From Candidatus Omnitrophota bacterium (GTDB lineage Bacteria > Omnitrophota > Gorgyraeia > Aquiviventales > Aquiviventaceae), in contig JACPRA010000024.1 of assembly GCA_016190215.1 (NCBI GenBank), positions 1 to 58,503 of the forward strand: 58,503 nucleotides of DNA, given 5' to 3'. Of this stretch, positions 1-58,503 are shown one piece after another (within the stretch, counting starts at the first letter, position 1; each line of letters starts with the position of its first letter). The position numbers and the translations under genes were made by a program. Under the pieces are notes generated by a model. It saw nothing but the letters and a program-made list of their open reading frames with translations. It did no database searches and was not told the DNA's origin.

Positions 1-598
1 CCAGAGGATCTGCCACCCGCCCGCGCCCAGCACCCGGGCCGCCTGCTCCTCGTCGGTGCCCTGCGCCTCCATCAGCGGGATCAGCTCGCGCGCCACAAAG
101 GGCACCGTCACGAAGATCGTCGCCAGCACGATGCCCGGCACCGCGAAGATGATCTTGATGTGGTGCTCGGCCAGCCAGGGCCCCCACCACCCGTGCAAGC
201 CGAAGAGCAGGACATAGAGGAGGCCGGACACCACCGGCGAGACGGAAAACGGTAAGTCAATCAACGTCGTCAGCAGCGATTTTCCGGGAAATTGGAACTT
301 GGCGATCGCCCACGCGGCAGCGATGCCGAAGACGACGTTCGCCGGCACCGCGATAGCGGTGACCAGCAGCGTCAGGCGGATCGCCGAGAGCGCCTCCGGC
401 TCCACCAAGGCCGCCAGGTAGGCCTGCCAGCCGCGCCTGAGGGCTTCCGTCGCCACCACCGCCAGCGGGACCACCAGGATGAGCCCCAGCCAGGCCACCA
501 CGAGGGCGATCAAGACGGCGCGGACCACCGTCGGCTCCGTCGAGCGGGATGCCGCGGCCTTCGCCGGCTCTGTGCTCAACCGCGTCGCGCCGGCCATC
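1..598 (-). CDS. cysW: Sulfate/thiosulfate ABC transporter permease CysW (partial, runs off window start)
   Basis: Own minus-strand translation from ATG at ~598: [13 protein letters not shown]...[36 protein letters not shown]...; adjacent to cysT and sbp. The listed ORF 257-697 is in the wrong frame. Confidence 0.85.
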
Positions 599-1484
599 AG
601 CCGCTCGCCCGCCGGGCGCTCCAGCGCTGCAGCCGGTTGATGAGCCACAGCAGCGTGAATGAGCTGACCAGCATGACCACCCCGATGGCGGTGGCACCCG
701 CGTAGTCGTATTGTTCGAGCTTGGTGATGATGAGCAAGGGGGCGATTTCCGTTTTCATGGGCATGTTGCCGGCAATGAACACCACGGAGCCGTATTCTCC
801 GACCGCGCGGGCGAAGGCCAGCGTCGTGCCGGTGAGCAATGCCGGCCAAACCTCAGGCAGCATCACCCGCGTCACCGTCTGCCAGCGGCCGGCTCCGAGG
901 CTGGCGGCGGCTTCTTCGATTTCCACGTCCAGGTCTTGCAGCACCGGCTGCACGGTGCGCACCACGAACGGCAGGCTGATGAACATCAGCGCGATGACCA
1001 CCCCAAGCGGGGTGAAGGCAGCGCGGATGCCCCAGGGGGCCAACCACTGCCCGATCCATCCGTTGGGCGCCAACACCGCCGTCAGCGTGATGCCGGCGAC
1101 GGCCGTGGGCAGCGCAAAGGGGAGATCCACCAAGGCATCCAGCAGGCGGCGGCCGGGAAACCGGTAGCGCACCAGCACCCATGCAATGAGCAGCCCGGCC
1201 GCCGCGTTCACAAGCGCGGCCAGGAACGAGGCGCCGAAGCTCAACCGGTAGGCCGCCAGCGCCCGCGGTTCCGTGGCGACTTGCCAGAAGCCGTCCCAGC
1301 CCAGCGCACTAGCTTTCAAAAACGCCGCGGAAATCGGCAGCAGCACCAGCAGGCTCAGGTAGGTGAGGGTAATCCCCATCGCCAACCCAAACCCCGGCAG
1401 CACGCTGTGCCGCCTGTGAAGGCGCGGCCGATGCCTGGCGCTTTCCTTATCAGGGTTGATAGATTTGGTCAAAGATTCCACCAT
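597..1484 (-). CDS. cysT: Sulfate ABC transporter permease CysT/CysU
   Basis: [32 protein letters not shown]...[23 protein letters not shown]; likely start MVESLTKS rather than the longer ORF start. Confidence 0.9.
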
Positions 1485-2463
1485 CGTTGAAGTGCGTCTG
1501 CTGCGCCTGCTCCCAACTCCCGAAGAGCTCATCGAGCGTGAAGAGCGCAATCGGCGGGAACTGCGCCGCATATGTCGCCGCCACCGATTTGAGCCGGGGA
1601 CGGTAATAATGCTTCGCGGCGATCTCCTGCCCTGCCTCGGAATAGAGGTAGTCCAGATAGGCTTGCGCCAGGGCGCGCGTCCCGCGCCGATCCACCACCG
1701 TGTCCACCAGCGCCACCGGCGGCTCCGCCAGGATGCTGACGGAGGGGGCGATCACGTCCACCCGCCCCTCGCCCAGCTCCCGCGCCGCAAGCAGCGCCTC
1801 GTTCTCCCACGCGATGAGGACGTCGCCGATCCCGCGCTCGACGAAGGTGACCGTGGCGCCCCGCGCCCCGGTGTCGAGCACCGGCACATTCCGGTACAGC
1901 GCCGTGACGAACGCGTTCGCCTTCGCCTCGTCCCGGCCGGATTGCTTCAGGGCATAGCCCCACGCCGCCAGGTAGTTCCACCGCGCCCCGCCGGAGGTCT
2001 TCGGGTTGGGCGTGATAACCGACACGCCGGGGCGCACCAGGTCGTTCCAGTCCTTGATCTGCTTTGGATTCCCTTTGCGGACAAGGAACACGATGGTGGA
2101 CGTGTACGGGGTGCTGTGGTCGGGAAGCCGGCGCTGCCACTCCTTCGGCAGCAGCCCCGATTTTTGGCTGATGGCATCAATGTCGGAGGCCAAGGCCAAG
2201 GTCACGACATCCGCCTCCAGCCCGTCAATGACGGCGCGCGCCTGCTTACCGGAGCCGCCGTGCGATTGATCCACCGTCACGTCCTCGCCGGTTTGGCTCT
2301 TCCAGTAGGCGGCGAAGGCGGCGTTATAGTCCTGGTAGAGCTCACGGGTCGGATCGTACGAGGCGTTCAAGAGCGCCCGGCCCGGCTTCGCCCACGCTGC
2401 CGATGCCATTCCAACGCTCATGGCGATGACGAGGCCGATGCGCGCCCACCGGTCAGATCGCAT
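1450..2463 (-). CDS. sbp: Periplasmic sulfate-binding protein
   Basis: [68 protein letters not shown]; signal peptide after [10 protein letters not shown]. Confidence 0.92.
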
Positions 2464-2920
2464 AGACGAGCACCTTCTTTTGCTCCTGCTGCAGGCGCTC
2501 GGTCCGGCGCAGCACATCCGCCAGGCTTTCGCGATCCAAGATCGCCGCGGTCGCATCCCGCACTTCCTTCATCACCGCGCGGATGCCGCAGGTGGCCTCA
2601 TCGTCGCACTCGTCGCATTTTTGGTACGACCGGTGGCTGACGCACGGCAGCGGGGCCAGCGGCCCATCCAGCGCCCGCATCACTTCCCCGAAGCTGATCG
2701 CCTCCGGCCGGCGCGCCAGGAAATAGCCCCCGCCTTTGCCCTTCTTGCTCTGCAGCAGGCCGGCATTCTTGAGCTCGAGCAGGATCATCTCCAAGAATTT
2801 CTTGGGGATCTGCTCCTGCTCGGCCAAGGCCGAGATCAAGACTGGGTGCGTGTCCTGATGCCTGGCCAACGCGAGGAGCGCCCGGAGCGCGTATTTGGAC
2901 TTCTTTGAAAGCATTTGCAT
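2453..2920 (-). CDS. Rrf2-family transcriptional regulator
   Basis: [17 protein letters not shown]...[56 protein letters not shown] with the 3-Cys effector region. Confidence 0.92.
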
Positions 2921-2922
2921 TG

Positions 2923-2974
2923 TCTATACTCCCTATAGGAATAGTAGTCTATACAACACAGCCTGCCCTGTCAA
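2923..2974 (-). promoter_or_regulatory. Promoter/operator of the Rrf2 gene: TTGACA (2974-2969), TATAGA (2953-2948), palindromic core CCTATAGG
   Basis: Direct read; direct repeat GTCTATAC at 2922-2929 and 2947-2954; near-palindrome ATTCCTATAGGGA between them. Confidence 0.55.
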
Positions 2975-2981
2975 GGGGGTT

Positions 2982-4658
2982 TTAGTGGGGTTTTACCAGA
3001 GCGCGAGAGAGAAGTTCGCGCGCATGCGCCAGCGCATCATCAAGCTGGCTGAAGACGCGCTCTTCCCCGATCTGCGAAAGCAGGCCGGATTTTTCCAGGG
3101 CGATCCTCGGCTGCGCCTGCACGTCGGACAAGAGAAACGGCACATGGTGCTTCAGGGAGCTGTGATGCTGTTCGCGCAGCACTTGCAGCCCGGTCGCATC
3201 CATGGCCGGCACCTGGCGCATCCGCAGGATGCGCACCTTGGGCGCCTGGCTGACGATGCTCATGGCCTCCTTGAACTTGTAGGAGGCGCCGAAGAAAAAC
3301 GGGCCGGTGATTTCGTAGACTTCCACCCCGGGCGGCACGCGGCGCGTGCCGATGGCGTTGGGATCGTCCACGTCCTCCTCATCCACGAACTCGCTGGTGA
3401 CGACTTCGACGTTCGTCACTTGCGCCATCCGCCACATGAAGAGGAACGCGGAGAGCACCATGCCCACCTGGATCGCCACCGTCAGGTCCACCAGCACCGT
3501 CAGGCCGAAGGTGGCCAGCAGCACCGCCACGTCGCTGCGCGGGCTCTTCAGCAGCGTGGCGAACGAATGCCATTCGCTCATGTTGTAGGCGACCACCAGC
3601 AGGATCGCGGCCAGACACGGCAGCGGGATCAAGACCACCCAGCGCCCGACGCACAGCAGGATCAGGAAGAGGACCAGCACGTGCACGATGCCGGCCACCG
3701 GCGTGCGGCCGCCGTTGTGCACGTTGGTGGCGGTGCGGGCGATCGCGCCGGTGGCCGGGATGCCCCCGAAGATCGGCGAGCAGATATTGGCCACGCCTTG
3801 CGCCACCAGCTCCATGTTGGAGCGGTGCTTCCCGCCGATCATGCCGTCCGACACCACCGCGGACAACAGCGCTTCAATCCCGGCCAAGAGCGCGATCGTC
3901 ATCGCGCTGGGCATCAACGCCCGGATCGCCCGCAAGCTCACGGGCGGAAGGGTTGGGGCCGGCAACAGATGGGGGATCGCCCCGAACCGGCTGCCGATCG
4001 TCTCCACCGGCAGATGCCACCACTGCACCACGACGGTCGCCACCACCAGCGCGACCAGCGGGCCGGGGACGCGGCGGGATACCCGCTTCCAGAGCAGGAT
4101 GAGCAGCAGCGAACCGAGCGTGACCGCCCCGGCCCAGGGATTCCAGTGCGCCAGCGCGTAGCGGTAGGCCCCCCATTGGGCGAGAAATTCCGCCGGCACG
4201 GACGCGAGCTGCAGCCCCAACGCGTCTTTGACCTGGCCGGAACCGATGATGAGCGCGATCCCGCTCGTGAACCCGACGATCACCGGGTACGGGATGAACT
4301 TGATCGCCGACCCGAAGCGGGCGATCCCCATGATCACGAGAATCACCCCCGCCATCAGCGTGGCGATTTGCAGCCCGACCAGGCCGTACTGCTGCACGAT
4401 GTGCGCCACGATCACGACGAACGCGCCGGTGGGCCCGCCGATCTGCACCCGGCTGCCGCCCAGGACGGAGATGATGAACCCGCCGATGATCGCGGTGAAA
4501 ATCCCCCGCTCGGGAGAGACGCCGGAGGCGATGGCAAACGCGATCGCCAGGGGCAAGGAGACGATGCCGACGATCAGCCCGGCCAGGAGGTCCGAAAAAA
4601 ATTGCTCGCGCGTGTAGCCGCGCAGGGTGGTGAAGAGTTTCGGTTTGAGGATAGGCAT
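2982..4658 (-). CDS. SulP-family sulfate permease with C-terminal STAS domain
   Basis: [65 protein letters not shown]-like C-terminus. Confidence 0.93.
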
Positions 4659-4727
4659 GTTGAAGGCGAGCCGGTCACACGTTCCGCGCGCTGGGAAGAG
4701 AGTTGGGTGGTTTCGGGTCCGAACGGT

Positions 4728-6521
<1,794 letters not shown>

Positions 6522-6532
6522 GGGAACTGATT

Positions 6533-6561
6533 AGTATACGCTTGGTTTTGCCGGTCGTCAA
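6533..6561 (-). promoter_or_regulatory. Sigma70 promoter TTGACG-N17-TATACT upstream of the siroheme reductase
   Basis: -35 at 6561-6556, -10 at 6538-6533, spacer 17. Confidence 0.65.
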
Positions 6562-6587
6562 TCACTCAGCGACGGTGCTGTGGGCAG

Positions 6588-6726
6588 CGGGTCCTGCCGC
6601 TTCGCGACCTCCGCCGGGGGCGGCGGAGGCCTCCCGCTTCGCGTCACCCGCTACCTTAGCCCTGAACAAGAACAAGTACCAGGCACTTGACTGAAGCCGA
6701 CGGGCTGTCGCAGGCGGCAGGACCCG
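6588..6726. repeat. Palindromic intergenic element: 13-bp inverted repeat ends plus internal 9-bp hairpin
   Basis: CGGGTCCTGCCGC (6588-6600) vs GCGGCAGGACCCG (6714-6726); CCTCCGCCG-GGGG-CGGCGGAGG (6608-6629). Confidence 0.7.
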
Positions 6727-6735
6727 TGGCCAGAG

Positions 6736-7152
6736 TTAGAGTGAGGTGGGGATAGGAGGGACGGGGACGAAGCGGAGGTCTTGGGGGTCGGCGATCAGGA
6801 GAAAGGGCATGCCGAATTGCTGCAGGTCGGTGAGCTGCCAGGTGGCCTGGCGGCGTTCGGGCTGCAGGCGCAGGCCGGCGTCGCCTCCGCTCACCAAATG
6901 CACGACGCCTTCCCCGGAATCGTCCACCCGACGCGCTACCGCGGGAATACAGCGGCCGATGAGCGTCCACCCGGTGACGGCGTACCACTGCGGATGCCCG
7001 GGCGTATCATGCTCGAGCCGCACGTGCGTCACCGACTGCGGCGGCTCCAGGTCGTGGAAGACCCGCAGCTCCACCGCCTCGCAGTTCGGGTTGGGGGCAA
7101 TTTCCAGCGTCAGCATCGGCTCTATCTTGCCGATGCGCGCCGGAGCTGTCAA
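6736..7152 (-). CDS. Hypothetical protein, last gene of the nrf operon
   Basis: Overlaps the nrfA stop by 4 bp; in-frame 138 aa; no family recognised. Confidence 0.65.
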   Translation of the reverse strand: MTAPARIGKIEPMLTLEIAPNPNCEAVELRVFHDLEPPQSVTHVRLEHDTPGHPQWYAVTGWTLIGRCIPAVARRVDDSGEGVVHLVSGGDAGLRLQPERRQATWQLTDLQQFGMPFLLIADPQDLRFVPVPPIPTSL

Positions 7153-8489
7153 TCCGTTGGTTTCGCCTTCGGTGCGTCCTGCGCCGCCACCTGGCCCTGC
7201 CGGGCGTAATCAATGGCTTCCGCGAGAATGCGGGCCGACTCTTGGGGCGCGTGGAACCCCATCGAGTTTTCAGCCGAGACGAAATCCAGGCGGAATTGGG
7301 CCTTGCGCTGGAGTGCCAAGGCGGCCTCCAGGTCGCGCGTGTCCGCCCCGCGCGCCTTGGCGGCGGCAATCGCATCCAGCAAGTCGAGCAGTGCTGCCTC
7401 GCCGCGGTCCAGCAGGGCGCGGGTGCGGCCTTGAATGGTCTCGACCCGCTCCAGCATCTCCCCTTCGGTGGCGTGATGGCATTGCAGGCAGGCCCGCGAG
7501 AGGTTCAGCAAGGGGCTGCGGATGTGGTGATCCGTCACCTTCACCGCTCCCTGCCGGTAATAGGGCATGTGGCAGTCGGCGCAGGCCACCCCGCTCTTGG
7601 CATGGATGCCTTGGTTCCACATCTCGAACTCCGGGTGCTGCGCCTTCAGGACCCGCGCGCCGGTTTCCGCGTGCGTCCAGTCTGTGAAACCCTGCGCGTC
7701 GTAATAGGCCTCGATCTGCTCGACCTTCAGGCCGTTGTGCCAGGGATAGGTGAGCATCTTCTCCGCCCCTTTGAAGTAGTACTCGACGTGGCACTGGCCG
7801 CAGACGAACGTGCGCATTTCCTGGCGGGTCGCCATCGTGTTCGGATCGTAATTCCGAATGCCCTCGGCCGCCTTGACCAGCTTGATGGCGTTCAGGAACC
7901 CCGGCCGCGTCACGCGCAATTGCATCGTCTGCGGGTCATGGCAGTCCACGCAGGCAATGGGGGAGGAGGCATGCTGCCACGCCTCCTGCAGCGGCATCGC
8001 GTTGACCTTCGCGAATCCCGCCTGCAGATCGCCTTGCCCAAGCGTTTCGTAGACGTGCTTGATCCCGCCCGCGTGGCACTGCAAGCACGCCCCCGGCTGC
8101 TTGAACTGGCGGGTGCGCAAGGTGAGCTGCTGGTCCTCCAGCGAATAGGCATGCCCGCGCTCTTCGCGGTACTCCACGCCGAAGGCATAGCCGGCGAAAA
8201 TGCGCCGCCAGGCCGGATCGGCATCCAGCTTGGAAAACGCCTCGCTGCCGCCGTAGCGCGTGCGTTCGGTGTCCACGGTGCGGCGGTACCCGTCGTACTC
8301 GCGGGGAAAGTTCTTGCCCCACTCGGCCGGATCGGTGGTCGCCTCGGTCAGCTCGGCGAGCTTCACGACGCGCTGGCGGCCTTCCTGCTTGCGCTCCGCG
8401 ATGTTGAGGAGCAGCGCCGTGACTCCCGCCGTGGCCGCCGAGGTCAGCGCGATGATCGCCAAGTATACCCAGGGTTTCCGCATCCGCAA
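7149..8489 (-). CDS. nrfA: Ammonia-forming pentaheme cytochrome c nitrite reductase
   Basis: CGQCHVEYYF, LKAQHPEFE, CADCHMPY, VTDHHIRSPL and five CXXCH motifs (CLQCH, CVDCH, CGQCH, CADCH, CLQCH). Confidence 0.95.
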   Translation of the reverse strand: MRMRKPWVYLAIIALTSAATAGVTALLLNIAERKQEGRQRVVKLAELTEATTDPAEWGKNFPREYDGYRRTVDTERTRYGGSEAFSKLDADPAWRRIFAGYAFGVEYREERGHAYSLEDQQLTLRTRQFKQPGACLQCHAGGIKHVYETLGQGDLQAGFAKVNAMPLQEAWQHASSPIACVDCHDPQTMQLRVTRPGFLNAIKLVKAAEGIRNYDPNTMATRQEMRTFVCGQCHVEYYFKGAEKMLTYPWHNGLKVEQIEAYYDAQGFTDWTHAETGARVLKAQHPEFEMWNQGIHAKSGVACADCHMPYYRQGAVKVTDHHIRSPLLNLSRACLQCHHATEGEMLERVETIQGRTRALLDRGEAALLDLLDAIAAAKARGADTRDLEAALALQRKAQFRLDFVSAENSMGFHAPQESARILAEAIDYARQGQVAAQDAPKAKPTD

Positions 8490-8498
8490 CGACTCCTG

Positions 8499-8960
8499 TT
8501 AATCCAGCGCCATGTGGCCCACCGACCGGTGGCACTGCGTGCAGCGGGCTTCCCCGCGCTCCACATCGCGGTGGGCGGCGATGTCCTGCACCAGGGCCTG
8601 GTGGCACTCGACGCAGTTGTGCTGCAATGTCGCCAAGTTGCTCTGGCGGATCCGGATCGGCTCGCGGAAGTTCTGCAAGGTAAACGCCTTGGAATGGTGC
8701 CAGCCGTTGTCCATCTTCACCAGGTATTTATCCGGGAACACATGCGGCACGTGGCAATCGTTGCAGGTCGCCACCGTGTGATGGCTCGCTTTCACCCAGG
8801 AGTCGTACTGCTCCTGCATGATGTGGCAGTTCATGCACGCCGCGGGATCATTGCTCAGATAGGCCAGCCCATCCGCGTAGCGAAAGGTAAAGAGGCCCAC
8901 GCCCAGCCCGATCCCGACCGAGATGCACACCGCCCAGGGAACCCATCGCATCAGCCGCAA
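8499..8960 (-). CDS. nrfH: Cytochrome c nitrite reductase small subunit (tetraheme)
   Basis: N-terminal TM; CMNCH, CNDCH, CVECH, CTQCH; directly upstream of nrfA. Confidence 0.93.
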   Translation of the reverse strand: MRLMRWVPWAVCISVGIGLGVGLFTFRYADGLAYLSNDPAACMNCHIMQEQYDSWVKASHHTVATCNDCHVPHVFPDKYLVKMDNGWHHSKAFTLQNFREPIRIRQSNLATLQHNCVECHQALVQDIAAHRDVERGEARCTQCHRSVGHMALD

Positions 8961-10195
8961 TCTTGTCCTTGCATCACCCGTTGTTTGGCCGCGTGATGAT
9001 GGCGCTCAAACGCCTCGGGATCGGCGGGGCGCAGCACCAACGGCAGCGCAAACCCGATCCAGCCGAGCGCCGCCGCCAGCCAACTGATCGACGCGGCGGC
9101 CAGCCACCCGAAAAATCGCGGCGGATCCAGATCCGCTCCCACGCGCATGGCCGCGGCGCCGAGGATGCCGACGGCGACCAACCGCACCACCCACAACGGC
9201 CGGCGCAAGCGCTGGGCCTGGCCGGTGTGGCTGAGCACGACCATGGTGGCCACGGCGAACGTCATCAAGCTCACCCCGCCCAGCAAGGTGACATGCAGCC
9301 AAGCCACGCGATAGCGCGGGAAGATGCCCGCCCCCCACAACCCGCCCATGAGGCACCAGAGCGCGATCCACACCAGCCACGCGTAGGTGTCGCGGACCGC
9401 CGGCGGGCGCCACGGCTGCGTGGTCATGCCCAGCTCGGCCGTCACCACGGCCGCGCGCAGCAGGTACGCCGGCCCGAGCCGCCCGAGACCTTCCATGATG
9501 AAACTGAACCCGAGCAGCGCGCCGGCCATGCCATGCCAGGCCAGCCGCTGCACCCGCCGGCGCGCCAGGCGCTGAGGATCCGTCAGCGCACCCGCCGACA
9601 CGAACGCGCCGCGGCCCAAGAGGCGCGGGATGAGAAACCCGCCCACCCCCATGATGACGGCCAAGAGCCATCCTTGCTGGGCCAGCGGCCGGCCGATCGC
9701 CGCCGCCCACGGGGGCGCCACGCCGGCCTGCGAAGCGGCCAGGCACCCCAGCCCGGCGATGCCGAGCCCCAAACCGATCGGCACCCAGACCAGCTCCATG
9801 GCCGGGGCCGGACGCCCGGCGCGGCGCAGGAGCCGGCGGCCTGCGAATACCAAGAGTAGCGCAAAGAGACCGATGAGGCAACCGGACGCCGCCGGCCACC
9901 ACCCCAGGCTCAACGCAACGGCCTGCGCGGCCAGCACGGCGAAGAGACCGCCCAGCTCCATCGTCGACGCCGGCGGCGCCTCCGTAAAGCGCGGCAAGGC
10001 CGTCATTAAAAACCCGGCCACGAAACAGCTCATGAACAGCCCGGTCTGCACGGAGGCGTGAAAGAAGGCGGAGGAGGCCTCGGACCAGTGCAGCGCGTAG
10101 CCCAGCCAATGCCCCACTCCCAGGCACCCCCACACGGCGCCGAGCGGGAACAACAGCCGGAACGGCTCCCGGCGGCAATCAGCCCAGCGGATCAT
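8951..10195 (-). CDS. NnrS-family-like polytopic membrane protein
   Basis: Multiple TM helices; FMSCFVAGFLMTALPRFTEAPPAS resembles the NnrS motif region; overlaps nrfH. Confidence 0.65.
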   Translation of the reverse strand: MIRWADCRREPFRLLFPLGAVWGCLGVGHWLGYALHWSEASSAFFHASVQTGLFMSCFVAGFLMTALPRFTEAPPASTMELGGLFAVLAAQAVALSLGWWPAASGCLIGLFALLLVFAGRRLLRRAGRPAPAMELVWVPIGLGLGIAGLGCLAASQAGVAPPWAAAIGRPLAQQGWLLAVIMGVGGFLIPRLLGRGAFVSAGALTDPQRLARRRVQRLAWHGMAGALLGFSFIMEGLGRLGPAYLLRAAVVTAELGMTTQPWRPPAVRDTYAWLVWIALWCLMGGLWGAGIFPRYRVAWLHVTLLGGVSLMTFAVATMVVLSHTGQAQRLRRPLWVVRLVAVGILGAAAMRVGADLDPPRFFGWLAAASISWLAAALGWIGFALPLVLRPADPEAFERHHHAAKQRVMQGQDCG

Positions 10196-11318
10196 CGAGC
10201 CGATTGGAGTCAGGCCCCCAGGCGCGAGGACGGTAGGCGCAGGCGGGATCCTCCGCGAGGTAATCGCCGGTGACGGCGTAGGCCCGCGCCCGGGACCCGC
10301 CGCAGACGCCGCGGAACTCGCACGCCCCGCAGCGGCCCTTCAACGCTCCAAGATCCCGAAGCTCGCGGAACACGGGCGCGTCCCGGTACACGTCGGCCAA
10401 GCGCGCCTGCCGAATGTTGCCGGCTGAGATCGGCAGGAACCCGCTGGGGCAGATGTCCCCGCGGCAGGACACAAACACGTGGCCCTTGCCGGCATTGACG
10501 GTCTGCGGCGCGGACTGGACGGATCGCGTGTGCGCGGCCGGGACCGGCGCGGCGGCATCGCCCTCCGAGGCGGCGCGCCGCTGTTGAAGAGCGTAGCGGC
10601 GGTAGGCCATGCCTTCGGTGATCTTGACGGTGAACGGGGCGCGGCGGGCCAGCGCATACACCTGGGCGAAGAGCTCTTCGCACTGCTGCGGGCTCAGGCC
10701 GGTGAGCGCGCTGCCCCGCCCGACCGGCACCAACACAAACACCTCCCAAAATACCACCCCCAGCCGCTCCACGCGCGCCATCAGGCTGGGGAAATCCTCA
10801 AAGAAATCCGCAGTCACCACGCTGTTGATCTGCAGCGGCAATCCGACCTGGTGGGCCCACTCCGCGGCCTGCATCACGAGATGGAAGGCGCCCGGCGCGC
10901 CGCGAAACCGGTCGTGCGCCTCCGGGGTGCCGGCATCGAGGCTGAGCGCCATCTGATCCAGGCCGGCGTCCTTCAAGCCGGCGACGGCATCGGCGGTCAG
11001 CCGCGGGGTGGCCGCCGGGATCGTGCCTACGCGCAGCCGCCGGGATTTGGCGTGCCGGATCAACGCGGGCAAATCGGGCCGCATGAGGGGATCGCCGCCG
11101 CTGAGCACCAACAGCGGCGCGCCCATGTCGGCGACCTGGTCCACAAGCTCCATACCCTCGGAGGTGGTCAGCTCATCGGGCAGCGGCAGCGGCTGCGCCG
11201 AGGCGCGGCAGTGCCCGCAAGCCAACGCGCATGCCCGCGTCGTTTCCCAAATGACGAGGAACGGCGTCCGGTCGAAATCCATCGCCCGCGGCATGCCGGG
11301 TCGGCCGTCAGTCATCAA
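10179..11318 (-). CDS. Radical SAM/SPASM protein (resembles TIGR04053 family)
   Basis: TTRACALACGHCRASA CX3CX2C motif; C-terminal CRGDICPSGFLP...GRCGACEFRGVCGGSRARAYAVTGDYLAEDPAC. Confidence 0.85.
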   Translation of the reverse strand: MMTDGRPGMPRAMDFDRTPFLVIWETTRACALACGHCRASAQPLPLPDELTTSEGMELVDQVADMGAPLLVLSGGDPLMRPDLPALIRHAKSRRLRVGTIPAATPRLTADAVAGLKDAGLDQMALSLDAGTPEAHDRFRGAPGAFHLVMQAAEWAHQVGLPLQINSVVTADFFEDFPSLMARVERLGVVFWEVFVLVPVGRGSALTGLSPQQCEELFAQVYALARRAPFTVKITEGMAYRRYALQQRRAASEGDAAAPVPAAHTRSVQSAPQTVNAGKGHVFVSCRGDICPSGFLPISAGNIRQARLADVYRDAPVFRELRDLGALKGRCGACEFRGVCGGSRARAYAVTGDYLAEDPACAYRPRAWGPDSNRLDDPLG

Positions 11319-11508
11319 AGGGCCACCCCCCGCCGTTGCGTGTGAAAACGCAGCGGCGCTCGAAGCAGGGCGCGTGCTTATCCAAGCAGTTGACGATCTT
11401 CCAATCGCCGTTCGCCGGCTTGATGAGAATCGCCCACGCCTCTCTGTCGAAAAATCGGCAATGCTTGGGCAGGTATTTCGCGGCGGGTTGCGCGGATTGA
11501 TTCGGCAT
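11308..11508 (-). CDS. Small 4-Cys protein, paralog of 27195-27392
   Basis: KYLPKHCRFFDREAWAILIKPANGDWKIVNCLDKHAPCFERRCVFTRNGGGWPF aligns without gaps to the second copy; start assigned at MPNQSAQ. Confidence 0.8.
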   Translation of the reverse strand: MPNQSAQPAAKYLPKHCRFFDREAWAILIKPANGDWKIVNCLDKHAPCFERRCVFTRNGGGWPFDD

Positions 11509-11548
11509 CGGCGACGTGAGCGGCGGTGGAATCATGGGTGTGGTGTAG

Positions 11549-11666
11549 GGTGAAGGGTCAACGGTGAAGGGAAAACAGAATCGGTACGCATAAGGCGGCC
11601 TATGTTGTTCTTCAAACCTTCACCCTTCACCGAGAGCGCCATAGAGTCATTAGGATAGGCGCTCTC
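11549..11666. repeat. Intergenic repeat cluster: GGTGAAGGG copies in both orientations plus hairpin GAGAGCGCC/GGCGCTCTC
   Basis: Two copies on + (about 11550-11559, 11563-11571), two inverted (about 11617-11631); 9-bp stem 11632-11640/11658-11666. Confidence 0.6.
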
Positions 11667-13428
11667 AGCAGGCCTCGGGCCTGCAGGCCGCCACCCAGTG
11701 GATCGGCGAGGCCTGCCTCGCCCACTTCCGCCGGCGCTGCCGCATCGGGGCATTGGCTTCATAAAACGTGGGCGGCTCGTAGGTCCATCCGGCCTTGAGG
11801 CGCTGCGCTTCCTGCCGAAGCTTCGACCACACGAACCGCCCGGCGAGGGGTGCCACCAGCCGGGCCCTGAATCCGACTTCCCGCGTAATCTCCTCCAACA
11901 ACTCGGAGAGCTTGTGAGCCAGCTCCGGGTTCTGTTCCCTGAACCATCGCCTCGCCGCCCAGAGCGTGGCGGGAAACGTGACGACCAAATCGCGGGCCTC
12001 CCAGGCGAAGCGGTTCCGCACGCACGGATCCGGGTGGTAGCGATAGCGCCGCCATCCCGCCAGGACGGTCCGCGCGATGCGCAGGACGCTGGGGCCGTTG
12101 ACCTCGAAATCCCGCCGAAACGCCCTCAAGATCAGCTCAGCCTCCTGCCCCGGCGGAATATGCGGGTGCAGGTGCCGAAACATGGCCTGCCCGTGGATGT
12201 CCCCTTCGTGATACGTCCGGGGGTCCCGAAGGGTGTTGTTGGCCAGATGCTCCGCGTAAAGCGCGGTGCCGGGAATAGGCGTGTAGAGCATGAACTGGTG
12301 AAAGTCCGTGCTGTGGCTGATCGCGTGCTCGATGACCTCATTGATGTTGTCGGGGGTATGTTCCTCGAGGCCGATGATGCTGGAGCCGAGGATCCGGATG
12401 CCGTGCGACTGGAGGGTGCGCACCAGGACGCGGGTATCAATGCCCTCCAGCTTGACGTACTGGCTGTTCTTGCCTTCCAACCCCATCCACACCCATGAGA
12501 TGCCCAACCGCACCAATTGCTCGATGGGATAGGACTGCACCACGCGCGCCGAGCTGAAGACGTAGAGCGACCACGCCTTGCCGTGCTCCTCCATCAGCTC
12601 CAACAACCGCAGGGCGCGCTTTTTATGCAGGAGGACGTTCTCATCCATCACGAAGAACGAGCGCACCCCCATGCGCCGCTCGATGCCGCGCATGACGTGG
12701 AAGAGCTCATCGCCGGTTTCATAAAAATTAATGAATTTGCCCTTCCCCCCGAACATCGCGGAGGTCGCGCAGAAATTGCACCCCATGGGACAGCCGACGG
12801 AGGGGATCAGGGTCGCGGCCGCTTCCCGCCCGCTGTTCTTGACCTCAATCCCCATCGTCCGCGTGCCGATGGCGGAGCAAATCAAGGGATGGCGGATCGG
12901 CAAGGTGGCGTCCTCCCCGAGAAACCGCTGAAACCACCGCACGCCCTCGCCGCGGACGACATGGTCCGCCCCCGCCTGCTCCCGGAGCTTCGGCACGTTG
13001 GCGACATGGCCGCCCACGACGATGGTGGCGCGCGGCAGGTGCTCCCGCACCAGGGCGCACATCGTCTTGACCTTCTCGACATTCGGCACGATCGCGCTGA
13101 TCCCCACGACGTCATACTCGTGGCTCTTCAGCTCGCTGATAAAGCGATCCAGGGTGGGAAAATCCAGCAGGGTGCAGGGCGCGTTGATGTTGGTCTGGAT
13201 CAGCATCAGGCCCCAAGAGCGGTGGAACATGCGCAACGAGAACGGCCCCTCCGCGCGCGTCACCTGGTTCTGATAGAGCTCCATCGGGTTGATGGCCCGG
13301 CTGCCGTACTCATCATCCCGGGCATACGGTCCGAACACGCTCGTCAGCAGGACCGTAGCGCGCGAACCCAGCGGATGGGTGGGCGCGGACGGCTCGGTGA
13401 CGACCTGGGTGTCAACATCAGGGCTCAT
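11665..13428 (-). CDS. B12-binding domain radical SAM protein
   Basis: YDVVGISAIVPNVEKVKTMCALVREHLPRATIVVGGHVANV (cobalamin-binding type) then PSVGCPMGCNFCATSAMFGG. Confidence 0.88.
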   Translation of the reverse strand: MSPDVDTQVVTEPSAPTHPLGSRATVLLTSVFGPYARDDEYGSRAINPMELYQNQVTRAEGPFSLRMFHRSWGLMLIQTNINAPCTLLDFPTLDRFISELKSHEYDVVGISAIVPNVEKVKTMCALVREHLPRATIVVGGHVANVPKLREQAGADHVVRGEGVRWFQRFLGEDATLPIRHPLICSAIGTRTMGIEVKNSGREAAATLIPSVGCPMGCNFCATSAMFGGKGKFINFYETGDELFHVMRGIERRMGVRSFFVMDENVLLHKKRALRLLELMEEHGKAWSLYVFSSARVVQSYPIEQLVRLGISWVWMGLEGKNSQYVKLEGIDTRVLVRTLQSHGIRILGSSIIGLEEHTPDNINEVIEHAISHSTDFHQFMLYTPIPGTALYAEHLANNTLRDPRTYHEGDIHGQAMFRHLHPHIPPGQEAELILRAFRRDFEVNGPSVLRIARTVLAGWRRYRYHPDPCVRNRFAWEARDLVVTFPATLWAARRWFREQNPELAHKLSELLEEITREVGFRARLVAPLAGRFVWSKLRQEAQRLKAGWTYEPPTFYEANAPMRQRRRKWARQASPIHWVAACRPEAC

Positions 13429-15500
13429 GCCATCTCCTCAGTGGTGAAGCCCGCCCGCGCCAACAGCCTGCGGAGGAGCTGTGAAAAGAACACCGCGGCA
13501 AAGGTCGAAAACAACGCCAGCTCCTGGAGGCCGTGGAACACCAAGCCGCTGACATCCACGCGATCCAGGCGCCCCCACTTCAGGGCTTGCGCCGAGCGGC
13601 GCCAAAAACGCTGGAGCGACGCCCGGGACCAGGTCAGCGACTGCGCGCAGGGATTCCACCGCTGCAGCCACAGCCACAGGCGGGTCGGGACGGCAAGACG
13701 CACGCAGGGGAGCGCGTGCGGGACCGCATCCCGCAGCGCCTGCGCGGCGCGGCGGTACGCCTGCTGGAGCTCGGACGCGCGCATCCGCCGCCATCCCCGG
13801 ACGCTGGAGGGAATCTGCTTCAACTCCCCGATCACGCGCTGCTCCATCAGCGACCTCGGCCGGGTTTGCAGCCAGACCTCTTCCATCTCGAACGCCAGCC
13901 GCGGCCATAACACCAGGTAGCGGCGGAGATCGCCCAGCCGGCGCCTGGCGTACTGCCATCGCGTCTCGATCGGGAGCCCCGGCCGGCGCACCAGCCGCTC
14001 TTTGAGGCGCACAAACCCATGGACCATGGGGTGGCCGCGCTCAACCATCGTGGCGTTCTTGTACCAAATGAAATTGGCGAAGACCGACCAGTAGTTCTCG
14101 GCGCTGACCCGCCGCAAAATGCGCTTCATGTTCTCCACGTGATAGAACGACGCCCAGGCCGCCTCATAGGCGCCCGTCCACTCGCGGCGCGACATGCGCG
14201 GGTGGTCCGTGGTCGCATGGAACGAGTCGTACCGGTTGAGGTCCGGGTCCAACGGCGCGCCCTGCTGGAGGAGCTCCACGTGGTCGCGCGAACCCGGCAG
14301 CGGGGTCAGCATGAAAAAGGAGGCTTGTTCCGGGCCCAACTCATCCGTCAGGCGCTGGATATCCGCTGTGACCGACGCCGAGGTATCAAAGGGAAACCCG
14401 ATGATGTAGGCGACATGGGTATTGATGCCCGCCTCCCGGTACGCGCTGATCAGCGCCTGGAAATCCGCGATCCGGTTTTGGCGCTTGCCGGCGGCTTCCA
14501 AGTTCTGCGGATTCAGGCTTTCCAAGCCGATGAACACCTGCGCGCAGCCGGCAGCCCTGGCTTTGGCGATGAAATTGGGCAGCTTGTACGACTGGGTGTC
14601 CGCTTGCACCATGAAGCCGATCCGGATGCCTTCGTCCTGCCGCAGCCGGATGAGGCCGTCGAGAATCGCTTCCCAGTATTTGTTGCGGCAAAAATTATCA
14701 TCCGTAAAGAAGTAGGCGGAGATGCCGCGCCGGTAGTTCGCGCGGATCGTCTCGAGAATCCAGCCGACGTCGCGGAACCGCATCGCGCGGCCCTGGACAT
14801 TGATGACGGTGCAGAAGGAGCAGTTGAAGGGACAGCCCCGGCCGCAATCGAGCGTGCCGAAATTCGGCGCGACGAACCGCCGCAGATAGCCCGGGACGAC
14901 CCGCGGCATGGGGGCGGCCTGCAGCGCAGGCGGCTGCAGGAGAAAATCATAGACCGGCTGCAGCCGGCCCGCGACGGCGTCCTGCAGGATGCCCTCCCAC
15001 CGCGCTTCGATCTCGCCCGCCACCACGCTGACCCCGGCGTCGAGCAACCGCTGGATTTCCGGGGGGATGCCGGGCAGCATCGCCAGCGACCCGCTGACGT
15101 GGAAACCGCCGATGAGCACATCAATGCCGGCCGCCCGGCATGCCAGGGCCAGATCGCCGGCCCGCGCGAATTGATTGCTCTGCACCCCCACGAGGCACAC
15201 CAGCGCTTTCGTGCCGCGCCGGCGGCCGGCCCGCAGGATGCCGCGGAGGTTGACCCGCTGGACGGTCTCATCAATCAGTTCGACGCGCCACTGCAGCCGG
15301 CGTCCCAACACCCCGCGCTCCCGCACGTCTTCCGTCAACCCATAGAGGCAGGAGAGGGTATTGCTGGGAAGCACGCCCCGCCAATAGCGGATGACGTAGC
15401 CGTCCTCGTCATAATTCGACGGCTTGATCAGATAGATGACCAGGCGCGTGATGGGACGCCGGCCGGGCGCGCGGCGAGCGCCGTGCACAGGAGGCGTCAT
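13425..15500 (-). CDS. Second, divergent B12-binding-type radical SAM protein
   Basis: [58 protein letters not shown]; likely start [10 protein letters not shown] (ATGA overlap with fabB). Confidence 0.85.
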
Positions 15501-16732
15501 GCGTCCGCTCCGCGCGCCGGATAGCGTTGAAACACCAGGCAGGCATTCGCGCCGCCGAACCCGAAGCTGTTCGACAGCACCGCCTGGAGGCGCGCATGGT
15601 CCTGACGCGCCGTCACAATCGGCATCCCCGACGCGCCGGGGTCCAACGTGTGGATATTGGCCGAGGCCGCGATGAAGTCGTGCTCGAGCATCAACAGACA
15701 ATAAATCGCTTCATGGACCCCTGCGGCGCCCAGCGAATGACCTGACAGCGACTTCGTGGAACTGATGGCCGGCACATCGCTGCCGAAGACTTCTGTGATC
15801 GCCCGCAGTTCGCACAGATCCCCAGCGGGCGTCCCGGTGCCGTGCGCGTTGATGTACTGCACCGGTCCCGTGACGGCGGCCAGCGCCTGCCGCATGCACC
15901 GCACCGCCCCGTCGCCTGATGGGGCCACCATGTCGCACCCATCCGAGGTGGCTCCATAGCCGATCAGCTCCGCAATGATCCGGGCCCCGCGGTTGCGGGC
16001 ATGCTCGAGCTCCTCCAACACCAGCGCCCCGCCGCCGCCGGCGATGACGAATCCGTCCCGGTGCGCGTCAAACGGACGCGAGGCGGTTGCCGGCGTCTCG
16101 TTGTGCGCGGAAGAGAGCGCGCCCATGGCATCGAAGAGCATGGCGAGCGTCCAGTGCTCCTCTTCCCCGCCCCCGGCGAACATGATGTCCTGCTGGCCCC
16201 ACTGGATATGCGCCATCGCGCTGCCGATGCAATGGGCGCTGGTCGCGCACGCGGAGCTGATCCCGTACCCCAGGCCTTGAATCTTGAATGCCGTGCTCAG
16301 ACACGCCGCCACGGTGCTGCTCATCGTGCGCGGGACCAAATAGGGGCTCACCCGCCGGATGCCGCCGCTCCGCAAGATGTCGGCCGCGCGCACGACATTC
16401 GCGGGAGACGCCCCGCCGGTGCCCATGATGAGGCCGGTGCGCGGATGGGACACGTCCTCAGCGCTCAAGCCGGCTTCCTCGATGGCCTGCCGCATGGCGA
16501 GATAGGCGAAGGCCGCGGCATCTCCCATGAACCGCCGGACCTTGCGATCAATCTGGGCTTCCACATCATCAATGTCCACGCTCCCGGCGACCTGGCTGCG
16601 CAGGCCATACTCGCGATACACGTCGTTAAAGCGGATCCCTGACCGGCCTTCTCGCAGCGACGCCAGCACCGTCGGCATGGTGTTGCCCAAGCAGGAGACG
16701 ATCCCCCGGCCGGTCACGACGACGCGTCTCAC
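15497..16732 (-). CDS. fabB: Beta-ketoacyl-ACP synthase, FabB (KAS I)-like
   Basis: [51 protein letters not shown]; catalytic Cys-His-His pattern ([22 protein letters not shown]). Confidence 0.9.
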
Positions 16733-18174
16733 GACCGCTCCAGGACGGCGGCCCCGTCTCCGAGGAGGTACTGCACGACCTCCCGCGCCGTGTAGGAGGT
16801 CTTGCCGTCGTGGAGAAAATGACCCAGGCGCGTGACCTCATCTCCCGCCGTCACCAGCGGCCGCTCCACATAGCCGGTGCGCTGGCGCTGGGCCAAGCCG
16901 ATGGTCGCCAGGAGGCCGTTGCAGAGGCATTTACGGCCGATGGCGTCTTCCGGCTTGCCCCCTTTCTTGACATAGAGCTCCACCGGTTCCGCGGGACAAC
17001 GGTAGCCCAGCGAGCCGTCCGAGCGCTTGTACACGCTGCGCAGGTAGCCCAGGTCGCACAGCCGGGGCCGGTGGGCGTAGACGTCGGCCTCGGACAGCGT
17101 GCCCTCGACCGTCACCACCTTGAACGGAAACCCCGAGGCTGAGGCCAAGGGATCCGTGAAGACATCCACCTGCCCGCGGCGCGCCCGTTCCAGCACCGCC
17201 GCCTTCAGCTCCGGCGCCAGGCCGGATTCCTCGCTGAAGGCAAAGGCCGTGCCCACCTGGACCCCAGCCGCTCCCTTCGCCCGCGCGGCCCGAAGCCGGT
17301 CCGGATGGCCGTAGGAGCCTGCGAGCCAAAACGGCAGCCCCAGCGCGCGGATCTTCTCGAGATCCACGACGTCTTTGTCGCCGTAGACCGGCTCGCCCCG
17401 CGTATTAAGCTGCGGATCGCCGCGCGGCGGCGCATTGTGCCCTCCGGCCGTCGGCCCTTCGATGACGAAGCCATCCACGCGCCCCGTCGCCTTTTTCGCT
17501 AAGGTAAGGGCGAGGGTTGAGGAGGCGATGATCGCCAGGAACGCGGGCCGCCGCAGCGGAGGATGCGCAGCGGGCAGCACCAGCCTCGGGTCAAAGTGCA
17601 GCCGGTATTCATCGTCCCGACCGGCGCCTTCAACGTGCAGACGAATCGACACCGGCTCATGCCGCGCCAGCGAGTCCAGCGCTCCGGGAATCTCCCGCGG
17701 GATCCCCGCGCCCACCAAGACGTAGTCAACGCCGGCGAGTAACGCCCCGTAGAGGATGGGCAGCAGCGGCAGCTGAATCTTCTCAAGGAAGTTGATCCCC
17801 ACGAGGCCGGCGTGGCCTTCCTTCGCCAACCACACCTCCACGAACCCGGCGACCATGGCGAGTTCCTGTCGCGCGATGGTCGGCGAGGCGGTAAAGATGG
17901 GAACGCTCCGAAACGGCTGCTGCGGAGGCTTGCCGCCGGGCACGAAGTACGTCTCCAGCACGCGCGCGGCGGCCGCCGATGCCGGACAATGCGCCAAGGC
18001 CCGGCGCAGGTGGCCGGCGGGATCTCCGCACTGCAAGCGCCTGGCCAGGATGGCGTCCAAGGCCGTCCCCGAGACGACCCCCAACTGTCCCAGGCGAGAC
18101 ACCGCCCGGGCCAACGGCCAGCCTGAGACCCCGGCTCCCATCCCGCCCTGAATGATCAGCGGAGCGCCTCTCAT
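16729..18174 (-). CDS. Nitronate monooxygenase / PfaD-FabK-like flavoprotein
   Basis: [73 protein letters not shown]. Confidence 0.85.
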
Positions 18175-19367
18175 GGCGTGCGTGCTATTTCCTCATTGGT
18201 GAGGTAACAGGCGGGGTCCGGCGCCCACACATCGCCGGTCGCCTGCAGCGCGCGGACCCGGAACGATCCGCCGCACAGCGGCTTCCATCGGCAGGTGCCG
18301 CAGCGGCCCTTCAGCAGCGGCAGGCGGTTGCGCAATCCGGCCAGCACCGGGTCGCGGCTATCCGTCCAGATCGCGCTGAAGGGCCGCTCGCGGATGCTGC
18401 CGAGGGTGTGCGTCTGCCAGAACTGATCCGGGTGGACGTTGCCGCAGGCGTCAATGTTCGCAATACCGACGCCGGAGGAATAGGCCCCGCCCCCGTTCCA
18501 TTCGAGCAGTTGCCGCGCCGCTTCAGCGCGCGCCGGGTCTTCTTGGAGCAGCTTCAAATAGAGGTAGGCGCCGTCCACGTGGTTATCCACGGTCAGGATT
18601 TCCACCGGGCGTCCGCGCGAGGCGAGGGCGCGCGCCCACGCGCAAATGCGATCCAGCACGGCGCGGGTCTCCGCATGCGTGAGGTCATCATTCGCCAGGC
18701 GGCTGCCGCGTCCGGAGTAGACCAAGTGATAGAAGCACACCCGATCAATCCCTTCGCGCTCGACCAGCTCGCAGATCTCCGGCAGCGCCTCGAAGTTGCG
18801 CCGCGTCAGGGTCAAACGCAGGCCGACTTTCTGGTGGACGGCTTTCAGGTGGCGCACGCCGTTCAAGGCCGCGTCAAAGGCGCCGAGTTTGCCCCGGAAC
18901 TGGTCGTTGACCTTGCCAAGTCCGTCAAACGAAATCCCCACATAGCTAAACCCCACCTGCTTGATCCGTTCCGCCGTCGGGCGGTCAATCAGCGTGCCGT
19001 TGGTGGAGAGCGTCAGCCGCAATCCGCGCTGCTTCGCATAGTCGGCGAAGTCAAACACGTGGGGATGGGCCAGCGGCTCGCCGCCGGAGAGCAGCAGCGC
19101 CGGGATCTGAAACTGCGCCAGGTCCTCGATCATGCGCTTGGCTTCCTCCAAGGTCAGCTCGCCGGGGTAGACGCGGTTTTCGGAATCGGAGTAACAGTGC
19201 ACGCAGTGGAGATTGCAGCGGCGGCTGATCGTCCACACGACGATGGGTTTGCGCTCGCTTGCTGATCGCGCGACCGGCAACCCGTCCCCTGCCCCCCGCG
19301 CGCGGCCGTAGCGCAACGCATCGCTGAGGCTGTCCTGTCCGTTGTAGAGTTTGGTGACGTTAATCAT
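18171..19367 (-). CDS. Radical SAM/SPASM protein of the AhbC/NirJ type
   Basis: MINVTKLYNGQDSLSDALRYG...KPIVVWTISRRCNLHCVHCYS...LLSGGEPL...STNGTLIDRPTAERIKQVGFSYVGISFDG; C-terminal CGTCRWKPLCGGS. Confidence 0.85.
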   Translation of the reverse strand: MINVTKLYNGQDSLSDALRYGRARGAGDGLPVARSASERKPIVVWTISRRCNLHCVHCYSDSENRVYPGELTLEEAKRMIEDLAQFQIPALLLSGGEPLAHPHVFDFADYAKQRGLRLTLSTNGTLIDRPTAERIKQVGFSYVGISFDGLGKVNDQFRGKLGAFDAALNGVRHLKAVHQKVGLRLTLTRRNFEALPEICELVEREGIDRVCFYHLVYSGRGSRLANDDLTHAETRAVLDRICAWARALASRGRPVEILTVDNHVDGAYLYLKLLQEDPARAEAARQLLEWNGGGAYSSGVGIANIDACGNVHPDQFWQTHTLGSIRERPFSAIWTDSRDPVLAGLRNRLPLLKGRCGTCRWKPLCGGSFRVRALQATGDVWAPDPACYLTNEEIARTP

Positions 19368-19376
19368 GTTGAGAGG

Positions 19377-19601
19377 TCATCCTGAAGTTGCTGCCGGCTC
19401 GCCCGGACGATGCTGCGTCAAAAAATCGTCGATCGCTTTCAGCACGAGACGGCTTTTCGGAAAGGACTCCCCGCGTTCCCAACGATTCAGCGTGGAGTAG
19501 GTCACGCCAAGATGGTAGGCACACACCTCTTCGGACCACCCGAGTCTGCGCCGGACGGCCTTCAGTTGATCAATCTTCCCCTGGACCGCTGTCGTATCCA
19601 T
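19377..19601 (-). CDS. XRE-type helix-turn-helix regulator
   Basis: VRRRLGWSEEVCAYHLGVTYSTLNRWERGESFPKSRLVLKAIDDFL; start set at MDTTAVQ. Confidence 0.85.
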   Translation of the reverse strand: MDTTAVQGKIDQLKAVRRRLGWSEEVCAYHLGVTYSTLNRWERGESFPKSRLVLKAIDDFLTQHRPGEPAATSG

Positions 19602-19639
19602 CTGTGTGTCATATCCTATAGCAGATGCTGTAGGCTGTA

Positions 19640-19657
19640 CTATGACGGGCGTCATAG
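19640..19657 (-). promoter_or_regulatory. FNR-type box A: CTATGAC-GGGC-GTCATAG
   Basis: 7-bp palindrome arms; centre 19648.5; TAGGAT -10 at 19618-19613. Confidence 0.75.
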
Positions 19658-19684
19658 AGCCGCTCTTGGACGGGTGCGAGCCGC

Positions 19685-20392
19685 TTAGGAAGCGAGGCGG
19701 GGGGTCCGCCGCACAAAAATCTCTTGGCCGGCCTGGTCATCGAGGGCCAGCTCGGTCTCGCCCACCCGCACCACCAGCGCCGGGTGCGTTTGGCACAACC
19801 GGATGGGCCGGCCCGGCGCCAGGCCGAAGGCGCTGAGGCGCTGAAGGTAGGCGTGCCGCACGGTATGGATAAACACAATCTGCGCGGTTTCGCCCAGCGG
19901 CAAGCGGGCGACGGGAACGACGAGGGGTTCCACCGTCGCGCGCGAGGCCTGGCAACAGCGGCTCCGGGGAATGGCGCGGCCATGCGGGCAGCTGGGAGGA
20001 TGGCTCAAGAACAGGCAGACCGCTTCGGTCACCTCGGCATTGAGGATATGCTCGACTTGGCAGGCGGTGGATTCCAGGGAGGCATCCGAGACATCGAGCA
20101 GCACGTGGAGGAGCACCTCGGTCAGGCGGTGGCGCCGGACCACCTCCTGGGCCTTGAGCCTCCCCGCCTCGCTCAATCGAATATGCGGCCCCTCCGCCAG
20201 CAGCAGCCCGTGCTGCACCATGGCCTCAATGGTGTCCTGCTGGACGGCATGGTCCGGCTCAATGGGATGCGGCAAAAAACACCGCAGCTGGGTCGGCAAT
20301 CGGGCGCGATCCAAGGGCTCCAACCCGTCTTCGGCCGCGGTCCAGCAGAGTTCCAGCAATTCTTCGATTTGCTCGCGCGTGCTCGTCATCAT
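19685..20392 (-). CDS. DtxR-family metalloregulator with C-terminal FeoA/SH3-like domain
   Basis: IEAMVQHGLLL...GPHIRLSEAGRLKAQEVVRRHRLTEVLLHVLLDV...ESTACQVEHILNAEVTEAVCLFLSHPPSCPHGRAIP. Confidence 0.88.
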   Translation of the reverse strand: MMTSTREQIEELLELCWTAAEDGLEPLDRARLPTQLRCFLPHPIEPDHAVQQDTIEAMVQHGLLLAEGPHIRLSEAGRLKAQEVVRRHRLTEVLLHVLLDVSDASLESTACQVEHILNAEVTEAVCLFLSHPPSCPHGRAIPRSRCCQASRATVEPLVVPVARLPLGETAQIVFIHTVRHAYLQRLSAFGLAPGRPIRLCQTHPALVVRVGETELALDDQAGQEIFVRRTPRLAS

Positions 20393-20577
20393 CGTGGCCG
20401 GCAGGCGCACGCCTGCCAGCGCTCCTTAAACCAATTGACCAGGCGCGATTCCGGCGCCCACTCGTATCCGCACTGCGGGCAACGGGCCAGGCGGCACCCG
20501 GACGCGAGGGGACATTGCCGGCAGGCCCACACGGGCTCCGTCCGGTCCCACCACGCGCCGCACAGCGGACAGTTCAT
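20389..20577 (-). CDS. Small zinc-ribbon-like protein between feoB and the DtxR/FeoA gene
   Basis: MNCPLCGAWWDRTEPVWACRQCPLASGCRLARCPQCGYEWAPES; four CXXC-type pairs; ATG overlaps feoB stop. Confidence 0.75.
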   Translation of the reverse strand: MNCPLCGAWWDRTEPVWACRQCPLASGCRLARCPQCGYEWAPESRLVNWFKERWQACACRPR

Positions 20578-22532
20578 AGCGCCACCTTGAGGGCGGAGAG
20601 CACGCGAAACAGCAACCCGCCGACCAGAAACGCCACCCCGAACACAAACCCGGCCATGAGGTTGGCGAGCTTCCAGCCCCGTTCTTTGACCATCATGAAG
20701 TACTGGGCGATGCACGGAACGAAGAGCGTGATCGTGACGAGACTGACGACGATCTGGACCCCGTCCAACATCCCGTTCCGCTGCAGCATAAAGAGCCCTG
20801 CCGCGCCGAAATCCCGCCGGAGAAATCCCACCAGAAACGCGCCGGTGGCTTGGGCCGGCAACCCCAGCCACGACACGATCAGCGGCCGCCCCAGGCGTTC
20901 GAGCACCGCCAGGAGCCCGGAGGCATGGAGCAGAAACAACGCCAGCGTCCCGAGGAAAAACAGCGGGACCGCCTCTTTCACGTACCACTCCACCCGGCCC
21001 GCCGTCTTGATGAGGATGTTCGACGCTTTCGGCATGCGCAGCGGCGGGATCTCATAGAGAAACGGGCTGGCGTCGCCCGGCAGGAGCCGTGAAGCGGCTT
21101 GGCCGACCACCAGGATCACCGCGAACAAGACGCCGAGCCAGATGCCCAGCGCCAGCAGCGGGCGGCCGGCCAGCATCGCCATGATGACGCCTAATTGGGC
21201 GGAACAGGGGATGCCCAGCGCCAGCAGGAGCGTCACAATCACCCGCTCTCGCTCCGAATCGAGGATGCGAGAGGTCATCGTGGCCATCGTGTCGCATCCG
21301 AATCCCAGCACCAGCGGCAGGACCGCCTTGCCGTTCAAGCCAAGCAGCCGGCAGAACCGGTTGGCCATCACCGACAGCCGCGGAAGGTAGCCGACATCCT
21401 CGAGGAATCCGAAGCAGAGAAAAAACATCCCCACGATGGGCAGGATGATCGCAAAAGCATACGGAAGCGCCATCGTCAGCAATCCATATTCACCGACGAA
21501 GAGCGCCTGAAGCCACGGCCACGGGACCAGCCCGTGGACCATCCACTGGGCCGCGGGAATGAGGTAATGCCCGAACACTCGCTCCTCAAGGAAATCCACC
21601 CCGTGTTGGGCCGCGAGATCTCCAACCAGGACATACATGAGGGCCAACACGCCGGCCAGGATGGGCAGCCCCCAGAGCGGGTGCATGGCCAGATCACCCA
21701 ACGGCTTGAGCCGCGGCAGATGCGCCGACTCCTCAGCGGTCACAACGCGGTTCACGAGCCGCTGGGCCTCGCGAAGCCTGGCGTGGGCAATGAGCCTGCC
21801 CAACCGGCTTGAGACCTGCTCTTGAGCCTGCGCGGTGATGGCCTCGAGCGCTTCGACGCTCGCGGGGTCAAGCCGCGGCTTCAACTGCTCGAGGATGTTC
21901 CGATCCCCGGCCAGCCAGAGGAGCGCGAACGCCTTGCGGGCAGGCCACGCCTCCGGCAAGACGCGCAGCATCCGGGACACGGCGTCCTTGATGACGCTCG
22001 GGTAGCGCACGCTAGCCCGAGGCCGGCACGCGTCGGGAAGCGCCCGACGCAACCGCTCCAGGCCCCATCGCTGCGTCGCAATGGTCGCCGCGACGGGAAT
22101 CCCGAGCAGCCCGCGGAGCCCCTCGAGATCAATCGCCATCCGCCGTTCCCGAGCCTCATCCGCCATATTCAGGTCCAACACCATCCGGCATCCGGCCTCA
22201 GCCAACTCCAGCGTCAGCGTCAGGGCGCGCAGCAGGTTCTTGGCATCGGCAACCTGCAGGACGATGGCGTGGTCATCCAGCAGGAGATTGCGCGCCACGA
22301 GCTCGTCTTCTGAGGACACCTGGAGGCTGTTCAAGCCGGGGGTATCGCAGACGCGGAAGGTCCGGCCCTCCACGGAGGCCGAGCTTCGTGACACCGTGAC
22401 GGTCGTGCCGGGGTAATTTGAGACGGTGGCGTAGCAGCCGGTGAGCAATTGAAAGATGACGCTTTTCCCAACGTTGGGATTGCCGGTCACAATGAGGGTC
22501 GCGGCGTCCTCTACCGTGGCAGGAATCGTCAC
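20574..22532 (-). CDS. feoB: Ferrous iron transporter FeoB
   Basis: GNPNVGKSVIFQLLTG, CDTPGLNSL, many TM segments with GFGCDTMATMTSRIL. Confidence 0.95.
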   Translation of the reverse strand: MTIPATVEDAATLIVTGNPNVGKSVIFQLLTGCYATVSNYPGTTVTVSRSSASVEGRTFRVCDTPGLNSLQVSSEDELVARNLLLDDHAIVLQVADAKNLLRALTLTLELAEAGCRMVLDLNMADEARERRMAIDLEGLRGLLGIPVAATIATQRWGLERLRRALPDACRPRASVRYPSVIKDAVSRMLRVLPEAWPARKAFALLWLAGDRNILEQLKPRLDPASVEALEAITAQAQEQVSSRLGRLIAHARLREAQRLVNRVVTAEESAHLPRLKPLGDLAMHPLWGLPILAGVLALMYVLVGDLAAQHGVDFLEERVFGHYLIPAAQWMVHGLVPWPWLQALFVGEYGLLTMALPYAFAIILPIVGMFFLCFGFLEDVGYLPRLSVMANRFCRLLGLNGKAVLPLVLGFGCDTMATMTSRILDSERERVIVTLLLALGIPCSAQLGVIMAMLAGRPLLALGIWLGVLFAVILVVGQAASRLLPGDASPFLYEIPPLRMPKASNILIKTAGRVEWYVKEAVPLFFLGTLALFLLHASGLLAVLERLGRPLIVSWLGLPAQATGAFLVGFLRRDFGAAGLFMLQRNGMLDGVQIVVSLVTITLFVPCIAQYFMMVKERGWKLANLMAGFVFGVAFLVGGLLFRVLSALKVAL

Positions 22533-23743
22533 CTCGATCGCTCCGCCGCCCTCGCCAACGCCGCCGGCTTGCCTGCCCCGCGGGCCGTCAAACCCGGCAC
22601 GCGATCCGCCGCCGTCCGCAGCGCGGCGACACAGCAGTCAATCTCCTCAGGGCGCGTGAAATACCCGGGGCTGATTCGGATCGTTCCCTTGGGAAGCGTC
22701 CCGATGGCGTGATGCGCCCCCGGCGCGCAATGCAACCCGGCCCGCACCGCAATCTGGTGCGCCTCATCCAGCCACGCGGCCACGGCGCCGGGCTCGCAAC
22801 CCTCGACCGTCACCGACACGACGGCGACGCGGTCCGCCAACGCGGCAGGTCCGTAGACGATGAGGCGAGGGTCCGCCCGACACCCCTCCAGCAAGCGCGC
22901 CGTCAGCGACAGTTCATGCCGGCGAATCCACTCGACTCCATATTGGCCGATGAATTGGAGCGCGGCGCGCAAGCCGGCCAGCCCCAGCGTGTTCGGCGAG
23001 CCGGCTTCCATGGCATAGGGCCAGACCTCCGGCTGCAGCGGCAGCTCGGAGAGCACCCCGGTCCCCCCCTCGCGCCACGGGCGGAGCGCCGCCCGAGGCC
23101 CAACGTACAACCCCCCGGTCCCGGGCGGGCCGAGCAGCGCTTTATGGCCGGGGAATGCCAGCAGATCAATCCGGCTGCCCTGCACATCAATCGGGACCGC
23201 GCCGGCCGTTTGCGAGGCATCCACCAAGAACAGCCCCTCGCGCGCCCGCACGATGGCCCCGATGTCCGCAATCGGCTGCAGGGCTCCCGTCACGTTTGAG
23301 GCGTGGAGGACCGCGACCAATCTGGTCCGGACCGCCAAGGCCCGCCGGATCTCGTCCGGATCCACCACGCCTTCCGGGGACACCCCGACGCGCGTCACGC
23401 GGATCACCCCGTCCTGCTCAAGACGGTTGAGCGGGCGGGCCACCGAGTTGTGCTCCGCAACGGTCGTGACCACGTGATCGCCCGGCCGAACGCTGCCCTT
23501 AATCGCCATATTGAGGGCATCGGTCGCGTTCAACGTGAAGGCGATGCGCTCCGGCGCCTCGGCATGAAACAACTCGTTCAGCAGCCGGCGGGTTTCTTCC
23601 AGCAGCCCGTCGGCTTCGCGCGCCATCCGGTGGCTGCCCCGCCCCGGGCAGCCGCCATAGCGCTCCAGCGAGACGCGCAGCTGCTCATACACGCGAGCCG
23701 GTTTTGGAAACGAGGTGGCGGCGTTATCCAGATAGACGGCCAT
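22529..23743 (-). CDS. Class V aminotransferase / cysteine desulfurase family protein
   Basis: MAVYLDNAATSFPKP...VTTVAEHNSVARPL...FLVDASQTAGAVPIDVQG...LLAFPGHKALLGPPGTGGLYV. Confidence 0.9.
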   Translation of the reverse strand: MAVYLDNAATSFPKPARVYEQLRVSLERYGGCPGRGSHRMAREADGLLEETRRLLNELFHAEAPERIAFTLNATDALNMAIKGSVRPGDHVVTTVAEHNSVARPLNRLEQDGVIRVTRVGVSPEGVVDPDEIRRALAVRTRLVAVLHASNVTGALQPIADIGAIVRAREGLFLVDASQTAGAVPIDVQGSRIDLLAFPGHKALLGPPGTGGLYVGPRAALRPWREGGTGVLSELPLQPEVWPYAMEAGSPNTLGLAGLRAALQFIGQYGVEWIRRHELSLTARLLEGCRADPRLIVYGPAALADRVAVVSVTVEGCEPGAVAAWLDEAHQIAVRAGLHCAPGAHHAIGTLPKGTIRISPGYFTRPEEIDCCVAALRTAADRVPGLTARGAGKPAALARAAERSR

Positions 23744-23970
23744 CAGTAGTAGCGCCGCGCCTCCCACAGCAACAGGGCCGCCGACAGCGCCAGGCATCCC
23801 AGTCCGACCCACAGGGTCACGGTCAGCGGCACGTCATAGGTTCCGATGCGCAGGGGGACGCGGACCACGAGCCGCGCCAGATGGAGCAGCCCCGCGATGC
23901 CGAAGAATCCGGAGAGCCATGTCGCCCACCAACATCGCGACCACATCCCGCCGCCCATCACGCGGCGCAC
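23743..23970 (-). CDS. Small membrane protein
   Basis: Two hydrophobic segments; overlaps both neighbours in a tight operon. Confidence 0.55.
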   Translation of the reverse strand: MRRVMGGGMWSRCWWATWLSGFFGIAGLLHLARLVVRVPLRIGTYDVPLTVTLWVGLGCLALSAALLLWEARRYY

Positions 23971-25715
23971 TCCCCGGTCTCAGATGCCAACTGGAAGGGC
24001 TCGCTGGCGCCCAAATCCACGAAGAGCGACGCGTCGGAGGCGGCATCGCTCACGTCCGCCGTCTCACGAAGCAGGCGCCCGACCGCCTCAAGGCCGACCC
24101 GGTCCACCGCGGCGGAAAACGTTTCGCCGGGGCGCTTCTGCTCGTCGTACCACCGCACCAACCGCGTGAGGGCTTCCGGCGCTCGACGGGCCGGGACCCT
24201 GGCCAGCCGCTTGCCGAACGTTGCCGCGCCTTCCCCTGCCGACCCGCCGACCAGGATCTGATAGCCCGGAAGATACCGGCCGCCGACTTTGATGGCCGTG
24301 CCGAAGCATCCGATGTCGGCGATGAGGTGGTGGCCGCAGGAGTTCGGACATCCGGAAATCTTCACCGACACCGGCGCATCCGCCAGCGATGACAGGCCGT
24401 TGTGACAGAGCGCTTCAACGGCTTGCGCCAGGCCTTTCGGGTGCGTCATGGCCGACAGGCAGGTATCGGCGCCGGGACAACGCGTGACGTCCGCCAGCCG
24501 CCCGGCGGATGATTGCGCCAGCCCCATCCGATCCAGCGCCTCATACACCTGAGCGAACCGCGAGCCGGGCACGTCGCGGAGGAGGAGATTCTGGGTGGCC
24601 ATGCAGCGAACCCCTAAGGCGTGCTCTCTCGCGAGCTGCGCCACCCCGCGAAGCTGCGAAGCGGAGAGATCCCCGAGGGGGACCCGAACGATCACGCTGA
24701 GCCACCCGGCGCGCCGCTGCGGAACCACGTTCGTCAGCCGCCACTGAGGCGGGGCCCCGGCCGGAAGGGCTTCATCCGCGGCGTGGTCCCTCGACGTGGC
24801 TCGGGATGGTGAGCCTGCCGAACCACCGCCGGCTTCATCGTCCGCCGTCTCCACATCGGGAGGCAGCGCGCTGAGCATGCCGCCGGGCTGCGTGGCCCAC
24901 ACCAGCGATCGCTCCCGCACGACCGCGTCCTGGAACGCCTCCCACCCCAAACGCTCGACAAGGAATTTCAGCCTCGCGCGAGCCCGATGCGTCCGCTCGC
25001 CCAGCCGGTCAAACACCCGCAACGCCGCCTCGATGGTCGGCAGGAGCAGCGTCGCGTCCGTCCATGGCTCAAGCAGCCGGGCGGCGCGGGGCGCGGAGCC
25101 GAGGCCGCCGCCGAGGTAGATCCGGAACCCCCGGATGCCGTGTTGCCGCGCGGCCACCACCCCGATATCGTGAATCGCGGTCCGGGCATGGTCCGTCCGG
25201 CAGCCTTCAAAGGCGATCTTCACCTTGCGCGGAAGCAGCTGGGTGAGCGGATTGCGCAATAGATACTCGCTGACGGCGCGCGCATAGGGGGTGATGTCGA
25301 ATGGCTCCTCCCTCGACACGCCGGCCCAGGGGCAGCAGGTGACATTGCGCACGACGTTGCCGCTGGCCTCGCGGGTGGTCAACCCGGCACCCGCCAGCAT
25401 GCGCAGCAGCGCCGGCAAGCGCTGCCGTTGCACGCCGTAGAGCTGGACGCTCTGGCGTGTCGTCAGGTGGCAAGACCGCGTGGGTGTCAGGCTCTCGCAG
25501 ACGTCCGCCAAACCGTCCAGGTGCCTCGGCTGGAGGAGGCCCAGCGGAATGCGCACCCGCACCATGTGCGCGCTGGTGAACCCTCTCATCCGGTAGATGC
25601 CGTAGTGCAACCGCAGCGTCCTGAACACGTCGGCGTTGAGCCGGCCCTGCTCAAACCGAGCGAGCTGCCCGGCGAAGTGAAGGAATTCTGCGTCAACGAT
25701 CGCGCGCTCATCCAT
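23958..25715 (-). CDS. Second nitrite/sulfite reductase (siroheme/4Fe-4S)
   Basis: TRCPGADTCLSAMTHPKG and KISGCPNSCGHHLIADIGCFG; likely start MDERAIVDAEFLH. Confidence 0.88.
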   Translation of the reverse strand: MDERAIVDAEFLHFAGQLARFEQGRLNADVFRTLRLHYGIYRMRGFTSAHMVRVRIPLGLLQPRHLDGLADVCESLTPTRSCHLTTRQSVQLYGVQRQRLPALLRMLAGAGLTTREASGNVVRNVTCCPWAGVSREEPFDITPYARAVSEYLLRNPLTQLLPRKVKIAFEGCRTDHARTAIHDIGVVAARQHGIRGFRIYLGGGLGSAPRAARLLEPWTDATLLLPTIEAALRVFDRLGERTHRARARLKFLVERLGWEAFQDAVVRERSLVWATQPGGMLSALPPDVETADDEAGGGSAGSPSRATSRDHAADEALPAGAPPQWRLTNVVPQRRAGWLSVIVRVPLGDLSASQLRGVAQLAREHALGVRCMATQNLLLRDVPGSRFAQVYEALDRMGLAQSSAGRLADVTRCPGADTCLSAMTHPKGLAQAVEALCHNGLSSLADAPVSVKISGCPNSCGHHLIADIGCFGTAIKVGGRYLPGYQILVGGSAGEGAATFGKRLARVPARRAPEALTRLVRWYDEQKRPGETFSAAVDRVGLEAVGRLLRETADVSDAASDASLFVDLGASEPFQLASETGECAA

Positions 25716-25908
25716 GAGCTGACGCTGGCTGGGGGGCTTGCTTGCGGCGCGCGCGCACGATGCGTTCCGCCTGGAGCCAATCCTCGACATCGCGGCCGTC
25801 CGTTCGCCCACGCTGTTCATACAAAGCGTGGGCGACACCGGCGATTTCATTGGCAAGGGAGTCCTGGCGCGGCTTCCGGCCCTGCGGTGATGATGCGGAA
25901 CGTGGCAT
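25708..25908 (-). CDS. DUF2934-like small protein
   Basis: IAGVAHALYEQRGRTDGRDVEDWLQAERIVRARR; SD-like GGAGG upstream of ATG at 25908; in operon with the siroheme reductase. Confidence 0.75.
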   Translation of the reverse strand: MPRSASSPQGRKPRQDSLANEIAGVAHALYEQRGRTDGRDVEDWLQAERIVRARRKQAPQPASAHG

Positions 25909-26000
25909 CGAGCCTCCTGAGGTTACGGCGTCACCTGCGCGATCCAAGAATACAGCATAAGCCTTCGGAGGGAGCGTAGCGGTTTCGTGAGGCGGGCACT

Positions 26001-26014
26001 ATGACCGGCGTCAT
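26001..26014 (-). promoter_or_regulatory. FNR-type box B: ATGAC-CGGC-GTCAT
   Basis: Centre 26007.5; TACGCT at 25978-25973 (29.5 bp). Confidence 0.7.
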
Positions 26015-26053
26015 ACAATCGTTCCCCGCCGGGTCATGGGAGAGGGGTGAAAG

Positions 26054-26083
26054 CCCGGCGAGGCCGAAGCCGGCCTCGCCGGG
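26054..26083 (-). terminator. Hairpin downstream of nirK, 13-bp perfect GC-rich stem
   Basis: CCCGGCGAGGCCG-AAGC-CGGCCTCGCCGGG about 10 bp past the nirK stop; weak U-tract. Confidence 0.6.
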
Positions 26084-26092
26084 TGACACAAT

Positions 26093-27142
26093 CTAGGGAT
26101 GCACGAGACACCCGGCGCAGGTCGGCGCATCGTCCTGCGACAGGTAAATGTCATGCCGCGGTTTGCCGTCCACCTGCAGAAATCCCACGCCCCCTTTTTC
26201 CACCCGGAAGATGGCGTGGTCCACCAGCGTGTAGGTGCCAGGCACCTCCACGCCGAACTCGACGACGGTCGCTCCGCCGGCCGGCACGAGGGTCGTTTGG
26301 ATGCTGCGGGCGGGCGGGCTGATGAGATCGGCCTCGCGATAGACGCGGTCGAACACCTCCCCGATGACGTGGAAGGAGGAAATGAGGTTCGGCCCGACGT
26401 TGCCGAAGTAGATGCGCACCCGCTCGCCGGTCTTGGCCGTCAAGGCGCCTTCGCCCATCAAGGCGCCGACTTGGCCGTTGAACACGACGAACCGGGGGTG
26501 TTCCAGCGCCCCCTGTTCATGGGAAAACTCCAAGTGCGTCGCGCCCTCCGCCGGCTCCTTCGCGTAGAACTCGCTTTGCAGCACGTAGAACTCCCGGTCC
26601 ACCGGCGGCAATCCCGCCTTCGGCTCCACTAGGATCAATCCATACATGCCGTTGGCGATATGATCCATCACCGGCGGCGCGGCGCAGTGATACACGAACA
26701 ACCCGGGGTGCAGCAGCTTGAACCAGGCCACCCGCTCCTCGCCCTGGGTCACGGTGGTGACCGTCGCCCCTCCGCCGGGGCCGGTCACGGCGTGGAGATC
26801 CACGTTGTGCGGCATGCCGCTGCCGTCGCTGTTGGTGAGGTGGACTTCCAGGGTGTCGCCCTCGCGGGCTCGAATGAAGGGGCCCGGCACGTGATCGTTG
26901 AAGGTCCAAAAGGTGTAGGTGAGGTCGCTGGAGATGCTCGCCCTCTTCATTCCGGCATCCAACCGGACCCGCACCACCGCGGGTTGGCGCCGGGCGATCG
27001 GGGGAGGCACGGCCGGAGCAAACGTCAGGACCGCGTCCTCGGGCGACGGAGCGGGCTTCGATTTCGACTTCGCCAGCGCTGCCGGCAAGCCCAGCATGAC
27101 GGCCATCACGCCGATCAAGGCAATCAGGACGTACCGCCGCAT
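26093..27142 (-). CDS. nirK: Copper-containing nitrite reductase (two-domain cupredoxin)
   Basis: MPHNVDLHAVTGPGGG, LFVYHCAAPPVMDHIANGMYGLILVEP, ISSFHVIGEVFD, YTLVDHAIFR copper/catalytic motifs; signal peptide at MRRYVLIALIGV. Confidence 0.93.
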   Translation of the reverse strand: MRRYVLIALIGVMAVMLGLPAALAKSKSKPAPSPEDAVLTFAPAVPPPIARRQPAVVRVRLDAGMKRASISSDLTYTFWTFNDHVPGPFIRAREGDTLEVHLTNSDGSGMPHNVDLHAVTGPGGGATVTTVTQGEERVAWFKLLHPGLFVYHCAAPPVMDHIANGMYGLILVEPKAGLPPVDREFYVLQSEFYAKEPAEGATHLEFSHEQGALEHPRFVVFNGQVGALMGEGALTAKTGERVRIYFGNVGPNLISSFHVIGEVFDRVYREADLISPPARSIQTTLVPAGGATVVEFGVEVPGTYTLVDHAIFRVEKGGVGFLQVDGKPRHDIYLSQDDAPTCAGCLVHP

Positions 27143-27194
27143 CGAGCCTCCTGGTTGAGTGACATGCCGCAGACGGGAAGACACCGGGGACGAA

Positions 27195-27392
27195 CTATGA
27201 CGCAAACGGCCAGCACCCGCCATCCATCGTGAACGCGCATTCCTTGCCGAAACAGTCGAGGTCCTTGTCCAGGCAGTTGACGATCTTCCAGGCGCCGTCG
27301 GGCGCCTTGGTCAAAATAGCCCATACCTCGCGCTGCATGAGCGCGCATCGGCACGGCTGGTATTTGACCTGCGTCGACTGGGACGCCTCCAT
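27195..27392 (-). CDS. Small 4-Cys protein, paralog of 11308-11508, first gene before nirK
   Basis: KYQPCRCALMQREVWAILTKAPDGAWKIVNCLDKDLDCFGKECAFTMDGGCWPF; SD-like GGAGG before ATG. Confidence 0.85.
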   Translation of the reverse strand: MEASQSTQVKYQPCRCALMQREVWAILTKAPDGAWKIVNCLDKDLDCFGKECAFTMDGGCWPFAS

Positions 27393-27442
27393 CGCTTCCC
27401 TCCTTGTTGAGGGCAGCATATCCCGCCGGCGGACGCGTGACC

Positions 27443-27456
27443 ATGACGGTGGTCAT
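27443..27456 (-). promoter_or_regulatory. FNR-type box C: ATGAC-GGTG-GTCAT
   Basis: Centre 27449.5; TATGCT -10 at 27420-27415 (29.5 bp). Confidence 0.75.
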
Positions 27457-27470
27457 ATTGATGAGCGGAG

Positions 27471-29150
27471 TTAGCGGAGAGAGTTCCGGCGGGCGGACGC
27501 GATGGCGACCCACGCCATGAACGCGGCTTCGAAGACGAGAAAGCCGATCAGCAGCGGCGGCAGCGGCTTGGCATGGCCGCCCGCATAGCTGTGGAGGCCG
27601 ACCAGATAGAAGCTGACGCCATAGTACGTCATCAGCAGGAGGAAAAATCCGCCGATGGTCGCCAGCGCGAATGCCGTGCCGCGGATCCAGCCGGCGAACC
27701 GGCCGTGAAAGACGGCGAGAAACCACAGCAGCGTGATCAGCGCCCAGGTTTCTTTCGGGTCCCATCCCCAGTAGCGGCCCCAGGAGGCATTCGCCCACAC
27801 CGCGCCGAGCATGATGCCGCCGGCGAGCAGCACGACGCCGACCTGCAGCGTCCGATACAGAAAGGTCTCCAGGGATTGCCGCGTCTGCCGGGTCGCCCGC
27901 GAGCTGACAGCGGCCACCCCGTAGCAATGCGCCAGCACCGTCGCCAGCGCGAGCGCGCCGTAGCTGGCCACGATGGTCAGCACATGGATGGTCAGCCACA
28001 GGTTGCTGCGCAGCACCGCCACGACGGGAGAAATGCTGGAATCCAACGGCACCAGGTCGGCCAGCACCAGCGTGATCGCCGCCAGGATCGCAGCCGATAA
28101 CCCGAAGAACCCGGCCCGGTACATCCGCTCGAACACCACGGCGATGACCACCGCCACAAACGGCAGCCACAGCATCGTCTCAAAGAAATTCGACACCGGC
28201 GGGCGCCCGCCGAGCACGACCCGCAACAGAATGCCCGCCAGATGCACGCCCCCCCCAGCCCACAAGAGCGGAAGCGCCCATCGCCCGAATGCTCCCGCCT
28301 TGCCCCGGCTCGGCTTGACCTGAACGAGCTGCAGCAGAAAGCACAGCGCCGCCAGCGCATAAAGCAGCCGCGCGAGGTGGAACGGCTGAATCCGATTGTA
28401 GGCCACTTCCAATCGCAGGCGCCATTCCGTCGGGTAGGCCGCGGGATTGGCCGCGCGCAGTGTGGCGCGCAGCTCGCTTGCCGCCGCCTCCGCCTGCCCC
28501 GGCGCGCCGTCCCGCAGCGCGGCCACCAGGCCGGACCAGGCCTGGCCGATCCGGGCGCCCTCCTCCGGCGAATAGCCCTCCGGCTGCATGATGGACGTCC
28601 AGGCCTGCCCGGCCGGCGCGCCGTGCGGCGGCACCATGTCCAGGCGGTGCTCCAGCACGTTGCTGAACGCCACGAAGCGCCCGAAGAGATCCATCGTTTC
28701 CTGCTCGAGCATGGAGAGCTTCTCGTCCTGTTGCTGCTTGGCGATGATGGCCGGCAGCATCCGCATCAGCGCGCGGGTGGCGATGATTTCGTTATAGGAG
28801 AGATACGAAGCTTTGCGGTCCATCCCCAACGCCTCGCGCAGCGGCACGAACGGCACGGAGATCAGGCGGACGTCCTGCCACAGCTCCGGCTGCGAGAGGA
28901 TGCCGGCCGCCGTGTCCACCGGATCCTGGCCGCGCCAGCGGGCGGCGCCGGTGATCTCCCGGACGGTTTCCCGCGCGAAGCTGTCCCACGGCTTGAAGCG
29001 GCCGCCGTGCTGAATGGCTATCGTCCGCACGATCGAGGCCGCCGGCAGCGAGAGCCGCGCCGGCCCCCCGGCCGGCTCGTCGGCGCCCGCGCACATCGCG
29101 CCGGCGGCGAGCATCGCCGCCGACAACATTACCGTCCGGATGAGCTTCAT
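27471..29150 (-). CDS. ccsA: System II cytochrome c biogenesis protein CcsA/ResC-like
   Basis: WWD-type motif NASWGRYWGWDPKETWALITLLWFLAVFHGR; multiple TM. Confidence 0.9.
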   Translation of the reverse strand: MKLIRTVMLSAAMLAAGAMCAGADEPAGGPARLSLPAASIVRTIAIQHGGRFKPWDSFARETVREITGAARWRGQDPVDTAAGILSQPELWQDVRLISVPFVPLREALGMDRKASYLSYNEIIATRALMRMLPAIIAKQQQDEKLSMLEQETMDLFGRFVAFSNVLEHRLDMVPPHGAPAGQAWTSIMQPEGYSPEEGARIGQAWSGLVAALRDGAPGQAEAAASELRATLRAANPAAYPTEWRLRLEVAYNRIQPFHLARLLYALAALCFLLQLVQVKPSRGKAGAFGRWALPLLWAGGGVHLAGILLRVVLGGRPPVSNFFETMLWLPFVAVVIAVVFERMYRAGFFGLSAAILAAITLVLADLVPLDSSISPVVAVLRSNLWLTIHVLTIVASYGALALATVLAHCYGVAAVSSRATRQTRQSLETFLYRTLQVGVVLLAGGIMLGAVWANASWGRYWGWDPKETWALITLLWFLAVFHGRFAGWIRGTAFALATIGGFFLLLMTYYGVSFYLVGLHSYAGGHAKPLPPLLIGFLVFEAAFMAWVAIASARRNSLR

Positions 29151-30910
29151 GTGGTGGCTCCTGCGCGCCGGCGCCTGGGTCGAGGGGCGGCCTGGCGGTT
29201 GCGCATGGTGAACAAGCTGACGACCCCGCCGATGACGACGAGAAATCCCGCGTAGACCAGCGGCGTTCCCGGATCGTTGCGGACCGACAGCACCGTCGTT
29301 TCCACCGCTCCGGGAATAAAGCTGGACTGGTAAAAGCTATAGCCCCGGTACCGCAGCGGATTGTTCATGCTGATCTTGCGCATCAGCATGAGCCCGCGCT
29401 CCGGATCGCTGAGCTGGACATCGCTCTCGAATCCGGCGGCCATCTGGCTTCCCGGATACTCAATTTTTCGAAAATCCAGCAGCTTGATGCTCATCGGCAG
29501 ATCGCGCTGCTCCGGGCGATACTCCACCGTGATGGGTTCCTTGCCGAGGGGCAGTTGGGCGGAGCCGTGCAGCGCCAGCCACGCCTGGGCCGTGTCGCCG
29601 CCTTCTTGCGCCGTCACGTGGATCGCCTCCCGCCGCACATCGCTGCTGCGGTTGGAAAAGCTGGTCACGATCTGCGTGTGCGTGGCGATCTCAACGACCT
29701 CAATCTCATAGCCCAGCCAGGGGTGGGGATACCGCTCGCCGGCGCGAACCGCCCCCAGGCGCTTCCGCTCGCCGGCCGGGCCGGTCATCACCCCTTCCAG
29801 CTCGCCGGAGGGCAGGCGGAGGATGCCGAGGGCATTCGGCGGCAAGCTTCCGCCGCCGGCGGGATGGCTGTAGCTCACCTCAGCCGGGATGGTCTTCGAC
29901 CAGCCGTGCATGGAGGCGATTTCGGGATGGAACGCGAAAAGCAGGTGCGTGTCGGTGCCCTCCGGCCCGCTCAAGAGGAAGGCCACCGCCGGATTGTTGG
30001 GCTGCTCGGAGCGGCTGCGCGGCCCCTGGTCGGTCAGCGCGAAATCCGCGAAATAGTCTTTGAAGATCACCGTGTACGGCGTGCCGGAGAGCTTCACCGG
30101 CTCGCCCATCCGCTCCGGCACCGGCACCTCCACGGCGCGGGAAGGCGCGGGGAGGCGGATCGTCACGACGCCGCGGGAGGGCGCCGCCGGCGCGTCGCGG
30201 CCGAGCAGCTGGTCCGCCTGCGCCTGGGTCTGCGGCTCGAGAAACAGCAGATGCGCGTCCCCCCAGCGCACGCCGAAGCGCTCCGGATCGCGGGCCAGCA
30301 GCCACAGTGTCTCCGACTGCTCCGCATGGCGGACGGTCAGCCGCACCGCCGGGGCCTCCTCGCCGCCGCCGGCGACGACCTGCTCCTCAATCAGTGCGTC
30401 CGGGTAGTAGCGGTCCACCACGAGCGTCAGGTCGCGCCCGTCCAGCGGCACGCGGTAGAGCGCATGCGGCTCGTGCGCCCAGGCCCGGGTGTCGAACTCG
30501 GTGGGCAGCACATGGTGCGTGCCGGGGTTCGGTTGATGCACCACCAGCACGTTGGAGGGCAGCCGCATCGTTTTTTCCGACTCCCCTTCCGGAATCAGGA
30601 GCTGGCCGTCAATGCCGAACCGCCCGCCGATGATGCCGCCGACGAGAATGCAGATGATGCCCAGGTGGGCCAGCAGAAACGGCAGGTGCCGCCGCCGCCA
30701 GGGACGGCGCAACCAGGCCGCCATCGCCAGGTTGGCCGCCAGGAACGCCAGCAGCGACTGAAACCACCACGCCCGGTACACCACCCGCTGCACGGCGGCG
30801 GTGCCGAAGCGGGTTTCATAGATGGTCGCCCACGCCAGCACGGCCGCAATGGCCAACAGCAGCGTGACCGCGATGCGCAGCGAACCGAAGAAGCGTGTCA
30901 ACCGTTTCAT
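29147..30910 (-). CDS. System II cytochrome c biogenesis protein ResB/Ccs1-like
   Basis: MKRLTRFFGSLRIAVTLLLAIAAVLAWATIYETRFG...; C-terminal YRGYSFYQSSF and TM; paired with ccsA. Confidence 0.88.
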   Translation of the reverse strand: MKRLTRFFGSLRIAVTLLLAIAAVLAWATIYETRFGTAAVQRVVYRAWWFQSLLAFLAANLAMAAWLRRPWRRRHLPFLLAHLGIICILVGGIIGGRFGIDGQLLIPEGESEKTMRLPSNVLVVHQPNPGTHHVLPTEFDTRAWAHEPHALYRVPLDGRDLTLVVDRYYPDALIEEQVVAGGGEEAPAVRLTVRHAEQSETLWLLARDPERFGVRWGDAHLLFLEPQTQAQADQLLGRDAPAAPSRGVVTIRLPAPSRAVEVPVPERMGEPVKLSGTPYTVIFKDYFADFALTDQGPRSRSEQPNNPAVAFLLSGPEGTDTHLLFAFHPEIASMHGWSKTIPAEVSYSHPAGGGSLPPNALGILRLPSGELEGVMTGPAGERKRLGAVRAGERYPHPWLGYEIEVVEIATHTQIVTSFSNRSSDVRREAIHVTAQEGGDTAQAWLALHGSAQLPLGKEPITVEYRPEQRDLPMSIKLLDFRKIEYPGSQMAAGFESDVQLSDPERGLMLMRKISMNNPLRYRGYSFYQSSFIPGAVETTVLSVRNDPGTPLVYAGFLVVIGGVVSLFTMRNRQAAPRPRRRRAGATT

Positions 30911-30976
30911 GAACGTAGGGAGATGATAGCACATTGCGCCGGCGGCTCCCACACCGCTTTTGCCGTCGTCATCGCA

Positions 30977-32914
30977 TCACGCTCCTGTGCCGGACTCTTC
31001 AGGCGGCGGTGGCTCATGCGGATCCGCCCGCCGGTGCGTTTGGTCCGCACCCGAGGGCAGCCCCGTAACCCACGTCCACTTCATCGGATACTCGTCCGGA
31101 TCGAAGATGACGAAGTAGAAATGCCAGACGAGAATCGCCAAACACGCGAGGACCGCCTCGTAATAATGCACGGCAGTCACCACGTCGAAGAACCACTTCG
31201 GGAACACGCGCAACGTCCAGTCTTCCCACGTCATCATACCGCCGGTCACCGCCATGATGACCGAGCCCCAGACCAGCGCCCAGTACTCGGCCTTCTCGAT
31301 GTAGCTATAGCGGGCAAAGACCGGACGCTCGCGACGCCACCCGAGGTAATAGGCCAGCATCTGCCAGGGCTGCACCAGGTCAATCCGCCGCGGCAGCAGC
31401 GCGCGGACATGGTGCCGCCCCCGGGACGTCAACAGCACGTAGCCCAGGTGGTAGAGCGCGAGCCCGCAGAACACCACCGCCGCCGCCCGGTGGCCGAAAC
31501 TGCGCCAGTCCACGCGGCCGAGGAAGGGGCTGGCCCACCAGGCCTGCGGAGACGTGAGCGCAAACCCCGTATAGGCCAGGAGCAGGAAGGCGACGATCAG
31601 GACCACGTGCTGGACCCGCACGCTGAGGCTCATCCGCGGCCGGACGCGCGCGGCCGCCATCCGCGCGTAGTGGGCCCGGAATTTTTTCAGGAAATCCAGC
31701 AGGTTATGCAGCGCCATCCCGCCGATCACCAACACGATCAGGACCAGATAGAACCGGCGCACCACCGACACCGCGACGTGCTCGAGCCCCGGCCGGGTCC
31801 CGGAGTGGATTTGGCCCTTCGCCACCTGGGCGCTGACCCCGGCGTGGCACTGGCTGCAGGTCTTGGCCAAATTACCGGGATTGATGGAGGACTGGGGGTC
31901 GCCGGCGGGGAGAATATCGTGCGTCCCATGACAGGACGCGCAGTTGGCTGCCGTCACCGATCCCCCCTGCAAGGCCAGCCCGTGGAAGCTGTCCATGTAG
32001 GTCTCGACGACATGGGGAGACAGCTGGTACTTGGTCGTGATGCGCTCCGCCGCGTGGCACTGCCCGCAGGTCTCGGGGATTTGCGAGGGGAACACTTTGG
32101 CCGATACGGTCTTCACCGCCTCAATCGAATGCTCGCCGTGGCAGTCGGTGCAGACGGGCGCGTCCCGCTTCCCCGCCTGCATCGCCTTCCCGTGGACGCT
32201 GCGCAGATACGTGTCCTGGATATTCTCGTGGCACTTCCCGCACGTCGCAGCAATGCGCTGCCAGTGCAGCTTGGAGGCCGGGTTGGTCGCTTTGTGGAGG
32301 TCGTGAGAGCCGTGGCAATCGGTGCAGGCCGCGGCGGCGGCGTTGCCGGCCTTCAAGAGCGCGAGCCCGTGCACGCTCTGTTCATAGGACGCCACCGGCA
32401 ATCGCTGGCTCAGATGGAACTTCGCCATCTCCTCGGTCTTCCCATGGCAGCGGCCGCACGTGTCGGGGATATTGGCGTGGAAGACCGGCGAGGCCGGGTC
32501 GCGGGAATTGCGCAGCTCGTGGGGGCTGCCGTGGCAGTCCCGGCAGGAGGCGGCTTCGGACACCCCCCGTGTGAGGGCGAGGCCGTGGTCGCTCTTCAGG
32601 TAGACGTCGGCTTCGATCTGATGGCACGCCGCGCAGCTGACCGGTGCGGCCGGCACGTCGTGGGGGACTGCCGTGATGTCGGTGTGGCAGCTCGCGCACT
32701 GGTGGGCGCCGTGGATGGACGCCTCGAACCGCGCCGGATCCACGAAGCGCTCGGCGGAGGGATCGCCGTGGCAGGCGAGGCAGGTGGCGTTGTCGATCGC
32801 CTCCGGGGCCGGGGGTGCTGGCGCATCTTCCTGCGCGGCCGCGGCGGCCGAAAGAAGGAGCGTTCCAAGGACAATCAGGCACGGCCGGCGCATGCGGAAT
32901 GGGAGCGCGATCAT
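30977..32914 (-). CDS. 11-heme cytochrome c fused to a cytochrome b-type membrane domain
   Basis: Eleven CXXCH motifs (CLACH to CSQCH) followed by TM helices (GHRAAAVVFCGLALYHLGY...). Confidence 0.88.
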   Translation of the reverse strand: MIALPFRMRRPCLIVLGTLLLSAAAAAQEDAPAPPAPEAIDNATCLACHGDPSAERFVDPARFEASIHGAHQCASCHTDITAVPHDVPAAPVSCAACHQIEADVYLKSDHGLALTRGVSEAASCRDCHGSPHELRNSRDPASPVFHANIPDTCGRCHGKTEEMAKFHLSQRLPVASYEQSVHGLALLKAGNAAAAACTDCHGSHDLHKATNPASKLHWQRIAATCGKCHENIQDTYLRSVHGKAMQAGKRDAPVCTDCHGEHSIEAVKTVSAKVFPSQIPETCGQCHAAERITTKYQLSPHVVETYMDSFHGLALQGGSVTAANCASCHGTHDILPAGDPQSSINPGNLAKTCSQCHAGVSAQVAKGQIHSGTRPGLEHVAVSVVRRFYLVLIVLVIGGMALHNLLDFLKKFRAHYARMAAARVRPRMSLSVRVQHVVLIVAFLLLAYTGFALTSPQAWWASPFLGRVDWRSFGHRAAAVVFCGLALYHLGYVLLTSRGRHHVRALLPRRIDLVQPWQMLAYYLGWRRERPVFARYSYIEKAEYWALVWGSVIMAVTGGMMTWEDWTLRVFPKWFFDVVTAVHYYEAVLACLAILVWHFYFVIFDPDEYPMKWTWVTGLPSGADQTHRRADPHEPPPPEESGTGA

Positions 32915-32924
32915 GCCGGGCCGG

Positions 32925-34454
32925 CTAGAGCCCGCTGGTCCCGGTATGGCACTCGCTGCATTTGAATTCGGTGACATCCACCCCCACGTCCACCGGGTGG
33001 CGGAACGGCTGGGCCTCCAGCCGGGCCTGGGCGACCTCCTCCGGGGGGCCTTGAGCGAGGATGGTATGGCAGGCGGCGCAGTCTTTCGTGAGGACCGTGC
33101 CGTCGCGGCTCTTATGCAACCCATCGTGGCAGCGGAAACAGCCCTGCGCGTTCAGATGGCCGACGTGGTTGGGATGCACGCGCCAGTCGGTGCGCATCTC
33201 CGGAAAGAAATTCCTGGCGTAGATGCGTTGCAACTCGGCCGTCGCCTGTTGAATAGCCACCCCCTGCTCCCGAACGCGCTCCGGGTACTCGCGCTGGTAA
33301 AACTCCGCCAGCCCTTTCAACAGGGCGGCGGAGGCCTCCGCGTCCGACACATACTCCTGCGACAGCAACCGGATGGCTTCGCGCTTCAGGTACGGAAGGG
33401 AGCGGTCCAGCCGGCCAGCCTCGAACGCTTCCTCGACCGCGCGGTCCGGTGGGCGGAACACATGGGAGGGGCGGTTGTGGCAATCCAGGCAGTCCATCCG
33501 GCGCATGGTCGCCTTCGCCAACTGCTCCGGCGAGAGCGGCTGCTCGGTGGACATGTATTCCCTCACGTGCCCGTCGCGATCCGCGACGCGCACCCACGGA
33601 ATCGTCTCGCGCTGCTCGTCGGAGGCGACGTAGTAGATGTCGTTCTTGATGTTCATGTGCCAGTGGATGCCTGTGGGCGCGCCGACGGCCGGATCGCCGC
33701 CGCCGATCTTCAGGAGCATCTGGATCTGCCAGGGGCTGTTCTGCTCATCCGCCAGGTAGTGGGTGAAGGTCTTCTGCTGGGCGCCGAAGAACTTCGCGGG
33801 CCAATGGCACTGCTCGCAGGTTTCCTGGGCCGGGCGCAGGTTCTTGACCGGCGAGGGGATGGGCCGGGGATAGCGGCCCGTGGTCACGGCATAGACCTGA
33901 TAGAGGCCGCTGAGCTTGGAGCGCACGTACCAGCTCGCGCCCGGCCCCACGTGGCACTGGGTGCACGCCACGCGCGCATGCGGGGAGTGTTGGTAGGCCG
34001 TGTACTCCGGCTTCATCACCTGATGGCACACCAGGCCGCAAAACTGCACCGACTCGGTGAAGTGATAGGCGCGGTAGCCGGTGATGGACAGCAGCACGCC
34101 CATAACAATCAGCGCGCTCAACGCCCCGACCACCCCCACTTGATGCCGGGGGTTGTTCAGATCCACCCGGGGCCAGCGGTGCGCCGGCGCGTCGGGCCGG
34201 CGGCGACGGCGGGCGCGCTCCCAGAAGGCGCCCAGCACCAGCACCCCGACGCCGGCCATGGCCACCATGGGCAGCGTCAAATAAATCAGGATCCCCAGAT
34301 ACGGGTTGGTCCGATGGCTGAACAAGTCCGCCGCCATCAAGGGCAGGCCCACCGCCGTGCTGATGACGGCCACGGCGCCGCCGGCCAGGCTGATGGGATT
34401 GCGCAGGAGGCTGGGCGGACGCGGAGCGGCGGGCGGACGGGGGGTCTCACTCAT
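32925..34454 (-). CDS. Membrane-anchored multiheme cytochrome c (NapC/NirT-like, about 7 hemes)
   Basis: TM segments, then CGLVCH (CX3CH), CTQCH, CEQCH, CLDCH, CFRCH, CAACH, CSECH. Confidence 0.85.
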   Translation of the reverse strand: MSETPRPPAAPRPPSLLRNPISLAGGAVAVISTAVGLPLMAADLFSHRTNPYLGILIYLTLPMVAMAGVGVLVLGAFWERARRRRRPDAPAHRWPRVDLNNPRHQVGVVGALSALIVMGVLLSITGYRAYHFTESVQFCGLVCHQVMKPEYTAYQHSPHARVACTQCHVGPGASWYVRSKLSGLYQVYAVTTGRYPRPIPSPVKNLRPAQETCEQCHWPAKFFGAQQKTFTHYLADEQNSPWQIQMLLKIGGGDPAVGAPTGIHWHMNIKNDIYYVASDEQRETIPWVRVADRDGHVREYMSTEQPLSPEQLAKATMRRMDCLDCHNRPSHVFRPPDRAVEEAFEAGRLDRSLPYLKREAIRLLSQEYVSDAEASAALLKGLAEFYQREYPERVREQGVAIQQATAELQRIYARNFFPEMRTDWRVHPNHVGHLNAQGCFRCHDGLHKSRDGTVLTKDCAACHTILAQGPPEEVAQARLEAQPFRHPVDVGVDVTEFKCSECHTGTSGL

Positions 34455-34516
34455 GGCGCTTCTCGGCTATCATAGCGGAAAATCACCACGCGCACGGTGA
34501 AAACTACCGGACACGC

Positions 34517-35818
34517 TTACGGGGATGCCGGCGGAGACGGGGGTGTGGGAGGTCGCGCAGCGTCTGAACGCTCAAGATCTCGAATCCACAACAGGAGCCC
34601 GGCGATCAACAACCCCAGGACAGCCAGGGTGATCCACAACCCCTCGCGGCGAAAGTGAAATTCATGGATGGCCGCGACGCCATGCTCCTCCGCGGCGCGC
34701 GCATGCCGCTGCCCCTCTTCGGCGATCGGCTGCAAGGCTGACGGGGAGAACGCATGGACGTACGCCCGCGTCTGCGTCAGCTTCGTCTCGGCCTCCCGCA
34801 GCTCAAACTCCGCTTCGCTGACGTCCATCCCCAGCCGGCCGGCTTGCTTGACCGTCGCCTCGGCGCCGGCGATCTGCGCCTTCACGCGCTCCACCGCTTC
34901 CCGCATCTGCTGCGCGCTTGCATACCCGGCCGATCCGGGCTCGTGGCAGCCGATGCAGACCGCGTCCGGACCGACCCCCAGCATCTCGTCCGTGGGCTTG
35001 CGGATCAAATGGTTCCCGTGGCAGACTTCGCATTCCGGCAGCCCCAGGGACTCATGCGCGGCCTTGTGCGGGCTGGCGGCAAACAGATCCCGCGTCAGCG
35101 CATGGCACTGGGCGCACACGTTGCCGACGGCAATCGCCCCCGGCCTCGCCGCCTCGTGCGAGCCGTGGCAGCTCGCGCAGTGGGGCGCGGCGCGGTCGCC
35201 GCGGAACAACAGCGCCTGGCCGTGGACGCTCTGCGAGTATTCCCAGTGCTGGTTCACCGGCAGGCCGTGCCGGTCCATCAGCTCGGCATCGGTATGACAG
35301 GACGCGCAAGTTCCGGGAATGTTCGTCGGGAACACCGGCGAGAGCGGGTCCTTTTTAGAGCGGATGCCGTGGACGCCGTGGCAGCTCGTGCAGACCGCCA
35401 CGTCGGCTTCCCCCTGGCCGAGCCTCTTCCCATGCTGGCTGGTGAGATATTTCGCGTATTGGTCGGTGGGGAGATTGGGGTTGTACTTGCGCATGTAGGC
35501 CGGGTCCGCGTGGCAGCGCGCGCAGAATTGCGGGGTCTCGGCGATCGTCGGCTTGCCCAGAAACCCCTGGGAGGGATCCATCGCAACCATGGGATCCGAA
35601 GAGGTCGGATCCCCGCCGTGGCAATCGGCGCAGGAGAGCCCGCGCTGGCCATGCACATCGCTCTCGAGAAACAGGGTGGCCGGGCCGCGCGTCTGTTCTT
35701 CCATCGCGTGGTGGCACTCAAGGCAACTATTCGGCGGCGGTTCGGCAGCCGATGCCGCCGTCATCCAAACGACGCACCCGAAGCCGAGATACCACCCGAA
35801 CCGCCGGCGGCAGGTCAT
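34517..35818 (-). CDS. 9-heme cytochrome c with C-terminal TM anchor
   Basis: MTCRRRFGWYLGFGCVVW signal; CLECH, CADCH, CARCH, CTSCH, CASCH, CASCH, CAQCH, CEVCH, CIGCH. Confidence 0.87.
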   Translation of the reverse strand: MTCRRRFGWYLGFGCVVWMTAASAAEPPPNSCLECHHAMEEQTRGPATLFLESDVHGQRGLSCADCHGGDPTSSDPMVAMDPSQGFLGKPTIAETPQFCARCHADPAYMRKYNPNLPTDQYAKYLTSQHGKRLGQGEADVAVCTSCHGVHGIRSKKDPLSPVFPTNIPGTCASCHTDAELMDRHGLPVNQHWEYSQSVHGQALLFRGDRAAPHCASCHGSHEAARPGAIAVGNVCAQCHALTRDLFAASPHKAAHESLGLPECEVCHGNHLIRKPTDEMLGVGPDAVCIGCHEPGSAGYASAQQMREAVERVKAQIAGAEATVKQAGRLGMDVSEAEFELREAETKLTQTRAYVHAFSPSALQPIAEEGQRHARAAEEHGVAAIHEFHFRREGLWITLAVLGLLIAGLLLWIRDLERSDAARPPTPPSPPASP

Positions 35819-36888
35819 GGGTGCGCCGAGGTCCAAACGGCGTATCCCGTCGTGCCGATGACGTACGCCATCGCGAGCACCCCCGCCGCCCATACCATCC
35901 AATGCGACCGGCCCCGGCGAGCCGGCTGATCCAGCCACGGCACCAGCACCAGGAGCCCCGCCGCCGCGGTCGTAGACGCCACGGCGATCAGCTCGCCCTC
36001 GATGCCGAAGAGGTGCCCGGGGATGAGCTTGAGCGTTTGGAACATCCAGAGGAAATACCACTCCGGCTGGATGCCGACCGGCGTGGGCGCAAACGGATCG
36101 GCCTTGTCTCCCAGCGTCGCCGGCCAATAGACGGCCAACCCCAAGATCACCCCCAGCACGATGACCCAGACCAGCAGATCCCGAAGGAAAAAATTCGGGA
36201 AGAACGGTATGGAGCGCTCGTCTTTCACCGACAGCGGCTTGCTCATGCCTTGCAGCTGAATCATGAACAGGTGGAGGCCCATGAGGGCGAGCAAGCCGAC
36301 CGGCAGCACCGCGATATGCAGCCAAAAAAACCGGGTCAAGGTCAGATCGCCGACATCGCTGCCTCCCCGCAGCAACGTTTGGGTCAGCGGACCGACGTAC
36401 GGCACCACGCCGGCAATCTCGGTGCCCACCTTGGTGGCGAAGAACGCCAGCGTGTTCCAGGGCAAGAGATAGCCGGTGAACCCGAACCCCATCAAGAGGA
36501 ACAGCAAGCACACGCCGCTGACCCAGGTCAGCTCCCGCGGCGGACGGTAGGCCTTCAAGAAAAACGTGCTGGCCAAGTGGACCATGGCGGAAAAGATGGC
36601 CAGATTCGCCGCCCACGCGTGGACCGAACGCACCAGCCAGCCGAATTCCACCCGGGTCATGAGAAACCGCACCGACTCAAACGCGGTCTCCGCCGACGGA
36701 CGGTAGTACAACAGCAGCAGGAGACCGCTGGCGATCTGGACGCCGATGAGCAGCAGCGTCGCCCCGCCCCAGTAGTACCAGATGGTGTGCCGGTGGAGGG
36801 GGACGGTTTTATGCGAGGTGAATTCGATCAGGCCGCCGAGCTGATAGCGCGCGCGGAAGAACGCCGCGAGACGATCCTGAAGACGCAT
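35815..36888 (-). CDS. Cytochrome b of a Rieske/cyt b (bc/b6f-like) complex
   Basis: HTIWYYWGGATLLLIGVQIASGLLLLLYYRPS...RSVHAWAANLAIFSAMVHLAS...GFTGYLLPWNTLAFFATKVGTEIAGVVPYVG; PEWYFLWMFQTLK. Confidence 0.93.
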   Translation of the reverse strand: MRLQDRLAAFFRARYQLGGLIEFTSHKTVPLHRHTIWYYWGGATLLLIGVQIASGLLLLLYYRPSAETAFESVRFLMTRVEFGWLVRSVHAWAANLAIFSAMVHLASTFFLKAYRPPRELTWVSGVCLLFLLMGFGFTGYLLPWNTLAFFATKVGTEIAGVVPYVGPLTQTLLRGGSDVGDLTLTRFFWLHIAVLPVGLLALMGLHLFMIQLQGMSKPLSVKDERSIPFFPNFFLRDLLVWVIVLGVILGLAVYWPATLGDKADPFAPTPVGIQPEWYFLWMFQTLKLIPGHLFGIEGELIAVASTTAAAGLLVLVPWLDQPARRGRSHWMVWAAGVLAMAYVIGTTGYAVWTSAHP

Positions 36889-37331
36889 TACGACTTCGAA
36901 ACCACAATCTCGTCTCCCCGCACGTGCACTTGGTAGGCCTCAAGCGGCCTGGGGGGCGGTCCGGAGACGACCTGGCCGTTGAGGTCGAACTTGCCGTTGT
37001 GGCAGGCGCACCAGATGCCGCTCGCTTCCTCGTTGTACTGGACGGTGCAGTTCAGGTGGGTGCACACGGCGGAAAACGCCCGGAGATCGCCGTAGGGCGT
37101 ATTCACCAGGATCGCCGGGCGATTGCCGAACCGAAAGATCCGGGCGGTGTTGGTCGCCAGCTCCCCCACCTTGGCGGCCACGACGCTGGACACCGTCACC
37201 TCGCTGAGCCGCGGAGGAGCGAGATAGCGCGCCACCGGATAGAAGGCCGCCCCGAAGAGGGCCAGCACCCCACCCTTCAGCAGATACCGCAAAAATGCCC
37301 GCCGGCTGACGAATTCCTTGGGGCACATCAA
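36888..37331 (-). CDS. Rieske 2Fe-2S protein
   Basis: CTHLNC and CACHNGKFDLNGQVVSGPPPRPL motifs; N-terminal TM. Confidence 0.94.
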   Translation of the reverse strand: MMCPKEFVSRRAFLRYLLKGGVLALFGAAFYPVARYLAPPRLSEVTVSSVVAAKVGELATNTARIFRFGNRPAILVNTPYGDLRAFSAVCTHLNCTVQYNEEASGIWCACHNGKFDLNGQVVSGPPPRPLEAYQVHVRGDEIVVSKS

Positions 37332-39430
37332 AACTTCTGCGACACCTCAAACCAGAGGACGTGAGCGGTGTATTCGCCACCCTCGACGTTTTCATTCGGG
37401 TTATAGGTGTAGAGGTTGTACTCGGCCCCGACGGACGTATCCTGCAGCTTCACCGGCGACCATTTCACGCCGGTCGTGAGATCGAGCTTATGGAAGTCGG
37501 CCCCGTACGGCATCGCGGTATTGGCAAAGTCATTGAAGTTCTCCGCCCAGGAGTACTGCATGGTGCCGTTCAGCATCACGTTGGGCTTGAACGCATAGTC
37601 CGCGCCGAACATCCAGGTGTTCACATCCGCATTAAACGCCGGGATGGTGTACACCGGGAGGTTGCTCCCGGGATTCATCGACGTCAACCGCGCCGGCGTG
37701 GTCATCGAGGCGGTCTGCCGCGAAAACGTCGCCGTGGTCACCAGGTCGCGCGCCGGCTGCAGCATGACGTCGAACGTGTAGATATTGGAGAGCGACCCGG
37801 TTTTGGCGATGGACTGGCTTTCGGCTCGGGTCGCGTACGTGTCCGCCCGAAGCTGGTAGCGGAAGGACGGCCGAAACCACCGGCAGGGCTTGAGTGTGAT
37901 CCGCGTGGAGAACTCATCCGTGTGGGTGCTTTGCCCGTCGAAGAACGCCGAGCGGGCGCCGGAGGCTACGGTTTCCCGCTGATCGTCATAGTCGTTGTTA
38001 TGCACCCGATGCCGCACCTGGGAGGTGAGATCGAGGAACGGCCAGGGGTTCGTCCGCCCGCCCAACGTCCAGGCGCTGCGTTGCACATGCGTCACGGTCT
38101 CTCGCGTAAAGACCTCCGTCGCCACCGCATCGTTGCCGGTATCCGGGCCGTCCAGGCTCTGGCGATCCTCCCGCAGCAGCATGCGGGATTGCTCAAACTC
38201 CAATTCCGTGTACAGCGCTGTCCGCGGGACGCCGGTGAATCGCAGGGACAGCCCCTCCCCCCACCGCGCCGTTTTCGCATCCGCCAGCGTCACCTCTTGG
38301 TGATCCATCACTTGATCGAAGGCCTCGGGAGAAGACACATATTCCGAATACCACGGATAGACGGAATTGCCGTGGCGCGTGATGACCTCGGATTTGAGCT
38401 TGGCCCCGAAGCTGACCGTCTGCCACGGGTTGAAGGTGACGTGCTGCACCCAGGCGTGCGAGTCGTAGTCGTTGTCCGCCCGGGCGTTGATTTTGTTTTC
38501 GCCGCGCGAGAAGTTCGTAATGACGCCGGCCGCGTTCGTCTCCGTCATCGTTTCCGTCTCGCGGTTCTTCAGATGGTTGAAATGATAGCCCGACGACATC
38601 AGCACCTTGTCTTCCAGGAAGCTGCGCTCGCCTCCCAACGTGGTGGCCAAGAGGATGGCTTGCGGTCCTTGATTCTGCTGCCGGACCTTCGTGTCGGACG
38701 CCACCCCCGTGTTCGCCAGGTACCGCTCCTCCCGCAGGGTCTCGATGCGGGTAAATTCCCACCGCTGCTCCCCGTGCACGTTAAACCCGGCGAGGTCGTC
38801 TTTCTTCGCCTTCACGACAAAGGAGTCCACGGTCTCATTGACCTCCTGCCAGGACGGCCCGATGTTGCGCGCCTCGCCGACTTCCTTCACCGACGTCCAC
38901 GTCAGGCGCGATTTGGCGCCCTCTTTGAACTCCCGCTCATATTCCAACGCCAGCTCCGGCCAGCCCTCGAGCGTCAACCCCGTCTCAAACCCGAACTTCC
39001 CGATGTCCAATCGCAGGTCTTTATCCGTGGTGGGCAATTGGAAGGTCGCAAACCGGCGATGCGCGCCGGCGCCGTTATCGAAATACTTCCGGAATTCCGA
39101 GTAGCCGAAGTCGAAGAACCCCACGTCCTCTTTTTTGATGGCCAGCTCCGCCCCGAAATCATTGGCGCCGATGAGGGCGTGCCCTGCTCCGGACACTTCG
39201 ATGCCGTCCGGCGACGTGAAGTGCCCGGAAGCGTCCTTGATGCCGCCCGCATAGCCGTCATTCATCCAGTGATGGGCCCGAAACTTCCCGGCATCTCCGT
39301 CCACGGCGATGTACCGCATCGGCACCACTGTGATGGAGCCCTCGGCATCTGCGGCGTCGGCCGCGCGCCCTCCCGCGCACGCGCTCACGCCCAGGACGAC
39401 CGCCACTGCCCAGCACCTTGCGGCACGCAT
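37328..39430 (-). CDS. Outer-membrane beta-barrel, MtrB/PioB-like porin of a porin-cytochrome conduit
   Basis: Signal peptide, alternating beta-strand pattern, C-terminal aromatic WFEVSQKF; adjacent to MtrA/DmsE-like multiheme c. Confidence 0.75.
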   Translation of the reverse strand: MRAARCWAVAVVLGVSACAGGRAADAADAEGSITVVPMRYIAVDGDAGKFRAHHWMNDGYAGGIKDASGHFTSPDGIEVSGAGHALIGANDFGAELAIKKEDVGFFDFGYSEFRKYFDNGAGAHRRFATFQLPTTDKDLRLDIGKFGFETGLTLEGWPELALEYEREFKEGAKSRLTWTSVKEVGEARNIGPSWQEVNETVDSFVVKAKKDDLAGFNVHGEQRWEFTRIETLREERYLANTGVASDTKVRQQNQGPQAILLATTLGGERSFLEDKVLMSSGYHFNHLKNRETETMTETNAAGVITNFSRGENKINARADNDYDSHAWVQHVTFNPWQTVSFGAKLKSEVITRHGNSVYPWYSEYVSSPEAFDQVMDHQEVTLADAKTARWGEGLSLRFTGVPRTALYTELEFEQSRMLLREDRQSLDGPDTGNDAVATEVFTRETVTHVQRSAWTLGGRTNPWPFLDLTSQVRHRVHNNDYDDQRETVASGARSAFFDGQSTHTDEFSTRITLKPCRWFRPSFRYQLRADTYATRAESQSIAKTGSLSNIYTFDVMLQPARDLVTTATFSRQTASMTTPARLTSMNPGSNLPVYTIPAFNADVNTWMFGADYAFKPNVMLNGTMQYSWAENFNDFANTAMPYGADFHKLDLTTGVKWSPVKLQDTSVGAEYNLYTYNPNENVEGGEYTAHVLWFEVSQKF

Positions 39431-39455
39431 TCAGGACCTCCTCTTCTGATGATGA

Positions 39456-40631
39456 TTAATAACGCAGGTGTTCGTCAAAATTCGAGCCGTGGACCGCCGT
39501 ATGACACCCGGCGCTGAAACAGGTGCCTTGATTCAATCGGCTGGCATGGCCGGACCCGCCGATCGTCGGGAAGTTGGTCTGCGTATGGCAGCGCAAACAC
39601 AGGTTGGCATCGCGCGCGAGCAGCATCTTTTCATGGATCGACCCGTGGACCTTGTGGCAGGTCGTGCAGCCCTCGCGCAGCGCCTCATGCTCATTCACGA
39701 ACGGGCCGCGCTGGTCCTTATGGCACTTGAAGCACGTTTCGTTGATGTCCTTGAGCGAGGTGGCGGACCAGGGACGCACGTCAGGCGAGTGCGGGCTGTG
39801 GCAATCCGTGCAGCTCATCTTGCCTTCCACGACCGGATGGTGGTGGGGGAGGCGGAATTCCGCCTTCTTGTCGAGATGGCAGGCAAAGCAGGTGCTGGGG
39901 TCCTTGCTGGGATTGATGATGCCGCCCACCCCGCGTCCGCCGCCGGCGTCCACGTGCAGGCTGCCGGGCCCATGACAGGTCTCGCAGCCTTGCGCCTTGA
40001 CGTCCTCACCCGGGATGCTGATTCTGGCGTGGGTGGATTGTTGAAATTCCTTGAACTGCTTGACATGGCAGGCCGCGCAGGTTTCCGTGCCGACATACTC
40101 GGCGGGCGCCTTCTCAGGCTCCTCGGCCTGGGCATCCGGCACCAGCCAGTCCTCCCAACGGGAGGACGGCTTGGGCGGTGCGTCGTCCGCGGCGGGGAGG
40201 GCCGGCTCGGGCACGGCGGGAGCGGACGCCTCGGGAGCGGCGGCAGGTTCGGCCGACGCCTGCGGCTGGCCGACCGGCCGAGAGTCGGGATCGCTGGGAT
40301 CCGTGCCGGCCTTCAGCTCCTCGCCGATCGGCGCGCCGTCCGCATCCGGATCGGCCTGCTCCGCCGCTCGCAGATCCTCGACCGTCAGCTTCTTGGCGCC
40401 GAGATCCGCCTTCCATTGTTGCAAGGCCCGACCATAGCCGTTGAGGTCGCCTCGCTTGCCGATGGCGCCCTGGTGGCAGATGGTGCAGGAGTACGCCTTC
40501 GGGTCTTTATCCGGATAGGCTTGCTTGTACGTTTTGAGGTTGTCAATCGTCGCCCAAGCGGATGGACTGAAGCTGAGCCAGCAGCCGGCCAGGAGGAGAC
40601 CGGCGACGCCGGCGCGATGGGATGATGCCAT
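39456..40631 (-). CDS. MtrA/DmsE-like multiheme cytochrome c with extra N-terminal heme/Ca-binding-like segment
   Basis: CTICH, then DPDADGAPIGEELKAGTDPSDPDS, Pro/Ala linker, YVGTETCAACHVKQFKEFQQSTHARI...CETCH, CFACH, CTDCH, CFKCH, CTTCH, CLRCH, CFSAGCH. Confidence 0.85.
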   Translation of the reverse strand: MASSHRAGVAGLLLAGCWLSFSPSAWATIDNLKTYKQAYPDKDPKAYSCTICHQGAIGKRGDLNGYGRALQQWKADLGAKKLTVEDLRAAEQADPDADGAPIGEELKAGTDPSDPDSRPVGQPQASAEPAAAPEASAPAVPEPALPAADDAPPKPSSRWEDWLVPDAQAEEPEKAPAEYVGTETCAACHVKQFKEFQQSTHARISIPGEDVKAQGCETCHGPGSLHVDAGGGRGVGGIINPSKDPSTCFACHLDKKAEFRLPHHHPVVEGKMSCTDCHSPHSPDVRPWSATSLKDINETCFKCHKDQRGPFVNEHEALREGCTTCHKVHGSIHEKMLLARDANLCLRCHTQTNFPTIGGSGHASRLNQGTCFSAGCHTAVHGSNFDEHLRY

Positions 40632-40780
40632 TCAGCGAACTCCCTTCTGTGTGGACATGAGCGGTGTCTAGGCTTGCTTCTATGTGTTGAGGTTCTCAAT
40701 CGTCGCGGAGGCGGCGCGGGGACAGCTCAGCATCACGCAGAGTGCGGAGAGTGAAAAGAACGCGATCCGTGTAGCGGGAG

Positions 40781-40826
40781 GCATGAAGATTTATATGTAT
40801 TGTAATGTAATCTTCATGCTTTACAA
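40781..40826 (-). promoter_or_regulatory. AT-rich promoter with 11-bp inverted repeat (GCATGAAGATT/AATCTTCATGC) around its -10
   Basis: IR arms 40781-40791 and 40809-40819; TTGTAA (40826-40821)-N16-TACAAT (40804-40799). Confidence 0.5.
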
Positions 40827-41488
40827 CTGTTTTTCAGCCCAATGTCGTCGGGGCCCAAGAACGCTTCGACCCCGGCCGCGCCCTCCAACCGCCGAAGCAG
40901 CGCCTCCGAGTCCAGCCCGTGGCGCCACGCCACTTCATCCAGGCAATCGCAGCCCTCATACGGCAGGCTGACGAACAGCTCGTCAAACACCGGCCGGGTG
41001 GTGGGAAACGCCCGGACGATCCGATTGACCGTCATCGCCTCATTCAGCGGGATGTCTGACGCCGGCGCGGACATGCCGCCGCTCTCCTTCAGCAACCGTT
41101 CCAGCAACGGAAACAATTCGGCCTCCTCGTCCGCCATATGGCGGCGCAGCCCGTCAATCACCTGGCGGAGCATCGCAGCGAGCTTCGGAAACGGGATAAC
41201 CTCCTCCTGCAGGAACAACCGGTGCAACTCCCGGAGCCGTTCCGGTTCGTCGCGATGCTCCACGTGCGAGCGGTCGAGCGCGGCGCGCTCGCCCGCCGTC
41301 AGCGTGCGGCAGCGAGCTACCAGCTCCTCCTCTCGCCTCAGGTGATCCCGTAATTGGCTGGCTAAAGAATGAACCATTTCGCGCAGGACAAACCACGTCC
41401 CTTCCCCCATCCGCAGGGCGACATCCATGACGTCCAATTTCGAGCGCAGCACCTGATGGTCGCGCCGCAGCCGTTCAATCGGCTCCAT
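40814..41488 (-). CDS. Hemerythrin/HHE-domain protein with C-terminal ScdA_N/DUF1858-like domain
   Basis: LRRDHQVLRSKLDVM...LRDHLRREEELVAR...LRRHMADEEAELFPLLERLL; MTVNRIVRAFPTTRPVFDELFVSLPYEGCDCLDEVAWRHGLDSEALLRRLE. Confidence 0.8.
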   Translation of the reverse strand: MEPIERLRRDHQVLRSKLDVMDVALRMGEGTWFVLREMVHSLASQLRDHLRREEELVARCRTLTAGERAALDRSHVEHRDEPERLRELHRLFLQEEVIPFPKLAAMLRQVIDGLRRHMADEEAELFPLLERLLKESGGMSAPASDIPLNEAMTVNRIVRAFPTTRPVFDELFVSLPYEGCDCLDEVAWRHGLDSEALLRRLEGAAGVEAFLGPDDIGLKNSCKA

Positions 41489-41548
41489 CGGGAGGCTCCT
41501 TCACCTTGATGGCTGACCCAAGGCTAACACGGCACAATTCCGCGCTCC

Positions 41549-41562
41549 ATGATGTGGATCAT
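41549..41562 (-). promoter_or_regulatory. FNR-type box D: ATGAT-GTGG-ATCAT
   Basis: Centre 41555.5; TAGCCT at 41526-41521 (29.5 bp). Confidence 0.7.
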
Positions 41563-41594
41563 AGAACTCTGAAGATGGAAGGGCGGTGGAAAGA

Positions 41595-42242
41595 TCAGGC
41601 TTCGGCGAGCTGCTCCAGCGCGGCAGGCTGGAGAATAGTCGTCGAACCGCGGGAGGAGGAGAGGATCTTGCGTTTTTTCAGATCGCTCAGCACGCGGATG
41701 GCGGTTTCCACCGTCGTGCCGGCCAATTCGGCCAGTTCGTGCTTGGTTAGGGGGATCGTCGTGCCGAACTTGCCGGACAGCGTCAGCAGCGCTTGCGCGA
41801 GGCGCCGCTCCACCGGATCGTAGAGCATGCAGCTTTTATGCTCCACCTGGCGGAGCCGCTCGCAGAACACGCCCAGCGCGTCCTCGAGGAACGTCGGGTT
41901 GCGCTGCAGGAGATCATGGAACGCGGCGATCGGAATCCGGAGGACGACCGTGTCCGTCGCCGCGATGGCATTGACGGGATAGGGTTGCCGATCCAGCGCG
42001 GGCAGGCAGCAGAAACTTTCGCGCGGCGTCATCACGCAGGTGGTGGCGGCCTGCCCCCCTTCCAAAAACTTCATCAGGTGCACGCGGCCGGTCCTGACGA
42101 CCCACACGGCGTCCGCCGGATCGCCGGCGCGGAAGACGGTTTGCCCCTTGGCAAAACGCTGCTCGCGGGACATGGCGGCGAGCCGCGTCCGTTCAGCCGG
42201 GGTAAGGCGCTTGAAGATCTCAACTCCTTCGAGCATGGGCAT
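41595..42242 (-). CDS. Crp/Fnr-family transcriptional regulator
   Basis: cNMP-binding fold plus HTH KHELAELAGTTVETAIRVLSDLKKRKIL; no FNR-type N-terminal Cys cluster. Confidence 0.92.
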   Translation of the reverse strand: MPMLEGVEIFKRLTPAERTRLAAMSREQRFAKGQTVFRAGDPADAVWVVRTGRVHLMKFLEGGQAATTCVMTPRESFCCLPALDRQPYPVNAIAATDTVVLRIPIAAFHDLLQRNPTFLEDALGVFCERLRQVEHKSCMLYDPVERRLAQALLTLSGKFGTTIPLTKHELAELAGTTVETAIRVLSDLKKRKILSSSRGSTTILQPAALEQLAEA

Positions 42243-42547
42243 GCTCCAGCATAGCGTTCCTGATCGAGGCGGTCAAGCCAGCCGGCCACCACCAGGTCCG
42301 AATCCTGCGCGACGATCTCCACCCACCCGGCGCGGCTGAGGGCCTCCACCGCCATCATCACAAAAATGGCGGGATGCTCCAGCTCGCGGATGAGACACCG
42401 CAGGGTGGCCGATCCGTTCGCTTCCACCCACGCCAGGATTTCGCTTTCGACAGACCCCAACTCGCTCACGACCAGCTCGTGCCGCGCCCCGTTCTCGTCC
42501 GCCGCTGTGCCCCGCCGGTTCACGGAGCAGATCAGATCGCTCATCAT
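42074..42547 (-). CDS. Small winged-helix-like protein overlapping the Crp/Fnr gene
   Basis: SELGSVESEILAWVEANGSATLRCLIRELEHPAIFVMMAVEALSRAGWVEIVAQDSDLVVAGWLDR; 3' end overlaps crp by ~170 bp and may not be genuine. Confidence 0.45.
   Translation of the reverse strand: MMSDLICSVNRRGTAADENGARHELVVSELGSVESEILAWVEANGSATLRCLIRELEHPAIFVMMAVEALSRAGWVEIVAQDSDLVVAGWLDRLDQERYAGACPCSKELRSSSALPRLNGRGSPPCPASSVLPRGKPSSAPAIRRTPCGSSGPAACT
42248..42276 (-). promoter_or_regulatory. Sigma70 promoter TTGACC-N17-TATGCT just upstream of the Crp/Fnr ATG
   Basis: -35 42276-42271, -10 42253-42248; ATG at 42242. Confidence 0.6.
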
Positions 42548-42646
42548 CGCCGCCCCCCGCGTTGCGCCGGACATCCTGATGCGCCCGCACCGTCTCTCAG
42601 CGCCCGCCCTTGTGACGGAGTCTCGTCCTCCCTCCAATCCCCGCGC

Positions 42647-44404
42647 TTACCCGCTGCCTTTCAACCGATCCATCAACGCCTGCTGTTCTTCGCGAAGCGC
42701 GCCTGGAAGCCGCTCGCCGAATTTGGAAAAAAAGTCGGTTTGCCGCCGCGCCGCGTCCCGCCAGGCCGCGACGTCCACGTCCAAGAGCGTCTGAAGCCGC
42801 TCCGGCGGCAGGTCCAAACCCTCGGTGTCCAGCGCAGCCGGGGTGGGCAGGTAGCCGATGGGGGTGGCCGCCGCCTCCGCGCTGCCGTGGCAGCGGTCCA
42901 GAATCCACTTGAGCACCCGCATGTTGTCGCCGAAGCCGGGCCAGAGGCAGGCGCCCCGCGCATCCGTCCGGAACCAATTCACCCGGTAGATCCTCGGCGG
43001 CGACGCCAGCCGCGTCCCCATGTCCAGCCAATGGGCGAAATAGTCGGCCATGTTATAGCCGCAGAACGGCAGCATGGCCATGGGGTCCCGCCGCACCACG
43101 CCGGTGGCGCCGGCGGCGGCCGCCGTCGTTTCGGAGTTGAGCGTGGCCCCCAGGTAGACGCCGTGCCGCCACGTGAAGGCTTCATAGACGAGCGGCACCA
43201 GCGTGGACCGGCGGCACCCGAACAGGATCGCAGAGATCGGCACGCCCTCGGGGTCGTTCCAGGCCGGAGAGGTCACCGGGCACTGCGCTATCGGCGCGGT
43301 GAACCGGGCGTTGGGGTGCGCGGCCTTCTGGCCGCTCGCCGGATCCCAGGGCTTGCCCTGCCAATCCGCCATCCCGCGCACGTCGGCGGGACGATCCAAT
43401 CCTTCCCACCACACGGTCCGGTCGGCGGCCAAAGCCACGTTGGTGAAAATCGTGTTCGTGGCAATCGTCGCCATCATGTTGGGGTTCGTCTTCGCGCTCG
43501 TGCCCGGTGCTACCCCGAAGAACCCGGCTTCCGGGTTGACGGCATAGAGCCGCCCATCGCGCCCGACGCGCAGCCACGCGATGTCATCGCCGACGCACCA
43601 CACTTTGTAGCCGCTGAACCGCCCCGCGGGCTTGAGCATGGCCAGGTTGGTCTTGCCGCACGAGGATGGCAAGGCGCCGGCGACATAGGTGGTCCGCCCG
43701 TGGGGGTCTTCGATCCCCATCACGAACATGTGCTCGGCCAGCCACCCTTCCCGCCGGCCCTGCGCGCCGGCCAGCCGCAGCGCCACGCACTTTTTGCTCA
43801 GCAGCGCGTTGCCGCCGTAGCCGGAGTTGATGCTCCAGACGGCGGATTCCTGCGGAAAGTGGCAGATATAGCGCTGCTCCGGATCCAGCGTCCCGGTCGA
43901 ATGGACGCCCTTGAAAAACTCGGCGGAGGCGCCCAACTGCTCCAGGGCGACGGCGCCCATGCGGGTCATCAGGCGCATATTGACGGCGACGTAGACGCTG
44001 TCGGTCAGCTCGAAACCGACGCGGCTGAACGGCGAGCCGGGAGGCCCCAGGAGATACGGCACGACGTACATCGTCCGCCCGCGCATGGCCCCCTGGAACA
44101 GCCGCCGCAGCGTCGCGTGGGCGTCGTCCGGCGCCATCCAGTTGTTCGTCGGCCCGGCATCGTCGCGATGGGGCGTGCAGATGTAGGTGGATTGCTCGGT
44201 CCGCGCGACATCGCGGGGGTGGGAGCGATGCAGGTACGAGCCGGGGTGGCGCTGCGGGTGCAGCGGCAGCAACTGCCCCTGCGCCACGCCCTCAGCCAGC
44301 AACCGCCGGTATTCCTCGTCGGAACCCTGGAGCCACACGACCCGATCCGGCGCGGTCAGCCGCGCGGTGGCGTCAACCCATTGCCGCACTGCGGGATTGT
44401 TCAT
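42647..44404 (-). CDS. pckG: Phosphoenolpyruvate carboxykinase (GTP)
   Basis: EQSTYICTPHRDDAGPTNNWMAP, ALPSSCGKTNLAMLKP, NTIFTNVALAADRTVWWEGL, YNMADYFAHWLDMG. Confidence 0.95.
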   Translation of the reverse strand: MNNPAVRQWVDATARLTAPDRVVWLQGSDEEYRRLLAEGVAQGQLLPLHPQRHPGSYLHRSHPRDVARTEQSTYICTPHRDDAGPTNNWMAPDDAHATLRRLFQGAMRGRTMYVVPYLLGPPGSPFSRVGFELTDSVYVAVNMRLMTRMGAVALEQLGASAEFFKGVHSTGTLDPEQRYICHFPQESAVWSINSGYGGNALLSKKCVALRLAGAQGRREGWLAEHMFVMGIEDPHGRTTYVAGALPSSCGKTNLAMLKPAGRFSGYKVWCVGDDIAWLRVGRDGRLYAVNPEAGFFGVAPGTSAKTNPNMMATIATNTIFTNVALAADRTVWWEGLDRPADVRGMADWQGKPWDPASGQKAAHPNARFTAPIAQCPVTSPAWNDPEGVPISAILFGCRRSTLVPLVYEAFTWRHGVYLGATLNSETTAAAAGATGVVRRDPMAMLPFCGYNMADYFAHWLDMGTRLASPPRIYRVNWFRTDARGACLWPGFGDNMRVLKWILDRCHGSAEAAATPIGYLPTPAALDTEGLDLPPERLQTLLDVDVAAWRDAARRQTDFFSKFGERLPGALREEQQALMDRLKGSG

Positions 44405-44438
44405 GCGCTCATTCTAGCACGGAGGCCTGGGGAGTTTC

Positions 44439-44452
44439 ATGACGGGCATCAT
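44439..44452 (-). promoter_or_regulatory. FNR-type box E: ATGAC-GGGC-ATCAT
   Basis: Centre 44445.5; TAGAAT -10 at 44416-44411 (29.5 bp). Confidence 0.75.
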
Positions 44453-44480
44453 AGCGCCGGGCGGGGGCGGCGCGGGGGTG

Positions 44481-44720
44481 TTAGCGCGCGGAACAGCGCG
44501 CCGCGCGGCAGCACTCGGCCCCGGCCCCGCAGTTGTCCACGCGGAGGGAGACGACGCACTCGCGGGCGTTGCGGCGCAGGGTCCACGCCGCGCCGCATCG
44601 GCGGCAGCGCCACCGGTTCCCCCGTCCGCGGGTCAGCGCAGAGGCGCAGAACAGGCAAAACCAGGCGGGCGGCCGGGCGCGGCGAGCTCGCCGCGGGCGC
44701 GCGGACGCCGGAGTCGTCAT
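44481..44720 (-). CDS. Small Cys-rich zinc-ribbon-like protein
   Basis: FCLFCASALTRGRGNRWRCRRCGAAWTLRRNARECVVSLRVDNCGAGAECCRAARC; fits between rmlC and pckG. Confidence 0.4.
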   Translation of the reverse strand: MTTPASARPRRARRARPPAWFCLFCASALTRGRGNRWRCRRCGAAWTLRRNARECVVSLRVDNCGAGAECCRAARCSAR

Positions 44721-44723
44721 CGC

Positions 44724-45269
44724 TTACGCCGCCAGCGCATCGCGCAGGCGCGGGTGCGCCCGGTCCTTCTCCGACACGACATAGGGCGCGCCGACATCCG
44801 GCCAGGCGATGTTCAGGGTGGGATCGTTCCAGATGATGCCCCGGTCATGCTCGGGAGCATAAGGCCGCGTGACCTTGTAGAGCACCTCGGTATCGTCGCG
44901 CAGCGCCAGGAAGCCGTGCGCGAACCCCGGCGGGACGTACAGCATGCGCATGTTCTCAGCGGAGAGGATCTCGCTCAGCCACTGGCCGAAGGTCGGCGAG
45001 TCCGGGCGGATATCCACCACCACGTCGAAGATGTCGCCCCGGATGGCCCGCACCAGCTTCCCTTGCGCCGCCGGCTCGCGCTGGAAATGCAGCCCGCGGA
45101 GGGCGCCTTTGACCGAGCGGCTGTGATTGTCCTGGACGAACGCGTCCGGGATGCCGGCCGCGGCGAACCGCGCCTGGTTGTAGCTTTCCAAAAAAAACCC
45201 GCGGCCGTCGCGAAACACCTGGGGCGTGATGAGGAGGACTCCGGCAAGCTTGGCGGGTGAAAAGATCAT
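44724..45269 (-). CDS. rfbC: dTDP-4-dehydrorhamnose 3,5-epimerase
   Basis: DGRGFFLESYNQARFAAAGI...FVQDNHSRSVKGALRGLHFQ...VPPGFAHGFLAL...YAPEHDRGIIWNDP. Confidence 0.94.
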   Translation of the reverse strand: MIFSPAKLAGVLLITPQVFRDGRGFFLESYNQARFAAAGIPDAFVQDNHSRSVKGALRGLHFQREPAAQGKLVRAIRGDIFDVVVDIRPDSPTFGQWLSEILSAENMRMLYVPPGFAHGFLALRDDTEVLYKVTRPYAPEHDRGIIWNDPTLNIAWPDVGAPYVVSEKDRAHPRLRDALAA

Positions 45270-45616
45270 GGGCTTAAACGCAATTGGTAGGTTTGCGTGC
45301 CGTCGGTCAGGACCACCTGCTCCGCCGTGATCTCCGTCACGCGAAACCCTTCGATCTCATCCCCGACCGCCACCGCCGTCCCATTGACGACGGCCAGCGG
45401 GCGCGCCGCGTCCAAGAGAATGCCCGACAGGGTGAATCCGAGCGTGCTGTGTTGGGCCGTCGAGGCCTGCGCGAAGGGATCGCGGCGCCAGGAGAGCAAC
45501 TGGGCCCGCTCCAGCTGGGCCGCCCGCAGCTCCTCAGCCGTCTCGGCAGCCCCCGCGGCGAGCAGCGGGGCCGCGGCCAACAACCCCACGGCTATCCAGG
45601 CTGCCGCGCGTCGCAT
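45266..45616 (-). CDS. PilP/GspC-like pilus assembly protein
   Basis: Signal peptide; WRRDPFA...LSGILLDAARPLAVVNGTAVAVGDEIEGFRVTEITAEQVVLTDGTQTYQLRL. Confidence 0.7.
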   Translation of the reverse strand: MRRAAAWIAVGLLAAAPLLAAGAAETAEELRAAQLERAQLLSWRRDPFAQASTAQHSTLGFTLSGILLDAARPLAVVNGTAVAVGDEIEGFRVTEITAEQVVLTDGTQTYQLRLSP

Positions 45617-45684
45617 TAAGTAGCCGAATACAAGTGTGTTATCAGCCGCATCATGATGACACCCCGTGGTTCGGCATACGGTTT

Positions 45685-45796
45685 TCGGCTCTCGGTCACG
45701 TCATTCGTGACGGTTGTCGGCTGTCGTGAGACGTCACCTGACGAGAGCCGATGACCGATCACCGTGACGATCGGCGTGACCGATCTTCGACAGCCG
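45685..45796. repeat. Nested inverted-repeat intergenic region between pilO-like and pilP-like genes
   Basis: TCGGCTCTCG/CGAGAGCCGA (45685-45694/45742-45751), GTCACG/CGTGAC (45695-45700/45706-45711), CGGCTGTCG/CGACAGCCG (45718-45726/45788-45796), CCGATC/GATCGG (45755-45760/45769-45774). Confidence 0.7.
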
Positions 45797-45826
45797 TGGC
45801 CGAGGGAAGCACCGTTGTCCATGTAC

Positions 45827-46456
45827 TTAGGAGCCGCTCCGATCCGGCGACAACGCCTGCACGGCCCCGGCGCTTTCCGTCACGTACACCGACAGCACCA
45901 CGCGCGCTTCCAGTTGCGGGCTGCCGGCCGGAGCGCGCTTGAGCTCCAGCTCCCGCACCGAGGCCAAAAACGGCGCGTCAGGCAACTGGCCGAGAAATTC
46001 TCCGAGGTTCCGATACCGCCCCTGCAGCCGCAGCAGCACCGGCACTTCGCGCAGGGTCAGATCGGCGTTCAAGCGCAGGCGCTCCGGCTCCCGGCCGTCC
46101 ACGCCGGGCTGCATGCCGAGCACCTCCAGCTGCTGCTCCACCGCCTGCTGGTTCAGCGCCTCCAAGATGCGCCCGACAGACTGCTCATCCCCGATGCGGC
46201 TGCGAACCAGCTCATACCGCTCGCGGGTCTTCCGCAGCAGCGCATCTTGCCCTGCCAACTGGTCGCGCACCAGATGGGCGTCCGCCATCTTCACGTCCAG
46301 CTCCCGCAGGCGGGCCGCGCGCTGGCGGATGCCGCCCCAGAGGGGAATGTAGACAAACCGGAGCAGCAGGACCGCCGCCGTCACCCCGGTGGCCGCGACC
46401 AGCAGCAGTTGCTGGCGCGGAGCCAGCCGCTTCCACAGGTCCGCCCCGCGGCTCAT
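45827..46456 (-). CDS. pilO: PilO-like type IV pilus biogenesis protein
   Basis: N-terminal TM, coiled-coil RQRAARLRELDVKMADAHLVRDQLAGQDALLRKTRERYELVRSRIGDE; follows the PilM-PilN gene. Confidence 0.75.
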   Translation of the reverse strand: MSRGADLWKRLAPRQQLLLVAATGVTAAVLLLRFVYIPLWGGIRQRAARLRELDVKMADAHLVRDQLAGQDALLRKTRERYELVRSRIGDEQSVGRILEALNQQAVEQQLEVLGMQPGVDGREPERLRLNADLTLREVPVLLRLQGRYRNLGEFLGQLPDAPFLASVRELELKRAPAGSPQLEARVVLSVYVTESAGAVQALSPDRSGS

Positions 46457-48183
46457 TCCAGCCTCCCGGTGATGTCAAACTGGATGCCCGCGCGATCGCC
46501 GCTGCGCGCGTCCGACCGCACCAGCGCCATATCGGAGAAAAACACCGCATCCTCCAGCGCCGTCACGTACTGCGCGATCAGCCCTTGTCCGCCAAACCGG
46601 TTGGAAGAAGACGCGGTGCCTTTGAGCGCCAGGCGCAGCCGCGCCGGACGGCCGGACGCGTCCTCCTTGGTGATCAACAACTCGTCCAATTGAATGCCGC
46701 CGGGGGTGGTTTCCCCAAGCTCTTTGAGCATGCCTTCCCATACGGGTTGGGCGTCCAAAAAGTGCTGGAGCTGTCCGATGGTCCCTTGCAGCGCATTCAC
46801 CGATCCGGACGTCTCGAGATATTGCTGATAAGACGGCTCCACCTGGCGCCAGGCGGATTCCACATGCCGGATCCGCGCGTCCAGCCAACCGGCATACGCA
46901 GCCAAACCCGCCGCCAGCGCCACGGCCGCAATCGTCCCCCAGCGCGCCGCGGCCTTCCCGGCGAGCGGAAACGCCATCCCCTGCGCGGCGGCAGCGGTCC
47001 GCCGCCGGGCGGCGGCCAGCACATTCAAGGCGGCGCCGTGGTTCACGGCCGCACCGATCGCCAGGGTCAGCCGCGGGCCGTCTTCGGCCACCGCCTCCGG
47101 CTCGGCAGACCGGGCGCGGTCCGGCATCCGCGCCAGCACGTTCAACCGCTCGACATTCAACCCCAACCCGCCGCTCAAAAACTCTCCCAACGATTTCAAA
47201 TTCGCCCCACCCCCGCACAGCAAGACGCCGGAGACGCCGGCGGCGTCCAATTGGACTTTATAAAAATCCAGCAGCCTCGCCAGCTCGGTTAGCAATTGCT
47301 CGAGCGCCGGGCGCATCAGGGAGGCTAAATAGACCAGCGGCACGCCGTCCTCGGTCTCGCCTTCCGCCGCGTCCGAAAGGACCCCGTAGCGGCGCTTGAG
47401 CGCCTCCGCTTTGGCGCGGTCAATAGCCACCTTGCCCTGCGCGCACACCGTTTCGCCGATGAGCGCTTCAGTCAGGCTGTCGCTGCCCACGGCCACGCTG
47501 CGCACCAGCCGGATCTGCCCGTCCTTGAGGATGACCACCTGCGTGTCCCACGCCCCGATATCCACGATGGCCACCGAGCCGCGGGTGCTTTGCGGCACGA
47601 ACGCCGTCACGCCTTTCCACAGCGCCACGGTGGCCGGGGTGACGCTGGCCACATGCGCGCCGCAGCGCTGCAGGAACGCCAGCAGCTCGTTGAGGGTCGG
47701 CGTGAACGCCGCGGCGACCAGCACGTCCTGCTTCTTGAGGTCCTTGTCCCAGATCTCGCCCAGCACTTCGACGCTCACCGAAGCTTCCTGGACCGGAAAC
47801 GGCAGATCCTCTTTCACCTGCCACTTCATGGCCTCGTCCAGCTCGGCCTTCGACATGAGCGGAGCCTTCTCGCGCCGGATCGCCACCGCCGTCCCCCCGA
47901 GCACCACATGGATGGGCCCGGCCTTCACTTCCCGCAAGGCCGCCTGCAGCCATTCGGCGCATTCCGGCCGGCGCCACGCGACCTCGGCCTGGGGTGTGTG
48001 CGCCTCGGGCAGCTCCTGGATCAGATACCGGATCAGCCGCATGCCGCCGCCGGAGGGCTCCAGCTCCGCCAGCTTGATGGCCCGGCCGCCGATATCCACC
48101 CCGATCCAGGCCGCCGCCTTGCCCCGGCTGAAGAGCGACGCCGGCCAGGCGCGCAGACGAGAGAGGAAATGAGCGGCTACCAT
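46453..48183 (-). CDS. PilM-PilN fusion protein
   Basis: Actin-like PilM part AWIGVDIGGRAIKLAELEPSG...VAIVDIGAWDTQVVILKDGQIRLVRSVAVGSDSLTEAL; C-terminal TM plus PilN-like domain. Confidence 0.85.
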   Translation of the reverse strand: MVAAHFLSRLRAWPASLFSRGKAAAWIGVDIGGRAIKLAELEPSGGGMRLIRYLIQELPEAHTPQAEVAWRRPECAEWLQAALREVKAGPIHVVLGGTAVAIRREKAPLMSKAELDEAMKWQVKEDLPFPVQEASVSVEVLGEIWDKDLKKQDVLVAAAFTPTLNELLAFLQRCGAHVASVTPATVALWKGVTAFVPQSTRGSVAIVDIGAWDTQVVILKDGQIRLVRSVAVGSDSLTEALIGETVCAQGKVAIDRAKAEALKRRYGVLSDAAEGETEDGVPLVYLASLMRPALEQLLTELARLLDFYKVQLDAAGVSGVLLCGGGANLKSLGEFLSGGLGLNVERLNVLARMPDRARSAEPEAVAEDGPRLTLAIGAAVNHGAALNVLAAARRRTAAAAQGMAFPLAGKAAARWGTIAAVALAAGLAAYAGWLDARIRHVESAWRQVEPSYQQYLETSGSVNALQGTIGQLQHFLDAQPVWEGMLKELGETTPGGIQLDELLITKEDASGRPARLRLALKGTASSSNRFGGQGLIAQYVTALEDAVFFSDMALVRSDARSGDRAGIQFDITGRLE

Positions 48184-49016
48184 TGGGTCGTCACCTCGCC
48201 CCGCCCCAGCGCGGAGAGGCTGCTGTTGTACGCGCGCATTTCTTCCACAGACACCCGATTGCTTCCCGTCGCATCAAAGGTGGCGCGGATATAGCGGTGG
48301 GCCGCCGCGGTGAAGGTCGCCGTCCAGGTCTTGCCGGGATCTTCCAGCACCTGCGATCCGCTCGCAATGGTTGTCCACGTCGAATTATCGTCGGACCACT
48401 CCAGGGTCACGCCGTTATCGGCGACGTTCGCGTTTTCCCGGATGACGATTCTATTCAGGGTGGGGGGCGAGCCCCCAAAATTCATCTTCAGCCATTGCCC
48501 GTCCCCGGTGGTGCTGGCCCGCCAGAATGAGCCGGTGCTGTCGTCGTTGGCGTCGCTGGCCGGGTGATCGGCCTGCTCCGTGGACGCGCTGGCGGTCGCG
48601 GAGAGGGCCTGGTTGGTGCCGTTGGAGACCGTCACGTCGAGCTGCTCCTCCGTGATCTCCCGCTTCGCCGCCGGCGTGGATTGGTTCGGCACATAGGCCG
48701 CCGAGGTGATCGTATATTCATCGCCTCCTTCATCCACGATCGTCACGACATACTCCCCCGCCCCGAACGATTCCGTGTAGCTGTTGCCGGGCGAGGCCGC
48801 CGCCAGCCAGGTGCCGGCCATCACGGCCTGGCGGGCCCGCTGCCACCCGGCGACGGCCACGTAATACGCCTGGCGGTCCAACAGCGCGGCTTTGCCCATC
48901 ACCATGCTGTTGTGCGCCCAGGTCCCCACGGCGAGGGCCAGCCCCGCCAGCACCAGCATCAGCAGGAAAACCAGCAACAGCGCCATGCCCCGTTGCGAAT
49001 GGCCGGGCCGGCGCAT
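48177..49016 (-). CDS. PilX/GspK-like pseudopilin with F5/8 type C (discoidin)-like domain
   Basis: QRGMALLLVFLLMLVLAGLALAVGTWAHNS prepilin helix; ASASTEQADHPASDANDDSTGSFWRASTTGDGQWLKMNFGGSPPTLNRIVIRE...YIRATFDATGSNRVSVEEMRAY. Confidence 0.8.
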   Translation of the reverse strand: MRRPGHSQRGMALLLVFLLMLVLAGLALAVGTWAHNSMVMGKAALLDRQAYYVAVAGWQRARQAVMAGTWLAAASPGNSYTESFGAGEYVVTIVDEGGDEYTITSAAYVPNQSTPAAKREITEEQLDVTVSNGTNQALSATASASTEQADHPASDANDDSTGSFWRASTTGDGQWLKMNFGGSPPTLNRIVIRENANVADNGVTLEWSDDNSTWTTIASGSQVLEDPGKTWTATFTAAAHRYIRATFDATGSNRVSVEEMRAYNSSLSALGRGEVTTQW

Positions 49017-49021
49017 TAACG

Positions 49022-49570
49022 TTAATACACCACCGGACAGGCGTCGTCACCCTCGCCGACCAGATTGCGAGTGAACACGGCCGCCGGCATGGAGACGCTC
49101 TCGGTCAATTTGGCGACCGTCGCCGTCACTTGGATGACGCGGATGGAATCTTCTTCCTCACTGCCGGAGACCGTGCCGGTGGTCGTCGTGCCGAAGCAGT
49201 CTACGTAATCGAAATCGAACGCGGTCACGTTGCGCAGGATGGTCCGCTGCGACGAATCGGCGTCATCGCGGGTCAGGACGTCGGCGGCGGCGTCGTATTC
49301 ATACTCCACGTTGTTGACGGCCGGCGTATCGAATTGCACGTGGTCGGTCTCCGCGACGTCCATGTTATCGGCAACGCCGGCATCTCGGATCACCCACTCC
49401 AACACGTGGGCCAATTGCTGCCGGATCTCCTCGCGCGTATTGACGGCGGCCGCCAGGCGCAGGCTCGAAATCACCGGGTCATACGCGCCGGCGATCAGCA
49501 GGCCCAGGACCACCATGGCCACCATCAGCTCGACCAGCGAAAACCCCTGGGTCCGCCGGGATCGGCTCAC
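49022..49570 (-). CDS. Type IV pilin/pseudopilin (PilW/GspJ-like)
   Basis: RRTQGFSLVELMVAMVVLGLLIAGAYD prepilin peptidase motif; probable GTG start at 49570. Confidence 0.85.
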   Translation of the reverse strand: MSRSRRTQGFSLVELMVAMVVLGLLIAGAYDPVISSLRLAAAVNTREEIRQQLAHVLEWVIRDAGVADNMDVAETDHVQFDTPAVNNVEYEYDAAADVLTRDDADSSQRTILRNVTAFDFDYVDCFGTTTTGTVSGSEEEDSIRVIQVTATVAKLTESVSMPAAVFTRNLVGEGDDACPVVY

Positions 49571-49929
49571 AGGTTCGACCGGTAGGTCCGCAGGCTGATG
49601 CTGGCATCGCCGCCGGAAGCCGGCCACGACACCGTGATCAGCACCTGCTTGAGGTTGGTGTACGGGGTGGTGACGGTCACCTGCCGGCTGAAGCGCGTGT
49701 ACCCGCTGGGGCTGCTGATGGAGGCGTTGGATTCGTCGGCCAGGCTGGCGTACGCGATGTTGCGCAATTGCTCCATCCGCCATTCGGCCAAATGGGTGGC
49801 CAGCAGCACGTTTTCACCTTGGGCGGCGGCAACTTGCGCGCGGTGCAGCAACTCGACAGCCCCCACCGTCCCTACAGCAAAAAGGACAAGCGCGATCATC
49901 AGCTCGAGGAGCGTGACTCCCCGGCGCAT
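49567..49929 (-). CDS. Pseudopilin (PilV/GspI-like)
   Basis: MRRGVTLLELMIALVLFAVGTVGAVELLHRAQ. Confidence 0.85.
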   Translation of the reverse strand: MRRGVTLLELMIALVLFAVGTVGAVELLHRAQVAAAQGENVLLATHLAEWRMEQLRNIAYASLADESNASISSPSGYTRFSRQVTVTTPYTNLKQVLITVSWPASGGDASISLRTYRSNL

Positions 49930-49933
49930 GAGG

Positions 49934-50374
49934 CTAAAACGTCCCGGTGCCGTTCGTCACGAAGATGTCGTCGTCGCTCGTGCCGGCCAGCGTCCCGTCC
50001 GTGTCGGCGCCGGTGATGTCGGCGGCGCGGTCCCGGCCGTAGGACCAGACCACATAGTAGACGCCGTTCGTGTCCTTGGCATAGCCGTAGTCGTTGCTGC
50101 CGGAGCGGAAGGGGTCGTCCGGCACCACGCTGATGATGCGCGGGGTCGCCGTGATCAGGGTGGTCAGGCTGGTCGGCAGCGTGTTGCTGTTATGGATGTA
50201 GTAGGACTCGATGGCGGTGGCCACCGTCCGCAGGTCCGCCCGCGCGCGGTTCTCGGCGGCCTCGTCTTGCGCGCCGCGGAAATGCGGCAAGAGCACGCCG
50301 ATCAGGGTGGCGATCACCACCATGACGATCATCATTTCAATCAAGGTAAAACCCCGACGGCGTCGCATCATCAC
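49934..50374 (-). CDS. Pilin/GspG-like pseudopilin
   Basis: RRRGFTLIEMMIVMVVIATLIGVLLPHFRGAQDEAAENRARADLRTVATAIESYY. Confidence 0.9.
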   Translation of the reverse strand: MMMRRRRGFTLIEMMIVMVVIATLIGVLLPHFRGAQDEAAENRARADLRTVATAIESYYIHNSNTLPTSLTTLITATPRIISVVPDDPFRSGSNDYGYAKDTNGVYYVVWSYGRDRAADITGADTDGTLAGTSDDDIFVTNGTGTF

Positions 50375-50449
50375 GCTCTCCTCCTCACAAAGAAGCCGTA
50401 AAATAAAGTGGGGCTAGTATCGCATACCGGCGGCGGGGCGACAACTCCC

Positions 50450-51664
50450 TCATCGCACCACGTTCACCATCCCGAACAGCGGCAGCAGGATGCTGGCCAT
50501 GATGAACGCCACCATGCCGCCCATGAAGATGAGGAACACCGGCTCCACGAACGCCATCGCCCGTTTGATGCCGTGCATCACCAGCTCGTCATAATGCTCC
50601 GCGATCTGGGCCAGCATGTGGTCCAGCGTGCCGGACGCCTCTCCCACCGCGATCATCTGGACGACCATCGGCGGAAATTCCTTGCTGACCCGCAGCGGAT
50701 CCGCCAAGCTCCCGCCCTGCCGCACGCTGGTTTGAACGTTCTGCACGACGTCGCCGATGAGGACGTTGCCGCAGGCCTCCTGCACGATTGCCAGCGACTC
50801 CAGAATCGGCACCCCGCTCGACAAGAGGGTCTCCAGCACCCGGGCGAAGCGCGCCAGCGCCACCTTGCGCGCCAGCGGGCCGATGACCGGCAGGCGCAGG
50901 ATCAGTGTGTCGTACTGGCGCCGGCCCGGCGGGGTCTGCGCGTAGGCGCGCAGCGCCCAGATCACCCCCGCCGCGCCCCCGATCACCGCCGGCCACCACT
51001 GGCGCAGAAACTGGCTCACCTGATAGAGCACTTTGGTCGGCAGCGGCAGCGGGACCTCCGCCTCTAGAAAAATCTGCATGAACTTCGGGATCACCCCGCC
51101 TACCAGCACGCCGGCCACGACCACGCTCACCGCCAGCAAGAAGGCGGGATACGTGAGGGCGGTCTGCAGTTGGCGCCGGATGTCGGCCTGGCGCCGGGTG
51201 AATTCGGAGAGCCGGCGCAGCACTTCATCCAGCTTGCCGGAGGCTTCCCCCGCGCGCACCATGTTGATGAAAATTGTGGAGAAGATGCGGCGGTGCCGCG
51301 TCAGCGCCTCGGAAAATCCCAGGCCGCCTTCGACGCTGCGCGCCACGTCTTGCACGGCGCGGCGCAGCCCCGGCGCTTCGGTTTGCTGGACGAGCGTATC
51401 CAGCGCCGTCACCAGCGGAATGCCCACCTGGATCATCTTGGAGAGCTGCACGTTGAAGAGCACCAGGTCGTCATACCGCACCCGGCCGCCGCCCCGCGGC
51501 GCTCCAGCCGCAGCGGCGGCACCCGGGGGCAGCTCCCGCGCCTGGGTCACCAGGTAGCCCATGCGCTTGAGCTGGTCGGCCAGCGCCTCGTGCGTGGGGG
51601 CGGCCAGCGTGCCGGTGACAGACTTTCCCCGCTCATCGCGAGCAGTGTATCGATAGTTTGGCAT
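50450..51664 (-). CDS. pilC: PilC/GspF inner-membrane platform protein
   Basis: MPNYRYTARDERGKSVTGTLAAPTHEALADQLKRMGY...DLVLFNVQLSKMIQVGIPLVTALDTLV; MVGEASGTLDHML-type motif. Confidence 0.93.
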   Translation of the reverse strand: MPNYRYTARDERGKSVTGTLAAPTHEALADQLKRMGYLVTQARELPPGAAAAAGAPRGGGRVRYDDLVLFNVQLSKMIQVGIPLVTALDTLVQQTEAPGLRRAVQDVARSVEGGLGFSEALTRHRRIFSTIFINMVRAGEASGKLDEVLRRLSEFTRRQADIRRQLQTALTYPAFLLAVSVVVAGVLVGGVIPKFMQIFLEAEVPLPLPTKVLYQVSQFLRQWWPAVIGGAAGVIWALRAYAQTPPGRRQYDTLILRLPVIGPLARKVALARFARVLETLLSSGVPILESLAIVQEACGNVLIGDVVQNVQTSVRQGGSLADPLRVSKEFPPMVVQMIAVGEASGTLDHMLAQIAEHYDELVMHGIKRAMAFVEPVFLIFMGGMVAFIMASILLPLFGMVNVVR

Positions 51665-51671
51665 CGTCTTC

Positions 51672-52126
51672 GTCGCTCGTCGCTGGTTGCTTGTTGCTAG
51701 CACTACAGGGAGCTATTTGAGACAACGAATCAAGTTTGTGAGCATTTTGGATTCGTGCTGAATCAACTCTAAGAGGGTTTCCTTTGTGATCTCCTCCACA
51801 TACCCTAACGCACATGCGATCTCACACTGGGTTTCGAGTTCCGCACAGGAGCCTAAAGCCACGTAGAGCAGTTGCCGATACTCCTTGTTGTGTCTTCGGT
51901 TAAACCCTTCTGCAATATTCGAGGGAATGGACACCGCCGCCCGGCGCATCTGACCGGCCAGTCCGTACTCCTCACGTCTCGGGAATAATTCGGTCATCTC
52001 GTAGATTTTTCGGACAATCTCCATTCCATTCCTCCAGACATCCAAGTCCCGGAAGTCCTTGATCATCCTTGGCATCGCCTATCCTGTTCACCATCCACTA
52101 GCAACGAGCAACCAGCGACGAGCGAC
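51672..52126. mobile_element. Putative S23/IVS-like element: four-helix-bundle ORF between 29-nt inverted repeats
   Basis: GTCGCTCGTCGCTGGTTGCTTGTTGCTAG (51672-51700) vs CTAGCAACGAGCAACCAGCGACGAGCGAC (52098-52126), one mismatch. Confidence 0.7.
51713..52075 (-). CDS. Four-helix bundle protein (23S rRNA intervening-sequence / S23 type)
   Basis: IKDFRDLDVWRNGMEIVRKIYEMTELFPRREEYGLAGQMRRAAVSIPSNIAEGFNRRHNKEYRQLLYVALGSCAELETQ. Confidence 0.93.
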   Translation of the reverse strand: MPRMIKDFRDLDVWRNGMEIVRKIYEMTELFPRREEYGLAGQMRRAAVSIPSNIAEGFNRRHNKEYRQLLYVALGSCAELETQCEIACALGYVEEITKETLLELIQHESKMLTNLIRCLK

Positions 52127-52131
52127 TGCAT

Positions 52132-53793
52132 CTATTCTAATTGAGTGACGCGCAGCACTTCTTCCAAGGTGGTGACCCCGGCGCGCACTTTGGCCAGGCC
52201 GTCTTCGCGCAGGGTCCGCATGCCGCCGCGCCTGGCCGCCTCGCGGATGACATAGGCCGGCTGCTTGGCCACAATGGCGTTCTTGATCTCCTCGGTCACC
52301 CGCAGCAGCTCGAAGATGCCGATCCGGCCTTTGTAGCCGGTCTGGTGGCAGGCCGCGCATCCCGTGCCCCGCGAGAGCTTGGTCGCCCCGTCCAGCGGCG
52401 TGTCCCGCAGCACGTGGGAGGCCGGCTGGTAGGTTTCTTTGCATTTGGAGCAGATCACGCGCACCAAGCGCTGCGCGATGATCCCGGCCACGGAGGAGGC
52501 CACCAGGAACGATTCGAGGCCCATGTCGAGCAGCCGCGCGATCGCGCCGGGCGCGTCATTCGTGTGCAGGGTGGAAAAAATCAAATGGCCGGTTAAGGCG
52601 GCCTGGATGGCCACCTCCGCCGTCTCCCGGTCGCGGATCTCGCCCACCATGATGACGTCCGGGTCCTGCCGCAGGAACGAGCGCAGCGAGGAGGCGAAGG
52701 TCATATCCGCTTTCGGGTTGACCTGCACCTGGTTGACGCCGGGCAGCTGGTATTCCACCGGGTCTTCAATGGTGAGAATGTTGCGCGCGGGATCGTTGAT
52801 CAGATTCAGGGCGGCGTACAACGTGGTCGTTTTACCGGAGCCGGTGGGCCCGGTCACCAGCAGGATGCCGTGGGGCAGATGGATGAGCTGCTCCACCTGG
52901 GCCTGCAGCGCCGGGTCCAGCCCCAGCTGGGGCAGCGACAGCAGCATCTGCGAGGCGTTCAAGAGCCGCAGCACCACGGTTTCGCCGAACTGCGTGGGGA
53001 CGGTGGACACGCGCAGGTCCACCTCGTGCCCTTCCATCTTCAGGCGGAACCGCCCGTCCTGTGATTTGCGCTTTTCGGCGATGTCCAGCTTCGAGAGCAC
53101 TTTGATGCGCGAGACGATGGCGGAATGCAGCGGCAGCGGCGGGCCCTTCACTTCGCGCAGGATGCCGTCCACCCGGAAGCGCGTCCGCAGCACGCCGTCG
53201 CCGGGCTCCAGGTGAATGTCGCTCGCCTGGTCCCGCACCGCCTGCAGGATGAGCTGGTTCACCAGCCGGATCACCGGCGCATCCTCGGCCAGCGCCTCTT
53301 CCGCTTTAGGCAGGGCGGCTTCGTTGATGGCATGCGCGGCTTCCTCCACCCCCCGCGCGCCGTAATACTGGTCAATGGCCTGCCGGATGCCGGTGGCGGT
53401 GCTCAGCACGGTTTTCACGGCGCACTTGGTTCGCAACCGCAGTTCATCCAGCGCAAAGAAATTGAGCGGGTCGTCCATCGCCACGGTGAGCGTGTCGCCG
53501 ATCTTGAACACCGGCACGAGGGTGTGCTTGCGCGCCAAGGCTTCGGGCACGAGCTGCACGATTTCCGGGCGGATCAAATAGGTGGAGAGATCAATCGTGG
53601 TCATGCCCAGCTGCTCAGCCAACAGGTTGGTCAAATCCTGCTCGCTGATCACCCCTTGCTGGATGATGGCCTGCTTCAGGGAGATGCTGGATTTGGTGGC
53701 CTGTGCTTGGGCGGCTTGCACCTGGGCTGGCGTCAAGATGCCCTGGGACACCAGCAGCTCAGGCAACGGTTTCGCGCTTCGAATGAGGGCCAT
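52132..53793 (-). CDS. pilB: PilB/GspE secretion ATPase
   Basis: GILLVTGPTGSGKTTTLYAALN, GEIRDRETAEVAIQAALTGHLIFSTLHTNDA; CSKC...CAAC zinc motif. Confidence 0.95.
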   Translation of the reverse strand: MALIRSAKPLPELLVSQGILTPAQVQAAQAQATKSSISLKQAIIQQGVISEQDLTNLLAEQLGMTTIDLSTYLIRPEIVQLVPEALARKHTLVPVFKIGDTLTVAMDDPLNFFALDELRLRTKCAVKTVLSTATGIRQAIDQYYGARGVEEAAHAINEAALPKAEEALAEDAPVIRLVNQLILQAVRDQASDIHLEPGDGVLRTRFRVDGILREVKGPPLPLHSAIVSRIKVLSKLDIAEKRKSQDGRFRLKMEGHEVDLRVSTVPTQFGETVVLRLLNASQMLLSLPQLGLDPALQAQVEQLIHLPHGILLVTGPTGSGKTTTLYAALNLINDPARNILTIEDPVEYQLPGVNQVQVNPKADMTFASSLRSFLRQDPDVIMVGEIRDRETAEVAIQAALTGHLIFSTLHTNDAPGAIARLLDMGLESFLVASSVAGIIAQRLVRVICSKCKETYQPASHVLRDTPLDGATKLSRGTGCAACHQTGYKGRIGIFELLRVTEEIKNAIVAKQPAYVIREAARRGGMRTLREDGLAKVRAGVTTLEEVLRVTQLE

Positions 53794-53984
53794 TAGTGAG
53801 TCGGCTTCATCTGTTGGGCGACCCAGGAGTCCAGAATTGTCGGGCTAAATCGCCATTGGGAACCTACCTTAAACCCAGGCAGTATACCACGTTGCGCCAA
53901 CCGGTAGATGGTGGTCGAGTTGACGCGGAACCGCTGCGCGACTTCCTCGACAGACAGATAGGACGCGAAGTTTCGAGAGCGCAT
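53793..53984 (-). CDS. Excisionase-family/MerR-like helix-turn-helix protein
   Basis: YLSVEEVAQRFRVNSTTIYRLAQRGILPGFKVGSQWRFSPTILDSWV; start at 53984 favoured by upstream promoter. Confidence 0.85.
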   Translation of the reverse strand: MRSRNFASYLSVEEVAQRFRVNSTTIYRLAQRGILPGFKVGSQWRFSPTILDSWVAQQMKPTH

Positions 53985-53993
53985 GATACCTAA

Positions 53994-54023
53994 ACTATGC
54001 CTGATTTTCATGAAACGTGTCAA
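53994..54023 (-). promoter_or_regulatory. Sigma70 promoter TTGACA-N18-CATAGT for the HTH/pilus operon
   Basis: -35 54023-54018, -10 53999-53994; ATG at 53984. Confidence 0.65.
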
Positions 54024-54119
54024 GGAAACCTAACGTCTGATAGCGCTGGCGAAGCCTGGCGAAGCGGCGCGGCTGGAGGTGAACTGCGCGGGATTCGGAA
54101 CCGGAAGAACGCGGAAGGC

Positions 54120-55466
54120 TTACGGGCGCAACGCGGCCGGATCGGACGCCAACTGCCCCAGGTGCTGGCGGCAGGCGACGCGCAGCTCGCGGCAGCGAAG
54201 CTCTTCGCACCACGGCACCGGCGCGGCATCGGGCCATTCATCCAAGACGGTCAAGGCTTGCCGCAACTGCTGCTGCGCCTGGGCCGCCTCCCCGCCATCC
54301 AGGTGCACGATGGCCAAGGCCAAGTAGACCAGCGGCTGCAACGGCTCCAAATAGCGGGCCCGCTCAAACGCGTGCAAGGCGGCGGGGCGCCGGCCGGTCT
54401 TGTGGTAGAGCAAGCCCAGCAGGTAGTGCGCGTTAGCGGATAAGGCGTCCGTTCGCACGATGTCCTGTAGCAGGCGGATGGCTTCTTCATGGCGCCCGGC
54501 ATCCGCCAGGCTCGAGGCGAGTCCGCACTGCGCCGCGGCATCCTGCCGGCGCGGTTCTTGGGCCGTCGGGAGCAGGCTGAGGGACGGCCGCGCGGCCCGG
54601 AGTCCGGCCGGGGCCGCGGAGGCCTTGCGATACACGACCGCCTCGGGAAACACCACCGGGGCAAACGCCGTAGACACGCCCCAGAGCGTCTCCGCGTGGC
54701 CGAGAAAGAGATAGCCCCCCTCCCCCAGCGCCTGGGCGAACTGCGCGATGATGCGCGCGGTCGCCGCCGGCGTGAAATAGATCGTCACATTGCGGCACCA
54801 GAGGAGGTGGACGTCCCGCATGTCCGGGAGGCCAAACGGATCGCGGGCCAGGTTGTGGGGCGCAAACCGCACGAGGCGCTTCACGCGGTCGCGCACGCGA
54901 TAGCCGTCCTGCTCGCTCAGGAAATATCGCTCGCGCCACGCCGCCGGCACGCCCCGCAGCGAGCGCGCGGGATACCATCCGCGCTCCGCGCGCGCCAGGC
55001 TGCCGCGATGCAGATCGGTCGCCAAGATCGTCACGGCCCAGGTCTCAGGCTGCGGCAGCGATTCCAACAGCGCCATGGCGATGGAGTAGGGCTCTTCCCC
55101 GGTGGAACAGCCAGCGGACCAGACCGCCAGGCGCCGGTCCGCCCCGCGCGCCTTCACGAGGTCGGGAATGAGGTGGCGAGTCAGCACGTCAAATTGCGCG
55201 CGGTAGCGAAACCACTGGGTCTCGCCGACGGTGACTTCCTGGAGCAGTGCTCGGATCTCCGCGCGCCCCTCCGGGGCGTCGGTCAGCAGGCGCGCATAGT
55301 CATCCACCGCGCTGAGCCGGCGCGCGTCCATCCGGGCGGCCAGGCCGGCGTGTAATACACTCTGCCGGGCGGGGTCCAAGGCCAACCCGCCTTCCCGTTC
55401 CAAGAGCAGGCGGAACCGCTCAAACTCCGCGCGGGTCACGTGTAAACGACTCGAGGAAGAGATCAT
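54120..55466 (-). CDS. cheR: CheR-type chemoreceptor methyltransferase with C-terminal TPR-like region
   Basis: FRYRAQFDVLTRHLIPDL...WSAGCSTGEEPYSIAMALLE...ILATDLHRGSLARAERGWYPARSLRGVP; DVHLLWCRNVTIYF. Confidence 0.92.
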   Translation of the reverse strand: MISSSSRLHVTRAEFERFRLLLEREGGLALDPARQSVLHAGLAARMDARRLSAVDDYARLLTDAPEGRAEIRALLQEVTVGETQWFRYRAQFDVLTRHLIPDLVKARGADRRLAVWSAGCSTGEEPYSIAMALLESLPQPETWAVTILATDLHRGSLARAERGWYPARSLRGVPAAWRERYFLSEQDGYRVRDRVKRLVRFAPHNLARDPFGLPDMRDVHLLWCRNVTIYFTPAATARIIAQFAQALGEGGYLFLGHAETLWGVSTAFAPVVFPEAVVYRKASAAPAGLRAARPSLSLLPTAQEPRRQDAAAQCGLASSLADAGRHEEAIRLLQDIVRTDALSANAHYLLGLLYHKTGRRPAALHAFERARYLEPLQPLVYLALAIVHLDGGEAAQAQQQLRQALTVLDEWPDAAPVPWCEELRCRELRVACRQHLGQLASDPAALRP

Positions 55467-55840
55467 GCCTTTTCGGCTCCCTCCAGGAGCTTCTTGGCGG
55501 TTTCGAGGATCCGGGACGGGTCGGCATCCTTGGTGCAATACTCGTCCGCCCCGGTCTGCTTGCTCAACCCCCGGGATTCGGCGTCTGTGCGGCCGGTGAG
55601 CATCAGCACTTTCGTGGCGCGAAACCGCTCGTCCCCCTTCAACATCTGGCAGACCTCAAACCCGTTCATTTTGGGCAGCATCAGGTCCAGGATCAGCAAA
55701 TCGGGGCGCGCTTTCCGGGCCAGGTTCAGCGCGGAGAGCCCGTCGCCGGCCGTCAGCACCTCGTGCCCTTCCGACTGGAAGAGCTGGGTGAACACGGTCG
55801 TAATGGTGGGGCTGTCGTCCACGATCAAGATTTTTGCCAT
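55463..55840 (-). CDS. Response regulator receiver-domain protein (PilH/CheY-like)
   Basis: KILIVDDSPTITTVFTQLFQSEGHEVLTAGDGLSALNLARKARPDLLILDLMLPKMNGFEVCQML. Confidence 0.92.
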   Translation of the reverse strand: MAKILIVDDSPTITTVFTQLFQSEGHEVLTAGDGLSALNLARKARPDLLILDLMLPKMNGFEVCQMLKGDERFRATKVLMLTGRTDAESRGLSKQTGADEYCTKDADPSRILETAKKLLEGAEKA

Positions 55841-56646
55841 CAGGCCGCCGGACCTCGTAAGCCGCGCAGGGCCGCCTGGAGCTGTTGCAGCAGCTCCTGC
55901 GGCTCTTCGGATTTCGACACGTAAGACACCGCGCCCGCCTCAAACGCCCACAACTGGTCAATGGGCCGGTCCCGGTTGGACAGCATGACCACCGGGATGT
56001 GCTGGGTGGCCGGGTTTTGGCGCAACCGCAGGCACACTTGATAGCCGTCCAATTTCGGCAGCACGATATCGAGCAAGATCAGGTTCGGCCGGGCCTGCTC
56101 GGCCAGCTGCAAGGCGGTTTCGCCGGTCGAGGCCGTCAGCACCCGGTAGCCCCGGTCGCTCAGCAGCCGCTCCACGCTGGCCAAAATAGCCGGGCTGTCG
56201 TCCACCAACAAAATGGTCGTCTGGGGCGGGCTGACCCCCGGCCCGGCCGGCGCGGCCTGGCCATCCGGCGCGGTCGCGCGCAGCGCTTCGGCCACGCGCT
56301 GGATCAGGTCGGATTCGCTGCGAGGCTTGGTGAGGTAGAACAAGGCGCCCGCGAGCTTGCCTTCCAGCTCATCGCGCTCCGTGCCCCGCTGGGTGAGCAT
56401 GATCACCGGGATCGCGCGGGTCGCTTCATCTTCTTTGAGCCGCAGGCACACTTCATAGCCGTTCATGCCCGGCAGCATCACGTCGAGGATAATGGCATCG
56501 GGATGCGCCCGGCGGGCCTGCTCCAACCCCGCTTCCCCGGTCGCGGCCGTCAGCACCTCGTAGCCTTGCGTTTCCAAGATGGAGGCCGCCCGCAGCAGCA
56601 CGGTCGGGCTGTCATCCACGACGAGGACGCGCGGCCGGGCCGTCAT
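55840..56646 (-). CDS. Tandem double receiver-domain protein (REC-REC)
   Basis: Two REC domains: VLVVDDSPTVLLRAA...ILDVMLPGMNGYEV and ILLVDDSPAILASVE...LLDIVLPKLDGYQV. Confidence 0.9.
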   Translation of the reverse strand: MTARPRVLVVDDSPTVLLRAASILETQGYEVLTAATGEAGLEQARRAHPDAIILDVMLPGMNGYEVCLRLKEDEATRAIPVIMLTQRGTERDELEGKLAGALFYLTKPRSESDLIQRVAEALRATAPDGQAAPAGPGVSPPQTTILLVDDSPAILASVERLLSDRGYRVLTASTGETALQLAEQARPNLILLDIVLPKLDGYQVCLRLRQNPATQHIPVVMLSNRDRPIDQLWAFEAGAVSYVSKSEEPQELLQQLQAALRGLRGPAA

Positions 56647-57110
56647 GACCGCGCTCCGGTGATGGCCGAATCGCCGGCGAGAACGGCGCCCAACGCCAGG
56701 CTGTCGAGCAGCAGGAGGATGCGCCCCTGCAGCGGCACCATGCCCTGCACCACGCCGGGCTCCATCATGCCCAGGCCGTCCCGGGGAGCGGGTTGCACGG
56801 CATCCTGCGCGATCGTGATGACCTCCTCGACGCTCTCGACGAGCCAGCCCACCTCTTGATGCGGCCAGCGGACGATCAAAATGCGCTCCGCCGGCCGGTC
56901 GGCATCGTGCGGGCAGTGTACTCCCAAGCAGGCGGCCAGATCAAGCACCGGCACGATGCGGCCGCGCCAGACGATCACGCCGGCCACCGAGCGCCCGGAC
57001 GAGGGCACCGGCCGCAGCGGCTGCGCGGCGAGCACTTCCCGCACCTGCTCCAACGGCAGGGCATACCGCTCGCCGCCCACCCCGAACACCACCATCTGGC
57101 GCGCGCTCAT
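56643..57110 (-). CDS. cheW: CheW-like coupling protein
   Basis: MVVFGVGGERYALPLEQVREVLAAQPLRPVPSSGRSVAGVIVWRGRIVPVLDLAACLG. Confidence 0.9.
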   Translation of the reverse strand: MSARQMVVFGVGGERYALPLEQVREVLAAQPLRPVPSSGRSVAGVIVWRGRIVPVLDLAACLGVHCPHDADRPAERILIVRWPHQEVGWLVESVEEVITIAQDAVQPAPRDGLGMMEPGVVQGMVPLQGRILLLLDSLALGAVLAGDSAITGARS

Positions 57111-58192
57111 GACGAATGCCCGTTCCGGCGATGGCGCAGCGGCTGGGCCAGCCGCTGCATCACCGCGTCCGCAATCTCGTCAATCGGCAGCACCTGGTCC
57201 ACTACGCCCAGCTCGATGGCGGCTTTGGGCATGCCGAACACCACGCAGGTGCGCTCATCCTGCGCGATCACCGCGCCGCCGGCCGCTTTGAGCTGCTTGA
57301 GGCCGTCCGCTCCGTCGCTGCCCATCCCGCTGAGGATGACGCCGATGGCCCGCTCCTGATAGGCCGATGCCGCCGACGCGAACAAGAGGGTGCCGGAGGG
57401 CTTCTGCCCTCCGCAGGGCGGCTCGTCCGTCAGCCGCATCAGCCCCTGGCCGACGACGCGCAAATGCGCGTCGGTGGGGGCCACGTACACGACACCCGGC
57501 TCCAGGCGCGCCCCGTGGGCCGCGATGCGGACGGGACGCTGCGCTTCCTCTTCCAGCCACTCCACGAGCCCGCGGGTAAACCCGGCGGAAATATGCTGCA
57601 CCACCACGACCGCGCACGGCAGCGCCTTCGGCAGCATTTTGAGCAGCGCCAGCACGGCTTGCGGGCCGCCGGTGGACGCCGCCACGGTGATGATGCGCTC
57701 CTCCGACACCGACGCGGGCAGCGGCAGCTCGGCCGGCAGGCGAGGCGGGCGCTCCAACCGCGCGAGCGGATGCGTGATGACATGCATCTGCGCCAAGCTG
57801 TTGATGCGGCGCAGCAGCTCGCCTCCGACGACGCCCGGGCGTCCCGACACTTCCAGCGGCTCGCGCTCCAGCACGTCCAGCGCGCCGTACCCCAGCGCCT
57901 GGCAGGCCCGCTCCGCGCCGCGGTTGACGGCGGCGGAGCTGACGATGAGGATCGGGGTGGGATGATAAGCCATGATCTGCTTGGTCGCCTCAAACCCGTC
58001 CATCCGCGGCATGTTGATGTCCATGATCACCAGGTCGGGATGGAGCTTCGGCACCAGGTCCACCGCCTCAACGCCGTCATGGGCCATGCCGACGACGGCC
58101 AGGTGCGGATCGGTGTTGACCACCTGGGCCAGGCACTCGCGCATGAACGGCGAGTCGTCCACAATGAGGATGCGCTTGAGCTGCGGGAGCAT
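57107..58192 (-). CDS. cheB: CheB protein-glutamate methylesterase
   Basis: REC domain plus VAASTGGPQAVLALLKMLP...VQHISAGFTRGLVEWL...GMGSDGADGLKQLKAAGG. Confidence 0.95.
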   Translation of the reverse strand: MLPQLKRILIVDDSPFMRECLAQVVNTDPHLAVVGMAHDGVEAVDLVPKLHPDLVIMDINMPRMDGFEATKQIMAYHPTPILIVSSAAVNRGAERACQALGYGALDVLEREPLEVSGRPGVVGGELLRRINSLAQMHVITHPLARLERPPRLPAELPLPASVSEERIITVAASTGGPQAVLALLKMLPKALPCAVVVVQHISAGFTRGLVEWLEEEAQRPVRIAAHGARLEPGVVYVAPTDAHLRVVGQGLMRLTDEPPCGGQKPSGTLLFASAASAYQERAIGVILSGMGSDGADGLKQLKAAGGAVIAQDERTCVVFGMPKAAIELGVVDQVLPIDEIADAVMQRLAQPLRHRRNGHSS

Positions 58193-58198
58193 ACCTGA

Positions 58199-58228
58199 AG
58201 TATGCCCGGCTGCCCAAGATCACGTCAA
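58199..58228 (-). promoter_or_regulatory. Sigma70 promoter TTGACG-N18-CATACT abutting the cheB ATG
   Basis: -35 58228-58223, -10 58204-58199; ATG at 58192. Confidence 0.55.
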
Positions 58229-58275
58229 GAGAACCTCAATGTTTATACAGGAAACGTATTTTTACTCAATGGCGA

Positions 58276-58307
58276 GGGCAGGCGCGGCGAATATGCCTTG
58301 CCTGCCC
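58276..58307. repeat. Hairpin GGGCAGGC/GCCTGCCC just after the CheA-REC stop; possible terminator without clear U-tract
   Basis: 8-bp perfect arms 58276-58283 and 58300-58307. Confidence 0.4.
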
Positions 58308-58316
58308 GAGTTTGCT

Positions 58317-58503
58317 TAGGGGAGCAAGCGTTCGATGGCGTTCAGGAGGGCGCGCTGATCGAACGCGCCTTTGACGATGTAGGCCTGCGCGCCGACTTCG
58401 ATGCCGCGGCGTTTTTCCGACTCGCGATTCATCGAGGTGACGAAGATCACCGGCAGCTCGCGCAGCTCCGGCTTCTTCCGCAGCGCCTGGCAGAGCTCAA
58501 ACC
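58317..58503 (-). CDS. C-terminal receiver domain, probably a CheA-REC hybrid kinase (partial)
   Basis: Own translation: FELCQALRKKPELRELPVIFVTSMNRESEKRRGIEVGAQAYIVKGAFDQRALLNAIERLLP. Confidence 0.8.

Follow-up and report, generated by a model that had tools for sequence, protein, structure and literature searches.

The locus described herein raises the question of why a gene for an S23-type protein, enclosed by complementary ends in the manner of the intervening sequences (IVSs) of bacterial rRNA, lies between two protein genes of a pilus operon, and whether it arrived there as a mobile element. In the window, i.e. the whole stretch of 58,503 nt (58.5 kb) of Candidatus Omnitrophota DNA analysed in the present study, an element of 455 nt between the outer ends of two arms fills the gap between pilB and pilC, and the S23 open reading frame (ORF) is co-directional with both host genes (Table 1). 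The arms, of 29 nt each, are 97% complementary with one mismatch, lie 397 nt apart and constitute the only inverted repeat in the window of at least 20 nt with no more than one mismatch and within 1 kb. Thus, both the enclosure of an S23-type ORF by near-perfect inverted repeats and its fit to the pilB-pilC gap, as described in a preceding sequence-only reading, were confirmed, and one feature is added to that description, namely that each arm consists of four tandem 7-nt units (heptads). The flanking duplication suspected in the same reading (GCATC) stands in so far as GATGC is present on both sides; this pair is a possible target duplication, not a proven one. In the predicted RNA fold the arms form the closing stem (-168 kcal/mol for the whole element and -54.7 for the arm duplex), the loop has a GC content of 50% compared with 66% for the window, and no Rfam family matched either the element or the window.

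Table 1. Features of the S23 element and its host genes, in positions of the window
Feature	Position	Strand	Remarks
Upstream host gene pilB, for the type IV pilus ATPase	52132..53793	-	Gene end at 52132
GATGC direct repeat, upstream boundary	52128..52132	-	Overlaps last base of pilB stop codon
Upstream arm (5' of S23)	52098..52126	-	Four heptads, GTCGCTC GTCGCTG GTTGCTC GTTGCTA, plus one base
S23 / 23S_rRNA_IVP four-helix-bundle protein, 120 aa	51713..52075	-	Alternative start 52066
Downstream arm (3' of S23), complementary heptads	51672..51700	-	
GATGC direct repeat, downstream boundary	51661..51665	-	Overlaps pilC start codon
pilC (GspF/PilC), downstream host gene	50450..51664	-	Gene start at 51664

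The encoded protein is clearly a member of the S23 family, matching PF05635 (2.6e-36, 124.5 bits, cut-off 33.8) and TIGR02436 (3.3e-34, 117.4 bits, cut-off 24). An AlphaFold2 model, with the window and named-genome S23 sequences as the input alignment, is a four-helix bundle with a mean pLDDT of 96. The best structural match of this model is XCC0516 of Xanthomonas campestris (2gsc, TM 0.91), followed by BT_0352 (2rld) and then by Avd of diversity-generating retroelements (DGRs), both alone and in ribonucleoproteins. Avd is a pentamer, and the presence of five chains in each of the crystal entries 2gsc and 2rld is consistent with a pentameric S23. The dN/dS of S23 was 0.27 between the window copy and that of a relative from a different genus (G026) and 0.07-0.12 in three older comparisons, values indicating that the protein is maintained under purifying selection; a very recent pair on two plasmids (dS 0.012) gave 0.86, with too few changes to interpret. 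No S23 match was found in phages.

Comparison of pilB-pilC junctions among relatives, which the sequence-only reading had recommended as a search for an empty site, yielded such a site in a congener (G001; PilC 82% identical, pilC dS 0.575 against the source genome, G000). The gap between the two genes is only ~8 nt there, and the site is therefore empty; the junction reads TGAGACCATAGATGCC, which is not close enough to prove a target duplication of the window copy. In G026 the same element occupies the pilB-pilC junction, with an identical left boundary, and the dS between G026 and the source genome is 0.29 for S23 compared with 1.24 for pilC and 1.32 for pilB, so that the element at this junction is much younger than the split of the hosts. 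The 455-nt segment thus behaves as an insertion at the junction of the pilB stop and the pilC start, because the congener lacks it and the copy in the other genus postdates the divergence of the hosts by far. The element has therefore either been acquired repeatedly at one site or moved into it horizontally. At the same junction another relative (G023) has an ORF-less heptad hairpin of other units, placed between two copies of ATGCC.

Filled and empty sites were also found as pairs of complete plasmid sequences in cyanobacteria. At a first site, plasmids of Trichormus variabilis and Scytonema are filled, with a GTAAT direct repeat flanking the insert, and the same site is uninterrupted in the ~97% identical plasmids of Nostoc carneum and Fremyella; a Nostoc plasmid (C052) contains an internally deleted remnant of the element. 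At a second plasmid site, two Nostoc plasmids are filled, three of those examined are empty and two have ORF-less hairpins of other units, and two junctions of yet another operon show a reciprocal pattern of filled and empty sites among three Nostoc plasmids. With empty sites both in the congener and on these plasmids, the earlier suggestion of a mobile element is borne out, and the mobility of the S23 element is well supported. The direct repeats at the ends are a clean GTAAT in one set, are start-codon-associated (ATGCC, ATGC, ATG) in three cases, are confounded by the heptad in one and are absent in two, and the evidence for a target-site duplication of fixed length is inconsistent. An ORF-less insert with AATTCAA-type heptads was observed in Nostoc C057_H (L209:1074-1414), at a site that on other plasmids holds GGGAACA-type S23 elements or nothing.

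The ends were surveyed at 80 S23 loci in named genomes of many phyla, including Omnitrophota, Nitrospirota, Planctomycetota, Bacteroidota, Clostridia, Patescibacteria and the archaeal Methanophagales, with shifted positions on the same contigs as controls and the control 99th percentile as the threshold. Period-7 repetition exceeded this threshold in both flanks at 61% of 79 named loci, other lags did so at 0-4% except for lag 8 (18%), and the inverted-repeat score exceeded it in 73% of the loci. Inverted period-7 arrays on both sides were present at 45 of the 75 scorable S23 loci (60%) compared with 5 of 163 control genes (3%); ~40% of the S23 loci thus lack ends recognised as heptads. The arrays have a median of 4.4 units per arm. 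Their unit sequence varies from locus to locus, but the inward-reading unit keeps a near-invariant G: when 79 upstream-arm units were aligned by rotation, the consensus was T-[A/C]-G-T-N-A-N, with the G at 96% and an information content of 2.96 bits compared with a control mean of 2.07 and a maximum of 2.17. Similarity of the S23 proteins was correlated with similarity of their heptads (Mantel rho 0.16, p 0.002), a weak correlation that is partly expected from physical linkage. A scan of 16 further S23 loci, among them most of the loci whose neighbouring genes are distant, gave no rRNA match. The proposal of an IVS-like S23 element outside rRNA is supported. The flanks at L126, L144, L155 and L160 have 8-nt or irregular periods, perhaps a sister type of end, and a KSB1 bacterium has two Acido-Lenti-1 RNA matches (L166:3992-4037 and 4565-4610) downstream of an S23 gene. 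Several junctions, with gene names read from the sequence, are shared: hemCD-hemE has S23 elements in four genera (L133, L142, L173, L170), and others lie at ABC exporter genes (L131, L154, L181, L141) and DNA polymerase genes (L132, L147). Their recurrence in different genera or phyla suggests preferred or well-tolerated sites.

The sequence-only reading had also proposed a search of the source genome for the 29-mer and for further S23 copies; such copies were found, as were ORF-less hairpins with related ends. Three PF05635 genes are present in the assembly (979 kb, 79% complete), one in the window and the others on contigs C22 and C36, and all three are flanked by inverted heptads, each of its own type: GCRACNA at the window, AGCASAC on C22 (arms of 32 nt, 91%) and GGGGCRR on C36, the last read by eye from the sequence. 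Similar ends also occur in short ORF-less hairpins, e.g. around C9:4551-4625. In 307 kb of stretches from this genome, 23 inverted pairs of period-7 arrays were detected and none at periods 4-6 or 8-12; two pairs enclose S23, and the other 21 contain no ORF, their loops being 3-110 nt long. S23 was the only gene observed between inverted heptad ends, and in the listed pairs the G-containing unit is on the inward-reading arm. Of four ORF-less hairpins compared with the congener, two have no counterpart there at the syntenic site. No ORF-less heptad hairpins were found in 360 kb from three S23-free genomes, nor in 140 kb sampled from each of the S23-rich genomes G037 and G051; the hairpin load therefore does not simply follow the S23 count.

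Both components of this element have been described separately. The 23S rRNA IVS of Coxiella burnetii has an S23 ORF with tandem heptads (GACAGAT) beside it and is cut by RNase III in its stem (PMC4990558). The window element resembles it in the S23 ORF, the complementary ends (~28 bp in Coxiella), the total length of ~430-455 nt and the heptads adjoining the ORF, but it lies between protein genes of an operon, not inside an rRNA helix, and its genome also carries many ORF-less copies. In the register of the present consensus, GACAGAT reads CAGATGA and fits, as does the GGGAATC repeat of Xanthomonas, read as TCGGGAA, and XCC0516, the S23 protein of solved structure, comes from the GGGAATC-bearing species X. 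campestris. Reportedly, Vioque described in 1997 short tandemly repeated heptads (STRR) within rnpB. The Nostoc/Calothrix STRR and the Xanthomonas repeats are tandem 7-nt units that are mainly intergenic, and GGGAATC occurs 186 times in Xcc, with 70 convergent inverted pairs and mostly four units (PMC4692102). By these published descriptions, the arrays found here are alike in their tandem 7-nt units, about four in number, and differ in being the ends of an insertable unit; no general association of heptameric repeats with mobile elements was reported, and a term search of that paper found no mention of S23 (PMC4692102). The TAACTGA repeats of Beggiatoaceae (PMC4679880) are off-consensus and almost never form inverted pairs, and are therefore probably unrelated. 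In a literature search that did not extend to bioRxiv or to the majority of subscription journals, no publication was found that connects S23 genes located outside rRNA with inverted heptads.

Herein, we propose that the segment probably belongs to a family of small mobile elements in which an S23 pentamer reads the heptads and pairs the ends for an enzyme acting in trans. First, each member would consist of two tandem heptad arrays placed head to head, with the G-containing strand always inward, and between them either an S23 gene (overall length ~450 nt) or no ORF (then roughly 60-180 nt). Second, S23 would be expressed from the transcript of the host operon, and the putative pentamer would bind a heptad array with about one heptad per subunit and the invariant G as a contact; recognition of this kind would account for the conservation of the period, of the G and of a number of ~4-5 units in spite of drift elsewhere in the unit. 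Third, S23 bound to both arrays would bring the ends together for a mobilising enzyme at the DNA level, for which a Y1/HUH transposase is a candidate, and the ORF-less derivatives would be mobilised likewise. The rRNA IVSs might then be those insertions that are tolerable in rRNA owing to their removal by RNase III. Several results count against the proposal: the lack of a transposase inside the elements and of heptad pairs around Y1 genes, the S23-bearing relatives in which no Y1 was detected, the inconsistent direct repeats, the share of S23 loci without recognised heptads, the absence of ORF-less hairpins from the sampled parts of G037 and G051, and the weakness of the correlation between protein and heptads. 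More broadly, and tentatively, S23 may define an unrecognised minimal class of mobile elements in bacteria and some archaea, in which the pentamer reads heptads at both ends and has a direct part in mobilisation, with STRR, GGGAATC and other dispersed heptads as its ORF-less descendants and rRNA IVSs as one of its niches; many of the heptameric repeats of bacteria may derive from the S23/heptad element, which has a real chance of forming a separate class. For S23-encoding rRNA IVSs, both origin and mobility have been described as unresolved (PMC4990558), as has the meaning of the over-represented heptameric repeats of bacteria (PMC4692102). These two old puzzles are joined by the present data, in which heptads are the ends of an insertable unit able to carry S23, and the filled and empty sites in cultured cyanobacteria, the consensus of the unit and a candidate reader whose family includes solved structures make them approachable by ordinary binding and mobility experiments.

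The possible, though somewhat doubtful, alternative is that the elements are MITE-like passengers, whose inverted heptads are used by a trans-acting transposase, probably of the Y1/HUH type, and in which S23 is cargo that takes no part in movement and has another function, such as that of an RNA-binding regulator. No transposase was found inside the elements, and the predominance of ORF-less over S23 copies in the source genome accords with this explanation, being MITE-like in the many short copies with terminal inverted repeats (21 in 307 kb). Y1 copy number also co-varied with that of S23 (rho 0.59; partial r 0.52 when rve and genome size are controlled for), S23 count being neither independently correlated with rve nor correlated with reverse transcriptase (RT), in cross-genome statistics that ignore phylogeny; in this, and in the short non-coding intergenic hairpins, the family resembles REP/REPIN elements with their Y1-type RAYT. 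However, the ends are locus-specific heptad arrays and not one fixed terminal repeat as in MITEs and REPINs, and the longer members carry S23, the only gene seen between such ends. Nor are the ends shared with an autonomous transposon as those of a MITE would be: no inverted heptad pair flanked any of 12 Y1 loci examined, so that a heptad-flanked Y1 gene was rejected as the autonomous partner, and no rve gene was detected in the source genome. Moreover, heptad unit type tracks S23 type, proteins of the S23 family are also encoded by rRNA IVSs (PMC4990558), and Y1 was not detected in three S23-bearing relatives, two of them incomplete. The Y1/HUH transposase is the leading candidate mobiliser, albeit a weak one.

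An element acting at the RNA level, as suggested by the sequence-only reading, would be a hairpin excised by RNase III and spread via an RNA intermediate that is either reverse-transcribed or reverse-integrated. RNase III excision is known for rRNA IVSs (PMC4990558), and S23 elements are in sense with their operon in a ratio of 53:3 (loci where both neighbours agree), although the need for the operon's promoter explains this bias equally well. S23 also shares the fold of Avd of DGR ribonucleoproteins (4dwl, TM 0.78; 8ub7, TM 0.77), but the window protein scores below the cut-off of the Avd family model (20.7 compared with 80 bits) and no RT was found in its genome. RT (RVT_1) was likewise absent from the S23-rich, nearly complete G037, G040 and G041; it was undetected in most S23-bearing genomes and present in 10 of 59 relatives without association with S23, and was rejected as the mobiliser. 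Arms conserved as RNA would be expected to show G.U mismatches in excess of A.C; on the S23-sense strand, 80 G.U and 111 A.C were counted, and selection of the arms for RNA pairing is thus not supported. Movement at the RNA level is therefore unlikely, and this part of the earlier reading is so far not supported. In G051, a weak S23/Avd-like ORF (C3:137619-137915) lies ~500 nt from an RVT_1 gene (138413-139099), and the two probably form a DGR in this relative.

A fixed device for operon control, in which regulation or processing of the pilB-pilC transcript is the reason why the hairpin and S23 are retained, any mobility being ancient or incidental, would account for the position exactly at a gene junction, the purifying selection on S23 and the recurrence at junctions such as hemCD-hemE in four genera. 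It is nevertheless quite improbable, as the congener lacks the element, the same element type occurs in functionally unrelated operons, and filled and empty plasmid sites coexist. The operon-splitting role envisaged in the sequence-only reading is possible but has so far gained no support, because the arm mismatches show no selection for RNA pairing, and hairpins without an ORF are found at sites of the same kinds. Cutting by RNase III stays plausible, since the Coxiella IVS is cut in such a stem (PMC4990558), and a cut in the hairpin, separating pilB from pilC, may occur incidentally.

Finally, heptameric repeats are over-represented in bacteria generally (Rehm 2015, PMC4692102), but an artefact, with heptads arising by slippage and inverted pairs around S23 by chance or assembly noise, is extremely unlikely given the excess over control genes, the lack of inverted pairs at other periods in 307 kb and the filled and empty pairs in complete plasmids. 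Apart from the heptad elements, a stretch of ~50-400 nt on C17 of the source genome (~52550-53090; L215:12550-13090) matches more than 20 places in the congener at 66-95% identity, and this stretch is another multi-copy repeat or a repeated domain.
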